From: Pontederia crassipes
Taxonomy: Eukaryota > Streptophyta > Magnoliopsida > Commelinales > Pontederiaceae
NCBI GenBank assembly: GCA_030549335.1
Contig: CM060195.1
Span: forward strand, 1,475,501-1,539,500
DNA length: 64,000 nt
Reading direction: 5' to 3'
Shown: positions 1 to 64,000 of the stretch, one piece after another
Layout of the letters: each line of letters opens with the position of its first letter
How positions within the stretch are numbered: the stretch's first letter is position 1
Made by a program: the position numbers and the translations under genes
The notes under the pieces: generated by a model
Databases searched by the model: none
What the model saw: only the letters and a program-made list of their open reading frames with translations
What the model was told of the DNA's origin: nothing

Positions 1-283
1 CATGAATCATATGATATATCTTACTTTGTTGTCTTTTATGGTTATGCTTATGGATCATTCTTATGATTTATATTAATTTCACACTAATTTTATGCTAATG
101 GGAGGATTCCCTGTTCTGTATTGCTCCCCACAAGTATTTGACTATTTTTGTGCGGTTCAACTGATATGTGTCCAACTTTTGCTGACGTGTATGCACATGA
201 TTATGTTGGAATTATAATTGACTTTATATTATAGAGTTCTACGTGGGACTATGTAAGTGATGTATTATGACATAGATTTTTAT
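1..283. other. intergenic, nothing recognised
   Basis: AT-rich DNA with no coding pattern, RNA gene or repeat that I can name. Confidence 0.5.
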
Positions 284-990
284 GGCCGCGTTTGCGAGAA
301 CCACTTTTGCTAGAACCGCGTCGAGTGGATCCAGGGCATGTGACATCCTAGTTCCACTTTTTAGTTCCACCTTGGGATGCAGAATGAATGACCGCATTTG
401 GAGAACCAAACTGGAACTGGTCGCTCCATGTGAACAAAATGATATTTTTCCCCTTTTTGCCCTTGTCAATGTAGCACGCTCTTATCCGTACGCCTTCTTC
501 GTCTCCACGCCCTCGAAACCTCCGCAACCCTCCTTGGAAGCCTCCTAGCGTTCGAAGCATGTCTTCCTCTTCGATCTCTTCCTTCTTCTTGCATTGCGCT
601 GGCAAGTTCCTCCTCTAACTTTGTCGGCGATCCACTCTCTTCCCTCTCGCACTGCATTGCATTGATTGACAACCCCTTTTTCTCGTTGTGATTCGTCGGC
701 GACAAAGGCGATGATCGATGACAACGACGACGACAGATCTCGCGATGTAGGATCGAGGCTCTATTTTGGCCATAACCTTTTCGACCGACAAGTTAATATG
801 GGCAAGGTTGGGAGACGGGCATAATGGTCAAAATGACGACAGTTCCATTTTAGTTCTCCAACATTGGAACTAATAGGCCAAATCGAATTAGAATGACATG
901 TTCCTTCAACCAAACATGTTCCAAACTAATACGTGTCAACTATTCACGAAGAATTTAGTTGGAACTACGATTTTATTTTCAAACGCAACA
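284..990. mobile_element. degenerate TIR element (MITE-like)
   Basis: The segment opens with GGCCGCGTTTGCGAGAACC and closes with a stretch whose reverse complement begins GTTGCGTTTGAAAATAAAAT, so the ends are imperfect inverted repeats around a GCGTTTG core. The interior is richer in GC than its flanks and has no convincing gene; the open frames at 282-705 are short and lie in a low-complexity CT/GA area. The same end type recurs at 24713-24999 and 28243-28932. This fits a non-autonomous DNA transposon, possibly hAT or Mutator-like; no target duplication could be fixed. Confidence 0.4.
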
Positions 991-1459
991 TATATGTCTA
1001 GACAAGTTGTATTGGATTATGCGTAACTAATGTTTATTGGGCTTTCGTGATGTACTTTTATTTTATTTATCATTTATCAAAGAATCATAGCGCATTATAA
1101 GAAGATCTTATCACTAGGATCAAAATTTGGAGCGTTAAACGTTGGCATTCTTTTGTTAGTGAGATACATTCATTTTTCTTATTTTTTTTCTTTACCCTAC
1201 TAATACTTATTCTAGGTCAATACAACATTTCCATGAAAGCTAGAGACTAATAGATGACATTAATATTTTGAAGATATTACTTTTTCTGTTAAATGATTTT
1301 TCAATCAAATAATATACAAAAAAAATATGACGAATGGATTTAAATCATTATGTATTCCATCTCAAAACTAAAAAATATTTGTTTGGGAATAAGAAATATG
1401 TGAACTATTTTTCATATACCACCATTGATTTCTTTATTATTATTATTGTTCACCACCGT
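991..1459. other. AT-rich intergenic
   Basis: Nothing recognised: no coding signal, RNA gene or clear repeat. Confidence 0.4.
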
Positions 1460-1995
1460 TAAGGTGTTCACGGGTCGGGTTGGTGAACAAATCCGACCCG
1501 ACCCGACCAAATTCGGTCGGGTCGGGTCAAGGCCCCTAGGGATAGAAAATTCGATCCAACCCGATTCAGTTCAGGTCGGATGGTCGGGTCGCCCGACCAT
1601 CATTTTTTTCTTTTTCTTTTTAATTTTTGTCTTACTTTTTATATGTATTTTAATACAAAAATTTATTTAATAATTATTATAAAATATAAAGTATCTTTTC
1701 TGAATATTTGTTGCATTATTTTCATAATTAAAATGTTTTATTTTAATTTTTTTTCATTTTAAATCAAGTATATGACTATAATTAAGTAAAAAGTTAAAAA
1801 GAAAATTAAAAAAGTAATTAAAAAGTCAGATCATCGAGTTGGATCGACTCAGGTTGGGATTTTTCAACACGTACCCGACCCGAATCACCATCGGGTTGGG
1901 TTTGGGTCGGGTCGGATTCGACCCGACCATGATCCGATCGAGTCGGGTCGGATCGCCGGGTTCACCGGGTCGACCCGACACGGTGAACACCCCTA
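1459..1995. mobile_element. hAT-like MITE with GGTCGGGT-rich ends
   Basis: The left end reads TTAAGGTGTTCACGGGTCGG and the reverse complement of the right end reads TTAGGGGTGTTCACCGTGTC, an inverted repeat of about 20 bp with one gap. The TAGGGGTGTTCAC type of end is typical of plant hAT-derived non-autonomous elements. Inside, both ends carry repeated GGTCGGGT words around an AT-rich centre (about 1600-1820). ACCACC sits next to both ends and may be the remains of the 8-bp target duplication. No transposase is present. Confidence 0.6.
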
Positions 1996-2203
1996 ACCAC
2001 CACGAATGGCACGAGGTTAAAATGTGAAATCGTAATATTATTAGTAGTTAAACTGTGATGACCCGACCCGACCATGATTCGATCGAGTCGGGTCAGATCG
2101 CCGAGTTCACCGGGTCGACTCGACACGATGAATACCTCTAACCACCACGAATGGCACGGGTTAAAATGTGAAATCGTAATATTATTAGTAGTTAAACTGT
2201 GAT
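1921..2203. repeat. tandem duplication, about 144 bp, two copies
   Basis: The second copy starts near 2066. It repeats the right end of the hAT-like element plus about 60 bp of flank (the words AACCACCACGAATGGCACG and AATATTATTAGTAGTTAAAC occur in both). The copies differ by a handful of substitutions and a 1-bp indel. The duplication therefore happened after the element inserted. Confidence 0.85.
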
Positions 2204-2880
2204 ATAAAAAACATTGAACTCTGTGACTCTGTTAACAATAAAATTTAGCAATATGGACATAAATATTACGCGTGTGATGCCTTCCCCCCAATTTTTCTGT
2301 CTGTGTATGGCGCACGTGCCTCACTAGATCATACACTTCTATGTAAATTTATATTTCAAAATTTATAATGACTTTTTTAAACTAAAATTTAATTTTCAAT
2401 TTTTTTTGAACTGAACGCCGCGCCTCGCGCGGGGGGCCGGCGATTCGAATCCAACGGTGATGGAGCCTGCTTGGAGAACCCAACGGTGCACGACTCCCGA
2501 GGTGGCGATCGTGTGTTTCCTAAATACCCCTTTGAGCGTTATTTTTTTGCTTTTAATACTAAAGCGACAACTTTTAAATTAATTGGGCACCTCAAAAATT
2601 ACTACTGCCATCCTATTATATCTGTTGTAGACATTTTCCATATTTTTTAATCTACGAATTCGTAATTTTTTTTTCTGTATTAGGTCGTATTTAAGTGTCG
2701 ACATTTGGATTCGTCGTGCTAAGATTCCAGATCTTTCGTCGGATCCTGACCGTCCACTCACACACGAGCTTCTTGCCAGCTGAGCGACCGCGTGGAATTC
2801 GTGTACGTGTGCAGAGGAGGGTAGTTTGGTCACTTTAGTGTGCTGAGATATAATGACGTCGACCCGAGGGCGAGGGGGGT
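2204..2880. other. upstream region of the NET4-like gene
   Basis: Mixed AT-rich and short GC-rich patches (2410-2520) with no coding pattern. It probably includes the promoter of the NET4-like gene, whose first leader exon I place just downstream. No individual promoter element can be fixed. Confidence 0.3.
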
Positions 2881-2971
2881 GTTTAAAGACTGCCACCCGA
2901 GTGCATCAAGTTTCCTCCTCTTCCAGTTCAAGTAGACTTCTCATCTCAGGTATGCGACCATCTTTGAAATC

Positions 2972-3002
<31 letters not shown>

Positions 3003-5376
3003 ACATCTAATTTGTTCTCTGTGAAAAGAAAGAGACTCTTTGATGTTCTTTTTACATTTATGTTTCGGCTTGTTGTAGTGTTAATTCTGAACACACGGTC
3101 TGTATACTGATCTGAACTCCCAGGTCTTGCTCACTGATCATTCCTCTCTTTGATGAGATTTTTCTTTCTCTTTCCAAATTTCCGTGTTTAAAATTGTAAG
3201 ACTGGGTGGGTCTTCATATGATGATTGGAGGATAAGACGGGGAATGAACATCTGTTTTCACAGATTTTTATGCCCCATCTGTTCATCTCAATGACCAGCT
3301 GCCATCTCACAAAGCAAGAGGAGGAATTTTATATGGTGTATTGAATGAGATGAGAGGGAGAGAGATAAAGAGAGCAATATATATAAAATTAGTGTCGCAG
3401 GGGTGATAAATAATTGGCGATAAATGGCGCCCTTCAAAGCCTCCCTGTGCAATCATATTTTATGAGGTCTCTGACACCAGCTCTACTGCTTGCACATGTC
3501 CCATGTGTGATGGTTTCATTGCGTTGAACCAAACAAACAAAAGAAAAAAAAAAAAGTCCTTTGCCTGCTCAATTATTCATCCTGTTCTGTTCATCTGTTC
3601 AATTCGAAATTTTAGTCCTCAACTGCTGATTTCATCGCTGCTGCAAGTTGTTTGGCCTCTGGGTATCGCAATTGTGTCTTCTGCTTCAACTTCTTGCTTA
3701 TCCTGTATGTTCCCATGGGTGATGTACCTTAAAGTTGCCGCCTTTTAGAGACCATCTTTGTTGTGTTGTCATTGGATTTGTAGGAAAGTTTTTGTTTTGT
3801 ATATATCTCATGCTGTGTTTGTTTTTGTTTTCTTGCAATTGTGGGATCTGAATCCTGGCGTATCTGGAAAGGAATCTGAACTTCGTTATCCTTGTAATTT
3901 AATAATGTTTTCATATAGATGTTTCCCTACTCACCTTTAGAATAGACGATAAGATCATCTTTGGTTTGAAGTTCCTCTGAGATCGACCATTTTCCATCTT
4001 AGATGTATAAAATTTCTTAAAAACTTTGTAACCATCACTGATGTCCAAATTGTCGGAGGCTCATCACAATATAGCTTTTGCACTTCTGCTGCTGCAAAAT
4101 GCAGTTGAGGGATCTAAATGCGCTTTTGATACATATCCTTCATCTCCTAGAGATTCTATCAGTTGATGCAACCTATAGCTAGATTTCTAGAACGCAAATC
4201 TAAATTAAACCAAGTTTATTTTATCATTATCGTGATTATTGCTTTCTAAAATACTGCAACTTTCCTCGTCTTGACTCTCAACTGGGGTAGCAGACAAATC
4301 ACAAGGATCATATCCTGAAAGCATCACTGCAGGAAACCTTTAACTCTCGTGTCTTGAACTGAATTGGTTGATGACCTGAGGTCTTGTAGGTGTCTGCATA
4401 TTATGGTCACACTACAGGAAAAAAAATAACTTTCTTCTACTTGAACATTGACATATGTTAATATGGCTGTCTTCTGCTGCTGTGTTCACAATGTGAAGTA
4501 TGATGTATGATAATTGCCAAATTATTATCACCACTATCCTCTCAATATTGGCATTCGAATTAGGGCTCACAAAGTTGGATATTGAGATTTTCTGAATGAG
4601 CTATGTCAACTGGTTTTTGATAGAATGCGAAGCAATCACATGAATCTTTTGCCGTCCTTTTAACTGTGCTTGTTTAGAGAATGCTCCCTTTTGTCATCAT
4701 TTCCTTCCTGTGCACAGATTAATTAATTATCACAGGAAAAATGATATTGAAAACTAATCTGTTTAATGCTTTAGTTCAAACATCCTGTATTATCATACTT
4801 TAGCATCTTTTTTGGGCAGTTGGTTAGTCTTTGTGTGGTTCATTCATAGCAGTTACATGATACTGCCAAAAGGGAACTACTTTTTTTCTGATCTGATTGT
4901 TGCTGTTGCACCTGGATTTGGTAATTACTCATAATAGGGCCTATCTGTCAACTGTTTGCAAACAATACTTCTTCACTGGATATCTTCATTTTCATTTATT
5001 TAAGACTCATGAGATCTTTTATTTTGTTTAATGCTTGGTTTTTTCAGAGATTTAGTGCTGCGATTGGAAATTTTCATTAAGTCTCCCACCATAATTTGAT
5101 ACGTAAATCACTGGCGACTACAAGAAAATTTGGTAAGATTTGCTTCTTCATGTATTTTCCAAAAGAACAACAATATTGCTTTTTATAAAAAACAGAATTA
5201 TAATTTGCCTTGACTAGATACAGGTTGTCAATCCTCATTCACACGTAAATCAAGAGGAGTGACTTTGGGCTGATTCTATCCCTGTTATTTTCCTGAACTT
5301 TTTGACATATTGTTAGGGTGTAAGTGAGCTGGCGTAACTAAGATACATAATCTGAAGTGAGCATCTTTTGGTGAAA
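2881..5376 (+). other. probable 5' leader exons and introns of the NET4-like gene
   Basis: A splice donor is visible at 2949/2950 (CTCATCTCAG then GTATGCG), and an acceptor at 5047 (TTTTTTCAG then AGATTTAGTG) followed by a donor at 5141/5142 (AAATTTG then GTAAG). These would make non-coding leader exons upstream of the ATG at 5377. The roughly 2-kb intron is T-rich and has no coding signal. A run of 18 C followed by an AC repeat lies at 2970-3004. The exon calls are inferred from splice motifs only. Confidence 0.4.
2970..3004. repeat. poly-C tract plus (AC)n microsatellite
   Basis: About 18 consecutive C residues run directly into an AC dinucleotide repeat, inside the putative first leader intron. 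Confidence 0.95.
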
Positions 5377-7272
5377 ATGAAGCGCATGGCATCCAAGAAA
5401 TCTCACTCATGGTGGTGGGATAGTCATATCAGCCGGAAAAATTCGAAATGGCTGGCAGAAAATCTGGAAGGTAAGAACGCAATCATTTTCAATTTTCATC
5501 ATTTTATTATGCCATTGCTATCTGAATTCTAATATTCTGTCGTTTCTCCATTCAACATGATTCAATTGTATTTTGTGACCTCTTAATGGGTGGAAATGTT
5601 CTTAACCACAGAGATGGATAGGTGTGTCAAAGAGATGCTGAAATTGATTGAAGAAGAAGGGGATTCGTTTGCAAAAAAAGCTGAGATGTATTATCAGAAA
5701 CGTCCTGAGCTGATCTCTCGTGTCGAAGACTTCTACCGCAGGTACCGTGCCCTTGCTGAGAGATATGACCAAGTGACTGGGGATCTTCGCAAGAACATCA
5801 AATCAGAACTCAAATCTCAAGGCTCATATAGTGGTTCTGATATTGTTTCTGATCCACCTTCTCCGTCATCCATTCATTGCCCAGAACAAACCCCAGAATC
5901 TAAACATCCTCCTAAGTTGGCCTCAAGAGCTGCTGGGTTTAATGTCTTCCTTGGCACTGGTGATAGTCTTGATCGCTCTCAGAAGAGTAGTGATGGTTCC
6001 TCGTCATCTTCAGATTCTGAATCTGACATTGATGAGTCTGATAATGTAAATAACGATCAGACTTCTTCTAGGCTGCATCAGAGGATACTTGAACTACAGG
6101 ATGAACTTCGGGAGGCAAATGAGAAACTCAAGGAGCAGGAAGAAAAATGTTACCTTGAACACAGTGGGCAGATGGACAATGGGCATAAATTGGATCATAA
6201 TTCCGAACTATTGGCTTTAGAAGGTGAACTGTCTGATGCAAACAAGAAGCTTCATGATTCAGTGACAGAGATATTCAATCTTCAACAGAAGCTTGAAGAG
6301 CAAAATGCTTGTTTAGAAACAAAAAATTCAGAGCTTGATACTGAGAAGAAGAAAGCTGCAGAATTAGATGAACAGATAGCCATGCTGCGAGATACAGTAT
6401 TGTCACATGAACATGAAATTGAGCAGCTAAATGAAACAGCAATAGCCACTGGTAAACAGTTTGAAACTGATTTAGTGCATCGTAATATTCAAATCGAAGA
6501 ACTCAAGAATGAGCTTGCCAAATCAAATGAAAAGTTCTTGCTGGATAAGTCCTGCCTGGAGTCTGAAATTTTAAAACTTAAAGTTGTTCAAACAGAACTT
6601 GAAAAGGAAGTATATAACGTTTTGCAAGAGAAATTGTCACTTGAAACCCGTCTTTTGGACCTGGAACATGTTATTCAAGATTTAAAAGCCTCTAATGCAA
6701 GTACCACAGAGAAACTTCTCAACGAGAGATTGGCCCTTGAGGGTGAATTGACCAATCTATCTGAGTCCGTCAAACTCCTGGAGTTGAAGGTTGCATCAAG
6801 CCATAATGAGGTTTTGCAACTAGAGACTCAGAAGGCGAAGGAAAACGAGGAGAATAGGGAACATATTGATGAGTTGAACCAGAATTTGGATTCATTAAGA
6901 GTTCAAATTGACACGCTAACAGCTGAGAAACATGAGCTCGCTGCTAAAGTGGATCATCTTATGAACGATGTCAAGTGTCGCGATGACACAATCTCTCAGA
7001 TGGATCAGCACTTGCATCATTTGCACTTGGAGCATGTCAAGCTGATCACTGAAAGTGATGCAGCTAAGAGGACTACTGCAGACCTAAGGGAGCGCGTACA
7101 AGAGCTTGAGGATGAGATTGACAAGCAGAAGGTTGCTCTTTCTGATGGTGCGGAGGGGAAGAGGGAGGCGATAAGGCAGCTGTGCTTCTCACTGGAGCAC
7201 TACCGTGATGGATATCATCAACTCAGACAGTTACTTCAGGGACACAAACGGCCTGCAGTTATGGCAGCCTGA
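5377..7272 (+). CDS. NET4: NETWORKED 4-type actin-binding protein (NAB domain, coiled coil)
   Basis: Two coding exons, 5377-5470 and 5612-7272, joined across a GTAAG...CACAG intron that splits a Glu codon, give 584 residues. The start [19 protein letters not shown] and the following [12 protein letters not shown] form the NET actin-binding (NAB/KIP1) domain, roughly residues 9-86, ending [10 protein letters not shown]. Then come a linker with [14 protein letters not shown], a Ser/Asp-rich acidic patch near residues 158-178, a long heptad-rich coiled coil (about 185-560) and the tail [18 protein letters not shown]. The initial MKR, the short length (family members run about 525-560) and the tail match the NET4 subgroup. 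In Arabidopsis, NET4 proteins link actin filaments to the vacuole membrane. The start is firm because the W-rich motif begins 11 residues in. The neighbouring genes are unrelated. The subgroup assignment is from memory of the family. Confidence 0.93.
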
Positions 7273-7720
7273 GGAATCCTTTTCTTTCCTCTGCAGTATC
7301 AGGAATCTTATAGTTTTATCTCTGTGGTCCTCTTCCAGCACTGTTCTCAGTCAGAATGTAGCATTTTGCTACTTCAAAATTTTGTCACTCTTCTGTATGC
7401 CAAACCTGTCTGATCAAGTAAAACTTGAACATGACATGAACATAGATGTGTTCATGGTGCAGTTAAAGTTCCAATGGTATGAGTTGCTGTTATTTCTTCC
7501 AGATTTGGACACGTAAAATGCAATGGAGGGTTCATCATACCACAAAAATATCGTTCTATATCTTTTAAATGGTTTTCACTTATTGGTGTTTTTTATTTGG
7601 GTTTAATGAGTGTTTCATGCGTTTTTTGTGTCACGCCCATGTCAAACAATTTTACAGATACTTTTTTTTAATTTTTTTTCGATGTATTTCTTCATTAATA
7701 ATTTAGAGTCATTAATGTAC
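7273..7720 (+). other. 3' UTR and downstream region of the NET4-like gene
   Basis: T-rich sequence following the stop codon, with no further coding pattern. The polyadenylation site cannot be fixed. Confidence 0.4.
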
Positions 7721-7735
7721 AATCCAAATCAACAA

Positions 7736-7789
7736 CAACAACAAAGTCTTATCCCACTAGGTGGGGTCGGCTACATGAATCATACGACG
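7736..7789 (-). mobile_element. 5'-truncated RTE-tailed short element
   Basis: On the minus strand this is the last ~54 bp of the family seen at 38755, 41946, 49799 and 53728: GTAGCCGACCCCACCTAGTG, then GGGATAAGACTTTG and a (TTG)n tail. It is flanked by a perfect 15-bp target duplication, AATCCAAATCAACAA, at 7721-7735 and 7790-7804. Truncation at the 5' end plus a target duplication is the signature of target-primed reverse transcription. Confidence 0.85.
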
Positions 7790-7804
7790 AATCCAAATCA
7801 ACAA

Positions 7805-9284
7805 TAATTATATTTATTATTTTCAAAATTTTACAAACTTGTGTATTATTATTTTTCATAATACATATAATCATTTTATGTAGTTTTTTATGATATAAAA
7901 TTCTATTGTGTTGTATTAATGATCCTTTAGATTATTAGAAAAAAGGACAAAAAATAATATTAAAAAAAAGAATGTGTAGTCTTTTGACATGAGCATGACA
8001 CGAAAAGTGTATTACACTCATTTTTCCTTTTCCTTTTTTTATAAGTTCTATATTTATGATAATATTAACAAATATTTTATTCAATAAATTACCATCACTA
8101 CTGTCTTAAGTTGAATATCACCATTTATTATTTATACAATATTTTGTTAATTGTATTAACACAAAATATAATTGAATAACATTATATACATTAAAAGATA
8201 TTAGATATCATAATAATAGTATATTTTATATAATTTAAATTATGTACGTTTGTAGTAGACAGTGAATATTCTTTATTTTTTCTTGTTTTTGTACTATCAT
8301 TTCTATCTATTTTTTATACTATACACAATATCGTGGCCCAATAGGACAAGCCTGTAAAAATATGGAGAAATAAAAAAAAGAGTCGGACTTATATATTTGT
8401 TGGTTTATTAAGTCACATTATTAAATTAAAATATATATATTTCTTTATAGTAAAATAATTTAAATAATATTATAATATGAAGCAGATTATACAAGTTGTT
8501 TATTATAGGGCAACAAATGACAAAGATTAAAGTATTTGCTTCTTGTGATGTATTTTTTTCTTTTTTCACATTAAGGAAAACCACCTTTAAATGTTTGAAT
8601 GCAATTTTGAACTGAAATATCATTTTTTTTATCATTGCAACATTAAAAAAATCGAGTATGGAGTTAAGAATTTTTCACATCATCTTGGGCAATCTTTATT
8701 GTGATGTTACTTTTATACTCCATCCTTTTTTTTCAAAAAAATATAAATCAAAGTAAGACATTCGTTTTAAATGTACCTTAATTTAATTTCAAAAATCAGA
8801 GTATTTTCTTTTTATTTCTAGACATACCATAAGATTTAAAAATTAAGTTGTATTCCTCAAACTAGTCGAATCGAAGTCATATTGTTGACGATATTACATA
8901 TCTTTGGGCATTTTCTAAACATATTATAATGGATTACTTAGTGGTTCAATGGACTTCATGGGCGATATTGTTAGTCAACATTATTTAGCAACCTTTATAA
9001 AATAAACTTTTTTAGGGGATATCCAAGAAGACTTTATTAAGTAATATAACATTAACTTCAAATGTTTTATATAACTGAGTTTGTAAATTTTTAAAATTAA
9101 CATATCAGCTAAATATATTTGAATAATAATGATGATAATGTTATTATTAAAAGTTTAATAATCATAGTAACTATTATAACAACTAATGATATATATAGGA
9201 ATGTATCCTTAATTTGAAATTGTTTTTTTTATTTAATCAAATTAAAACTCCTAATTTTGTTCAAATTAAATTTATCTTTTCATA
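7805..9284. other. AT-rich intergenic, nothing recognised
   Basis: Long AT-rich DNA with A and T runs. No coding pattern, RNA gene or defined element was seen. Confidence 0.5.
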
Positions 9285-9287
9285 TAA

Positions 9288-9306
9288 AACTATATATATA
9301 TATATG

Positions 9307-9348
<42 letters not shown>
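9288..9348. repeat. (TA)n then (GA)n microsatellite
   Basis: TA dinucleotide repeats, briefly interrupted, turn into GA repeats immediately before the left end of the composite element that starts near 9350. Confidence 0.95.
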
Positions 9349-9349
9349 T

Positions 9350-12295
9350 AAAATGGGTGTGTTGAGTGCCTTTCGCTCAGCACAGTGCGAAGCAAATCTC
9401 AGCTGTCCAAATCTAATCTGATGACTCAAATCATCGAGCGCGATATTTTACATCATCTCGCGAGATTTTATCCGGACTCTCTCTCCCTCCCGATCTCTCT
9501 TACGACGTTCTCCTCCTTTCTCTCTCTTCGTGTCCCTCTCTCTCCCGAGGCCGCTACGGCGAGATGATTTGAGGCCGTAGCGATGAGGCGACCCAGAGGG
9601 GGGAGGCGAGGCCAAGCGCGAGTCCTATATATGTGGGTAAAATGGACGTGTTGAGCACCCTCAGTCGTCCAGATGAGATCGGATGGTTCATATGATTGCG
9701 CACGAGATATTGACGAGATTTTGGCATGTCTCGCGAGTTAATGACACTCTCTCCTTTTTCTCTCCCCCTTTCTGTATGCCTCTCTCTCTCTCGATCTCTC
9801 TCCGGATGCCAGACGGATGTCGATCTAAGGTCACGGAAACAGCGAGGCAACGATGATCTCTATCTTCATTTGTCGATCTCCGACGACTGAAGCAATTGCC
9901 TTGTTCGACGACGACATCAAGCAATTGAATCACCGCCCTCGATCCCCCTCTCTCCTCCTTCTATCCTTGTTTGACGACAATGAGGACGATGATAGGTTCC
10001 TAGTCCAATTAGGAGCCAAAGTTGATCGCTTCGAGGGAATTAAGCCTCCAATAGACTACTTAGAAGGGGTCAAACCTCCAAGATAGTTGCTCTAAGTAAA
10101 TATCAAAAGAAGATTGTATTCTCATATATCATTAAAAAGAGTTCCAAAGAGCCTATTTATAGGGTAAACCCAAACAAGTCTTAGTAGAACTAAAAATAAA
10201 AGAAATAAAGTGCTAATCAAAATAGGAAGTAAATAACTAGAGTGCTAATCAAACTAGAAAGTAAATAGCTAATCATAATAAAAAAAATTAACTATTTCTA
10301 CTAATATTAAGAATTAGGTTCCTATCATTCTCGCCTTCTTCAAAATAGCCTTGTCCTCAAGGCTATGCAGAAATATGTGAGAAAACTTTTCCTTTCGATG
10401 CTTAATCAAATGATGTCTCTTGATAATTTGAATAAAATAAAGATCCATCTTCAGAAGGTAGCTTTGACCATGCATCAGTAGCATTAGAACAAGCTTGCAT
10501 TTGCTGAAAAAAGAGAATTTGAAATTGATCAAATTCTTTTTGCATGAATAAAATTGACCTTAAGCCTTTTGAGCATTGCAATTTTCAAGTTTTCTTGAGA
10601 CTGAGTTACCCGTCATAAGCATGAATAAATCCTTATTAATATATGATTCTTCAATGCATTTTACAATAGATTCTTCAGAAGTTGTTTGCTCATTTGACGA
10701 TAGGATTATAGATGTCTCATCTTTAAAAGATGTCTCAACAGATGAATCTGAAACTTGAACTTCAACTGAATTATCTTCAATTTCCTTCCCTTCTTATTGA
10801 GATAAAGTTTTAGTAAAGATTTCTGAAGAAATAGAAGTGTTGGACTCTTCTACTTGTGATGAAAGTATTATTGCACTTGTGCTTCAGAATGATTTGTTCA
10901 AATGTCGACTTAATCTATGCCTCTCTTTATTTAAACATTCTTTTTCCCATCGGGCAAAAGAAATAGCAGCAACTATAGTAATGGGCCGTCGAGCTTTCAC
11001 TTCTCGTCGAAGATCAGGGAGAAGTCCTTTAACAAAAGTTTCCATCAATCGATGTTCACTCCAATTTTTAATTTGACTTGATAATAATTCGAAACGAGAC
11101 TGATACTACTCGATCGTAGTTAATTGTTGAATATTTGCAAGCTTATCTTTTATGTGATTTCCCTTGTTTACTTGTTGATATTTGTTTTCTTCGTTGAATA
11201 TTTGTAAAATTCGTTGAAATCGTTCTTCGATTCGAGTAAGACGATCGGCTAGTGTTAAAATATCTGAAGTCGATAAATCTTGTGAAGCAATAGATTTTTC
11301 CTATATATTTGAAATATTAGATTACGAATATAAATTATTAATAAATTATGATAGAGGTTGATTGATAGTAGTAAGCAGCGGCGATGGCGATGTAGTGGCA
11401 GCAGCGGATGCGATAGATGACAGTGGAAGACGAAGATAACTAGGTTATTGATTCAACCAAAAATTCGAGATATCATAATTGTCCGAAAAAAGATCGAACA
11501 ACTGATACCAATTGATATGTTCCTACTACAATTAGGAGCCAAAGTTGATCGCTTCGATGGGATCAAGCCTCCAATAGACCACTTAGAGAAGGTCAAGCCT
11601 CCAAGATAGTTGTTCTAAGCAAATATCAAAAGAAGATTGTATTCTTATATATCATTAAAAAAAGTTCTAAGGAGCCCTATTTATAGGGTAAGCCCAAACA
11701 AGTTTTAGAACAAAAAATAAAAGAAATAAAGTGCTAATCAAAGTAGGAAGTAAATAACTAGAGTGCTAATCAAACTAGAAAGTAAATAGGTAATCATAAT
11801 CAAAGGAAAATTAATTATTTCTACTAATATTAGGAATTAGGTTCCTATCAGATGTCATGCAGTGATTCGTGACTTAGCCAACGCGAATCGCCTTACTCGA
11901 CGATGACATTGGGTGGCTGAATGGCTGCCCTTGATCCCCCCATCTTTCCTCCTCCTTGTACGTCGACATTCGGCGATCCGTGACGCAGCACCAAGGTGAG
12001 CTAGATCTGTGGCTCCAATCTCCTTCTCTCCTTTCAGTCCAGATCCACGGCACTGACGATCCAAGGTGAGGGTGATCTAACAGTTCGGCGATCGACGAGG
12101 GCTTGGGTCCGACGGTCCTGGCGTGAGACATAGAAAGAGAGAGAAAGGAGGAGGAGGAAGGAGAGTAGGTGAATATCTCGTGAGATGAATCACAATCGAT
12201 GGATCAAATCTTAACCACATCTGATTAGATTTAATTTGAGCCATCAAATTTAATATGGACAGTTCGAATCGCTTCACACGATGTGAAGCACATAC
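9350..12295. mobile_element. TIR/foldback-type element interrupted by an LTR element
   Basis: The left end (GTGCGAAGCAAATCTCAGCT, then GTCC...CTGATGACTCAAAT) is matched in inverted form at the right end: the reverse complement of 12165-12295 contains GTGTGAAGCGATTCGAACTG, then TCC...TTGATGGCTCAAAT, and both are followed by CATCTCGCGAG/CATCTCACGAG. The left arm is partly repeated in direct orientation at 9630-9800. Between the arms lie CT-rich stretches and a repeated word pair (CGACGACGACATCAAGCAAT near 9910; CGACGATGACATTGGGTGGC near 11900). No transposase is visible. A Mutator-like or foldback origin is plausible but not shown. Confidence 0.4.
9990..11850 (-). mobile_element. LTR retrotransposon fossil, short, minus orientation
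   Basis: Two 338-bp direct repeats, 9990-10327 and 11513-11850, begin TGATA and end CCTATCA; by eye they are about 92% identical, which suggests an age of a few million years. On the minus strand the repeat at 11513-11850 is the 5' LTR. Directly inside it lies TTGGTATCAG, a primer-binding site of the initiator tRNA-Met type. A purine-rich tract (GAAGAAGGCGAGAA) abuts the other LTR. The 1.2-kb interior shows only a gag-like stretch (around 10900-11290, minus) and no reverse transcriptase, so it is a broken or non-autonomous copy, probably Ty3/gypsy-like. It sits inside the 9350-12295 element. Confidence 0.85.
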
Positions 12296-12350
12296 ATTAT
12301 ATATATATGTATATGTGTGTGTGCGCGCGCGTATATATATATATATATAC

Positions 12351-12381
<31 letters not shown>

Positions 12382-12420
12382 GTATGTATATGTATATATG
12401 TGTGTGTGCGCGCGCGCGTG
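12296..12420. repeat. TA/TG/CG alternating microsatellite
   Basis: Alternating purine-pyrimidine runs: TATA, TGTG, CGCG, TATA, TATG, TGTG and CGCG in succession. Confidence 0.9.
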
Positions 12421-12612
12421 TGAAAGTGGTTCGGATCGGGTCAATTTTTGGACCTAAAAAAATCACTCGCTATTTTTCAGGTCAATTTTTTACAGATGGT
12501 TTTCGGACCCCTATTTTAATGAAAGAGTATTTTCAAAAAATATTTAATAAATTAAAATTAATATATTTAATTTCATAACTAAATATAAGATATAGTATTA
12601 GAACTATTAAAT
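12418..12612. mobile_element. truncated copy of the 19156/29973 hAT-like family
   Basis: It shares the family's opening (GTGAAAGTGGTTCGGATCGG), the TTTTTCAGGTCAATTTTTT segment and the ATTAAATCAGAGTTTG segment with the copies at 19156 and 29973. It stops where the next element begins. Confidence 0.6.
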
Positions 12613-13452
12613 CAGAGTTTGTACCCCTGAACTATGAACTTTTTCCTCATGTACCCACATCTTTCGAATAGTCCGCTAACTCCCTTGAACTATATCGTCT
12701 TTTCTACTTAAGTTCATCAGTCAACTTCTGTTAACTTTCTCATTAATTCTCATTTTTTTTATTTATGAAATGACTAAATTACCCTTTCCTCGTATCATCT
12801 AATATTTGATAATATATTATAAAAATAAAAAATATCCCTTGGGACGGCTACTCCCGCCGTGCCGGCGAGCGCAGGGAAGGAGGGGGTCGCCCCCCTCTCT
12901 GCGACCTCGTCGGCGCGACGCAGGGGGTGGGGGGTCGCCCCCTCCCTGCGACCTCCTCGCCAGAGGTCACAGTGAGATAGTAGGGAGGGGGGAGACCCCC
13001 CTCCCCTCTTCCCTGCGCTCGCCGAAGGTCGTAGAGTGGGAGGCGCCCCCCTTTCCTTGTACCTCTCCTCACTTCTTGTACCCCCTCCCTCCCTCCCTGC
13101 GACCTCCTTGTCGGAGGTCACAGTGAGGTAGTAGGGAGGGGGCGACCCCCCCCCCCCCCCCCTCTTCCCTGCGCTCGCCGAAGGTCGTAGAGTGGGGGGC
13201 GGCCCCCCTTTCCCTGTACCGCTCCTCGCTTCTTGTACCCCCCTCCCTCCCTCCGACTTCCGACCTCCTCGCTGGAGGTTGAGCAGGAAGGGGGGCGACC
13301 CCCCCTCTTCCCTACGCTTGCCCAGGTGGGGTTGCCCCCCTCCTTCGCGGCGAGGTCGTAGGGAGGGGGGGCGACCCCAAAAGAATTTTTTACTTTTAAT
13401 ATATTATTTTATATTATTAAATATTAGATGATATGAGAAAAGGGTAATTTAG
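12613..13452. mobile_element. foldback element: AT-rich inverted arms around a GC-rich core
   Basis: The arm at 12775-12840 (AAATTACCCTTTCCTCGTAT, then CATCTAATATTTGATAATATAT) is inverted at 13385-13452 (ATTAAATATTAGATGATATG, then AGAAAAGGGTAATTT). Between the arms lies a block of about 540 bp made almost only of G and C runs. The left side continues out to 12613 (GTACCCCTGAACTATG) but the matching right part is missing. The TCAACTTCTGTTAACTTT word resembles the arms of the intronic MITE at 40453-40890, suggesting the same superfamily. Confidence 0.6.
12955..13330. repeat. GC-rich imperfect tandem repeat, about 155 bp
   Basis: The word CTCTTCCCTGCGCTCGCCG recurs at 13005 and 13162, and GAGGTCACAGTGAG at 12963 and 13114, giving a period of roughly 151-157 bp over about two and a half copies. 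Long C and G homopolymers lie between them. Confidence 0.75.
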
Positions 13453-13899
13453 TCCTTTTATTTATTTAATCAAATCAAGCCTCATAGTTGTATTCAATTA
13501 AATTTATCTTTTTATATTAAATTTAAAAAGATGATTAAATTCTGAAATCATAAAAAATATGTTTAAAAAATTCTAATCATCACACAATTTTTTCATTATG
13601 TAAATAATAATAATAATAATAATAAATTTATTATATATAACATTTATTATTAATAATGACATAATGTTAATTTACGTCATCACACTATATTAAATTAATA
13701 CAAATTAATGGTTGGTCATTACATTTCACTAACATAAAAATATAATAACAATATATTCAAAAAAGAACAAATAGGTGGAAACTTTGTAGATGGCAATAAT
13801 ATATTCATTCCTATGTCATGATTAGAAGAAAAGTGATTTTCACAATTTTTAAGTGCTTTTTCAATAATAATTTATTTATGATATAATAAAAATATAATA
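13453..13899. other. AT-rich intergenic
   Basis: No gene or defined element seen. A short (TAA)n run lies near 13604-13624. Confidence 0.4.
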
Positions 13900-14396
13900 A
13901 GATGTGGTTGTAAAAAATATCAAAAATTTCACAACCACTAGAATGTCTTCCAATTTTTTTATATTGTTTTGTATTATTATTCTATATAAATTTTTTTTCA
14001 CTCTCATATCATGTCATGCTGAATATGATGGTTGATATTCCTCCCCATCTATCAAGTCATGTTGAAACCCATGACTTGAAACCCAAAGTATTCTACTTTA
14101 GACAACCAAAATTTAGTTCCTCGTTAATCATCGCTCATGTATTTTTTTCCTCAAAAATAAAATGGGAACCTTTATATAAAATTCCAAAACATATTAATGT
14201 AAATTTGTAAATTCAAAATAAAATTTAATTATTATATATATGCAATATATGAAGACGTTCACATATCTTATTGTATTGTATAATAACTTTTATTATAATT
14301 TTCTTTTATTAACTAAAAAGTTAAAAAATAACAATAAAACCAATTCATAATTGTGGATAATACAATATGTCATTTAAAAAATCATATCAAATTTGA

Positions 14397-14466
14397 TAAC
14401 CATCGTGCAACAAAAGCGTAATGGGCATATAACCCACGTCTCAAGATCGAAACATGGTTATGATAT
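14397..14466 (+). pseudogene. decayed initiator tRNA-Met (whole length)
   Basis: From memory, plant initiator tRNA-Met contains GCGCAGCGGAAGCG, GGGCCCATAACCCAC and GGATCGAAACC. This copy has GTGCAACAAAAGCG, GGGCATATAACCCAC and AGATCGAAACATGG, so the D-arm, anticodon stem and T-loop are all recognisable. The anticodon position now reads TAT instead of CAT. A T-run follows at 14490. Too diverged to expect a working tRNA. Confidence 0.8.
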
Positions 14467-14865
14467 ATGAGTAGTTTCAATTTTTTTCTAGTTGTTTCTT
14501 CATTATTGTTTATTTATAATTTTTTTACATCCGCATATCAAATCATATTGAATTGGAGGTTGGTTGTTCCTCCCCATTTATCTTGAAGAAGGATCCGACT
14601 CTAAACAACTATATTCCATCCAAGATTTTTTCCCTCAAAAATTAAATGTGGACCTTTAGATAAAATTAAAAATATATAACTATAAATTTATAAATTAAAA
14701 ACTAAATTTATTATATATATATTTATATGCAATATTCTTCTATTGTTAGATTCATATATCTTATTACATTATAGAATAAGTTTTATTATAATTTTCTTCT
14801 ATTATCTAAAAAATATAAAATAATATTAAAACCAAATCTAAAATTAAGAAAAACATGTCAAAAGT

Positions 14866-14888
14866 TTCACAACCACTAGAGTGGCTTC
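14866..14888 (+). pseudogene. internally deleted initiator tRNA-Met remnant
   Basis: CACTAGAGTGGC (tRNA head) joins directly to TTCCAATTTTTT, the sequence that normally follows the tRNA. The same deletion form occurs near 13934 and 16790. Confidence 0.6.
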
Positions 14889-15304
14889 CAATTTTTTTTC
14901 CTATTATTATTATTATTATTAATAAATTATTATTATTTATGATTTTTTTCACTCCCATATCAGGTTATGTTGAATCTATTCCTCCCCATCTATACGCTGA
15001 AGCCGATTGCTTGAAACTAAACAACTTTAGTTTCTTGATAACCATTGCTCATGTATTGTTTTTCTCAAAAATTAAATGGACACCTTTATATAAACCCCCA
15101 AAACATATTAATATAAATTTATAAATTCAAAACAAAATTTATTTAATATATATAAGCAATATTCTTCTATTAAGAGATTCACATATCTTATTGTACTATA
15201 TAACAACTTTTATTATAATTTTCTTGAAAATTATATATATAAAACAAATTTATAGTTGTGGAACATTATTTTATTTAAGGAAACATATCAAAATTTTTAT
15301 AACT

Positions 15305-15333
15305 ATCAAAGTGGTGCAGCGGAAGCGTGGTGT
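15305..15333 (+). pseudogene. 5' half of initiator tRNA-Met
   Basis: ATCAAAGTGGTGCAGCGGAA, then GCGTGGTG, is nearly identical to the tRNA-iMet 5' half (ATCAGAGTGGCGCAGCGGAA as I remember it). The 3' half is missing; the sequence jumps to the CATTTATCAAGTTATG module of the next unit. Confidence 0.8.
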
Positions 15334-15869
15334 GTGGCCATTTATCAAGTTATGCCAAATCCGACAGTTTGAAATTTGAAGGATCTGACTTTAAACAACT
15401 ACAATTTAGTTCTTTGTCCAATTTTTACTATTGTTTTTATTATTATTCTATATGAATTATATTTCACTCCCATATTATGTCATGTTGAATCGGATGATTG
15501 GTGTTCCTCCCCATCTATCAAGTCATGTTGAAGCTGGAAAAGTTCCAAAGGATCCGACTTTAAATAATTACAATTAGTTCCATGACAACCATTGCTCATG
15601 GAAATTTTTCCTCAAAAATTAAATGGTAACATTTATATAATATTCCAAAACATATTAATGTAAATTTATAAATTCAAAATAAAATTTATTTATTATATAT
15701 GCAATATTCTTCTATTGAGAGGTTCACATATCGTATTGTATTATATAACAACTTTTATTATAATTTTCTTCCATTATATAAAAAAGTTAAAAATAACAAT
15801 AAAACTAAATTGATAATTGTGGAAAATACACTATGTTATTTACGAAAAACATATCAAAATTTTACAATC

Positions 15870-15888
15870 ATCAAAGTGGCATAGCGAA
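15870..15888 (+). pseudogene. head fragment of initiator tRNA-Met
   Basis: ATCAAAGTGGCATAGCGAA matches the first ~19 nt of the tRNA, then jumps to the ATTCGAAGGATCC module. Confidence 0.65.
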
Positions 15889-16195
15889 AATTCGAAGGAT
15901 CCACACAATTTAGTTCCATGGTAACCATCACTCGTGGATATTTTTCCTAAAACATTAAATGGGAACCTTTATATAAAATTTCAAAAAATATTATTCAAAG
16001 CAAAAATTATTTATTATATACATGCAATATTATTTTATTGAGAGTTTCGCATATCTTATTGCATTATATAACAACTTTTATTATAATATTCTTCTATTAT
16101 CTAAAAAAGTTAAAAAAATAACAATGAAATCAAATTTATAATTGTGGACAATACACTAAATTATTTAAGAAACATATATCAAAATTTTTATAACC

Positions 16196-16267
16196 ATTAT
16201 AGTGGTGTAACGAAAGTGTGGTGGGCACATAATTGACAAGTCCCAAAATTAAAACTTGACTCTAATA
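16196..16267 (+). pseudogene. decayed initiator tRNA-Met (72 nt, anticodon CAT kept)
   Basis: ATTATAGTGGTGTAACGAAA, GTGTGGTGGGCACATAATTG and CCCAAAATTAAAACTTGACT align end to end with initiator tRNA-Met over exactly 72 positions. The CAT anticodon is kept, but the 3' side of the anticodon stem (TTG for CCC) and the T-loop (ATTAAAA for GATCGAAA) are damaged. A T-run follows at 16283. Confidence 0.8.
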
Positions 16268-16999
16268 TATGAGTAACTTCCATTTTTTCCTATTGTTTAT
16301 TTATGAATTTTTTCACCCTCATATGAAGTCATATTGAATCTTTTTTTTTCTATTGTTTCTTTATTAATTTTGTTTCACCCTCATATCATGTCATATTGAA
16401 TTTGATGGTGACTATTCCTCCTCGTCTATCAACCCCAAATCCGCCAACTTGAAATTCGAAGTATCCGGCTTTAAACAATTACAATTTAGTTCTTTGATAA
16501 TACGATGTCATAGAAGATTTTTTCCCTCAAAAGTTAAATGCGGGTCTTTATATAAAATTCCAAAATATATTACTATAAATTTATAAATTCAAAAAAAGTT
16601 TATTTATTTTATATATGAAATATTCTTTTATTGTTAGGTTCATATATCTTACTATATTATATAACTTGTTTTATTATAATTTTGTTCCATTATCTAAAGA
16701 AAATTTAAACATAGAATTAAAACCAATTCTAGAATTGTGAAAAATACACTCTTGTTATTTAAGGAAAAAAACATATTAAAAGTTTCATAACCACTAGATG
16801 GCTTCCATTTTTTTGTTTTTTCTTTATTATTATTCTTTATTATTTTTTTGACTCCCATATAAAGTCATGAATCGGACGATTGCTGTTCCTCCCCATCTAT
16901 CATGTTGAATTTGTCAGCTTGAAATTCCAAAGGTACAACTTTAAGCAATTAGTTCTTTGGTAACGTGACAATCTCGATAACAAAATGGTTGATCACTTT

Positions 17000-18217
17000 A
17001 TCTTCGACGGTTCATGAAACGATTCTATGCTTACGGATGCTTTTGGGCCTGAATTAAGTTTTCAAATTAAACGCATTTATATCTCTATCTCTGCCAATAA
17101 TGACGCGTGGGTCTGGGTTAGTGATACATACGGATGTGCAAATGCTAAGTCAGTTTATCATCATATTAGCCGCCGTCCTAGGCCGCCTTCTCCCACTGGG
17201 AGGTCATCGTGGCACAACGTTTGGAAGATTCCAGTTCCTCCCAAGATCCATATCTTTCTGTGAAAATTACTGCATAACAAACTACCAACATTAGATACTA
17301 TACTTATTTTTGATAACACTATTGATCCAGCTTACTCCCTCTGTGATCTTTATCTTGAAACCAATAACCATTTATTTTTTTCAGTGCCCATTGTCGCTTA
17401 GCCTTTGGCAACTTTTTCAAAGTAAAATACATTATGCTTTCTTGCATACTGCCTCCTGGCACCTTGACTTTTGGATCTATGAAGGAGCCAACTTGGATCA
17501 ACAGTCTCGAAAAACTTTTTTTTGTCTCCTTTTGCTTATTACCTCTGGGAGCTTTGGAACCTTCGTAATAACGCACATTTTCGAGTCCGGCGTGCAACCG
17601 TGGAGTTGGTTTAGGAAAGGGCTTTGGCTGGCTATCATGAGTTTGTTGACGTCCACGCACCTGAGGCACTCTGCCCCCATGATTCGCCTCCGCGAATCCG
17701 GTGGGAGCTCCCTCCCCAGCACTAGGCTATCATGAGCTCAGACGGCTCTCTTGGGCTAGCCGGCGAAGGGGGTATTGGCTACCTTACCCTGGCTCACAAC
17801 GGAACTTTCCTTTTTGCAGGCACTAACAAGGCTATGGTGGACACTGTTCTAGAAATTGAGGCGCGTGCTATGCTCTCTGACCTCCTGAGGTGCAAGGACC
17901 TCGACATGACTCGCATTCAGGTTTACTCTGATTCTGAGACACTCGTGAAGATCATCAATAGGAAGCTGCGATGCCCTTGGCAAATTCATGGAATCATCGA
18001 TGACATCCATGCCATTAGTCTTATCATCAGCCCAATCATTGTATTGCACCGTAGTAGGATTGCTAACGACGCTACATACTATCTTGCACATTTTGGTCGC
18101 ACTCAGTTGCATAGCGACAATTTTTGGCTGAACATACCTCCTCCGGGTCTTGTTCAATTTTTGTACTCTGGCTCAAACCGAGCTATTGCTTAATATCAAT
18201 GAAATTTTCTTTAAAAA
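17000..18217 (+). mobile_element. 5'-truncated L1-type LINE with RNase H domain
   Basis: Three stretches in two reading frames look like the end of a plant LINE ORF2. First, a zf-RVT-type region at 17027-17263 (WVWVSDTYGCANAKSVYHHI, then HNVWKIPVPPKIHIF). Second, its continuation in a shifted frame at 17310-17480 (FFQCPLSLSLWQLF). Third, an RNase H-like domain at 17732-18193 (VLEIEARAMLSDLL, then VYSDSETLVKIINRK). A stop and frameshifts separate them, so it is dead. It ends in an A-run at 18212. The flanks AACGTGACAATC (16965) and TACGATGCAATC (18220) look like a diverged target duplication inside the tandem array. Confidence 0.8.
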
Positions 18218-18487
18218 AAATACGATGCAATCACTTGTGGATTTTTTCCTAAAAATTAAATGGGGGCCTTTATATAAAATTTGGAAATATATTACTGTCA
18301 ATTTATAAATTAAAATGTATAATTTTATTATATATGTAATATTCTTCTATTGTGAGGTTCACATATCTTATTATATTATATAACAACTTTTATTATAATT
18401 TTCTTCTATTATCTAAAAATAACAATAAAATTAAATCTAGAATTGTGGACAAAACTCCCCTATTCTTTTACTAATTTTCTTTTGAAA

Positions 18488-18532
18488 TTATATACATACA
18501 TACATACACACACATATATATATATATATATC
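18488..18532. repeat. (CATA)n/(CA)n/(TA)n microsatellite
   Basis: A tetranucleotide repeat runs into CA and then TA dinucleotides. Confidence 0.95.
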
Positions 18533-18847
18533 TTCTTTCATTTTCTTGAATTGGGAAAAAAAATAAAACTCCTAGGTCTTATGAAATTACATTTTTTATT
18601 CTATATTTATTATTCTTTATTGTTAGTTGAACAAATCTATGTATCTTATATGACTACTACTATTTACGATGCCAAATTAAATTTATTTATTTTTAAATTT
18701 AATTAACATGTTAGAATAACCATTATCTGATTTCATTTAATATTTTGTTGCGCTATAATGGCTTTTGTGTTGTCTTATTTTCTTATTATTTTCAAATGTA
18801 AGTTTATTATTTTCAAATGTAAGTAAACTAAGGCATAGTTATAGTCA

Positions 18848-18972
18848 AAACGCGCACGCTTGCGCGCGCGTGCATGCCGCGCACGTGCACGCCGCGCACG
18901 CGCACGCTTGCGCGCACGCGCACACGCACACACACGCACACACGCGCGCACACGCACACGCGCGCACACAAA
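18848..18972. repeat. alternating CG/CA tract, potential Z-DNA
   Basis: About 120 bp of almost unbroken alternating pyrimidine-purine sequence (CGCGCACGC, TGCGCG, CACACG), containing GCCGCGCACGTGCAC and GCTTGCGCGC. Such tracts favour left-handed DNA. The open frames through it are by-products of the repeat. Confidence 0.9.
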
Positions 18973-19155
18973 AATGAAATAATATTTTTCATTAATTAAT
19001 ATAGAATTGAACGAATAAGATAAATAAAGAAACATAAGTTCCTTTATGGTAAATTTTTATTTAAAAATTAATAATCCAAAATCCATCAAATTATTATTTA
19101 TAATTTTTTATTGTTTTGAACCGAATAAGTTCCTCTTATTTTCTTACACTATGAT

Positions 19156-19660
19156 TAGGGGTGAAAATAGTTCGGGATGGATTGGATCGAATTTTAGATT
19201 AAAAAAAATGAATCAGTTTTAAAATTTAAAAAACGTACTAAAACTACTTTGAAAAATTAAAAATCATCCTTTAGCGAGTCAATTTTTTCAGAGTCCTACT
19301 TTTATATAAGTATATTTTAAAAATATATATAATGAACTAAAATTAATAGAAAAATATTTTATTTTATATTAAGTATAAAACTAAAGTTTTAAAGTTATTA
19401 AATTAGAGTTTGATAATGTAATAGAAAAGTATGAAATTTTATACAAAAAAAATATTATATCTGTAATAAAAAATTAATAACATATGTATTAATTATATAA
19501 ATAAAAAATTATAAATAAAAATAGGTTTCATGGGCCTATACGATTTTTTATGAGCCTAATTTTAATGAATAGATTTTAATTTACTAAAAATCATCCTATA
19601 TCTTTCTAATTTTTAATTTTTTTCGATTTTTGAGATTCGTCGAATTTTTCCTACCCCCTA
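19156..19660. mobile_element. hAT-like MITE, copy A
   Basis: Starts TAGGGGTGAAAATAGTTCGG and ends CCTACCCCCTA. The interior matches the copy at 29973-30546 throughout (for example AAAAATCATCCTTTAGCG, AAATTAGAGTTTGATAATGT, ATGTATTAATTATATAAATA). Flanking ACTATGAT at 19148 is echoed as TCTATGAT at 19668 (7 of 8), with 7 bp between it and the right end. No transposase. Confidence 0.7.
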
Positions 19661-19675
19661 CCTGTATTCTATGAT

Positions 19676-20240
19676 TAAAAAAAAGTATGTGGGCTTGATT
19701 TTTAAACATTATTATTTTTTGGGTTGTGATTATTATTGTTATTGATTTGTTGTTTCTTTATATGAAAACAACCAAAATGTGACAGACTCGCACGGATAAC
19801 ACGTGACATTGACATCTCACCCCTGGCGTCAACTCAGCTGTCAACAGCCTTACAAAAGGTGTTGTTGCCGACTTCGCAATTTCTTCCTTGGAATTTAAGT
19901 TGCTCGACGTCTGCCTATTAATTTAATCCATAATTTAATTAATTAATTATCATCATTAATTGCAGCGTTTGGCCTTAAAAAAAGTTATGTATATACAATT
20001 GAAGCACATTTGAAATGTCGAATTAATTAGAAAAAAATTATTTTGATTGGTTTGTGAAGCTACCAATTTTATTATGAAAATATCATTCGATTTTTTTATT
20101 ATTTTCCATTGTGCATGAATCAGGTACTATTAAATTTGGATATGAGTGAGTGTAACAAAAATGGGAAAAAAATCTTTCATATGGTACATTCAGCATAGTT
20201 AAAACTTCCTATTGAATATAAACTTATAATTCCGGAAGAG
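19676..20240. other. intergenic, nothing recognised
   Basis: No coding signal or defined element seen. Confidence 0.4.
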
Positions 20241-21050
20241 TATAGCAATACTTTATTTTAGTTAAAACAGTACGAGTGCACTCTAACAACAAAAAATCCA
20301 ACACAAAGCAAAGAAATTCGTGCTCGTCCCGTCTGCACATCCTCCCTCGTGACGATCGACAAGCATCGGCAGCATCCTCGCGGCGACAACGATGACCTCG
20401 CGATGATGATATAGCGTTGACGGCGACGTCCTAGCTCATGGCGGCGGCGGCGGTGGCGGCAGCATCCTAGCTCGCGGCGGCGGGTAACCTTGAGGCATTG
20501 AGAATGAAGACCTTGAACTAGGGCATGACCTAGCTCGCAAAGGGCGGCAGTGATCTCGCATCGAAGATCGTCGCAAGGGAACACGATCGTCGATCATGAC
20601 GGCGATGCGACGATCGAGAGATGACATGTGGCGGCGGTGTATCGTCGTGAGAGATGAGACCAATCGGCAGCGAGGGAGGACCCCCTTACCGATGTTGCTC
20701 GCTGCCGATGCCGTCACCACTGAACCGCTGCTGCCACTGCTCATCGCATGCCCGCCGCTCGCCACCGACGCCACTCTTCTCCGCTGCTCGTCGCCCACCC
20801 GCTGCTGCCACTGCTCACTGATGATGTCGCTGCTCGCTGACGATGCCGCTGCTCGCTGACGATGCCACTGCCATCCGCCGCTACGCTGTTGCTCGCTACC
20901 CTGCTCGTCGCCGTCGGCTCGCCGCTGCTCCTCTTCAATTTTTCCTATGCTGAATCGCTTCTTCTTTCATCTCGAAAGTAAACCGACCCGTTGAACTGAA
21001 AAAAAAATCACGCCCGTGAATCTCCATCTGACAGGCGCGGAAGGGGGAGA
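20241..21050. other. GC-rich block in AT-rich surroundings
   Basis: Composition switches sharply to GCGGCGGCGG and GCTGCTCGCTGACGATGC words, the latter imperfectly repeated near 20825-20865. The open frames on both strands (up to 120 residues, rich in Arg/Ser/Pro) have no recognisable domain and look composition-driven. It could be the captured GC-rich core of a DNA transposon, as at 12840-13380. Confidence 0.4.
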
Positions 21051-23792
21051 GGGGTTCTCCTCCCTTACAAAGGGGAGGACCCCATTAAATCCAAATATAA
21101 AATGGTCCCATGCGACTAATAAGCTTTAATAGTTATGGGTCAAATGACTCATTTAATGGGATTGTACTAAGACATCATGATGTGATTTGCTCAATGGGAT
21201 TGTACTAAGACATCATGATGTGATTTGCTCTGTGTTTCCCTCTTTCTTATCTGTATTCTCAAAATCAATTCTTTGAATAACATATTCTAAGGATTCGAAA
21301 TTTACCTAAAAGTTTTACATATTTAAAGAAATTTTCATACCCTTAACACCTTCATCATATATTATTTTAAATAATTTTAACAATAAAATATTTTATAAAA
21401 ATTACAATTAAAATTTTTTTATTAATCATATAACAAACTTAAAATGTGTAAAACTTTAGTTATATCATTAATCTCGATGTTAATATGAACCATAATACTT
21501 ATTTACATGTAAGCATGTGCAACATTTCGAGTTTGAATCGTCATTCTTTGTTCTTGATTACCTACACATCTTGCTTGCATGATTTCTTAATTAAATTATA
21601 TAAATGTCACAATGTCATGATAACTTATCACATGATATTACATGAGATACATTTGTCATCATCATAATCATATAAACATGTTAACATACCATGATCCTTA
21701 CATTATATTACATCACACTTATCATTCTTTGCATAACTTTGGATGAAACATTAAAAACTTAACGTACCTTTTTAACTTGGGAGCCATAATCAATCATACA
21801 TTCATGAACATAATATATAGCATATCCTTACCTTTCTTTTTTATTATCATGTACATCTTAGGAACTTCTTTATAACTCAAAACCCCCCTAGTCATATATA
21901 CATCCATACATAAATTATATACATTAGAAAATATTTTCAAAACATTATCTAAGTCAATATGCATTACTCACAACCGTGACACATTGGTCACGCTCGTGCT
22001 AGTACCTAGTCTCAGGTCGTGATGGTCCAATTCACGAGCACGATCGAGACGATTCTTAACACTTCACTCTGGTCATGATCATGACAAGACTATCACGACT
22101 GCGCCTAAGCTCATCATGATCATGACAAGTTCGTCACATGCATTACAGAGCCCTTTCTGTAAGGGTCGTGAGAGAGTTGTCACTTACAGAGCCGTTTCAT
22201 CGACCTATTTCTTGCTCGCTTGATCACAATCATTCCTAAGGTTGGCACGGACGTGCCAGCATGTTGGAATCCCAATTTTTAGTCCAAAAATACATATTTT
22301 GAGGTGAAATCAAAGGGAAAAACATATAAATAATCAAGAACATATTTGAGACATGAATCATAAACATACATACTTAATAATAGTTTTAAATCATATGAAT
22401 AATGAAAACACATATTTTAGAGTTTTCCTGAAATCATTCATACAATTAGGGTATAAAACATTATTAGAACAATAGGTCTTCCTCTATATATATCATGTAG
22501 ATCTAAACACCAAAATCATGTAGCCCTCGAACAGTATGTCCTTAAACTCACAATATATTATAGAAAAGTCATTGAGAGAGAAGAGATGATTTTTTTATTC
22601 CCTTTACATACCTAAGTCTTCTCTTTCTTTTTCATTGATTCCATTTTTTTGTTCATATCCTCTTCTCTTTTATCCTCATCTTCTTCCTTGTTCTTCTATG
22701 TATTCATCCTCAAGTTTTAAGATTCTAGCCGTTATGTTGGGATGAGAGAAATAAGAAAAAGAGAAGAGAGGATGAATTGAAACTTTTTATTGAATCTAGC
22801 GTAGAGTTTCTTAAAATTTCTCCAAATGACTTACATATTCTTATTTAAAATTTGAGGTTACTTACACATATAATGAACCTTGCAACTAACTTGAAGAATA
22901 CAAACATGATATAATTAATTGTGTTAAAATATTTGTTATTTAATGTTCTAAAACTACTATAAACGAGTCCTCACAATTCATATAAAATGGGATACACAAA
23001 AGTAACTAGAAAAAGGAATAACAATGAGTATTAAATACAATAATTAAGGAAAAAAAATAGATGAATGTTCTTGAAAGTATGTATTGTATGGGGGACCCAT
23101 CGTTGGCATGCTTATGCAATATGAACCAAACACTTTTTTTTTAAATATTTGAAATTTAAGGAAAAGAAAACTAAAAAGTTTGGTGTCTGTTGAGTCATTT
23201 CTGATTCATTTAATAGTTGGATTGTTGAATCCATCAAATAGAAATTGGGTGAACTCATTAAATGAAATTTATTAAAAGAAGAGTAAATGAACTTCCATTC
23301 ACGGAAGGAAATTCACAAATTTGAGGCCTTTTCACTTTTTGTGTATTTAAGACAGTGATTTCAAAAGTATGAGATTTTTCTTTAATGCTTTCATTTGAAA
23401 ATTAATTAAATAAGAAAAATGTTGATATACTTTTGCTATACAATTCAAGTTTTGAGCACTGGGTACAATTAATAACCCAAATAGCCTTTTACGAATTCAC
23501 AATTTATTGTAAAATGATTCAATAACCATGGAATTGTATTTGAATGTTTTTAAACACATGTTAAATTGCATATATGATGACCATTCCTGTTATTATCTTC
23601 ACATCTAATTTGAATGAAAATGTCAATAATCTGCTCATATTTTGTAATTTTATTATATAATTCTTTTTTTTCAAGCACTGTAAGTATTCTTTTCTGCCCT
23701 TTAGGGACAAATAATAGTCATTTAATAATGTGTTTCTTACCTTTTGGATTTAATATTTAGAAAGAAGTCAGAGAATGTTAGCATGTAGAAAG
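21051..23792. other. gene-free region, possibly decayed LTR material
   Basis: It contains a perfect 38-bp tandem duplication (21155-21192 and 21193-21230) and the word TCATGATCATGACAAG twice (near 22075 and 22115). No coding frames or clean element ends were found. The alternation of CT-rich and AT-rich parts is reminiscent of old LTRs, but I cannot show it. Confidence 0.3.
21155..21230. repeat. perfect 38-bp tandem duplication
   Basis: AATGGGATTGTACTAAGACA followed by TCATGATGTGATTTGCTC occurs twice head to tail without a mismatch, so the duplication is young. Confidence 0.95.
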
Positions 23793-23806
23793 AGTGTACC
23801 CTACTA

Positions 23807-24068
23807 AGTACTAACAAGGGGTGGATTGTAAGTGACTCCTCCTCGCTTAAGTAAGATTACAAATTCGAATTCTTGGAAATGTAAAAATTTTTTGTTGGGA
23901 GTCTCACTTATCACTGCTAAGCACACGATGCAACACGGTCTTACTGGATTAGTTGAGCTCAATGATGGGTCAATCTACAACATGTAATCGTGCACATTTT
24001 TGTTAGCGTCGTGCGAGTTAAGCCATCAATACCGCTTTCAAAAAACCAGGGGCTACATACGCAAAAAA
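23807..24068 (+). mobile_element. tRNA-type SINE candidate
   Basis: The ~262-bp segment is flanked by AGTGTACCCTACTA (23793-23806) and AGTGTACCCTCCTA (24069-24082), a 14-bp target duplication with one mismatch. It ends in an A-run (GCAAAAAAA). Near its 5' end, GTAAGTGACTCC resembles an A box and AAATTCGAATTCTTG a B box, spaced as in a tRNA. No copy elsewhere in the window confirms it. Confidence 0.55.
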
Positions 24069-24082
24069 AGTGTACCCTCCTA

Positions 24083-24445
24083 TTTTAATGGGTAAAAGGA
24101 AGACATCTCTATTAAGCGCATCTTACGTGCGGTTTAATGTTTACGTTCGATTTAAGGATTATTTTTGGGATGGTTCACTCTCGAAGGCTCTCACTTTCGA
24201 ACTATTGCCCATGAATTGTCACTTCCGACATGGTTAGCTACGGACGCAACCGCTCCGGGAACCGCTGGCGACGAACTCCAATGCCACTTGCCTAATCATT
24301 CTTCCCTCCCCAAACATTGTCATCCCAAAACGTTGTCACTCCTAAGCTTTGTCGCCTTGGTCTTTGTCGCCCCAAATACTATTAGACAATGACGAACATT
24401 GTGTATTTAGACGTTGCCAATCTTCATTCACTACAAATCGAGGGC
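24083..24445. other. intergenic, nothing recognised
   Basis: Moderately GC-rich, with repeated TTGTC words but no domain-bearing frame. Confidence 0.3.
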
Positions 24446-24617
24446 GGCGTCCAAGGAGAATGGATAGACCACAACAAATGGAAGGACTGGCGAGATCGGG
24501 GGTGACAATGCCCGTCGGTGGGCGTCCAAGGTGAATGGATGGGCCGTAGCAAATGGAAAGACCAGAGAGATCGGGGGTGACAATGCCCGTCAGTGGGCGT
24601 CCAAGGAGAATGTACGC
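24446..24617. repeat. 75-bp tandem repeat, 2.3 copies
   Basis: GGCGTCCAAGGAGAATGGAT recurs with small changes at 24446, 24521 and 24596, with GATCGGGGGTGACAATGCCC inside each full unit. The period is exactly 75 bp, which is why frames stay open through it. Confidence 0.9.
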
Positions 24618-24712
24618 GTGGGTGGTGGCATCCCGGGTAGCATTGTCCAGGGCGGTCGCATCCAAGTCAATCCCCTAGATCGTGCGTTTGAGAGAAAGTG
24701 ACCTTATACTCT

Positions 24713-24999
24713 AAAGTTGTGTTTGGATGAGAACTAAATGCTAGAACTTAGCTTAGTTTTGCCAAACAACACGCCAATTGGAAACCAAAGTTCCAATCAA
24801 CATGTAAAATTTCAATAAAAAAGTTATCGCTTGCGCTGAGAACTTGGAAGTTTTGCCTCCGTTGCGTGAACTCATTTGGTAACTCGCCTTGGAAGTTCTC
24901 CATCACAAGAATTTTCATCAAAACACTTAACCATAACTTATCCATCAAATTCGACAGGAACTAATTAGAATTTTAGTTCAGCCATCCAAACATAGTCTG
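24713..24999. mobile_element. small TIR element (MITE)
   Basis: The left end GTTGTGTTTGGATGAGAACT and the reverse complement of the right end, GACTATGTTTGGATGGCTGA then ACTAAAA, form an inverted repeat around TGTTTGGATG. About 285 bp, no coding capacity. No convincing target duplication. Confidence 0.6.
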
Positions 25000-25036
25000 A
25001 AGACAATATCGTCCGAGTACTATAGAAGAGTGGAGA

Positions 25037-27847
25037 TGTAACGATCTGAAAAAAAGGAATTTAAAATTTTCTAAGGGGCATTATGGTCATTTGCAAACTA
25101 AGGGAGTAAAAAAGGACACGCTCGAACAAAAAGGAGGAGAGAGAATGTTACCATCTTCTCTCCTTCTGTTCACCCCTTGCACGCGATCGAGAGATGGGCC
25201 CTAACTGTTGTTGCTTTTGGCAGCCTGTTCTCCACCATCTAACCTCCGTTTTCACGTGCGAGGTATATTGGAGAGAGCACGACGAGACAAAAAATTTGAC
25301 ATGGATTAGGCAAAGATCGGTCCACTATTGACAATGTAGTGAGTGTCGAACACGAGAAAAGGGGAGGGGGGAGTTTGTCGGCGACCTATTTTGGGCGTTG
25401 ATCTTTCTGTTGGTGAGTTGAGCATCATCTTCAGGACGATTAGGTTCATTTTGAAGGGCTTTGAATGTGTTTTACTCCCAATCTCGTAGGTGGTCGAGAT
25501 TGTGGTTTTTCAGCAACCTTTTCGGCGACCTTTTCGGCGAATTCGACGGGGGGCTTCGGTCGAGTTCACCACGACATTCTGGTAGTGTGTACACATGAGG
25601 GAGAAATGTATTAGGTTGTTGTCCATAAAAAAATAGTCACAAATTACTTGTAGGTTTATCAATTTCGGGTTTCAATCGTCGACGATATTCCCGATGACTC
25701 GCCCTTAGAATGTACTGTTAAGCGAATAAAAATGCACAGTAAATTTGATTTCAGATATGAAATTGATCTTAGTTAATTTTATTATGCTACTAACGAAGAA
25801 GGCGACTGATAGTGTTCGAAGTTCGGTGAGTGTGATTTCGATTTAGAGAGCGCGGGGGAGGAGGGGCTTCGTTTATTGGCGTAAGGATATGATTGGTGGC
25901 TGAAACTATTCATAAGACTTAATTTTATAAATTGATAAGAATTATTTATAGTGTTTAATTCAAATTGTTATATGGTTAATTGGATATGATAGGTGGTTGT
26001 CTGTTGGAGGTTTAGTAGGGTGCTATTAATTGGCGATTTCTTTTTCCTTATTGGTAAGCATTTTAAAAATCTATAATTATGATCGATTTATGAAAATTAG
26101 TATATGATTGTTATAATGCATTAATTATAAACTTAGGTAAGGGAATTATAAATTCTAATTCTAATTAAAGGATTATTATGGAATGATTAATGAACTAAAA
26201 GACAATGACACCTAGAAGTGTAAATGTCCTAAATGATAAGCTTATATTTTTAAATAAGGTTTAAATGAATGTAATAGGTACTTATATCCATTGAGCGAAT
26301 TCGGACGGAAGGTAGTTGGGACTTGAGGAATTCAAGGTGAGGGAATTTACCTCAAATGATATTAATTATTTAACTCTTCGAAGTGGTGACATTGTCCTAT
26401 CCGATGTGGAACGAATTTTCGAGATCGTTTTCTTCATGTATAATCATACTTATTTGTGTGCTTCATATGTGTGCTATCATATGAACTATGAGATTTTATT
26501 ATGGATTTTAGAAGCCTATTGATTTTGATAAAAGTTTCTCTTATTCACCTAAAGAAAAGATTTGATTTTGAAATGAAATGTTTTAGTATGATGACTTCGA
26601 GGTCTAAACCATCACTTTGAATTCGCATTCATGCATCATATGCATTTAAAAAAACTCGCATAAGACGGAGTATTTTCACCTCGCAGGATTGGCCAACTCC
26701 GAGTAGACCGATTGTAATTTGATTTGCTCTGTGTCGATATAGTGACACGAGAAGTAAGTTCAGCACCATGTGTTGATATAGTAACATGAAGGGTGGAATT
26801 AGAGCAATCATCATGATGATATAGTGACACGAGGGATGTAATGAAAAAGAAATGAAACAAGCTGTGTCAATGGAATATAAAGAGCAGTTCAGCGTTCTGT
26901 GTCAATTGGATACGAGGGACGAAATTAGAACAACTATCAATGGAATACGAGGGGCGAGATTGAGTACTCCATTGAGGAGTATCTGGATATTCATATTTGA
27001 TGATAATTCCTCAACTTATATTAGATATATGATTTTACCATGCATGTGCATGCATGACATTCATTTTGTATGATCATTACGTGAATGAGTTCGTTTTGAG
27101 GAAGAGAGGATTTTGAATATTTCTTGAAAAATAAAGATGTTTATTTTTGTAATGGTTTTAATACTTGAGGTAGTCGTTTTAACTCAGCGAGCTTAATCCA
27201 TGCTCACCCCTTTTTCTTTTAATGTTTGCAGAAAAAGAATACATATATTGCATGTTTGATTGGAAAGGTGTATTAATTCAAAAAGTATTAGTGTGTGAGA
27301 TCTTGTTAGGAGCGTTTTTGGTTCGGTGTTCTTCTTTGGATACTTATCATTTTTTAACTGACTATTATTTATCTTGCCATCGCATGATTTGAATTATGGT
27401 TCATGATTTATTGTAGATGTAGGTTGATTGATGGGAGCTGATGCTCAATGTTTATGGATGAGATGATAGAAGTGAGTCCCTATCATGGAATTGGATAAAG
27501 GTTTCAGACCCTTAATGAATTTTGGCAGGCATTGATATATTTTGTTCATGTAATAGTTTTGGAGGCGAACTCATATGTCAATATAAATTCAAAATTTTTG
27601 AGCTTGAGTTCCATATTACTTGGTATTTAAACTACCAGTGATGCACATTAAAATTTTATCAATTACTTGTGAAGTGAAGGATATGGATAAATGTTGAATT
27701 CAATGCAAGATCAGATTTACACATACATTTTTAGAGTTAGTTGATTATTTGAACATTGATTTTTCGTTGGATATTTGAATTTGAATTTAAATGAACTATT
27801 TTACGAATTCACCCGTTGTGACGCCTATCGAGGAGTTATACGTTATA
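25037..27847 (+). mobile_element. probable solo LTR, Ty3/gypsy (Tekay/Del-like)
   Basis: It begins TGTAACGATCTGAAAAAAAG, similar to the LTR start at 62423, and appears to end ATACGTTATA, the inverted counterpart of TGTAACG. It is flanked by GGAGA (25032) and GAAGA (27848), matching at 4 of 5 positions. Near the 3' part lies ACTCAGCGAGCTTAATCCAT, then GCTCACCCC, a stretch I associate with Tekay-type LTRs. No internal coding region or second LTR is present, which suggests loss of the interior by LTR-LTR recombination. An old copy. Confidence 0.5.
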
Positions 27848-27936
27848 GAAGAACTGAAAAAAAGAATTGAATCGAACCAAAAGAAATATTGTGAATCGAA
27901 AGAAATATTGTGAATCGAACTAAAAAAGTATTATTA

Positions 27937-28236
27937 TCATGCCGAACGAGACCTGAATAATGTCACTTTCATCGTAGCCGTGATTTTTCTCAGCTTGTGG
28001 ATCAATTTTTGGATCCACGACTTTCTTTTAACAATCTCTTTATTCCAAAGGAGCTGTTTGAGTGCAACAAATTTATCCTTAACATTTTTTCTTAATCCGA
28101 CTGTAGCTCCCATATTTTGTTGGAGCAACATTGTTCTCCACCTTCCTCGAAAAACAAATGAGTGCAATGATTGTTGGTGGGCCCAGAAGTTAAAAAAATG
28201 ATGTTTAAGTAAAAAGTTAGTAACAAAAAATTTCAA
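27937..28236 (-). mobile_element. possible LINE ORF2 fragment
   Basis: A 99-residue minus-strand frame reads FVALKQLLWNKEIVKRKSWI with FNFWAHQQSLHSF upstream. This resembles the segment of plant LINE ORF2 where 'LK..LK.WN.E' precedes the reverse transcriptase. No reverse transcriptase follows, and the match is short. Confidence 0.3.
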
Positions 28237-28242
28237 AAGCTA

Positions 28243-28932
28243 CGTTTGGTTTGGGAACATTTCGCGGAACATCGTGAAATGTTTCAAAAAGGTTACGTGA
28301 CGGGCACGTGACCTCGACGAGAACATTTATCGTCGAAATATTTTTGCCTTCGGCAAGGTAAGAACATTTGCTCTTTTTTTTGTTCTTTTTTAATTTCATC
28401 TATTTTTTAATTATTTTGATTTGTATATATATATAATTTATAATTTATAACATATTAATACATTATTAAGGATATTATAAAATAATTTATTAAATGTTAT
28501 TAATTAAAAACTATAAAATAATTAGTTCTAATAATTAATAAATATTTTATTAATTAAACTTTACATTTATTTTTTTAAAAAATATATTATATTTGGATTT
28601 TAAAATATACATAAATTGTAGTATTAATAATATTTAAAATATTTAATCAAAATAAATAAAAATAATATTAATAATATAATGATTTACGTAAATTATAATA
28701 TTAATAATATATTCTTATTTACTATAATTTTATACCTCATAAAATAATAAATTATATTCTTAGTTCTTAATTTTTATCCAAACACCCACTATAACTTATT
28801 CATCACATCAACTTTTTAAATTTCCATCATTACACTTTTTCATCCAAACACCAACCCAAATTTTTCTCTCACATCAATTAGTTTTCGAGAACAAAAGTTC
28901 TCTCAATATTCCGTGCCAAACGGGAGCCAAAG
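28243..28932. mobile_element. MITE-like TIR element
   Basis: The left end AGCTACGTTTGGTTTGGGAA and the reverse complement of the right end, TTGGCTCCCGTTTGGCACGG, are imperfect inverted repeats around CGTTTGG. The interior is AT-rich and non-coding. Confidence 0.5.
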
Positions 28933-29964
28933 TAAACAAAGACGTCAAATGGAGATAAAAAATATAATCATCACACCATAATTAATATTCTTAAATACAA
29001 TGTCTCAAAAAAATTGTACAAGGTAATATTGTAAAAAAATCGGATCAACTACTTGATGGCAAAAAGAAATTTGAAAAACTCAAAAATTAAATTAATCTAA
29101 AAAATAAATTTAGGCCCTTTTAAAGTAAGATATCATCCGAAAAAAATCATAAGAGTACCTGTAGCAATTTATATCACTTATTAATAAATAATTACTAATA
29201 TACTAGTTTTTATTTAATATTTTTCTATCAAATTATGGAGCTCTTATGATATATTTAAAAATTTTGGTGTTAAATTTTATATTTTAAGTTATATATTAAA
29301 TGAATTATATTAAATTCATATCTCAACATAAAAAAACATTCAAAAGATTGAACAATTTATTTGGATCCAAAATTTTGATTCGAACTAATTTCCCTTCTAA
29401 TACGTGGGGCTATAAAACGAAATATCACCAAATTAACTTATTCTGTACTCGCTTGCAAAAATGATGAGGAATCATAGAGAGAGAGAGAGAGACTAGAGGC
29501 TTCTGGAAGTTTATAGACGTCGGAGTGTCTCAAGGTTGACAAATGGAGTAAACTGACAAGAAATTTTGGTAGTCTTCGACCAAAACCCGAGGAGATTTAA
29601 AAAATGATATTAACATTCATATATATATTTTTAACTAACGTTGGACCTTCACGTCGCTATAATGACGACAAGAAAGAATATATATTCGCTATAAAGACTA
29701 AATATTATTATTTTTATCTGTCGAGAAATAAGTAGGAATAAGAACGATTTGAACAAGTCTCAGACTAATGATAAATCACACATAATTACTAGTTTTTATT
29801 ATTGTTTTCGGATGGACGGGGACAGCCATTTACATAGTATTAGAAAAATATGCACAGCATGCATAAAAATACGAATGTAAGCGCGTCCCTTAACAATCAC
29901 GAATACACCTTTTTTTAATTAGTATATTCTATTATTATTATTATTATTATTATATAGTAAACGT
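28933..29964. other. AT-rich intergenic
   Basis: No gene seen. A (GA)n tract lies at about 29477-29490 and a (TTA)n tract at about 29930-29951. Confidence 0.4.
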
Positions 29965-29972
29965 CCCTTTAT

Positions 29973-30546
29973 TAGGAGTGGAAGTAGTTCGGGTTGGTTC
30001 GCATTTTCGGTCTAAAAAAACCAACTGTTATTTTTCGGGTCGATTTTTAAAATTAGAAAGATCATCCTAAAACCATTTTGAAAAAATAAAAATCATCCTT
30101 TAGCGGATCGATTTTTCGGATGATTTTTTCGAAGTCCTACTTTTATATAATTATAATTTAAAAATATATTTAATAACTTAAAATTAATATAAAAACATTT
30201 AATTTTATATTAATATATAAAATATACTACTAAAATTTTAAAATTATTAAATTAGAGTTTGATAATGTGATAGAAAAGTATGAAATTTTATACAAAAAAT
30301 ATTATATCTATAATAAAAAAATTATTAACACATGTATTAATTATATAAATAAAAAATCATAAATAAAAATCGGACTCCACGGCCCCTAAACTTTTTTCGG
30401 GTGGGGCCCTAATTTTAGCGGGTGGATTTTAATTTATTAAAAACCACCCTAAATTATATTCGGATCCCTAATTTTCGGTTTTTTTTATTCGATTTTTTCG
30501 GATCGGATAAATTTTTCGGGTTGGTCGAGTTTTTCTTACATCCCTA
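29973..30546. mobile_element. hAT-like MITE, copy B, with perfect 8-bp target duplication
   Basis: The element runs from TAGGAGTGGAAGTAGTTCGG to TTACATCCCTA and is flanked on both sides by CCCTTTAT (29965-29972 and 30547-30554), the 8-bp duplication expected of hAT. Its interior is collinear with copy A at 19156. The inverted ends are TAGG.GTG.AAG type followed by GGTTGG/GTCGAG words. No transposase, so it was moved by a factor encoded elsewhere. Confidence 0.85.
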
Positions 30547-30554
30547 CCCTTTAT

Positions 30555-31059
30555 AACTACAAAAAATATTATCTCCACTGTTGGAAATTAAATATATAAT
30601 TTTATTATCTTTCATTATCCGAAAGAAAAGGGAAAAAAAGGAAACAAAAGGGAACACTCCCGCAGATAGACTGCACACGGTTTCGCATTATTTCTGTCCA
30701 CCCACGTCGGGCAGACGCTCGCGGTCTTAATCGTGTTCAAGGTGTTCGTCGTGGGTTTCCGACAAAGAGCGTGACCAACGACGCGCGCGCGCGCACGCAC
30801 ACGCACACTATTAGGCTATTAGGTCATTAGCATTGACCCACTCCACCCCCCTTTACCCCTCCAGGACGCGGTCTCCTGTGTTGTTCCTCTTGACTTGGCC
30901 CCGGTCAAACCCCCAAAGCAACCTTGGAAGAGGTCAAGGGGACCCCACTTCTCGTACCACCAACACTCCTCATTACATTGCGCTGCAAGTTCCTGCCTCT
31001 TCCTAGCAGTCATCACTCCATCCTCTCTCTCTCTCTCTGCGACGCAGAGACACACACAC
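30555..31059 (+). promoter_or_regulatory. upstream/promoter region of the EDR4-like gene
   Basis: GC content rises from about 30800, and a (CT)n tract at 31022-31038 is followed by an AC repeat at 31052-31061, a common layout just around plant transcription starts. No TATA box can be assigned with certainty. Confidence 0.35.
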
Positions 31060-32230
31060 ACAGTGAAAATCAGCAGCTCAGAAGAAGAAAGGGCAACAGA
31101 AGAAGGAAGCCGCCAATCACAAGGTATCCCAGTTGTTTCTTATCAAAATTCTTGCTTGTTTCTCGGTTTTGGCTTTCCTCTGGTAATTTTGTTCTGGGTT
31201 AGGACCTCTGATCAGAACTTTTCTGTGCCGTAGATTTGGAATGACCATCTGAACTTTATTTGTTCCTCTGGTAATTTTGTTCTGGGTTAGGACCTCTGGT
31301 ACTCTCTGGAGTTTATTTGTTTTCTTTTTAAGTTTTTTTTTTACTCTTGAGTTGTATCTGTCAGTTACCTGACCCATTTCCTTTATTTGGGTTCTCTTTT
31401 CTTCACTATGTAATCTTTTTTATTCTTTGCGTGCCATTTATGCGATTTTCACCAAAAAGAAAACCTGCATTTTCTGGGGATTTTTTGGGGCAGCCATCAA
31501 GGGAGATTAGTGGGTAACCAGTATCCAGTCCCTTATCAGTCTCAATTCTTATATATGGTATAGATGACTGAGTGCTCAAATTTGAAGGACTTCATTTATT
31601 CTATGTGCATAGCAGTTCTCAACATGACTTCCTTGGGCCATTCCGAATTTCAGAGGTTTAATTGTTGCCTTATAGAGAGTTTCGTTCTATTTTTTGTTTT
31701 ACTTTTAACTAGATAATCTTATTAGAGCAAATTTCATCACGAATTGGAGCTTTGAACTTTAATCGCACCCTTGTTGGCTCCATAAATTGCATCAGGTTGG
31801 CCTGTGAACAGAACTGAATTTTGCTTGCTTATTCAAATTTCACTATTTGTAAAAAAGCATCTGTTTAGCTTTTATTTAGCAGTTCTTTTTTCAATTGTTA
31901 GGGTCCACTGCTAATAGTGATCTTGAGATCATCAAATAATATGCTGAGATAGTTTGTTTTGACACTTCCTTTTTGTAATTTCTCGAAAATGTAATGCTGA
32001 AATTAATTTGAGTATATGTATCAGTTGTATTTATGTTCTTACAATGGCAATGTTTGATGATCAGAGAGCATCGGTGCTGTATGATCAGAGTAGTCTGGAA
32101 CTATGGGGAATTCTGAAAAATCTATCCGGAGTTGCTATATCTTCTGTGGAAACTGACAATTAGGTCACCGAACGGCAATTTCAGCAATTTTGATCTTCTC
32201 TACGTTTGACTTGGAATTAAATCTGGGCAC
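31060..32230 (+). other. probable 5' leader of the EDR4-like gene with upstream ORFs
   Basis: A donor at 31122/31123 (ATCACAAG then GTATCC) and an acceptor at 32063 (GATGATCAG then AGAGC) would give a leader intron of about 0.94 kb. The second leader exon (32064-32230) contains two overlapping short upstream ORFs, 32081-32116 and 32103-32156, ahead of the main ATG. A 30-bp word (GGTAATTTTGTTCTGGGTTA, then GGACCTCTG) is repeated at 31181 and 31270 inside the intron. The exon calls rest on splice motifs only. Confidence 0.4.
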
Positions 32231-34477
32231 ATGGCTAGTGCAATTCAGGGTATTCGACATGTTAAGTGTCCAAAATGCCTTAAAATTCTCCCAGAGCCTA
32301 CTGACATTCCTGTCTATAGTTGTGGTGGATGTGGCAAAATCCTACGGGGTATACTTTGTGCTGATTGTGTCAAATTTATACAGTTCTCCGTTAGTTATGC
32401 AGTTTTGGCTTACTAGTTTTTTTCCTCTTATGCAGCAAAATATAGTTTTACTAATGAAAATGTGGGAGCTATTCAGAGCAATTCCAGTAATGCACTGGGC
32501 AGTGGCGCACTGGAATTTAGATTGCCAACTTCTTTGACGGAAACAGCTCCTAGCTCTGCAGAGGCAGAAAAGGGAGTAAAGGAAGCTGTAATGAATGATC
32601 AGCAGTCGGCTCAACCTCTTGCTTTAAGCAATCATCCTTTAAAAGCTGAATCATTGCAGCTCGAAGAATTTGGTGTGGATGGTAGAGGCTCTGATGAGCG
32701 CAAACCTAAACCTGCTATTCGACCTGAAGCCAAAAGAAAGGAAGCAGATTTGACATCAAATGTTGTTACAGATCACATGCTTGAAGTTAAAGAAGGTGGT
32801 GACCTTAATGTTGAAGTTGAGAAGTCTCCAAAGCTTGGTCAACTGAGACATGAAAATTTAAACGATCGGAATCGGAGACAAGATCCTGCAGACACTGTTT
32901 TGCACAGAGATGGACATAGAAATAACTTGGGTTCATCTATGAGTAAATCTCACACTTATGACAATAAAGTGTTTTCAGCAAATACTGGTTATACTGATCA
33001 TGTTCAGAATGGTGCTACTTCCAGCCTGGAATCAGTTGGTAAGAATACAAACAAAGCCAAAAGAGAGAACTCGGTGGTTCATGCGAAGACAGTTGAAGCT
33101 GAAATCGAGATTCAAGCTGATGATCAACTGGCAAAGTTGCCAAAGGGGAGCTACAAGCCAACTGACACTGGAACAGTTTATTCACCTTCTAAGTACAAAT
33201 CTCGTAAACAGAAAGATGCCTCACTTGGCTCTACAGATTTTCGTCCTGCAAAAAAATCGTTGGAACCTGATATTGATGTGTCTTTGAGCTCTCCTGTTAA
33301 AGATGAAGTCATAAATGAGCACAAAAAAACTGGTAGAAAAGCAAGTTCACCATCCGAGCTTAAATCCTTAGAACATGTTCGACTGGAGATATTGAAGAAG
33401 GTTGATGAGCTGAAATATGAAATAAGTGACATATTTCATGTATGTGTGGAAAATAAGGGCAACTCTCACATTGGAGGCACTCGAAAAGAGATCAATGATA
33501 AGCACCGAAGATTTGACTTAGTTCAAGACCGCCTCAAAGTACATAAAAAAGGTGAGAATTTTCAGCAACAATGTAAATTTGCTCAAATTGCTTCCTTGCT
33601 ACCTCCTGGAACTTGCTTGCATTGCCTCCATGAGGGTTGTCAAAAGCCTCCTAAAACTTCAGAGAAGGTCTTATGTAGTAGCAATGGGTTCTGTCGCACT
33701 TGTTCTAATGATGTGCCAAACCATTCTTATAACAAGGCTCAGAAACATGATCAACAGCAAGAAAAGTCAGATCAGAAGGAAAAAAGGAAGCATACCATGC
33801 ATCACTGTCGACCTGCTCTCGGAGGTGCACCATTTGTAGTCTGTTACAATTGTACGAGGTTACTTCAGTTGCCACTAGATTTTCTTGTGACAAGGAAGCA
33901 ATTTTATAGGTTGCAATGTGGTGCTTGTTCCACGATGCTTAAGTATTCGTTTAGGTCCAGAAATTTTGGGCCCCTGTGGACACCAATCCAAGACACACCT
34001 AATGGGGTGAAGCATCCACCAAGTGAGGTTGACAGTAGTGACGATTCTATTCTGGGACTTGAAGTATCCCACTTAAGTGATAATCAACAATGGGATCCAA
34101 TTTCTTATCCTGAAGAGTACGGGCATTCTAATGGATTGATCTATTCAGCGGATGATGGATCACCACTACATGTCTCAAGGAATTCTTCTGGTTCCTTGGT
34201 ACTGAAAAATGGCAAGCTTCATCGGCTTTTGGGATACTGGTCAGCTAGTGAGCTCTTATATCGACATAGTGATACTGATGAAGGATATGAAAGCACGGAT
34301 CCAGGTACACCACAATCTATTAGGGAATCTGAGCAAGGATATGTAAGAAACAAGCTAAAAGGAAAGGAAATTTACATCCCTCAACATTCAGCAAGAAAGA
34401 ACTATCCAGGTGTCATCAAAATTTATGATAGTGGAGAATTACCAAAGAGACTGAGAACTGCAGGGGGGGCTTTCTGA
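32231..34477 (+). CDS. EDR4: EDR4-like protein (N-terminal zinc ribbon, DUF3133)
   Basis: Two coding exons, 32231-32348 and 32436-34477, with an intron GTATAC...TTATGCAG splitting an Ala codon, give 719 residues. Residues 9-40 are a zinc ribbon (C13-x2-C16, C31-x2-C34, then GKILRAKY). A long polar, Lys/Glu-rich linker follows, with a short coiled-coil-like stretch near 350 and a Cys-rich patch (CLHCLHEGC). Residues ~494-543 hold the DUF3133 zinc-ribbon (HCRPALGGAPFVVCYNC, then LQCGACSTMLKYSF). The two-domain order is that of Arabidopsis EDR4 and relatives. EDR4 acts in defence against powdery mildew, binding clathrin light chain and helping place EDR1. This family has several members, so orthology to EDR4 itself is not proven. 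The frame is intact with no oddities. The start is set by the zinc ribbon, which begins almost at the ATG. Confidence 0.9.
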
Positions 34478-35838
34478 TCATGGATTGCCATAGAATTGAC
34501 ACATGAAGTAAATCGTGGTCCCGAGATGATGTCAAGTTTTGAGGAAGGCAACTATTGGGGATAGTTTTTTGATGTGCTAGATTTCGAATTGATTTTAGTT
34601 ATGAGGAAACATAGTCAGTTTATACAAATTATTACATGCATTGGTTCGTGATCTTTATGGATAACTGTGAATATGCCATGTTCTTTTATTTTTTATCGTC
34701 ATATCAACATTTTGGTATGTCTAACAACAATTATATACTTCTGTATATGTTGAACTACCTTTGTTTCTGAACCAATTCACTGCGAAGGATACAAAGATTG
34801 ATAGTCTTGGAACTCCATTTTGTAACATTTTTCTGAAACTAATTGAACTATATTGGCAGAAGTATTATCTACTTTCTGAATTTCCAGTGTACATTGTTTC
34901 TTTGTACCTCAAACTCATTGTGTACATGTAGTTTATATTTCACCTGTCAGGTGTGACAAGGCATATGTATAATGTCAAATCAGATGATCAAAATATGAAC
35001 ATGACATATCCTGTTGCTAGTTTCTGTAATCTAGCGATGCCCGAGACTTGTGCCTTTAGTTGTTTTTTTTTTCATAATAAATAATAATGTGGCGTTGCAT
35101 GGATTGTTTATTGGACTATTTTGCCCTCCTTCCATTCTTACTTCTACAATCTACATTGAAAACTTGTATAAGTAGGTTGTCAGATGGCAACCTCAATAGT
35201 CAATTAGACAAGCATAAAATGTGAATTAATTTTATGGTCTAGTCAGCGCATTTAATTGGCAATTCATTTCTTGCAAGAATTTTTTCGTTACTAATTAGTA
35301 ATTATAGATTTGCGATTTGCTACTTTAAAATAAAATATTTGCTGCTTTAAAAATAAAAAATGCAATGCCTCAAATAGTCGAGGATAATAATCTTGGGACG
35401 GGAAACAAAAAAAATTAATAAAAAAGGCAAACAATATCTGATAGAAATAACAGTGTGAAAAAAACGTTAATAGTTCGAATTTTAAAAAATTGGAGAACCA
35501 AAATTGGGATTAAACTTTAATACTAAACCAAAATTGGGATTAACCTTTGAAATTTAGGAGAAGGCTTAGACTTGAACGTTTGCCAAACCATTTTTGAAAA
35601 GAGAGGCGACAGGATAATAAAAGATAAGCACTGTATTAATTATATCTTTTTCATAATTCACCACAAAGTTAGTTCACTTAATTAAATTTATTACCGAGAC
35701 CGGATAACTACACATTTAATGACATGAAAACAAAAAGAAAAAGCACCCAGTAATTAGAAGATAACGTCAACATTAATATGTAATTATTGCAGGCATAACT
35801 TTCCAAAACAATATAAAGTGCATTAACCTGAAGAACTA
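34478..35838 (+). other. 3' UTR and intergenic region
   Basis: The first few hundred bases are probably 3' UTR of the EDR4-like gene. The rest is AT-rich; a 16-bp word, ACCAAAATTGGGATTA, is repeated at 35500 and 35526. No gene or element was recognised. Confidence 0.4.
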
Positions 35839-36798
35839 TTAATGCATTAACTGACACTTGTTTCTAAAATGATGGTTACCGGTCTGGTCTCCGGTTCGAG
35901 TGCGCGAGCCCCGCTTCCGAACTCGACCGGGCGAGCCGACCGAGGACCATACTTCGTTCAGAAAAGCAACGTATAGACGTCGCGTTAGGTGGTGGGGGGG
36001 GGGGGGGGGGGGGGAGTGCCACGCGGCGGCCATGCGATTGGTCCGAGGACGCCCGAAGCACGAATCTTGGAGCAGTACGAACGGTGATGTCCCAGCTCAA
36101 CGGGTTCTCGGAGTCAAATGACCATGATACCCTCTTCGGCTACGACTGTGCATATTTAATTGAAGTGGCGAGCGCTTAAACTTTTCCTTCCGCTCGATTG
36201 CGCTCGTAGTACTCCTCGGGACGCTCTTTTGCGCTCAATTTTTGTGCGTCGAACGCGAGATTGCTCTTCTCAGGTTATCCTTTTGGGGGACTTTTAGATG
36301 CTTTCCTGTTAATAGTTCGCTTATTCACCAGTCGTTTCGCTTGCAATATTCGCTTTGTTTCCTGTTTTTTTTTCTTCTTTCTTTCTGCTCAGATTCTGAT
36401 ACGGGCTTTCCATCGCTGTGTCTAGGGTTCTCAATGTGATTTCTTTTCTCAGTGACTTGAGTTGCATGCTTTGAATTCTGTTGGCCTTTCTGTTCTGTGT
36501 GGATTAATATCTCAGTGGTTGATTGACTCGTAGTTTCTCGTAAGAAAAAAAAAAGTTTGGAAATTTAACATTCTTCACAATTCCATCCGGGTTTAATTCG
36601 AGTTTCTTGGTTGTTAACCATGATGACTGTGAAGAGAGTACCGCCAAGATCACTTTTTTTCTTTCTTTCGATTGTTTAAACAACTCGGTTCATCACTAAC
36701 TTCGTTGCTCTTCTTCTTTTTTTCTTTTTGTTGCAGATATTAATCGTTATTCTTGATCTGGGTTTTGAGGTCTGCTTGCGACCCTTTCAGTCGAGAGT
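35839..36798 (+). promoter_or_regulatory. promoter and 5' leader of the SHPRH-like locus
   Basis: A GC-rich stretch (35880-36120) includes a run of more than 20 G interrupted once (near 35992-36013), then CATATTTAAT at 36150 that could serve as a TATA-like element. A splice donor after CTCTTCTCAG at 36273 and an acceptor at TTTGTTGCAG (36736) suggest one leader intron before the ATG at 36799. This is inferred from motifs. Confidence 0.35.
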
Positions 36799-38754
36799 AT
36801 GGGCAGAAAGAAGGCCCAGCCGATTCGATCCGGGAGGTTTGTAACTGAGGTCAATGCTGCAAGCTGCAGTAAGGCACAAGATTCCGTCGATGGTTCATGG
36901 AACGAAGAAGTAGACAGGGATAGAAATAAGGAAGTGCATGAGTTGCAGAAGCCAATTTATGTTGATGTGGATAGGAGTAATTGGACCTCCGATGAGCATT
37001 TTGATATAGCTGAAGTCTGTCTAAACAATGTCAGATTTTCTGATACAATAGTTGATTATGCGTCATTCCGTGATGGGATGGGAAAATGCAAGTATTCGTT
37101 GCGATTTTGCTTGTATGGTGTGAATAAAGAAAAATTAAGGCTAGGTCAATGGCCTAATCTAGATGCAAGTGACGATATATATATAGAGTGTCTCATTTTA
37201 GAGAGTCATAGTTCAGAGGACATGGAACCTCATACAGTACTTTTTTCTGGTACATTTGATGGGCCAGATAAAAGTGTGTCTGCTCTTGTGCACTTGGTTA
37301 GTTTGAAGTTTGTTTCATTGAGACTTCTTTGCATGATTGAAGGTATAAGTGAAGTTCCATTCTTTAGATTTAGGATAGAGGTCCTAAAAAGTGCTTTTGA
37401 TGCATGCAACTCTCTTCTGGAGACTACAAGGTTTCCTTGGAGGAAAAGTATAATGAATGTCATGAATTGGTTAAGACCTGAAGTTACCACTTCAGAAACT
37501 ATTTATGGTATAGAGGGGCCTATCAGTAAGGTGGACGAAGATGATACTTTCATTCAGAATAAGCGTACTAATTTCGATGTAACTAGCTTCTACGAAGCCA
37601 TTAGACCGTCAAGGTGAGCACTTATGTTGATGACAACTTAGAAGAACTTTGCTAATTATAGTAATTGATGTTTCTTTGATCCCATATTTTTTCTACTAAG
37701 AAACATTACAATAAAGGGCTGGGAGTTAGCTGTCTTTTATTTATGAGATTAATGTAATTCTCTTTGACAAATCCGGTATAGCTTTCTGCTTGGGTACATA
37801 TGTTTGTCAATGTAAGCCTTAGATTTTGGATATCGTGAACTTTTTAGTTCTCACTTAATGTGTCTAATTTGATGTTAAGAGAGGAGACTATGCTGGATGA
37901 AGAACTTCCTGACTTGCTTCCTCGTCTAAGACTGTACCAACGTCGTGCAGCATTTTGGATGGTTCAACAAGAAAAACGAGTTACCATACCTTCAGAGGAG
38001 CAGAGAGGAAGGCAGTTAGCTGCACCATACTCTGTGCCTGTTGCTTTTCTTGATAGAAGTTCAGGAATGTTCTACAATCCCTTCAGGTAGAACTCATTAA
38101 GTCAACATGTTAAGTATCGTCTTAGCTTTTAGATATATTTTCTTTAATTCTCCAAATTTACTTAGAGAAAAATGATCTGTTGCTAGGTCTGGATGGAACA
38201 TCATGCATCTGAACCATCAGTTAGGGAACCAATTTAGAACACAGAAACTTGGAAAGTTTGAGAGATGAAAGCTCCTGCTAGACAATTTTTTTGCTCAATA
38301 TTTACTATATTATACATATAGATATTTAAAATGTAAATTGTGGGATCACAAACCAACTATATGTTTAAGAAAAGTAGAAGACAAATCCATATTTATGAAT
38401 GGCAGGGGAAAGTTGGTTGGACCAGAGCGCAGCTCAAATCTTCTGAAGATGTCAAAATATGTCTTATCATATTGCAGTGTCACAAGAATGTAGAATCGAC
38501 TCTTCATGACTGTACCCAAGTCTTTTATGGTCATACAATTCATAATACTTCAGATGGTTTTGCAATAAGGAAACATCTGAATAAAGTTGCAATTGGAGGC
38601 ATTGTAGATTCATTTTTCAGGAAGTTGCTCTCTATTAATCCTAATCTACACAAGCTGATGCTGTCCTTGCTGTATGAGATATACGTTAGTTTTTGTATGC
38701 TATAGATAGTAATTCATTTTTTATGCTTTGTGAATTTTTTTTATGTGATTTAAC

Positions 38755-38943
38755 TCCGCCTATGTTTTATAGCCGGTCCCAAGCCCGGATAAAGGAGGAG
38801 AGTTGTGTTAGGCCCCGACAGCCAGCGTAAAATCCTGTTGAATCTCATGAACATGAATCAACGAATTTGGAATGACGTCGTATGATCCATGTAGCCGACT
38901 CCACCTAGTGGGATAAGGCTTTGTTGTTGTTGTTGTTGTTGTA
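38755..38943 (+). mobile_element. RTE-tailed short element in SHPRH intron 2
   Basis: About 185 bp, from CTCCGCCTATGTTTTATAGC through GGTCCCAAGCCCGGATAAAG to CACCTAGTGGGATAAGGC and a (TTG)n tail. It matches the copies at 41946 and 49799 along its full length. No clear tRNA promoter boxes. Its target duplication is not obvious. Confidence 0.8.
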
Positions 38944-39295
38944 TTTACAAAAATTTGTAGGTGTGAGTTCTGTACCCTTTCATGTTGTACATAGCTTGCA
39001 GACTAGATTGTTTTTAGTTGTTATTTATGCCTTGGACGGTTGTGTTTCAGTGGAAGTATATCATTATGTCCCGAGCCCCTTTTATCAGAAGTGTCTGGTG
39101 GGATCCTGGCTGGTAAGTAGGCAATTTATGTTGTCTTAATATAATCAAGCTTTTATCAGATTATTCAACTTCTTTGTCTGTGATTTTCCAATCAAAGATG
39201 AGATGGGCTTGGGCAAAACCGTTGAATTGCTGGCGTGCATCTTTGCTCATCGTAGAACAACTTTAGAAGGCCGCTCCATTTGTGAGGATCTGACT

Positions 39296-39333
39296 CAAGA
39301 TGTACGTGGTCAAACAAGATGTACGTGGTCAAA
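39296..39333 (+). repeat. 19-bp tandem duplication in SHPRH exon 4
   Basis: CAAGATGTACGTGGTCAAA occurs twice head to tail. With a single copy the frame runs from the SNF2 Walker A exon straight into the PHD finger (TQDVRGQIKRQKLERVECIC); with two copies it shifts by one and reaches a stop (TAG) within about 80 bp. Confidence 0.95.
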
Positions 39334-40452
39334 TAAAAAGACAAAAACTAGAGCGTGTCGAGTGTATTTGTGGTGCTGCTAGTGTGAGTTCCAAGTATAA
39401 AGGGTCATGGGTGCAATGTGACTTCTGTGATGCTTGGCAGCATGCTGATTGCATTGGTTATATGCCAAAGAAAGAAGTTTCTCAGACCCCTCATGCCATG
39501 AAAGAAAAAAGATCCGAGAAAAAGAATAGCAGGGAGAAGAAAGACGATGAAGTGATACATAAAACAGACAATGAATATATATGCCCTCTGTGCTCAGAAC
39601 TCATTGATGCAATTAAGATTAAGAGAAACACTGGAGCAACACTTATAATATGCCCAGCTCCTATATTGTCACAGTGGAATTCCGAAATAATTCGGTATGA
39701 TCTTCAATTTTCACTGCTGATATACTTTTCACGTTATATATGATGGCCCTGAATTTTCTTAATTTAAAATTTGAGTTCATTTATAAAAGGAACTAAAACC
39801 TTCAATACCTTCTTGGAGCATTTTTAACAGCATGCAACATATATTTTCAGCCTATGCTCTCTAGAAGTCTGAACGTAACTCAACTAGCTTTAAGTTCAAC
39901 CTACTTAGTCATTAACTAGACTCACATTCTTATTTTACAGTATCAGTTATACTTTTCTTGTGGTTCCTATAGTCTGAAAGCTTTCTTACAATTCTGAAAC
40001 AATTGATTTGGCTTCTTGACATTTTGCTCCCATCATATGAAATTCACATTTTTTTGCACTGATGAGGGAATAGAACATCTAAACGAATCTTCACTCAGGT
40101 TGTATGGGTCATGCATACTTTTTCCAAGTATTTTAACCTTTAGTTCTATTGCCCTCACCAACAATCTCAATTCGGCTACAGTTTGTTTTCGTCTTGCCAC
40201 TAGTGTATATCATATATAGATGAATTTGAAACTTATGACTGAGTAGAATCACTGAATGCTTGTCTTCAGCCTTCATCTTCATTAGTAGTGATGATGTGAT
40301 CTCTAGGCTAAATGTACATCAATTACCATTAGTTTTTGGGAGCTTTTCCCATAGGTAGATTGTACATAAACTAGTAAAAATAGGTAGTCGATGTAATCCT
40401 GACTATTTACATCTTTTTCTTTATAGCAACTGGCATTCATCTCATTTTCTTT

Positions 40453-40890
40453 TAGGGTTATTTCCATTTAACTCTCCTAAGTTATAGATTTTATCCACTT
40501 TCATCACTAAACTAAGAAATTATCCACTTGCCATCCCTACACTATTGAAGTGTTCCCTCTCTATCCCATCGTCAACTTTTTTGCTAACTTTCTATTTTTT
40601 TGTTTATCCAATACATCTGTACCCTTTATTAACAATTTGAAAAGGAAAATAATAAAATTGAAAATACATACTTTAAAATTAAAGGATGTATTCTTATTTT
40701 TTTAACATTGAAATGTCAAATATATTTTTTAGATTTTTTTAAATTTTTTTTCCAAATTATAATACAGGGTAAAAGCTGGATAAATAAAATGAAAAAAGTT
40801 AGCAGAAAAGCTGACGGTAGGATAAAGTGAAAAACTTTGATAGTTCAAGAAAGACAAATGACTAATTCTTATAGTGAAAATAAGCCATAA
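40453..40890. mobile_element. MITE with long inverted arms in SHPRH intron 4
   Basis: The left end TAGGGTTATTTCCATTTAAC pairs with the reverse complement of the right end, TATGGCTTATTTTCACTATA. Further in, TATCCCATCGTCAACTTTTT is mirrored by TATCCTACCGTCAGCTTTTC. About 440 bp, non-coding, AT-rich centre. Confidence 0.7.
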
Positions 40891-41235
40891 TACATGAGAA
40901 GTAAATGCTAACAAACCAATTTATGTTATATCCTTTTTCTTAGCTTGCAATTTGTTGTTCTTTTCTTTTTTGTTTCCTCTCTTGTTACATGAACTTACAG
41001 CAAATGTGGTTGCATTTTGTTTATTTTGTTTTAGACATACAAGATGTGGTTCTCTCAAGGTCTGCATTTATGAGGGTGCAAAGAGCCTAGATTCATTGGC
41101 TAATTTGAGAACCCGAATGAATGAGCTAGCTGATGCTGACATTGTCTTGACGACTTATGATACTCTAAGAGAAGATTTATCGCATGATTCTGATAGGCAT
41201 GATGGTGATAGTCACTTCCTAAGATTTCAAAAGAG

Positions 41236-41928
41236 GTACAATGCCAACTAAACTTGCTTGCTAACGCTTTACTTTTCCTTTCTATTGATAGATATTTTTT
41301 TAGTAGGAAATGGTTTACTGGTATTCCTGGACCGTAATAATGTGCAAGTTTCCTCTTTTATTGGCCGTCTGAGAGCCATGATACTGTACAATTTTCCTCT
41401 TTTAACCATGACTCATAAATTTCCAAAGGCGAAACTTTAAAGATTTTCTAGTGAAGTGATGAGACCAATTGCACAATGGGCTGATCCTCAAGTTGCTTCA
41501 ACATTCGAAAAGACATTGGATGTTTATCCTCTAGAGAATCAATGTCTCACTTTTAATAATGAAATGATTTTGGAAAGCCAGGGCTCTTCAGTTAATGATT
41601 CTGTTTCACCTTTGACCCATAGTTCATTGTTCATTCCTTATATGTTCATTTCTCTTTTTGAAGGCATCATATTGTTTCCTAAATGTAATTTAACTTACTA
41701 ACTCTTCACTTTAGTAAGAATATTTAGTTAAAAGATTAATGGAAACTTAGGGAATGAGATGCCACTCGAGTAACTATCTGACAGTTGCTTTTGTAGATAT
41801 GGAAAGGAATTGAATGTTTTGAATTCTTTAGTGTAAGTGGTTAATTATAATTAGCAACAAATACAAACAGCTAATCAATGTATCATTACTAGACAACATG
41901 GGGATTCATTTTTCTAATTTATGTCTAG
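41236..41928 (+). other. SHPRH intron 5
   Basis: It contains an open stretch at 41456-41640 (WADPQVASTFEKTLDVYPLE) that matches nothing I know in SHPRH and is not bounded by a convincing splice pair. Probably chance, or a remnant of inserted sequence. Confidence 0.3.
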
Positions 41929-41945
41929 GTATCCTGTAGTACCAA

Positions 41946-42127
41946 ACTCTGCCTATATTTTATAGCCGGTCCCAAGCCCGGATAAAGGAGGAGAGTTGTG
42001 TTAGGCCCCGACAGCCAGCATAAAATCCTGTCGAATCTTATGAACATGGATCAACGAATGCGGAATGGCGTCGTATGATCCATGTAGCCGACCCCACCTA
42101 GTGGGATAAGGCTTTGTTGTTGTTGTT
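41946..42127 (+). mobile_element. RTE-tailed short element inserted in SHPRH exon 6
   Basis: The 182-bp body runs from ACTCTGCCTATATTTTATAG to the (TTG)n tail and is flanked by a perfect 17-bp target duplication, GTATCCTGTAGTACCAA (41929-41945 and 42128-42144). That word is the very start of exon 6 (after the acceptor TTATGTCTAG) and encodes the expected YPVVP residues, so the element landed 17 bp into the exon. Confidence 0.93.
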
Positions 42128-43375
42128 GTATCCTGTAGTACCAACTTTGCTTACAAGGATACATTGATGGAGACTATGTTTGGATGAGGCACAGATGGTG
42201 GAGTGCAACCAAGCTTCAGTGACAGAGATGGCAATCCGTATACATGCTGAACACCGTTGGCGTATCACTGGAACTCCTATACAGCGCAGGTTTGAAGATA
42301 TGTATGGACTTCTTCATTTCCTTAGAGCAAGTCCTTTTGATATCTACAGATGGTGGGCTGAAGTTGTTAGAGATCCATATGAGGTAAGCAAATGCATCAT
42401 CAATTGAACATTATCTGCACCTGAAAAAAGTTCATTTATATATCAAAATTGATTTTCTCCTGAGGTTGCTATTTGTTGTGGTTCTCTGGTGGCAATTAAA
42501 CATATTTAATTTGGTAGCTATCCAGCTTTTATTGTTTGGTTTTTTCCATTTCTTGGGCTTGCTTTTGGACCTACAAATCGTGATATTATGCGAATCAGGA
42601 CTTCATCCTTTCAAGAATAATCTCTATGAACCCTTAACGAGCACCAAATTGTGCAACAAGGACTATTTCTCTTTTATTTTTCCCCTTTAAGTAGAATATA
42701 TTATCTGTTTTTGCTCATCCATATCATAGTTCATTTGTACATAATCGTACTGAAAAAGGGGAGAAAAAGACCAATAAACAACGGATATGCTGTATTATTT
42801 TTGGGGGAGAACATTTGTTCTAGTATGTTTACTTACACATGACATGGCATATTGATGTATACAACTTTGCACAACATCTATATATTGTGTTGCAAACTTG
42901 TCTTTCATCCATTTCCTTTTTTCTTTGTTGAATATATACATTGGTGTGCTTTATATATCAGTGTAGCACTTTGTCATTTTAAGCAGCTTCAGAAGTGGAT
43001 TTTACTCTATACTTGCTGGCAATTGCACATGAGGTGTATATGCTAAGGATTGATAACAGAGCAATGTTTTTGGAATAAACATTTTATTTACATGTTATCA
43101 TCTTTTCTACTCAATTTGGTTGGTAATATTCATACAAAATGGAATAATTTGATACATGTTCATAAGAATGACTTCTAATGAATAGCTTGACACAGCCATG
43201 TTCAATATGCTATCAACCCATTACTTCATCTGTAATCCTGAGTAATGCAATCTTACACATCTTTTATTGCTTGATATATAAGTGTTATTGAGTATTGATA
43301 GCTCATTTTTATCCCGTTAATTACGTTTCTCCGGTGTGAGCTTCCATGAAAAAATCATTGTCACTGGGAAAGTTA

Positions 43376-43595
43376 TTTGTAATATAGTTTTTAGATTAGT
43401 TGGTCTCCTCATTGAATTGGATCAATGGTTCAAATAGTAGAAACACGTCTTTATATCTATTTTATTTTCTATGAATTGTAGTGAATTCTTCCAATAGCTT
43501 GTATTTCAGATGAGAAATGCAACAACTATGGAATTGCTTGTAAAATACCTTAAGCAAATAACGTGGCAATAATCTAAAGTTCATAATCATTTTGA
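43376..43595 (+). pseudogene. fossil duplicate of SHPRH exon 7 start and its upstream intron
   Basis: TTAGATTAGTTGGTCTCCTC ... TGTATTTCAGATGAGAAATG ... CTTAAGCAAATAACGTGGCA ... TCTAAAGTTCAT repeats, with divergence, the stretch 43601-43786 that contains the real acceptor and the first ~80 bp of exon 7 (TTTAAGCAAATAATGTGGCG). The upstream copy has lost its coding sense and is an old tandem duplication of about 215 bp. Confidence 0.85.
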
Positions 43596-46500
43596 AAGCT
43601 GTGTAATATACATTTTAGATTAGTTGGTTACCTCATTGAATTTAACCATATTTTATGCTTTACTTTCTTTGAGTCGGAGTAAATTCTTTGGATATTTGTA
43701 TTTCAGAGGAAAGATTTGACAGCTATGAAATTTGTCCACAAATACTTTAAGCAAATAATGTGGCGTTCATCTAAAGTTCATGTGGCAGAAGAGCTAGAGT
43801 TGCCACCACAAGAGGAATGCCTGTCGTGGCTCACGTTTTCATCAATTGAGGAACATTTCTATCAAAAGCAACATGAAACTTGTGTGAAAGTCGCACATGA
43901 CATGATCAAAAGCTTAAAACATGATATTTGTAAGCGTGAACAAGTGGCTGGTAATTGTTGGTTCTTTGATTTCATATGCATAAAATCTTAGGAACCATGT
44001 GATTAACAATTAACATATTCTCTGTCTCCTAATTCTTTCTAGGTTTTGATGCTTCATGCAATACATTTCTCTCCCCTAGTGAATTTGCAAAGTTTGTAGG
44101 CCCACTCTTGAAGCTTCGTCAGGCATGTTGTCATCCTCAAGTTGGGAGTTCTGGCCTTTGCTCATTGCAACAAAATCCTTTAACCATGGGAGAGATTTTA
44201 GAAGTGAGTCAATACACATATTCTTACACTGTTAGTAAGTTGGAATGTTACTTTAGGTTTCTAACTTGGGTGCCATGTATAGGTTCTTATCGGAAAGGCC
44301 AAAACTGAAGGAGAGGAAGCCCTTCGAAAAATTGTTAGTTCATTAAATGGTCTAGCTGCGATAGCTACAATTGAGGAAGATGATAAACGGGCAGTGTCAT
44401 TTTATCAAGAATCATTGGCCTTAGCTGATGAAAATTCTGATGATTTCCGTCTGGATCCTTTGTTGAATCTTCATATCCATCATAATATGGCTGATTTGCT
44501 CTCCAGGAGTTCTGAATCTTCACAATACTGCATTTGTCATCAAGTTGGAGAACAAACTCTTGAAATGAATGGAATTAAGAAGCAAAAGATATGTGTTATG
44601 GGGAGGATTGGAAAACACTACATTAGGAGAAATACTAATGAGCACAGCAATTCAGTTTCAGATACAGATAATACATCTTTGGATCAGTGTGAAAAGCTAG
44701 CTGATGATACCTTTCCAGTCGCTGCATTCAATACTGGGGAAAAAGACTTACAAATTAATGAAGTTCAGAAACAAGAAATAGGTGTTCCAGGGAAGTTTGG
44801 AAAGTACTATGTTAGAAGGAGAAGAAACATTGAGCACAGAATTCCAGTTTCAGATTCGGATAATACATCTTTGAATCAATGCAAAAAGGATGGTCATCAT
44901 CACTCGTCAGAAGGCACTGAAGTCAATGACGCTCAAAGGGTATCGCCAAGATGTTATAATATTAATTGCCTAAGGAAGTTTGTTCAAAAGATGAAGGAAA
45001 AATACTTGTCTCTCTCTTTAGTTCAAAGATGTGTTTGGCACGGAAGGAATTCAACTATTCGTTCTTGCAGGTAGCATACTAGTTGTTAGTTTTTCCTTCT
45101 CTATGTTTCCTTTGACATAGTTTAATAATCTAGATTTGTTTTGTTCATTTATCTTATTATGATGCTAAAAAATACTGATATTCAGTGTTATGAGTTCAGA
45201 TTAGGTGAAAGTGTTAAATTCTAAGATATTTGGGCTATATATTCACAAAAGCTGTCTTCTTTCTCTCTTAAAATATAACCAGAATTAGCGTTGTTGCAAG
45301 CTGTGCATGACAATTTTCAACAAGGAAATTGCCTCACTTTCGATGATTTTTCTATTCATTCACATTTAAGAAACTGGATTCTAAGATATTAGAAAAAAAG
45401 ATGGTGGTGCCTTAAATGGAAAGACAATACTAGTATCTTAAGTGGATTGAAGATATGACCTAGTACATTAAAAGAAAAACTAGAATACCTTCAATATACA
45501 AGATGGGAAAAGATCTCTCAAGTATATTACCTGTCAGAACTAGAATTTAGATGCTCTTGTCTTATCTTTTAAAAACACAGCTATAAGTTGATAATTGATT
45601 TTATCAGTCAATTTGAAAATTATACAGCATGAGAGACCAATGTTCACCCTTTTTATCATGTAAAAGGAAACAAATGTATCAACTAGCTGTATAGATGTGC
45701 TCTCAAGTTGTAGCATTAGTCGTGTACAATTCATGTTCTTGTTTCCTCCTTTTATCATGAGATCCTACACATTTAACTCTTGAGTTTGTCATTATTTCAG
45801 GTTTCCAGTACCTATGATGAATTGCAAAATGACACTGCAGCTTGGTGGCTGAATGGTCTTAATCATATCAATAAGGAGTCATTTGAGGAGTTAATAAGAA
45901 AGATTGATCAAGCTATCTCTAAGATAGCTCATAATGAAGGATCAACTAGAGTTTCATCAAGGCATGTTCTGCTTCAAATTTCTTTACTTTTTGCATTAAA
46001 ACAAACCGAGAATGGATACAAAGATGATTCTGAACAAACTGCATTAGTAGAAGGTCACCAATTTTTTCCTTCACGTTCATACGCTCTTTGGGGGTTGAGT
46101 TTTGGGGGCGAGTTTCCTCTAAATTACAATTAATGTACTTTCTTTAACCTGCACCAGTTGCGTAACTACTAATTAGGTTAGTAACTCCAATTCCATCCTT
46201 GTAAATACTGGTATTTTTATTCCACAAAAAATATAAAAAAATTGATTGATTAATCATGGATCACTTCAGGGATCTAGAACTAAAGAAATACCTTATTGAC
46301 TGCCTACTGGGCCAATCCAAAAGTATGTTTAGGCTGTTTTATTTTTCTTTGATATTATTTAGGCTCTTCCATGTGGACTTTGACAGAGTCAAGCATGAAC
46401 TGCTATGTGCTGTGTTTTTTTGGTATACTGGTATGTACTGTTGGTTTCAGGAACAAACACAATAAGGTTATGCAGGTATTTAAACCTCAAATCACAATCA

Positions 46501-47667
46501 GGTTATGTAGGTATTTAGACCTTGATAATTTTGAGTAGTAGATACCTCTGTATTAGCAGGCTCACTCTTTTCAGGGACGAATCATAATCCTGCATCACTG
46601 TCTCCTTTATATTAAGGCTTATAAATGTGCTTTCTGGTACATAATAATTTCCTTTTCTGATTCAGGTTTAGGAGTGTTAGTACTTTGATATATTCCATCA
46701 AGACTGGTCTAGATTCTTTGCAAAATGCTAGGCAAGTATTAATTGATCAACTTAGAGAAATAGATCGAACAATGGACAATCCGAGGGATGACGATGTTGA
46801 GCGTATTAGGTACTGCCCAAAGTGTTATGATGGTAATGGTCCTCTATGCATTCATTGTGAACTGGATGGGCTGTTCCAGGTTGGTTTATTTGCTGGTTCT
46901 ACTCCACTTACTCGGATAATTTTATTCTATAACTCTGATTTATAAATGAATACAGGCATATGAGGCTAGGCTATCTTTTGTGAGAAAACTAGATAACAAT
47001 AGAACTATTGCCTCAGTCGAGGAAGCACTGGACTTCCAAGAACGAAACCTTGAGTTAAACTCTTTTTTCTTCCGTAACAAAAGAGCAGACTTTCACAATG
47101 CCGGTAAAGATGATAAACGACATGTTTCTGGGAACATTCAGGTAATAGTACAATCTATTCTACAGTTCTGAGCTGATCTAAGTTGTGCCCGTTACCTACT
47201 CTAATTTAACTTTGTGCAACAATTTTTGTATTTTCTTGTTTGTACTTTTATTTTACCTTCTTATATGCCTGTAACTTAGGTTTCATCTGCTCGTGCTTTG
47301 AAGTCTTTTTGAGATATCTTAAAATTGTGGCTCATGCTTTGTTTGTTATATTTTAATTTTCGTGCCTAGAGATTCGTACTCTCACAGCCTTCCAATGTTA
47401 GTTGTGTTCCTCATAACATGCAGAAGCTCCAATGTTTGGTGATGCATGCACATCAGCTATCACATCTAATGATTAAATGGTTCTAAATTTGATGACACAT
47501 TTAGTAGCATACCCTGTTATCTTGTCCCATTACATGGTTTATTCTCCGATCCAGATTTTGAAGATTCCATCTCAACTTGAGATTATTCTCAAAATCATAA
47601 AGAGTTATTCAAAGGCGGTGTTAGGAAGAAAAGATATGGAATTCGCAAGCAAGCACTTATCTTTGAG

Positions 47668-48905
47668 GTACATTTTTACACTTAAGGAATCATGATCGCA
47701 TTCCAAAATTGTGCTCATAATTGTTTTATGAATGATCTAATTGATCATATTGTTTATTCATGTAGTAGCAGTTGTCTTTTAGCAACACACTTATTTCATA
47801 TTATTTCTAAAATACTACAAAATAAATGTGTTGTATTCAGATTTTATCATAGAAAATTTGAGAAGCGAAGATTTTAAATGACATTTTTCACATTTATATT
47901 CAGATTTTTTATCTATATATTTTCAATGGGTTTATCTATAAAAAAATCTGTATTGCATGCAATACTTTGTCGGGCATCATATTCACTATATGTTTCCTTT
48001 CCCATAGATAATCACTTTTGAAAAAGATTTTAATTTGCGTCCCAAAACAAAACTAACCACTCCCTCATTCCAGGATTATCAAAGAGATGGGAAATATAAT
48101 ATTCTCTATGTCCCACATATTTCCCCCAAATATAGTGGAGTTATACCTTATCCAAATGGCTCCGATGACCACCATCGCCAATTCCTATCCCCACCCTTGG
48201 TTGTCTTGCACCTCAGTGCTCAAAGTGAGCTCCGAAAAATGACCATTACTGAGAGGTCAATATTTATGATACATGTCTGTTGACAATACCTCGACCACCA
48301 CGGGACATTAAAAGAATAGTTGGATAAGGTCCTCAACTAGTCCACATAAAGCGCATGACGTATCCATGTTGGGTGCTTATTTCACCTTCTAGACTTGCCT
48401 CAAAAGTCAAGTAAAATCTTGAGTTTGAGATATATAAGAGACCTTCAAATATGTTGGCATGAGTCTGCTCAAGGCCATGCTCCTTGGGAGTAGCCATGAA
48501 TGAATTCCTCGAGCATAAAAATGACTATAGAGCCACACCCATCCAAATGTAGAAGCATCTGGCTGGTATCAGGAAATCCTGTCATGTGGTGCTATTAGTT
48601 CCACTATGAATTGGTCCGTGAGGCTAATATATGAACTGCAGAGTCTAGGAGCCACCCCAGATCCACTAGATGGTGTCTAGAAATTTAAAACTAATGCCTC
48701 CAGAGCTGTCGGGACTCGGGACTGCTGCTAATCTATGAATAGTGTTAGCGAGTGTATCCATTCATATCGTTAGAAGGAGGAATTAGTTGATATTCCATGA
48801 CAAACTTGATTTCCAAAGCTATGCCTATAATTGTGTGTTAGCATCTAAGTTGTCTATATGACATATGCACTACCAACTTTGTAATCTTTTCTCATCTATT
48901 TCTAG
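47668..48905 (+). other. SHPRH intron 13
   Basis: A 1.24-kb intron. The middle (about 48030-48800) is less AT-rich and looks like inserted material, with an 82-residue open frame that has no recognised domain. Confidence 0.35.
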
Positions 48906-49798
48906 GCAATGTGGAAGGAATATGCTCAAGCAAGGTCATTGTCAACAGCCCAAGCACAAGTATTGCGTGCTTATGATGAAATTAGAATGGCTACTACAAG
49001 ATTGCATCTTAAAGTGACTGAGGAAGGGCCCATTACTACCGATGTGCTTGGTAGAGAAGAGCTAGTCTCAGCTAGTATGCAATTATCAAGTGAAAAGCTT
49101 GTGTCATTATCATCATTACAAAGCATAAAGGGACAACTTCGTTATTTAAAGGTGAACTATAAGCTCTGCTGTTGTATTTTGTCTCATTATATAAAAATCT
49201 TTTCGGTGAACTCATGGTTATCTGGACTATTTCACTGGTGCTAGGCAAAATAAAGGCTAAATATTCAAGGATGTCCAGAACTCAAAAAGGAAAATATGGC
49301 ATGCGTGTTATAGCCTAGAATAGTTCAATAATGTCATCATTAATTGTGGATGACATTAAAAAATGCTATTACAATAACTAAAAGGAGTATTCATAATAGA
49401 AGTAACGATTAGAATCAAGTGTTAACTATGAAGGAACCTAAGCAAACATTCATGAAAAATATGCTTGTCTTTATAAAATAAATCCATCCAAACTGGACAA
49501 TGAATCTTCATCGCTCTTATGATTCTAGTATTTCCCGGAAGCTACAACAAGAGAAACATGGCAACAAATGACATGTTATCATGTTTGTTCCCGTAAAAAA
49601 GATGTTTCTCTCTAAAATGTTAGTGTCATTAAAGTTTAGATATGTAACTGGTGTTACCTCTCTTATATGAATTTTTAAGACACTTAAATTTTTTACTGAG
49701 ACATGTCATAATCTTAATGATTTGAACATGTTAAGATCAAGAGGCAAAAAGGTGAAGGAAAAAGTAAAAAAAAGAGAAGATGTGATATATATCCATCA

Positions 49799-49984
49799 AC
49801 AACAACAACAACAACAACAAAGCCTTATCTCACTAGGTGGGGTCGGCTACATGAATCATACGACGTCATATTCGTTGATTCATGTTCATAAGATTCGACA
49901 GGATTTTATGCTGGCTGTCGGGGCCTAACACAACCCTCCTCCTTTATTCGGGCTTGGGACCGGCTATAAAATATAGGCGGAGTT
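49799..49984 (-). mobile_element. RTE-tailed short element in SHPRH intron 14
   Basis: Minus-orientation copy: the (CAA)n end sits at the left, followed by the complement of the shared tail, then GGGCTTGGGACCGGCTATAA near the right end. It is flanked by a perfect 16-bp target duplication, TGATATATATCCATCA (49783-49798 and 49985-50000). Confidence 0.93.
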
Positions 49985-51419
49985 TGATATATATCCATCA
50001 GTAAAATAAAAATCTAGCAAAATGCGTACTATTCTACAATGAAATTATGTGAAAAACATAAATTTTCCTGGTCATCAATTGGATATTGTACATCAAAGTA
50101 TCATATTTTTTTGGAATATTTTTTGAATGATTTTTGCATAAAATTACCATTATAGAAATTGTCATGAGAGAAAGATTACATGTTTCAATTAATGTGAAAG
50201 CATTTGTGATCCTATTCATTGATAGTTTCAGAGAGTTGGATTGGCTTCTTTAAATGAGGCTACCATTTGACACTGCTTGTGGGAAAAAAACTTGATAAAG
50301 ACCTTCACTAATAAAATCTATGCATTCATGAAAAGCTGTTTTTCTGATGGATAGACTCATAAATTTATTAACATGCACCACATTCAGATTATTGGCCTCA
50401 GAAGGTCAACAAAATGATTGGCCAATTTAGGCACAATGCTGTCTATATAAAAAAATCCTCATTGCAGTTCATGTCATTTATTCTATCCAAAAAGTTGTAA
50501 TGTCTTTTTTAGGAAGTAAAATTATGAGTTTGCCTTGCACTAGATTTGTTGTCATTTAGTAATAGTGGTATGACAATTATGTAGCACTCTGTTATGGAAT
50601 ATATGTTTTTTCTTCTAGGGAATGGTTCTATTGGGTATGAATGTGCAAAACAAAAATCTTGGATTATCATCAAGGCCTCAAGACTCAACTGGTTCAACTC
50701 CTGCTGCAGAGGGAAGTGGGACTATTCACAGGAAATATGATGAGACCTGTCCTATATGTCATGAGAAGATTCTGGATCAGAAAATGGTTTTTGAATGTGG
50801 ACATGTGGTTTGTTGCAAATGTAAGCATACAGCGGCTTTATATTTTAATATGAATTTTCTTACACATCTTTTTTCTCGTATTTTTAATGATAGTAAATTT
50901 CCGTGTGTTTCGGGTATGATCATTTCTAGTTTTGTTACAAGCATGTTCTTATTTTCCTTTCAATCTTTTTATTTGAAATATGAGGCAGCACTATATCATA
51001 GGTTTGAAACATATACAAAACTGGAAAGGTACCCCCATCAACTATATTCTTTGAGGCAAACAAATAAATTAGAGGATAATGTGCAAATGCATGCAAATTG
51101 CAACAACTGGACAACAATATGAACTGGATACATCTTATGATATTTGCATACTCAAGTTACCATGGAAAAAACCATGTCGGACTGGGGAGATGATGGTGTG
51201 TGTGCAGGGTGACGGCCAGGTTGGGGTCTTGGAGTGGTGTTGGGCAGGTGGGTTTGATGGTGTAAGGGTTGGGGGTGGTGGGGCCTTTTGGCACCACTCC
51301 TTCCCAATTTGATTAATTAATTATACATATATACACACACATTCCCTAAATATATGTTACCAATTACATCCGTGTGTATGATTTCTCACATATCAAATGA
51401 TCATTCTTCTCTTTTCCCT

Positions 51420-51775
51420 TCCTCGTGATCATATCTGTGCATAGGAGGCAAATGTCATTGATCTACTATCTATTTATTGAAGCGAGAGTGCCATCATGGT
51501 TAGATCATAAATTCACTTCCTTCTTGTTTTCCCTCCCTCTCGTATCTATTCGTCGCGGGCAAAAATTGTTGATATACTACCTATTATTGATGAGAAGTGT
51601 GCCATCATGCTTGAAGAGACAGTGTCATCATGGTTAAATTCAATTTCTTCTCTTATTCCCTCCATGATCGTATCTATTTGTCAGGGCAACAATAGTTTAT
51701 CTGCTACCTATTTGTTGAAGAGAGTGCCATCGTGGTTAGATCCACAACTTGTTTGCATTTCCTCTTTGGTTTATT
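51420..51775. repeat. tandem repeat of ~115-125 bp, three copies
   Basis: CGTATCTATT(C/T)GTC...GTGCCATC(A/G)TGGTTAGATC(A/C) recurs about every 120 bp. The copies differ by many substitutions and small indels, so the array is old. Confidence 0.7.
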
Positions 51776-52091
51776 TTCATTGTCAAGATTAATTATTTGT
51801 TCTTTATTTGAGAGCATCAATCTTCCCTTCATTTTTTTATTTCATTTCAATTGAATATGACAATAATTTGGAACCATATTTTATTAGTTAAATTTTGATG
51901 ATCAATATGTATTAACTATTCCTCTAAAAAAACTGTATTAATTATTGAAGAAAACATACCTTTTATCTTTTTTATGATTCTTTGAAGGTCAACTTCTCTA
52001 ACATTCTACATTGGTTCTATTCCTTAATTTTATAGTTGTGAGGTGATTTGGAGTGAATTGAACTTCAGCATTCTAAAACAAGCATCTTGGT

Positions 52092-52147
52092 TTTAGATTT
52101 TTTTTTTCTTTTTTTTTTTTTGGGGGGGGTGGGGGGGGTGGGGGGGT
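52092..52147. repeat. poly-T then G-rich homopolymer tract
   Basis: A T-run of about 25 (one C) passes directly into about 27 G interrupted by single T residues; four or more G-runs in tandem could form a quadruplex on this strand. Confidence 0.9.
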
Positions 52148-52329
52148 GAAAGGATGGCTACAAGGTTCCGTAGCCATCCACTATATATTGTGTCAAAATA
52201 TGGAAATTTACATGCGTAAAAGAGAAACCAAAAGCCTTCCAATCCCAAGAAAAACAAAACTATCCATTTTCCCATTCCCTCATAAGATGCGATGCGTGTA
52301 GGGTAATGTTCCCTATGTAGCACCACTCC

Positions 52330-53110
52330 CTACCAAAATGTTCGATTCCGTTGCAGCCAAGTGACTCATGTGACCGCCATTACAATGAGCTATAAATGTC
52401 TTCCATCATGGTTGTCCCTTCTGTAGTTATCCCCAAGCGAATGCCAAAGCATGTCCAGCAGAGAAGTATCAACATCAGGTCTGTCCAACCTCCTCCACAC
52501 CTCATCAGTAATGGGACAACTATAGAAGAGATGACCAACATCCTCTGATGATGATCCTCACATGACGCAAGTGGTGTCAGTGCCCAGCGCCCATCGCGTC
52601 CTATATGTATGTGAGAGGATCTGGCTAAGCCTCAGAAGATCAGGCACTCGCCATCTATTTTCATTGTTCATTTGTTTGATGAGAAATAAAAAGGAATATT
52701 GAAAATTCGCGTGGCTCAGTTACTTTCAAAGTAACAAAAAAAAAAGCAACGACTAGAGTGGGAGAGTCAGAGTCGAAAAGAGGATTCCTCATTTCTTTCT
52801 CTCATTCAAAACTATGCATGAGACTTTCATCTCGCATGGCTCCTAAGTGATAAAAGAAAGAACTCATCTTCTTTCTTTTTCTATTACCTTCAAATTTTAT
52901 TGTATTACACGAGGAATATTTGACTCCCAATCTGGACATAAGAAAATTAAAAATCTTGACCTTGAGGGGTGCACGAGATCTCCAAATGTACTGGTAGTCC
53001 ACCCTGAACTCATCCGATATTGTGCATGCTGGCAGCAAATGCCAATAAACTGACCTCACGGAAAATCGGCCTGCCAACCATGTCCACCTGTTATCCTTGT
53101 CTCTGTCTGG
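52330..53110 (-). mobile_element. L1-type LINE fragment (zf-RVT region), minus strand
   Basis: On the minus strand, 52802-53077 encodes RFSVRSVYWHLLP and YIWRSRAPLKVKIFNFLMSR. Further along, 52440-52560 encodes EDVGHLFYSCPITDEVWRRL. Together these are the zinc-binding region after the reverse transcriptase of plant LINEs. About 200 bp of unrelated or degraded sequence separates the halves. No reverse transcriptase remains. Confidence 0.75.
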
Positions 53111-53727
53111 GTGAACCTTTCAAGTAGGGTAAGGAGATATTTTGAGGATTTGTTCCATGCCATTCATTTAGAACCTAATCTGATGTCAGTCAACATAGCA
53201 TCAAAGGTCTCTGTATTCGTAGGAAAAAAAAATATATGCCTGCTGGAATATATTGCCCTGGTACCGAGGAACCTGGCTGATGGATTACAAATTATAATAG
53301 AGGCAATTTTGCAGGCTTAGTTTAGTTTCTTCTTAACTTCTTATAATCATTAAATTACATGTGTCAGCAGAGATAAAGCATATAAAGCAAGAAGCCAAAG
53401 AAGAGAATATTTTTTCATTATTTCCTCCTTCTCTGCTTCTTGTCATATCATGATTAGATCTGAACCTTTTTCCTCGATCCAGTGATGCTCTTAATCTAGC
53501 AAAAGTTTTTTCTGTTAAGAATACTATCATTGAGCTAAAATTTAACATGTTAATGAAGCATGTCTGAAGTTCAGGAGAGAAAACTCGAGAAAGCAACATC
53601 ATCGTTACATCCTAAGCTCTTAGGGGAAAAAGTGTTGTTAGCCATTGCAGAGCTAAGGCCTAGCAAAGACTACCATTCTCTATAACCATATTTAAGCACA
53701 ATAAATTTAATTTTTATGTAGTATCCT

Positions 53728-53925
53728 TGAATGCGCCAGTAAGAAGAGTAGATCAAATAATCTGGAGTCCGATTAAAAGAGGGAGAGGGAGGCCAAGGCG
53801 GACACTTGACGAACTAATAGAGCAAGATCTATTGGTGAATAATATACCGAAAGGTTTGATTACTAATAGAGCGGAATGACGTCGTATGATCCATGTAGCC
53901 GACCCCCACCTAGTGGGATAAGGCT

Positions 53926-53956
<31 letters not shown>
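53728..53956 (+). mobile_element. 3' end of an RTE-clade LINE
   Basis: The frame ending near 53910 reads SPIKRGRGRPRRTLDELIEQ, then ITNRAEWRRMIHVADPH, the typical C-terminus of plant RTE ORFs (GRGRP...NRA.WR..IHVADP). It runs into CACCTAGTGGGATAAGGC and a (TTG)n tail. The last ~65 bp are nearly identical to the tails of the short elements at 38755, 41946 and 49799. Severely 5'-truncated, as is usual for the clade. Confidence 0.85.
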
Positions 53957-56900
53957 AATAATTGCTTTCTTTGCACTCTTGTATTTATGAGAGCACCATG
54001 ATGATACATCAGAAAATTTAGAGGGCAAACAATGGTTTTCAGTTAATGAGGGATAAAGTTGTTTTTGTTCCTCCTATAACCATGGTTGTTAAACTCTATA
54101 GTCAACTCTTAAAATTTTACGTATTTAAGAATTTAGATAAGCAAAACGAGTCAAATTGTCATAAACTTTTATATGACTTAGATCCTCTGATTCTACTTGA
54201 AAATTATTTTTTTTCTGAAATTGTGTAAACTCTTACACACTCTCATAAGTTTACACGATTTCAAAAAAACTTTATAAGATTTTATACGAGTTTGTATGGT
54301 TCTATACAAGTATGTATGTCACATTTTCATTTTATAACCTACTAATAGTTAACTGTCCAGTCAAGGTTCTTAAATTCTCGTATTTAACTCGTAAACTCAT
54401 ACGAATTTGTGACTTTACGCCCTCTAAATGAGTGAACTCAACACAATCATAACTTGGAGAAACTCGAATAGACTCATAGTTTCGGTAGACTCAGGAAGCC
54501 CTGAGGTATAACCATAGAGTTTGTATATTTTAAGTTAACAAGAGTTGTGAAGGTGTTAGATTAAAAAAAAGTTGTGAAGGTGTTATTTAAAATAAAATTA
54601 TAAGGGAAGAATCATTGATACAAACATCTATTGTTTCATGGTATATCTCGTAACAATGCATTTGACCATTAATCTCTCATTCAATGTGATAGCCCACATG
54701 CCCCTCCGTCTCACCAATTCATAACGACATTGTTGACTACGAATGAAAATCAACAATGTAAAAGTAACTCATGATCTCGAAATTATTTTATGTGCTTGAT
54801 GTCTCATTTTCTCAATATCCTCACATCTCATATCTCGATATTTCGTACCCTGTTAACTTATTAAATTTTATTTTCTCGCATATCAAGGTTTCACATTTGC
54901 TTTTTGAATTACCAATCAAATATAATAAATGTCATATTGTCAATAATTTTATTGTAAAGAATTGACAAATAATTAGTATGCTATATGATTTATAGTAAAA
55001 AATCAATTTTACATTTACGGCTTGAGTTTGCTGGAAGCAAAATGAGTTAACAAAATTCACTAATTCGAAAAACTTGTTTATAACTTCTTGCATGGCTTTC
55101 CTTATATAACTTTGTAGCCTCAAAGGTATATTTATTGTTTTTTAGGAGAAAGGTATATTTATTTTCGGTCATGAAATTCTTTACTTTCACATCCACTGTT
55201 ATAGTTTTAATGGCGAACAAGTTCTCATTCTTTTCCCATTTACCTTTTGCTTCCCCCTTCCTCATGGGTACTTTGAACTTCACTTATCATCCTTGTGATT
55301 ATCGGTTTTCATATAATATATTTCCTTGCAAACTTTATGTGAATCTTTTCTGTATGGAATTACAAATCTCTTTCTTGAGATGCTTTTTTTCTTTCTTATT
55401 AATTGCCTGTGTTTTAAAAAAATTGTCTTGGCATACTCAGTGGTTGTAGATTTCAGTAGTTTACTGAACGTCAAGGAATAAACAAGTTTCTGAGAATTGG
55501 TAGAGTTAATGAGTAGGTTCAAATATTTGAATGTCAAAGGTAAAGACATGTTATGACTATCATAATATCAAGAAATAAGGGCATGATATTTCATATCCTT
55601 AAGTTATATTCCTTATTCTATTATTTTCACATCCAACTCGTCTAGCAAAGACATATATTGGCCTTTACCAGACATTACGGAACAACACCGGTCCAGCATG
55701 TATCCATTCTTTCTGTACAACCCACATGCCTTATTTCAGACCTGTTTTTAATCTACTTAGAAACTTTGGCATTAGAAATAGTGGATAAGTTGTCTTACTA
55801 GAATTTGGTCTTGTGCACAACTTTTAAGCAGTGGGTAACCTGCAATGTGCGACTCATTTCCTCGTTGAATCTCTCTGTTTCTTTAACATCCTCCTTTCTT
55901 CTGCCATTTAGTTGTTCGTTGTTATGGTACTTTTACTTTTTAGCTTCTGCTTTGTAATCCTAGGCATACTTTTGGATTCAACTTAATATTCACAAGCATA
56001 TTAATCCTTTTTTTCAATGAGGTTGCTGACCCAGTACTAAGTACATCATCTAAGAAAAAATACAGATGGGAGTGTTGGCTGTCAATATTGACTGGATCGT
56101 GACTGTTGTAAACAGGTTGTCTTGAACCGACAGAATATGCAGTCCTGCATGCCAAAGACCAACAGAAATGGGTTATGTGTCCGACTTGTCGTCGCCGTAC
56201 AGATTTTGAGAACATTGCTTATGCTGATGAGAAAAAAGCCTTGGATGCTGATGATGATTTGCAAACTGAATCTGCTTTAGAAAGGTCCATTGTAATTAAA
56301 GGCTCATATGGAACAAAGGTGACTTCATTAGTTCCCTCCTTTTTCTGCAGCAATTTCTTTGTGTACTTGTATATAAGATTAATATATATTAATTTTTAGG
56401 TTGTTTTTGCTCACTTGTTATTGTGATCATGTGGAAGCAGCTATCCAATCTTCTGTATGTTCCGGGACAATTATTTGTCATGGTTTCATATCTCTATATG
56501 TTTCTCTCTTTATATATGTATATATGCTTATATATCTTCTTGCATAGCAAGAATCAGGCAATCAGATGTTTATTGCATTGCTAATACAAAAATTATATCT
56601 GGTTTTGAAGCTATATTTTAATATTGTGCCTGCTACCAGGAAAACCATCTTGCTAATGGACTAAATTATGTTTGTTAAAGCTTTCATACCACACTTATAT
56701 AGAGGCAGAAATCACATATTTCTTTGTGCAATAAAGTGAAGGTGAATCTGGAATTTGTTATGTTTTAACTAACATCATGTGTTTCTTGGTTTTATGAAGA
56801 TAGAAGCAGTTACAAGAAGAATATTGAGGATAACATCAAGTAATCAAGAGGCAAAAAATCTTGTGTTCTCCAGCTGGAATGATGTATTAGACGTACTCGG

Positions 56901-58381
56901 ACATGCTTTAAATGCCAACGATATCACATATGTTCGTATGAAAGGTGGCAGGTAAAAGTTGGCCAAAGCAAGTCTATATTGATGCAAAATCTTACTGAAC
57001 TGCCTTGTCACAGTAATTTTAGAATCTAGACTGATATTGTTAGCTAATTAAATTGTTTTTTTTTTGTCCTAGACAAGAACTAAATTTTTGTGAGTGAGAA
57101 GACATAAGGGCATATGCTGATGGTTAAGACTTTGTTTAATCACTTATGGAAGAGTGGGGAAGCAAGGGGAGGAGAGTATGAAAGAAAGATGATTTAGGAC
57201 ATAGAAGTGATGATCAAAGATGTGAAAAGAAATTCAACTCGTTTAGATTTGGAATATGAACTTTCCATTGTATCTTAGTTCATATAGTTCGAGTCTAGAC
57301 ACAAGGGAAAACTGAAAAGTAAATCCTTCAAATTTGACCAACTGGTTTGGTTTTCCATTGGGCATACAGTATTCTATATACCAAAGAATTGATTTATGTG
57401 CATTATGCTGACAGAGAGCAATCATCCAGGATCATTTAGGACGACCATGACAAGGTCAAGTAAGGTGCCACACTTTTGTTCATGGCATCGTACTATGACT
57501 AATGCAAACTGGAAGCATAAATGATATTTCAAGTGATACGACAGATTAACTATATCATTTAAGCTTCAAGCTTTTCATTTTCTTCGCGTTCCGTCGTATA
57601 ATATCTTGGTCCCATATCTTATTTCGTGTAAGAGTTGGATAATGAAGAATGGCTTTTCTGACATTGTTTTCTCATGTTCTATCACTTTGTCTTTGTATTT
57701 TCAATACATGTCATGCTTTTTATCTTCCCAGCTTATTAACCTAATGCCTTTCCATGGACACAAGCAGGCAGTCGAAAGTTGCGATTTCACAGTTCAAAGG
57801 GCAGGAAGTGATCCGGGGAGGTCACAAACCTAAAAGGCAGAAGAGAGAATCGAAGCCCGTTCAAGTATTGATGATGCTAATCCAGAACGGAGCCAATCGC
57901 CTCAATCTTCTTGAAGCACAGCATGTGATCCTCACCGAGCCGCTGCTGAATCCTGCAGCCGAGTTTCAAGCGATCAGCCGTGTTCACAGGATTGGTCAAG
58001 ACAAGAAGACGTTCGTTCACCGGTTCCTAGTAAAGCTCTTCCTGAGTACCTCTTTTTATACTTGAAATTCTGCGTTCTTCTACTAACCTTTCCGTAATCT
58101 CAGGTGAAGAACACAATAGAAGCTACAAGTTGAACCAGAGCAGGAGTGCGACCTCCCTCGCCAGTACTTCTAGAGTCAGCAAGAAACAGGACCAGCCTTC
58201 CCTGACGCTCGAAGATCTTGAAGCCCTGTTTACATGGTCGAGGCCAGCAGTCCTGCAAGAAGGTGGTGTGGCGGAGGAGGAGCAAAATGCAAGCTTCAGG
58301 GATCGGCCACCTGCTGTTGCTGCTGGTCTTGCTGCACAGAGGAGACTGATGGAAGGCCAAAGTGATTCTCCCAGCACATGA

Positions 58382-58709
58382 AGGTTGCATATTCAGCGTC
58401 TCTCTCAATCGGCATTTACATAATAAAAGGAAACTCCTCTCTTTGGACTGAACTATAAGTAGATATTTACATGGCACTTTGATAATTTGCATAAGGTAGA
58501 GAAACCAAAGCTACTCGAATAAAATGTTCAACTAGATTGGATTGTCTAATCGTATATTTATATATTTTTAACGAACGTCATTTCCTATAACATTTTATTA
58601 TTGAGTTTCTTTAGATTGAAGCCAGACAAACAAGATCCTTTGAAATTATACAAATGTACATTATTATGCGCATCAGTCGCAACAAAGTCCTCGTGTGATG
58701 TGGGTCGCA
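58382..58709. other. convergent 3' UTR interval
   Basis: Lies between the stop codons of the SHPRH-like locus (+) and the 167-residue gene (-). No coding signal. It probably carries both polyadenylation regions. Confidence 0.5.
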
Positions 58710-59213
58710 TCACTGCTGGTGCTGCTGCGAGCGGTCGTGCCTCTCCTTGAGCGCCCGGAAGACCCGGGAGCTCTGATCGAAGATGTGGGCCCTCCGATCG
58801 TAATCGGACGGCTCCCGCCCCTCGTCCCCGCTGGTCATCGCCTCCTCCTCCAGTCCTTCCAGCTCCTCTGCAACTTCTTCTTCGCTCACCATCATCTCTT
58901 CCTCCTCGGCGTCTCCCTCATCATCTGACCCTCCTGAGCGGAGCACCAACTCATCCTCTTTCCTGCACCGGCCGCGATCGCCGCCCGCCTCTGCTCTCGT
59001 CGCCAAATTAACCGCGCCGCGGAGGCGCGCCGCAAGCGCCAGCCGGCCGCATGCGGCGCGGGCGCCGCCGCGCCGCCAGACGAGCGCCACGGACGTCGGC
59101 GGCGCCCAGGAGGAGCGGGCGTTGCCGGCGGCGCCGTCGTGCCGGGGAAGCAGTGGGGCGAGGGCGTCCGCGGCGTCGAATAGGGCCGACTTCGCTGCCA
59201 TCGCTGGTGCCAC
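58710..59213 (-). CDS. small acidic-region protein of unknown function
   Basis: An uninterrupted 167-residue frame on the minus strand in markedly GC-rich DNA. I do not recognise the family. The N-terminal half is Ala/Arg-rich and hydrophobic-to-basic (AAKSALFDAADALAPLLPRH, then LALAARLRGAVNLATRA) and could be a targeting region or an amphipathic helix. A strongly acidic block follows at about residues 92-130. The end, DYDRRAHIFDQSSRVFRALK, then ERHD, looks like a conserved, structured motif. The ATG at 59213 has a second ATG five codons in (MAPAMAAK), so either could be the start. The composition, length and compact C-terminal motif argue for a real gene rather than chance. It is convergent with SHPRH and ends 330 bp from it. 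Confidence 0.65.
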   Translation of the reverse strand: MAPAMAAKSALFDAADALAPLLPRHDGAAGNARSSWAPPTSVALVWRRGGARAACGRLALAARLRGAVNLATRAEAGGDRGRCRKEDELVLRSGGSDDEGDAEEEEMMVSEEEVAEELEGLEEEAMTSGDEGREPSDYDRRAHIFDQSSRVFRALKERHDRSQQHQQ

Positions 59214-60740
59214 GGCCGTACTGGTAGGAAGAAGACGCGAGCGCGCGGTGTGGTATGAACTATGAAGCGATCAGTTAAACACTTTGAACCCCGTACGTAG
59301 AGCGTCTCGATTGAAGCTTTTCGTAAGCTGCATTGGCCACGTCGCGATCCAGGTGGCGGGACGTGTCGCGCTCACACAGTTCCGGCCAATGCGCAAGTAT
59401 GTATATTATTTATTTATTTATTTATTTATACATTTAATAGGGATTACGGGAAAGTTATAATCTTATCAATAGGGAATATCGGGGTGGATGAAAAAATTAT
59501 ACTTCAATTTTTTATCGACATTAAATTATTCGAACTCGATTTTAGTAATGCACAGTTTCAAATATTTGAGGTGACAATTCAGAATATTCTTTTATCGTAT
59601 GTTATTTAGTTCTCCAATTTATTTTACAAGTACTTTGTGCATCGGTTTATAATTTTCTGATGATAACAATAAGTAGAGATCATAAATTTTAAACTTTTAA
59701 ATTGAGATCATTTTAATTTAACAATATAGAGTTCTTATGTATTTGGATCATTAATTAAAATAATATGTACGTTAATTTAACTCTAAAAATAAATATTAAA
59801 AAAATTGGAAAGATTCCTCATAAATATATATGAACAAGAAGTGGGCGTCAGCATGACGTGGTGCGAATGAGGACAGAATTGTGTTGTCGAAACGTTGTTT
59901 CCACGTGCATTTCAGCAGGTGCTCAAATCTTAGTTTATTCTCTTACCCAAAAGAAAAATCTTAGTTTATCCCAACAAAAGTAGAGTAAAGAGGTTAATCG
60001 AAAAAATATATATATAATAAAGTAACGAGGGAAAAGGGAATAATGGACAAAACAAATAAGGATTTAAGTAATTATTTCCTCGAAAGGTGTTCAAATTTTG
60101 GAATATATAGCAACTAGTTTAAATTTCAATTTAAGATAGGCGAGCGTCGTGTTTAATAAATTTGAATATTGCTGAAAACAAATATTTATCTCTTTTGATA
60201 ATTTTAAGCACTATTTTGATCCTTTGAAGGTACTTTGTATAAAGGCACACTTACTTCCTACCTTTTGGACGATTGGTGAATATTTCCAAGAGTTACTTTT
60301 TAATCCCTCCAGTAGTTATTATGAAAATAATACAGGTAAAAGTATAATTTAATAATTATATTTTATGCAATATTATGCTCAAGTAATAATTTTTAATTGG
60401 TTTTTATATTAGAAAAGTAAGGATAAAATTACTCTCATAAATAATAAAAAATAAATGAATAAAATTTTGGATCAATAAGAGTTAAATATTAATTTTGAAT
60501 AAATTTAAGGATTACAATTTGTAAATTTATATTTTAAATTAGATGTAGGAAAAATTATAGTTCGGTTAAAAAAATAATCCTATTTTACATCCCAAACAAT
60601 TATTTTTTTTTGTGTTTTTTCATAAGTTCATCAGCGTTCATTGGACCAAAGCAAGTTTAATAAATTATACCGGGAATGGACAAATCATATTAGAATATTT
60701 TAAAATTATATAAGTTTAATATATTATTATAATTATATTT
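59214..60740. other. promoter of the 167-residue gene, then AT-rich intergenic
   Basis: The first 200 bp are GC-rich and probably contain the minus-strand promoter. A (TTTA)n repeat lies at about 59408-59428. Beyond that the DNA is AT-rich with nothing recognised. Confidence 0.35.
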
Positions 60741-60865
60741 TTATTTTCATCGGGTTGGGGATTTTAGTGCTGAATACGATCCTGACCTGGAACTGATCGG
60801 ATTTTCTCCAATTTAGGACCGGTTGTACTCCGGATCGGTCGATCCGGACCGTGCTCACCCCTATG
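60741..60865. mobile_element. possible hAT-like element end
   Basis: The reverse complement of the right edge reads TAGGGGTGAGCACGGTCCGG, the form of hAT-type MITE ends seen elsewhere in the window, with GATCGGTCGATCCGG inside. The matching left end was not found. Confidence 0.3.
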
Positions 60866-61434
60866 CATATGCAATAAAAGAAGCTACTGTTTGAATTGCT
60901 TCAAAGAAAAACAAGAATGGACATAGGGAATACTCCATTCTAACTAGCATGCTTTTGACAAAGCGGCAGAAATAACAACAGACGTAAATGCAACCCAGTT
61001 ACGAAGATTGATCTATAGGGACACAAATTAAGAAGATGTCATAATGAAAATATGAGATGAAAAGCTTTTAGCGGTTCATCTCTATGTTGTATTACATTGA
61101 AGGTATCAAATTTGGTTAGTACAAAAATCGTGGTTGGGAACAAAAAAATCTTATTCCTCGGATAGGAATTGATAACCTTGAGAAATTGCTAGGTTATTCT
61201 TAATTTATGTTTGGAAAATTCCGGTATAAATAACTGAAATGAGCCTTAATAATGAGAACGTTGGAATAAGCACGAAAGGGGGGATATGTATGCCATGCGG
61301 AAAACATTATGCTACATGCTAGGTCACTCATACTAGAGTTAGCGACTAGTAATTAGAAAACTATCTTTCAATATCACCATCTTTTTTCCCTCGCAAGAAA
61401 AAAAAATATAACATAATTCTTTAGGCCCACTTGC
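60866..61434. other. intergenic, nothing recognised
   Basis: No coding pattern or element seen. Confidence 0.4.
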
Positions 61435-61651
61435 TCATTTCGTTGGGTTTTCATCTGATTCATCCTCGCTTATCCAACAATAGCAAGGAGGCCACCTGTG
61501 CACTGTAGGCTCAGATGTCCCACACCTAACAATTGACATGTTGTTCCAGTTGGTGCTCCCCTGCGCAGAGTTTTCATCACAGCTTCCGTCGCTTGAATTT
61601 TGGTTGCCAAATGTTGAACCTCCAGCCTCAAGTTCAACATTTTCTTCTTCC
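61435..61651 (-). pseudogene. possible terminal exon or gene fragment
   Basis: On the minus strand an acceptor-like ACTGCTTTCAG precedes a stretch open in two frames. One reads to a stop at 61435 (VELEAGGSTFGNQNSSDGSC ... CYCWISEDESDENPTK). The other has a heptad pattern (MLNLRLEVQHLATKIQATEA). No upstream exon is recognisable: just beyond lies hAT-like sequence (CTAGGGATGAGC near 61703). It could be a captured or orphaned exon. I cannot name a family. Confidence 0.3.
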
Positions 61652-61806
61652 TGAAAGCAGTTGAACAATGAGAACTCCACCAACAATTCATGTTGTAAAA
61701 CTAGGGATGAGCTGTCTGACCGACATGGTTTTTGGGTCAGTATTGACCCGGTGGAGACATTGACCCAAATTGAACCGGTCAAAATTTGGCATAAGTTGAA
61801 ACACAC

Positions 61807-62422
61807 TTCCTTTTACTTCTTGCGTCGAAAGCCTAATTTCTAATATATAAATAATAAATAGTCATAAATAAAAATTAATTAATTATAACTAGAATTAAAT
61901 TATGTAAATTAATTATAATCACAATATATAAATAAAAATACTTTAATGGGTATGATAACACATTTATTTTCAATTTATATGCATCTAATAAGAAATATTA
62001 CTTATAATTTTTTTAAAAAAAATGTGAAAAGTGCAAAGACTTTGACTAGTTATATAAATATAAGAATATTTGGGACATGTTAAAACTTACTTCCCTCGTT
62101 AGCTGAGGATCCACTCATCGTCGTTCTCTCCAATGACAATGGCACTTCGAAAAAAAATGTCCAAGGTATGTTTTCGCCCCCTCAATGTTGTTTTGGGTGT
62201 TGATTTCATGCAGCAACAGGCGAACGGTGCAATTAAAGGCCTTCATCCGTTCGGTTTCCCTAGAAACACATCTTGAAGATCGTCAAGATGCTTCTTAAGG
62301 TTTAAAAGTTGTCCTTTTTTCTTATCAGCCTGCTGTTTTTTTTTTCTTTTTTCTTTGTGGTGCTATCTTCCATCGGTTTATGCCAAGCATATGGCTGGCA
62401 GAGAAGTTGGATGGGTGTTCAT
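61807..62422. other. AT-rich intergenic
   Basis: Nothing recognised apart from T-runs near 62340. Confidence 0.4.
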
Positions 62423-62878
62423 TGTAACGACCCAGATTTTTTTTAGGTTTAATAAATAGATATTTTATTATTTTATCTTGAAGAAATATTGTTATTACTA
62501 TATTTAATAATTCCGAAAATAAAAATAAAATAATTGAGAGGAGTTTGATTTGGGATGGGATTATTCAATTAATTTCGTAATTTATCTAATTAAATATTAG
62601 AATAAATAAGGAGTGGTTAAAGGGATAAATTAGAAGATTTAATTTGATTAAGATTAGATAATATGGTTAGAGAATAATTAAAAATCTATAAACACTATAA
62701 ATAAGAGTAGGGGGGTACGAATGACTCCGTCTGCGTGATTTTCGGCTTCGTCTTCGGCGACCTCAGAGGACAAGGCTCGCAGGTACGTAGAGGGGATCCG
62801 TAGATTTATTAGATTATGATAGTTTTTGTAAAGCCTATTCATATCGACTTTGTCGAAAGGAAAAAAAAAAATTAATGT

Positions 62879-63062
62879 TACGGCCGAAGAGTTAGGTTTC
62901 GGCCGTAATGAAATAATAGAGAAAGGAGAGTAGGGTTTTTACGGCCGAAGAGTTAGGTTTCGGCCGTAATGAAATAATAGAGAGAGGAGAGTAGGGTTTT
63001 TACGGCCGAGGAATTAGGTTTCGGCCGTAATGAAATAATAGAGAGAAAAAAAGGAGTTTTAC
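62879..63062. repeat. three ~60-bp units with palindromic GGCCG arms
   Basis: TTACGGCCGAAGAGTTAGGT then TTCGGCCGTAATGAAATAAT recurs at about 62879, 62939 and 62999. Each unit carries an inverted pair, TACGGCCGAA / TTCGGCCGTA, able to form a hairpin. A partial fourth begins at 63060. Confidence 0.95.
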
Positions 63063-63090
63063 GGCCGTAACGGATAGGCCGTAACGGGAT

Positions 63091-63391
63091 GGCCGTAACA
63101 GAAAGGGGGTAATAGAATAGGGTGTAACAGAAAGGCCGTAACAGAAAGGGGGTAATAGAATAGGGTGTAACAGAAAGGCCGTAACAGAAAGGGGGTAATA
63201 GAATAGGGTGTAACAGAAAGGCCGTAACAGAAAGGGGGTAATAGAATAGGGTGTAACAGGAAGGCCGTAACAGAAAGGGGGTAATAGAATAGGGTGTAAC
63301 AGGAAGGCCGTAACAGAAAAGGGGTAATAGAATAGAGTGTAACAGGAAGGCCGTAACAGAAAGGGGGTAATAGAATAGGGTGTAAAAGTTT
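63091..63391. repeat. 43-bp tandem repeat, seven copies
   Basis: GGCCGTAACAGAAAGGGGGT, then AATAGAATAGGGTGTAACAG, starts at 63091, 63134, 63177, 63220, 63263, 63306 and 63349, a constant 43-bp period with only a few substitutions. The array shares the GGCCGTAA word with the 60-bp units upstream. Confidence 0.97.
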
Positions 63392-64000
63392 ATGGCCGTA
63401 ATGAACAGAGAGTACCACCGAGAGTTATTATTTATTTTTGAGTAAATTTTAATTACCGATTATTATTGTTGTTATTAATTAATTTAATGTATTAATGATA
63501 TTGTTGGTGATTGATTTGTTTATACTATGATGAACTTTGATTTTGATTGTATTGTTGACCTACTTAGTTTGGAGTTCAGAATTTATCTAATTGATAATTT
63601 ATTTAAAGATAGACATTTTAGGTAAATAAGATAAAAGCCGAAAGCTACTGGGCCCATGTTCACTGATTGCCACTAAGCCGGGACCAATTGAATTGAATTG
63701 AATTGAATGGGGCAGATAGTGTAAAAACTATGGCTGTCCTGTGTATGGTCACTCGTCCCCCACCATACACGAACCCATTGAATCGTATTGGGCTTGCCGT
63801 GGCACTGATCCCCCACTGGCCTACATGAAAGTAGCATGGTGTCCCTTAATTGACTGAGCGCTCCTCATTGAATTGGATAACTCCGAACATTGAAAATCGA
63901 ATTGAATTGAATTGAATTGAATTGAAATTGGAATTGCAGTAAAAAGAATTAAATCATGGTCATTTGGATATATTGGCATGGAGTTGGCAATTACTATTGC

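Follow-up and report, generated by a model that had tools for sequence, protein, structure and literature searches.

The 64-kb window, by which we mean the whole stretch of DNA analysed here, appears from its gene content and elements to be plant nuclear DNA. It carries on its plus strand an SHPRH-type gene of 19 exons and 18 introns, with 5447 exonic bases and introns ranging from 74 to 5295 bases (Table 1). Its anatomy was worked out by three-frame reading of parts of 36700-58520 combined with splice signals, the latter fixing the exon limits. An acceptor and a donor were located for every intron, 17 of the 18 being of the GT-AG and one (intron 10) of the GC-AG class, such that the 19 exons and the splice sites which the original prediction had called recognisable are all accounted for. 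The donor of intron 10, at 45962, reads AAG/GCATGT (exon/intron); a native rare donor and a decayed GT both fit this sequence.

In SHPRH proteins, which act in DNA repair as helicase and ubiquitin ligase, a SNF2 lobe with an inserted PHD finger is followed by helical domains, a RING and a second lobe, and the human protein has a linker-histone-like domain as well. Pfam was searched with single pieces of the translation and with the full read-through, in which X was set at the breaks. The read-through scored above cut-off for SNF2-rel_dom (E 2.3e-62, profile positions 1-289 of 290), SHPRH_helical-1st (PF21325; E 5.1e-22) and SHPRH_helical-2nd (PF21324; E 3.8e-07), and no linker-histone model was found in it at E 0.05. 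Among the single pieces, PHD (29.4 bits, cut-off 24), SNF2-rel_dom (27.7 bits) and SHPRH_helical-1st (72.8 bits) exceeded their cut-offs, the PHD finger falling below cut-off in the full read-through (22.1 bits, E 1.5e-04). RING models stayed below cut-off with the exon 15 half of the domain as a single piece (zf-C3HC4, 19.0 vs 21), and with the read-through an XB3-type RING model (16.2 bits vs cut-off 50) was the only one to appear, none of the common RING models being returned; by eye, the Cys/His pattern of the RING is present and, like the PHD ligands and all helicase motifs except V, ordinary-looking. Helicase_C remained below its cut-off of 23.5 bits in the read-through (20.7 bits, E 5.3e-4) and also as a single piece; in the PDB, SNF2-type second lobes were matched at 4.6e-09. 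The first lobe and helical region together retrieved yeast RAD5 as the best PDB match (1.5e-17) and the human SHPRH chain 4qn1 at 1.1e-07, and a 102-residue piece had no PDB match. Pattern matches in viral contigs (2) included no relative, and those in genome contigs (13) included one, a bacterial protein at 30% identity that was left out of the analysis. The domain order appears to be common to the locus and the PHD-containing plant SHPRH proteins, and the gene is probably of the AtCHR36/OsCHR739 type. AtCHR36 (At2g40770) and OsCHR739 are paired in Table 1 of PMC9820626.

Table 1. Features of the SHPRH-type locus, its interruptions and repeats, and further elements of the window
Feature	Position	Strand	Evidence or remark
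SHPRH-type gene, almost certainly a pseudogene, ATG to stop codon of the tail, 19 exons	36799..58381	+	exon table, Pfam
Exon 1	36799..37613	+	splice signals
Exon 2	37880..38086	+	splice signals
Exon 3	39051..39112	+	splice signals
Exon 4: motif I, PHD finger, motif Ia; broken	39198..39694	+	stops in three of three frames
Exon 5	41035..41235	+	splice signals
Exon 6: motifs II and III; two breaks	41929..42383	+	stops in three of three frames
Exon 7	43707..43950	+	splice signals
Exon 8	44043..44203	+	splice signals
Exon 9: first SHPRH helical domain, in-frame internal repeat; frame broken near 3' end	44283..45070	+	
Exon 10 (GC donor follows)	45801..45961	+	splice signals
Exon 11	46666..46879	+	splice signals
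Exon 12	46956..47141	+	splice signals
Exon 13, with lesion 5	47555..47667	+	splice signals
Exon 14	48906..49151	+	splice signals
Exon 15: RING, first part	50619..50820	+	splice signals
Exon 16: RING, remainder	56116..56318	+	splice signals
Exon 17	56800..56951	+	splice signals
Exon 18: motifs V and VI	57768..58029	+	splice signals
Exon 19, with lesion 6	58104..58381	+	splice signals
Lesion 1, exon 4: tandem 19-mer	39296..39333	+	Tandem Repeats Finder
Lesion 2, exon 6: SINE	41946..42128	+	183 bp
Target-site duplication, copy 1, 16-mer	41930..41945	+	
Target-site duplication, copy 2, identical 16-mer	42129..42144	+	
Lesion 3, exon 6: in-frame TGA	42165..42167	+	
Lesion 4, exon 9: frame shift	~45003..45020	+	CT-rich stretch
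Lesion 6, exon 19: change of frame	~58121..58124		
Motif V, GANRLNL (exon 18)	57889		
In-frame internal repeat, exon 9	44563..44888		
Full-length SINE copy, intron 2	38753..38935		94.5% identical to exon 6 SINE
Full-length SINE copy, intron 14	49806..49983	-	93.4% identical to exon 6 SINE
Partial SINE copy	53871..53940		
Partial SINE copy	7730..7789	-	
LINE remains, intron 15	52400..53120	-	zf-RVT 18.3 bits, below cut-off 27.5; continuation by eye
Piece with group II intron domain, intron 15	52766..52844		Rfam 49.7 bits
Open frame with RVT_3 domain	17726..18193		2.4e-10
Two adjacent tandem arrays	62878..63385		61- and 43-bp units, 97-98% matches

Interruptions of the reading frame and their consequence

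The coding sequence is interrupted at six places, and these lie in exons 4, 6 (twice), 9, 13 and 19, where frame breaks had been predicted; the prediction needs amending only in that one of the two breaks in exon 6 is a nonsense codon and not a frame shift. In exon 4, the 19-mer CAAGATGTACGTGGTCAAA occurs twice in tandem, both copies being 100% identical, and the reading frame is thereby shifted downstream of motif I, ahead of the PHD finger. Exon 6 harbours a SINE that ends in TTG repeats and is flanked by a perfect target duplication of 16 bp; just upstream of motif II, the exon also contains a TGA that is the single stop in the 1737 kept codons. The frame of exon 9 shifts within a CT-rich stretch, and in exon 19 the frame coming out of exon 18 (VKNTIE) differs from that of the tail (YKLNQ...LTLEDLEALF). 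The open frame of exon 13 leaves the exon in a phase incompatible with exon 14; because this phase mismatch is its whole basis and the changed base could not be located, the exon 13 break is the least secure of the six. None of the six lesions falls in a long homopolymer. The predicted change in motif V is likewise borne out: GANRLNL stands in place of GANGLNL, with R where SNF2 relatives carry G, the latter residue being found in all five of the best 5 of 69 PDB matches, two of them from one and the same protein. Unlike an AtCHR36/OsCHR739 SHPRH, the copy at this locus bears six interruptions and an altered motif V, and it therefore cannot make the SHPRH enzyme.

Missed splice sites were rejected as the cause of the breaks in exons 4, 6, 9 and 19, which lie inside stretches that continue in another frame, and inspection by eye of the surroundings of exon 13 revealed no nearby alternative site that would join the frames. 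Cryptic sites, also inspected by eye, were considered around the SINE: use of an AG in the second copy of the target duplication gives the wrong frame, and use of an AG downstream of the TGA keeps the frame but loses the residues before motif II and lacks a pyrimidine tract, and was judged unlikely.

A working SHPRH has an uninterrupted coding sequence; here, with six lesions, the spliced message as written runs into a stop after 422 amino acids, just past motif I. The gene might conceivably still function if its breaks were spliced around or if a truncated product sufficed, and whole-exon skips were enumerated. Exons 9 and 13, flanked by matching phases, could drop out without a change of frame, exons 14-18 are jointly open over 361 codons of read-through that cover the RING and the second lobe, and the longest open path of any kind from the ATG, which joins exons 1, 2, 3, 8, 9, 11, 12 and 14-18 and meets an early stop in exon 19, would still encode 1175 amino acids. 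Yet in exons 4 and 6 each of the three frames contains stops, so that whole-exon skipping always sacrifices motifs I, Ia, II and III as well as the PHD finger. Of the paths that reach the annotated stop from the ATG, the longest (exons 1, 2, 3, 8, 9, 11, 12, 14, 15 and 19) in addition omits exons 5, 7, 10, 13 and 16-18, and motif V is altered in any case. We thus regard residual function by either route as extremely improbable.

Age and nature of the decay

Three estimates bear on the age of the lesions. One stop in 1737 kept codons, which marks the decay as recent, translates into a K of 0.0038-0.0051 substitutions per site at transition weights of 1-4 (95% limits 0.0001 to 0.028); at a K of 0.03, seven stops would be expected and the probability of one or none would be 0.007. 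The four frame-shifting indels, the SINE being excluded, yield a K of 0.0048-0.0096 (limits 0.0013 to 0.025) under assumed indel-to-substitution ratios of 0.2-0.1 and a frame-shifting fraction of 0.8. The SINE in exon 6 carries 3 private letters in 183 columns, or 1.6% (0.3-4.7%), plus 2 ambiguous columns, a value that is an upper bound since some of these changes may predate the insertion. All estimates concur on a young decay, with point estimates of 0.004-0.016 substitutions per site. At usual plant substitution rates, this presumably amounts to an age of the order of 0.5-3 million years.

Repeats within the gene give a glimpse of the time before. The in-frame internal repeat of exon 9 spans about 50 codons in two copies that are 75% identical in DNA, and over 49 aligned codons dN is 0.267 and dS 0.755, a ratio of 0.35 (p 0.017 in a Fisher test on rounded counts). 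Within intron 6, the first part of exon 7 recurs as a degraded copy (43461-43584 vs 43659-43781, 76% identical) with a stop in the exon 7 frame, exon 7 itself being open; this copy is part of a decayed tandem duplicate that takes in the last part of intron 6 and the first part of exon 7 (43378-43584 vs 43602-43781, in pieces that are 76% and 90% identical). Small as these samples are, such repeats point to earlier constraint and agree with long maintenance of the gene followed by a recent failure.

Since introns are retained, a processed pseudogene was rejected; 18 introns with splice signals accompany a reading frame broken by six lesions, as in a non-processed pseudogene. The copy is almost certainly a young pseudogene. 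More specifically, we consider it very likely that it represents a recently inactivated, non-processed copy of a PHD-containing plant SHPRH, because the six lesions are varied in kind, the 19-bp and 16-bp duplications are perfect, one stop is found in 1737 codons, introns are retained and two neighbouring exons are open. This evidence upholds the recent inactivation proposed in the original prediction. In this reading, an SHPRH gene of normal 19-exon anatomy would have lost constraint, whereupon ordinary mutation would have gathered lesions over a short time, namely the 19-bp tandem duplication, the SINE insertion, the nonsense codon and three further frame breaks. As a pseudogene, the locus is ordinary in kind: retained introns, frame-breaking indels, a nonsense codon and insertion of a transposable element are shared with other non-processed (unitary or duplicated) pseudogenes.

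A well-kept protein, with RING, PHD finger and motifs other than V looking intact by eye, would also fit a working gene with assembly errors, and the small breaks in exons 13 and 9 are the likeliest of the six to be errors of sequencing or assembly. The SINE with its target duplication, the 19-bp duplication and the nonsense codon would, however, be unusual errors and are poorly explained in this way, as the original prediction had argued for the first two. Moreover, two large neighbouring exons are unbroken, namely those of a KIP1-type gene (open frame of 561 codons; PF07765, 1e-23) and an EDR4-type gene (686 codons; PF11331, 2.7e-19). If breaks were placed by length alone, all six would fall into the SHPRH gene with p = 0.039, a value biased toward the pseudogene reading because the neighbouring frames were noticed for their length. 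On balance, error in an intact gene appears very improbable to us.

Possible origins: decaying duplicate or loss of the sole gene

The interest of the locus hinges on whether an intact copy remains; the original prediction had named both a loss and a decaying paralogue. Decay of a duplicate, that is, of a paralogue or homoeologue that arose by segmental or whole-genome duplication and has an intact counterpart elsewhere, falls only a little short of being probable: retained introns are as expected of a DNA-level duplicate, and it is general knowledge that plants often carry recent duplicates. If such an intact second copy exists, ordinary duplicate decay is all that has happened here. A null allele segregating beside a functional one, or a broken haplotype in the assembly, would agree with the youth of the lesions, but six are many for one segregating allele and are better accommodated by a longer period of neutrality, making this a distinctly unlikely explanation.

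Loss of the sole PHD-type SHPRH of the plant, by contrast, would be a unitary loss, which we regard as a serious possibility, albeit one clearly short of an even chance. Soybean is an old polyploid. According to PMC10138738, its SHPRH group includes one PHD-containing gene and two genes with an F-box, and other published tables show the PHD type to be absent or undetected. In barley, the single SHPRH-group gene is paired with AtCHR39/OsCHR708 and none stands beside AtCHR36/OsCHR739, one SHPRH-group gene being entered in each of seven accession rows of Table 2 (PMC9820626); in tomato, one gene is given for CHR39 and none for CHR36 (PMC6458923). For maize, PMC11396418 gives an SHPRH count of three, and its counts sum to 35 maize genes plus 41 Arabidopsis genes; if both Arabidopsis genes are included, this would leave one maize gene of unstated type. 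Rice OsCHR739 is reported as expressed (PMC9194907).

Against this stands the possibility that absences in published tables are search artefacts. The barley survey applied a cut-off of 1e-5 and required both SNF2_N and Helicase_C (PMC9820626). The Helicase_C score of our read-through would fail this cut-off, with the qualifications that motif V is damaged here and that E-values are only roughly comparable across searches. Given so strict a demand and so weak a score, the absence of the AtCHR36 type from barley may be an artefact of this sort; surveys with a strict Helicase_C criterion could overlook PHD-type SHPRH genes, and their patchy absence in the tables merits rechecking. The more far-reaching proposition that the PHD-type SHPRH was lost here as a unitary gene, was inactivated no more than about a few million years ago and represents one of several independent losses among flowering plants is one we are inclined to doubt. 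Were it true, the role of this gene type might be dispensable in some lineages, or covered there by RAD5A or the CHR39 type. In humans, SHPRH attaches polyubiquitin to PCNA during post-replication repair, and the plant members are little understood (PMC10051476); a young natural knockout would permit asking for the role of SHPRH in plants by comparison of sister lineages. Among the matches listed from the open-licence PMC literature, none was seen to describe a pseudogene of plant SHPRH.

The exon 6 SINE and other repeats of the window

The exon 6 SINE is matched elsewhere in the window by two full-length and two partial copies (Table 1). The element looks Au-like, but its TTG tail is as in TS SINEs. 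According to PMC3747384, the TS element of tobacco ends in (TTG)n and Au-like SINEs end in poly(T); PMC5787218 puts the length of Au at 181 bp and SINE target duplications at 5-15 bp. By description, the exon 6 element agrees with plant SINEs of the TS or Au type in its length of 183 bp, its tail and its target duplication, the 16 bp of the latter lying just outside the published range.

A segment bearing a group II intron domain splits the LINE remains in intron 15; a plastid ndhA/ndhB-2 model scored 38.7 at this insert, below its cut-off of 53. The bases that follow the group II intron domain resemble exon 2 of plastid ndhB, and the insert looks like decayed plastid DNA. Elsewhere in the window, two tandem arrays lie side by side, and an open frame with a reverse-transcriptase-like RNase H domain is probably a retroelement remnant.
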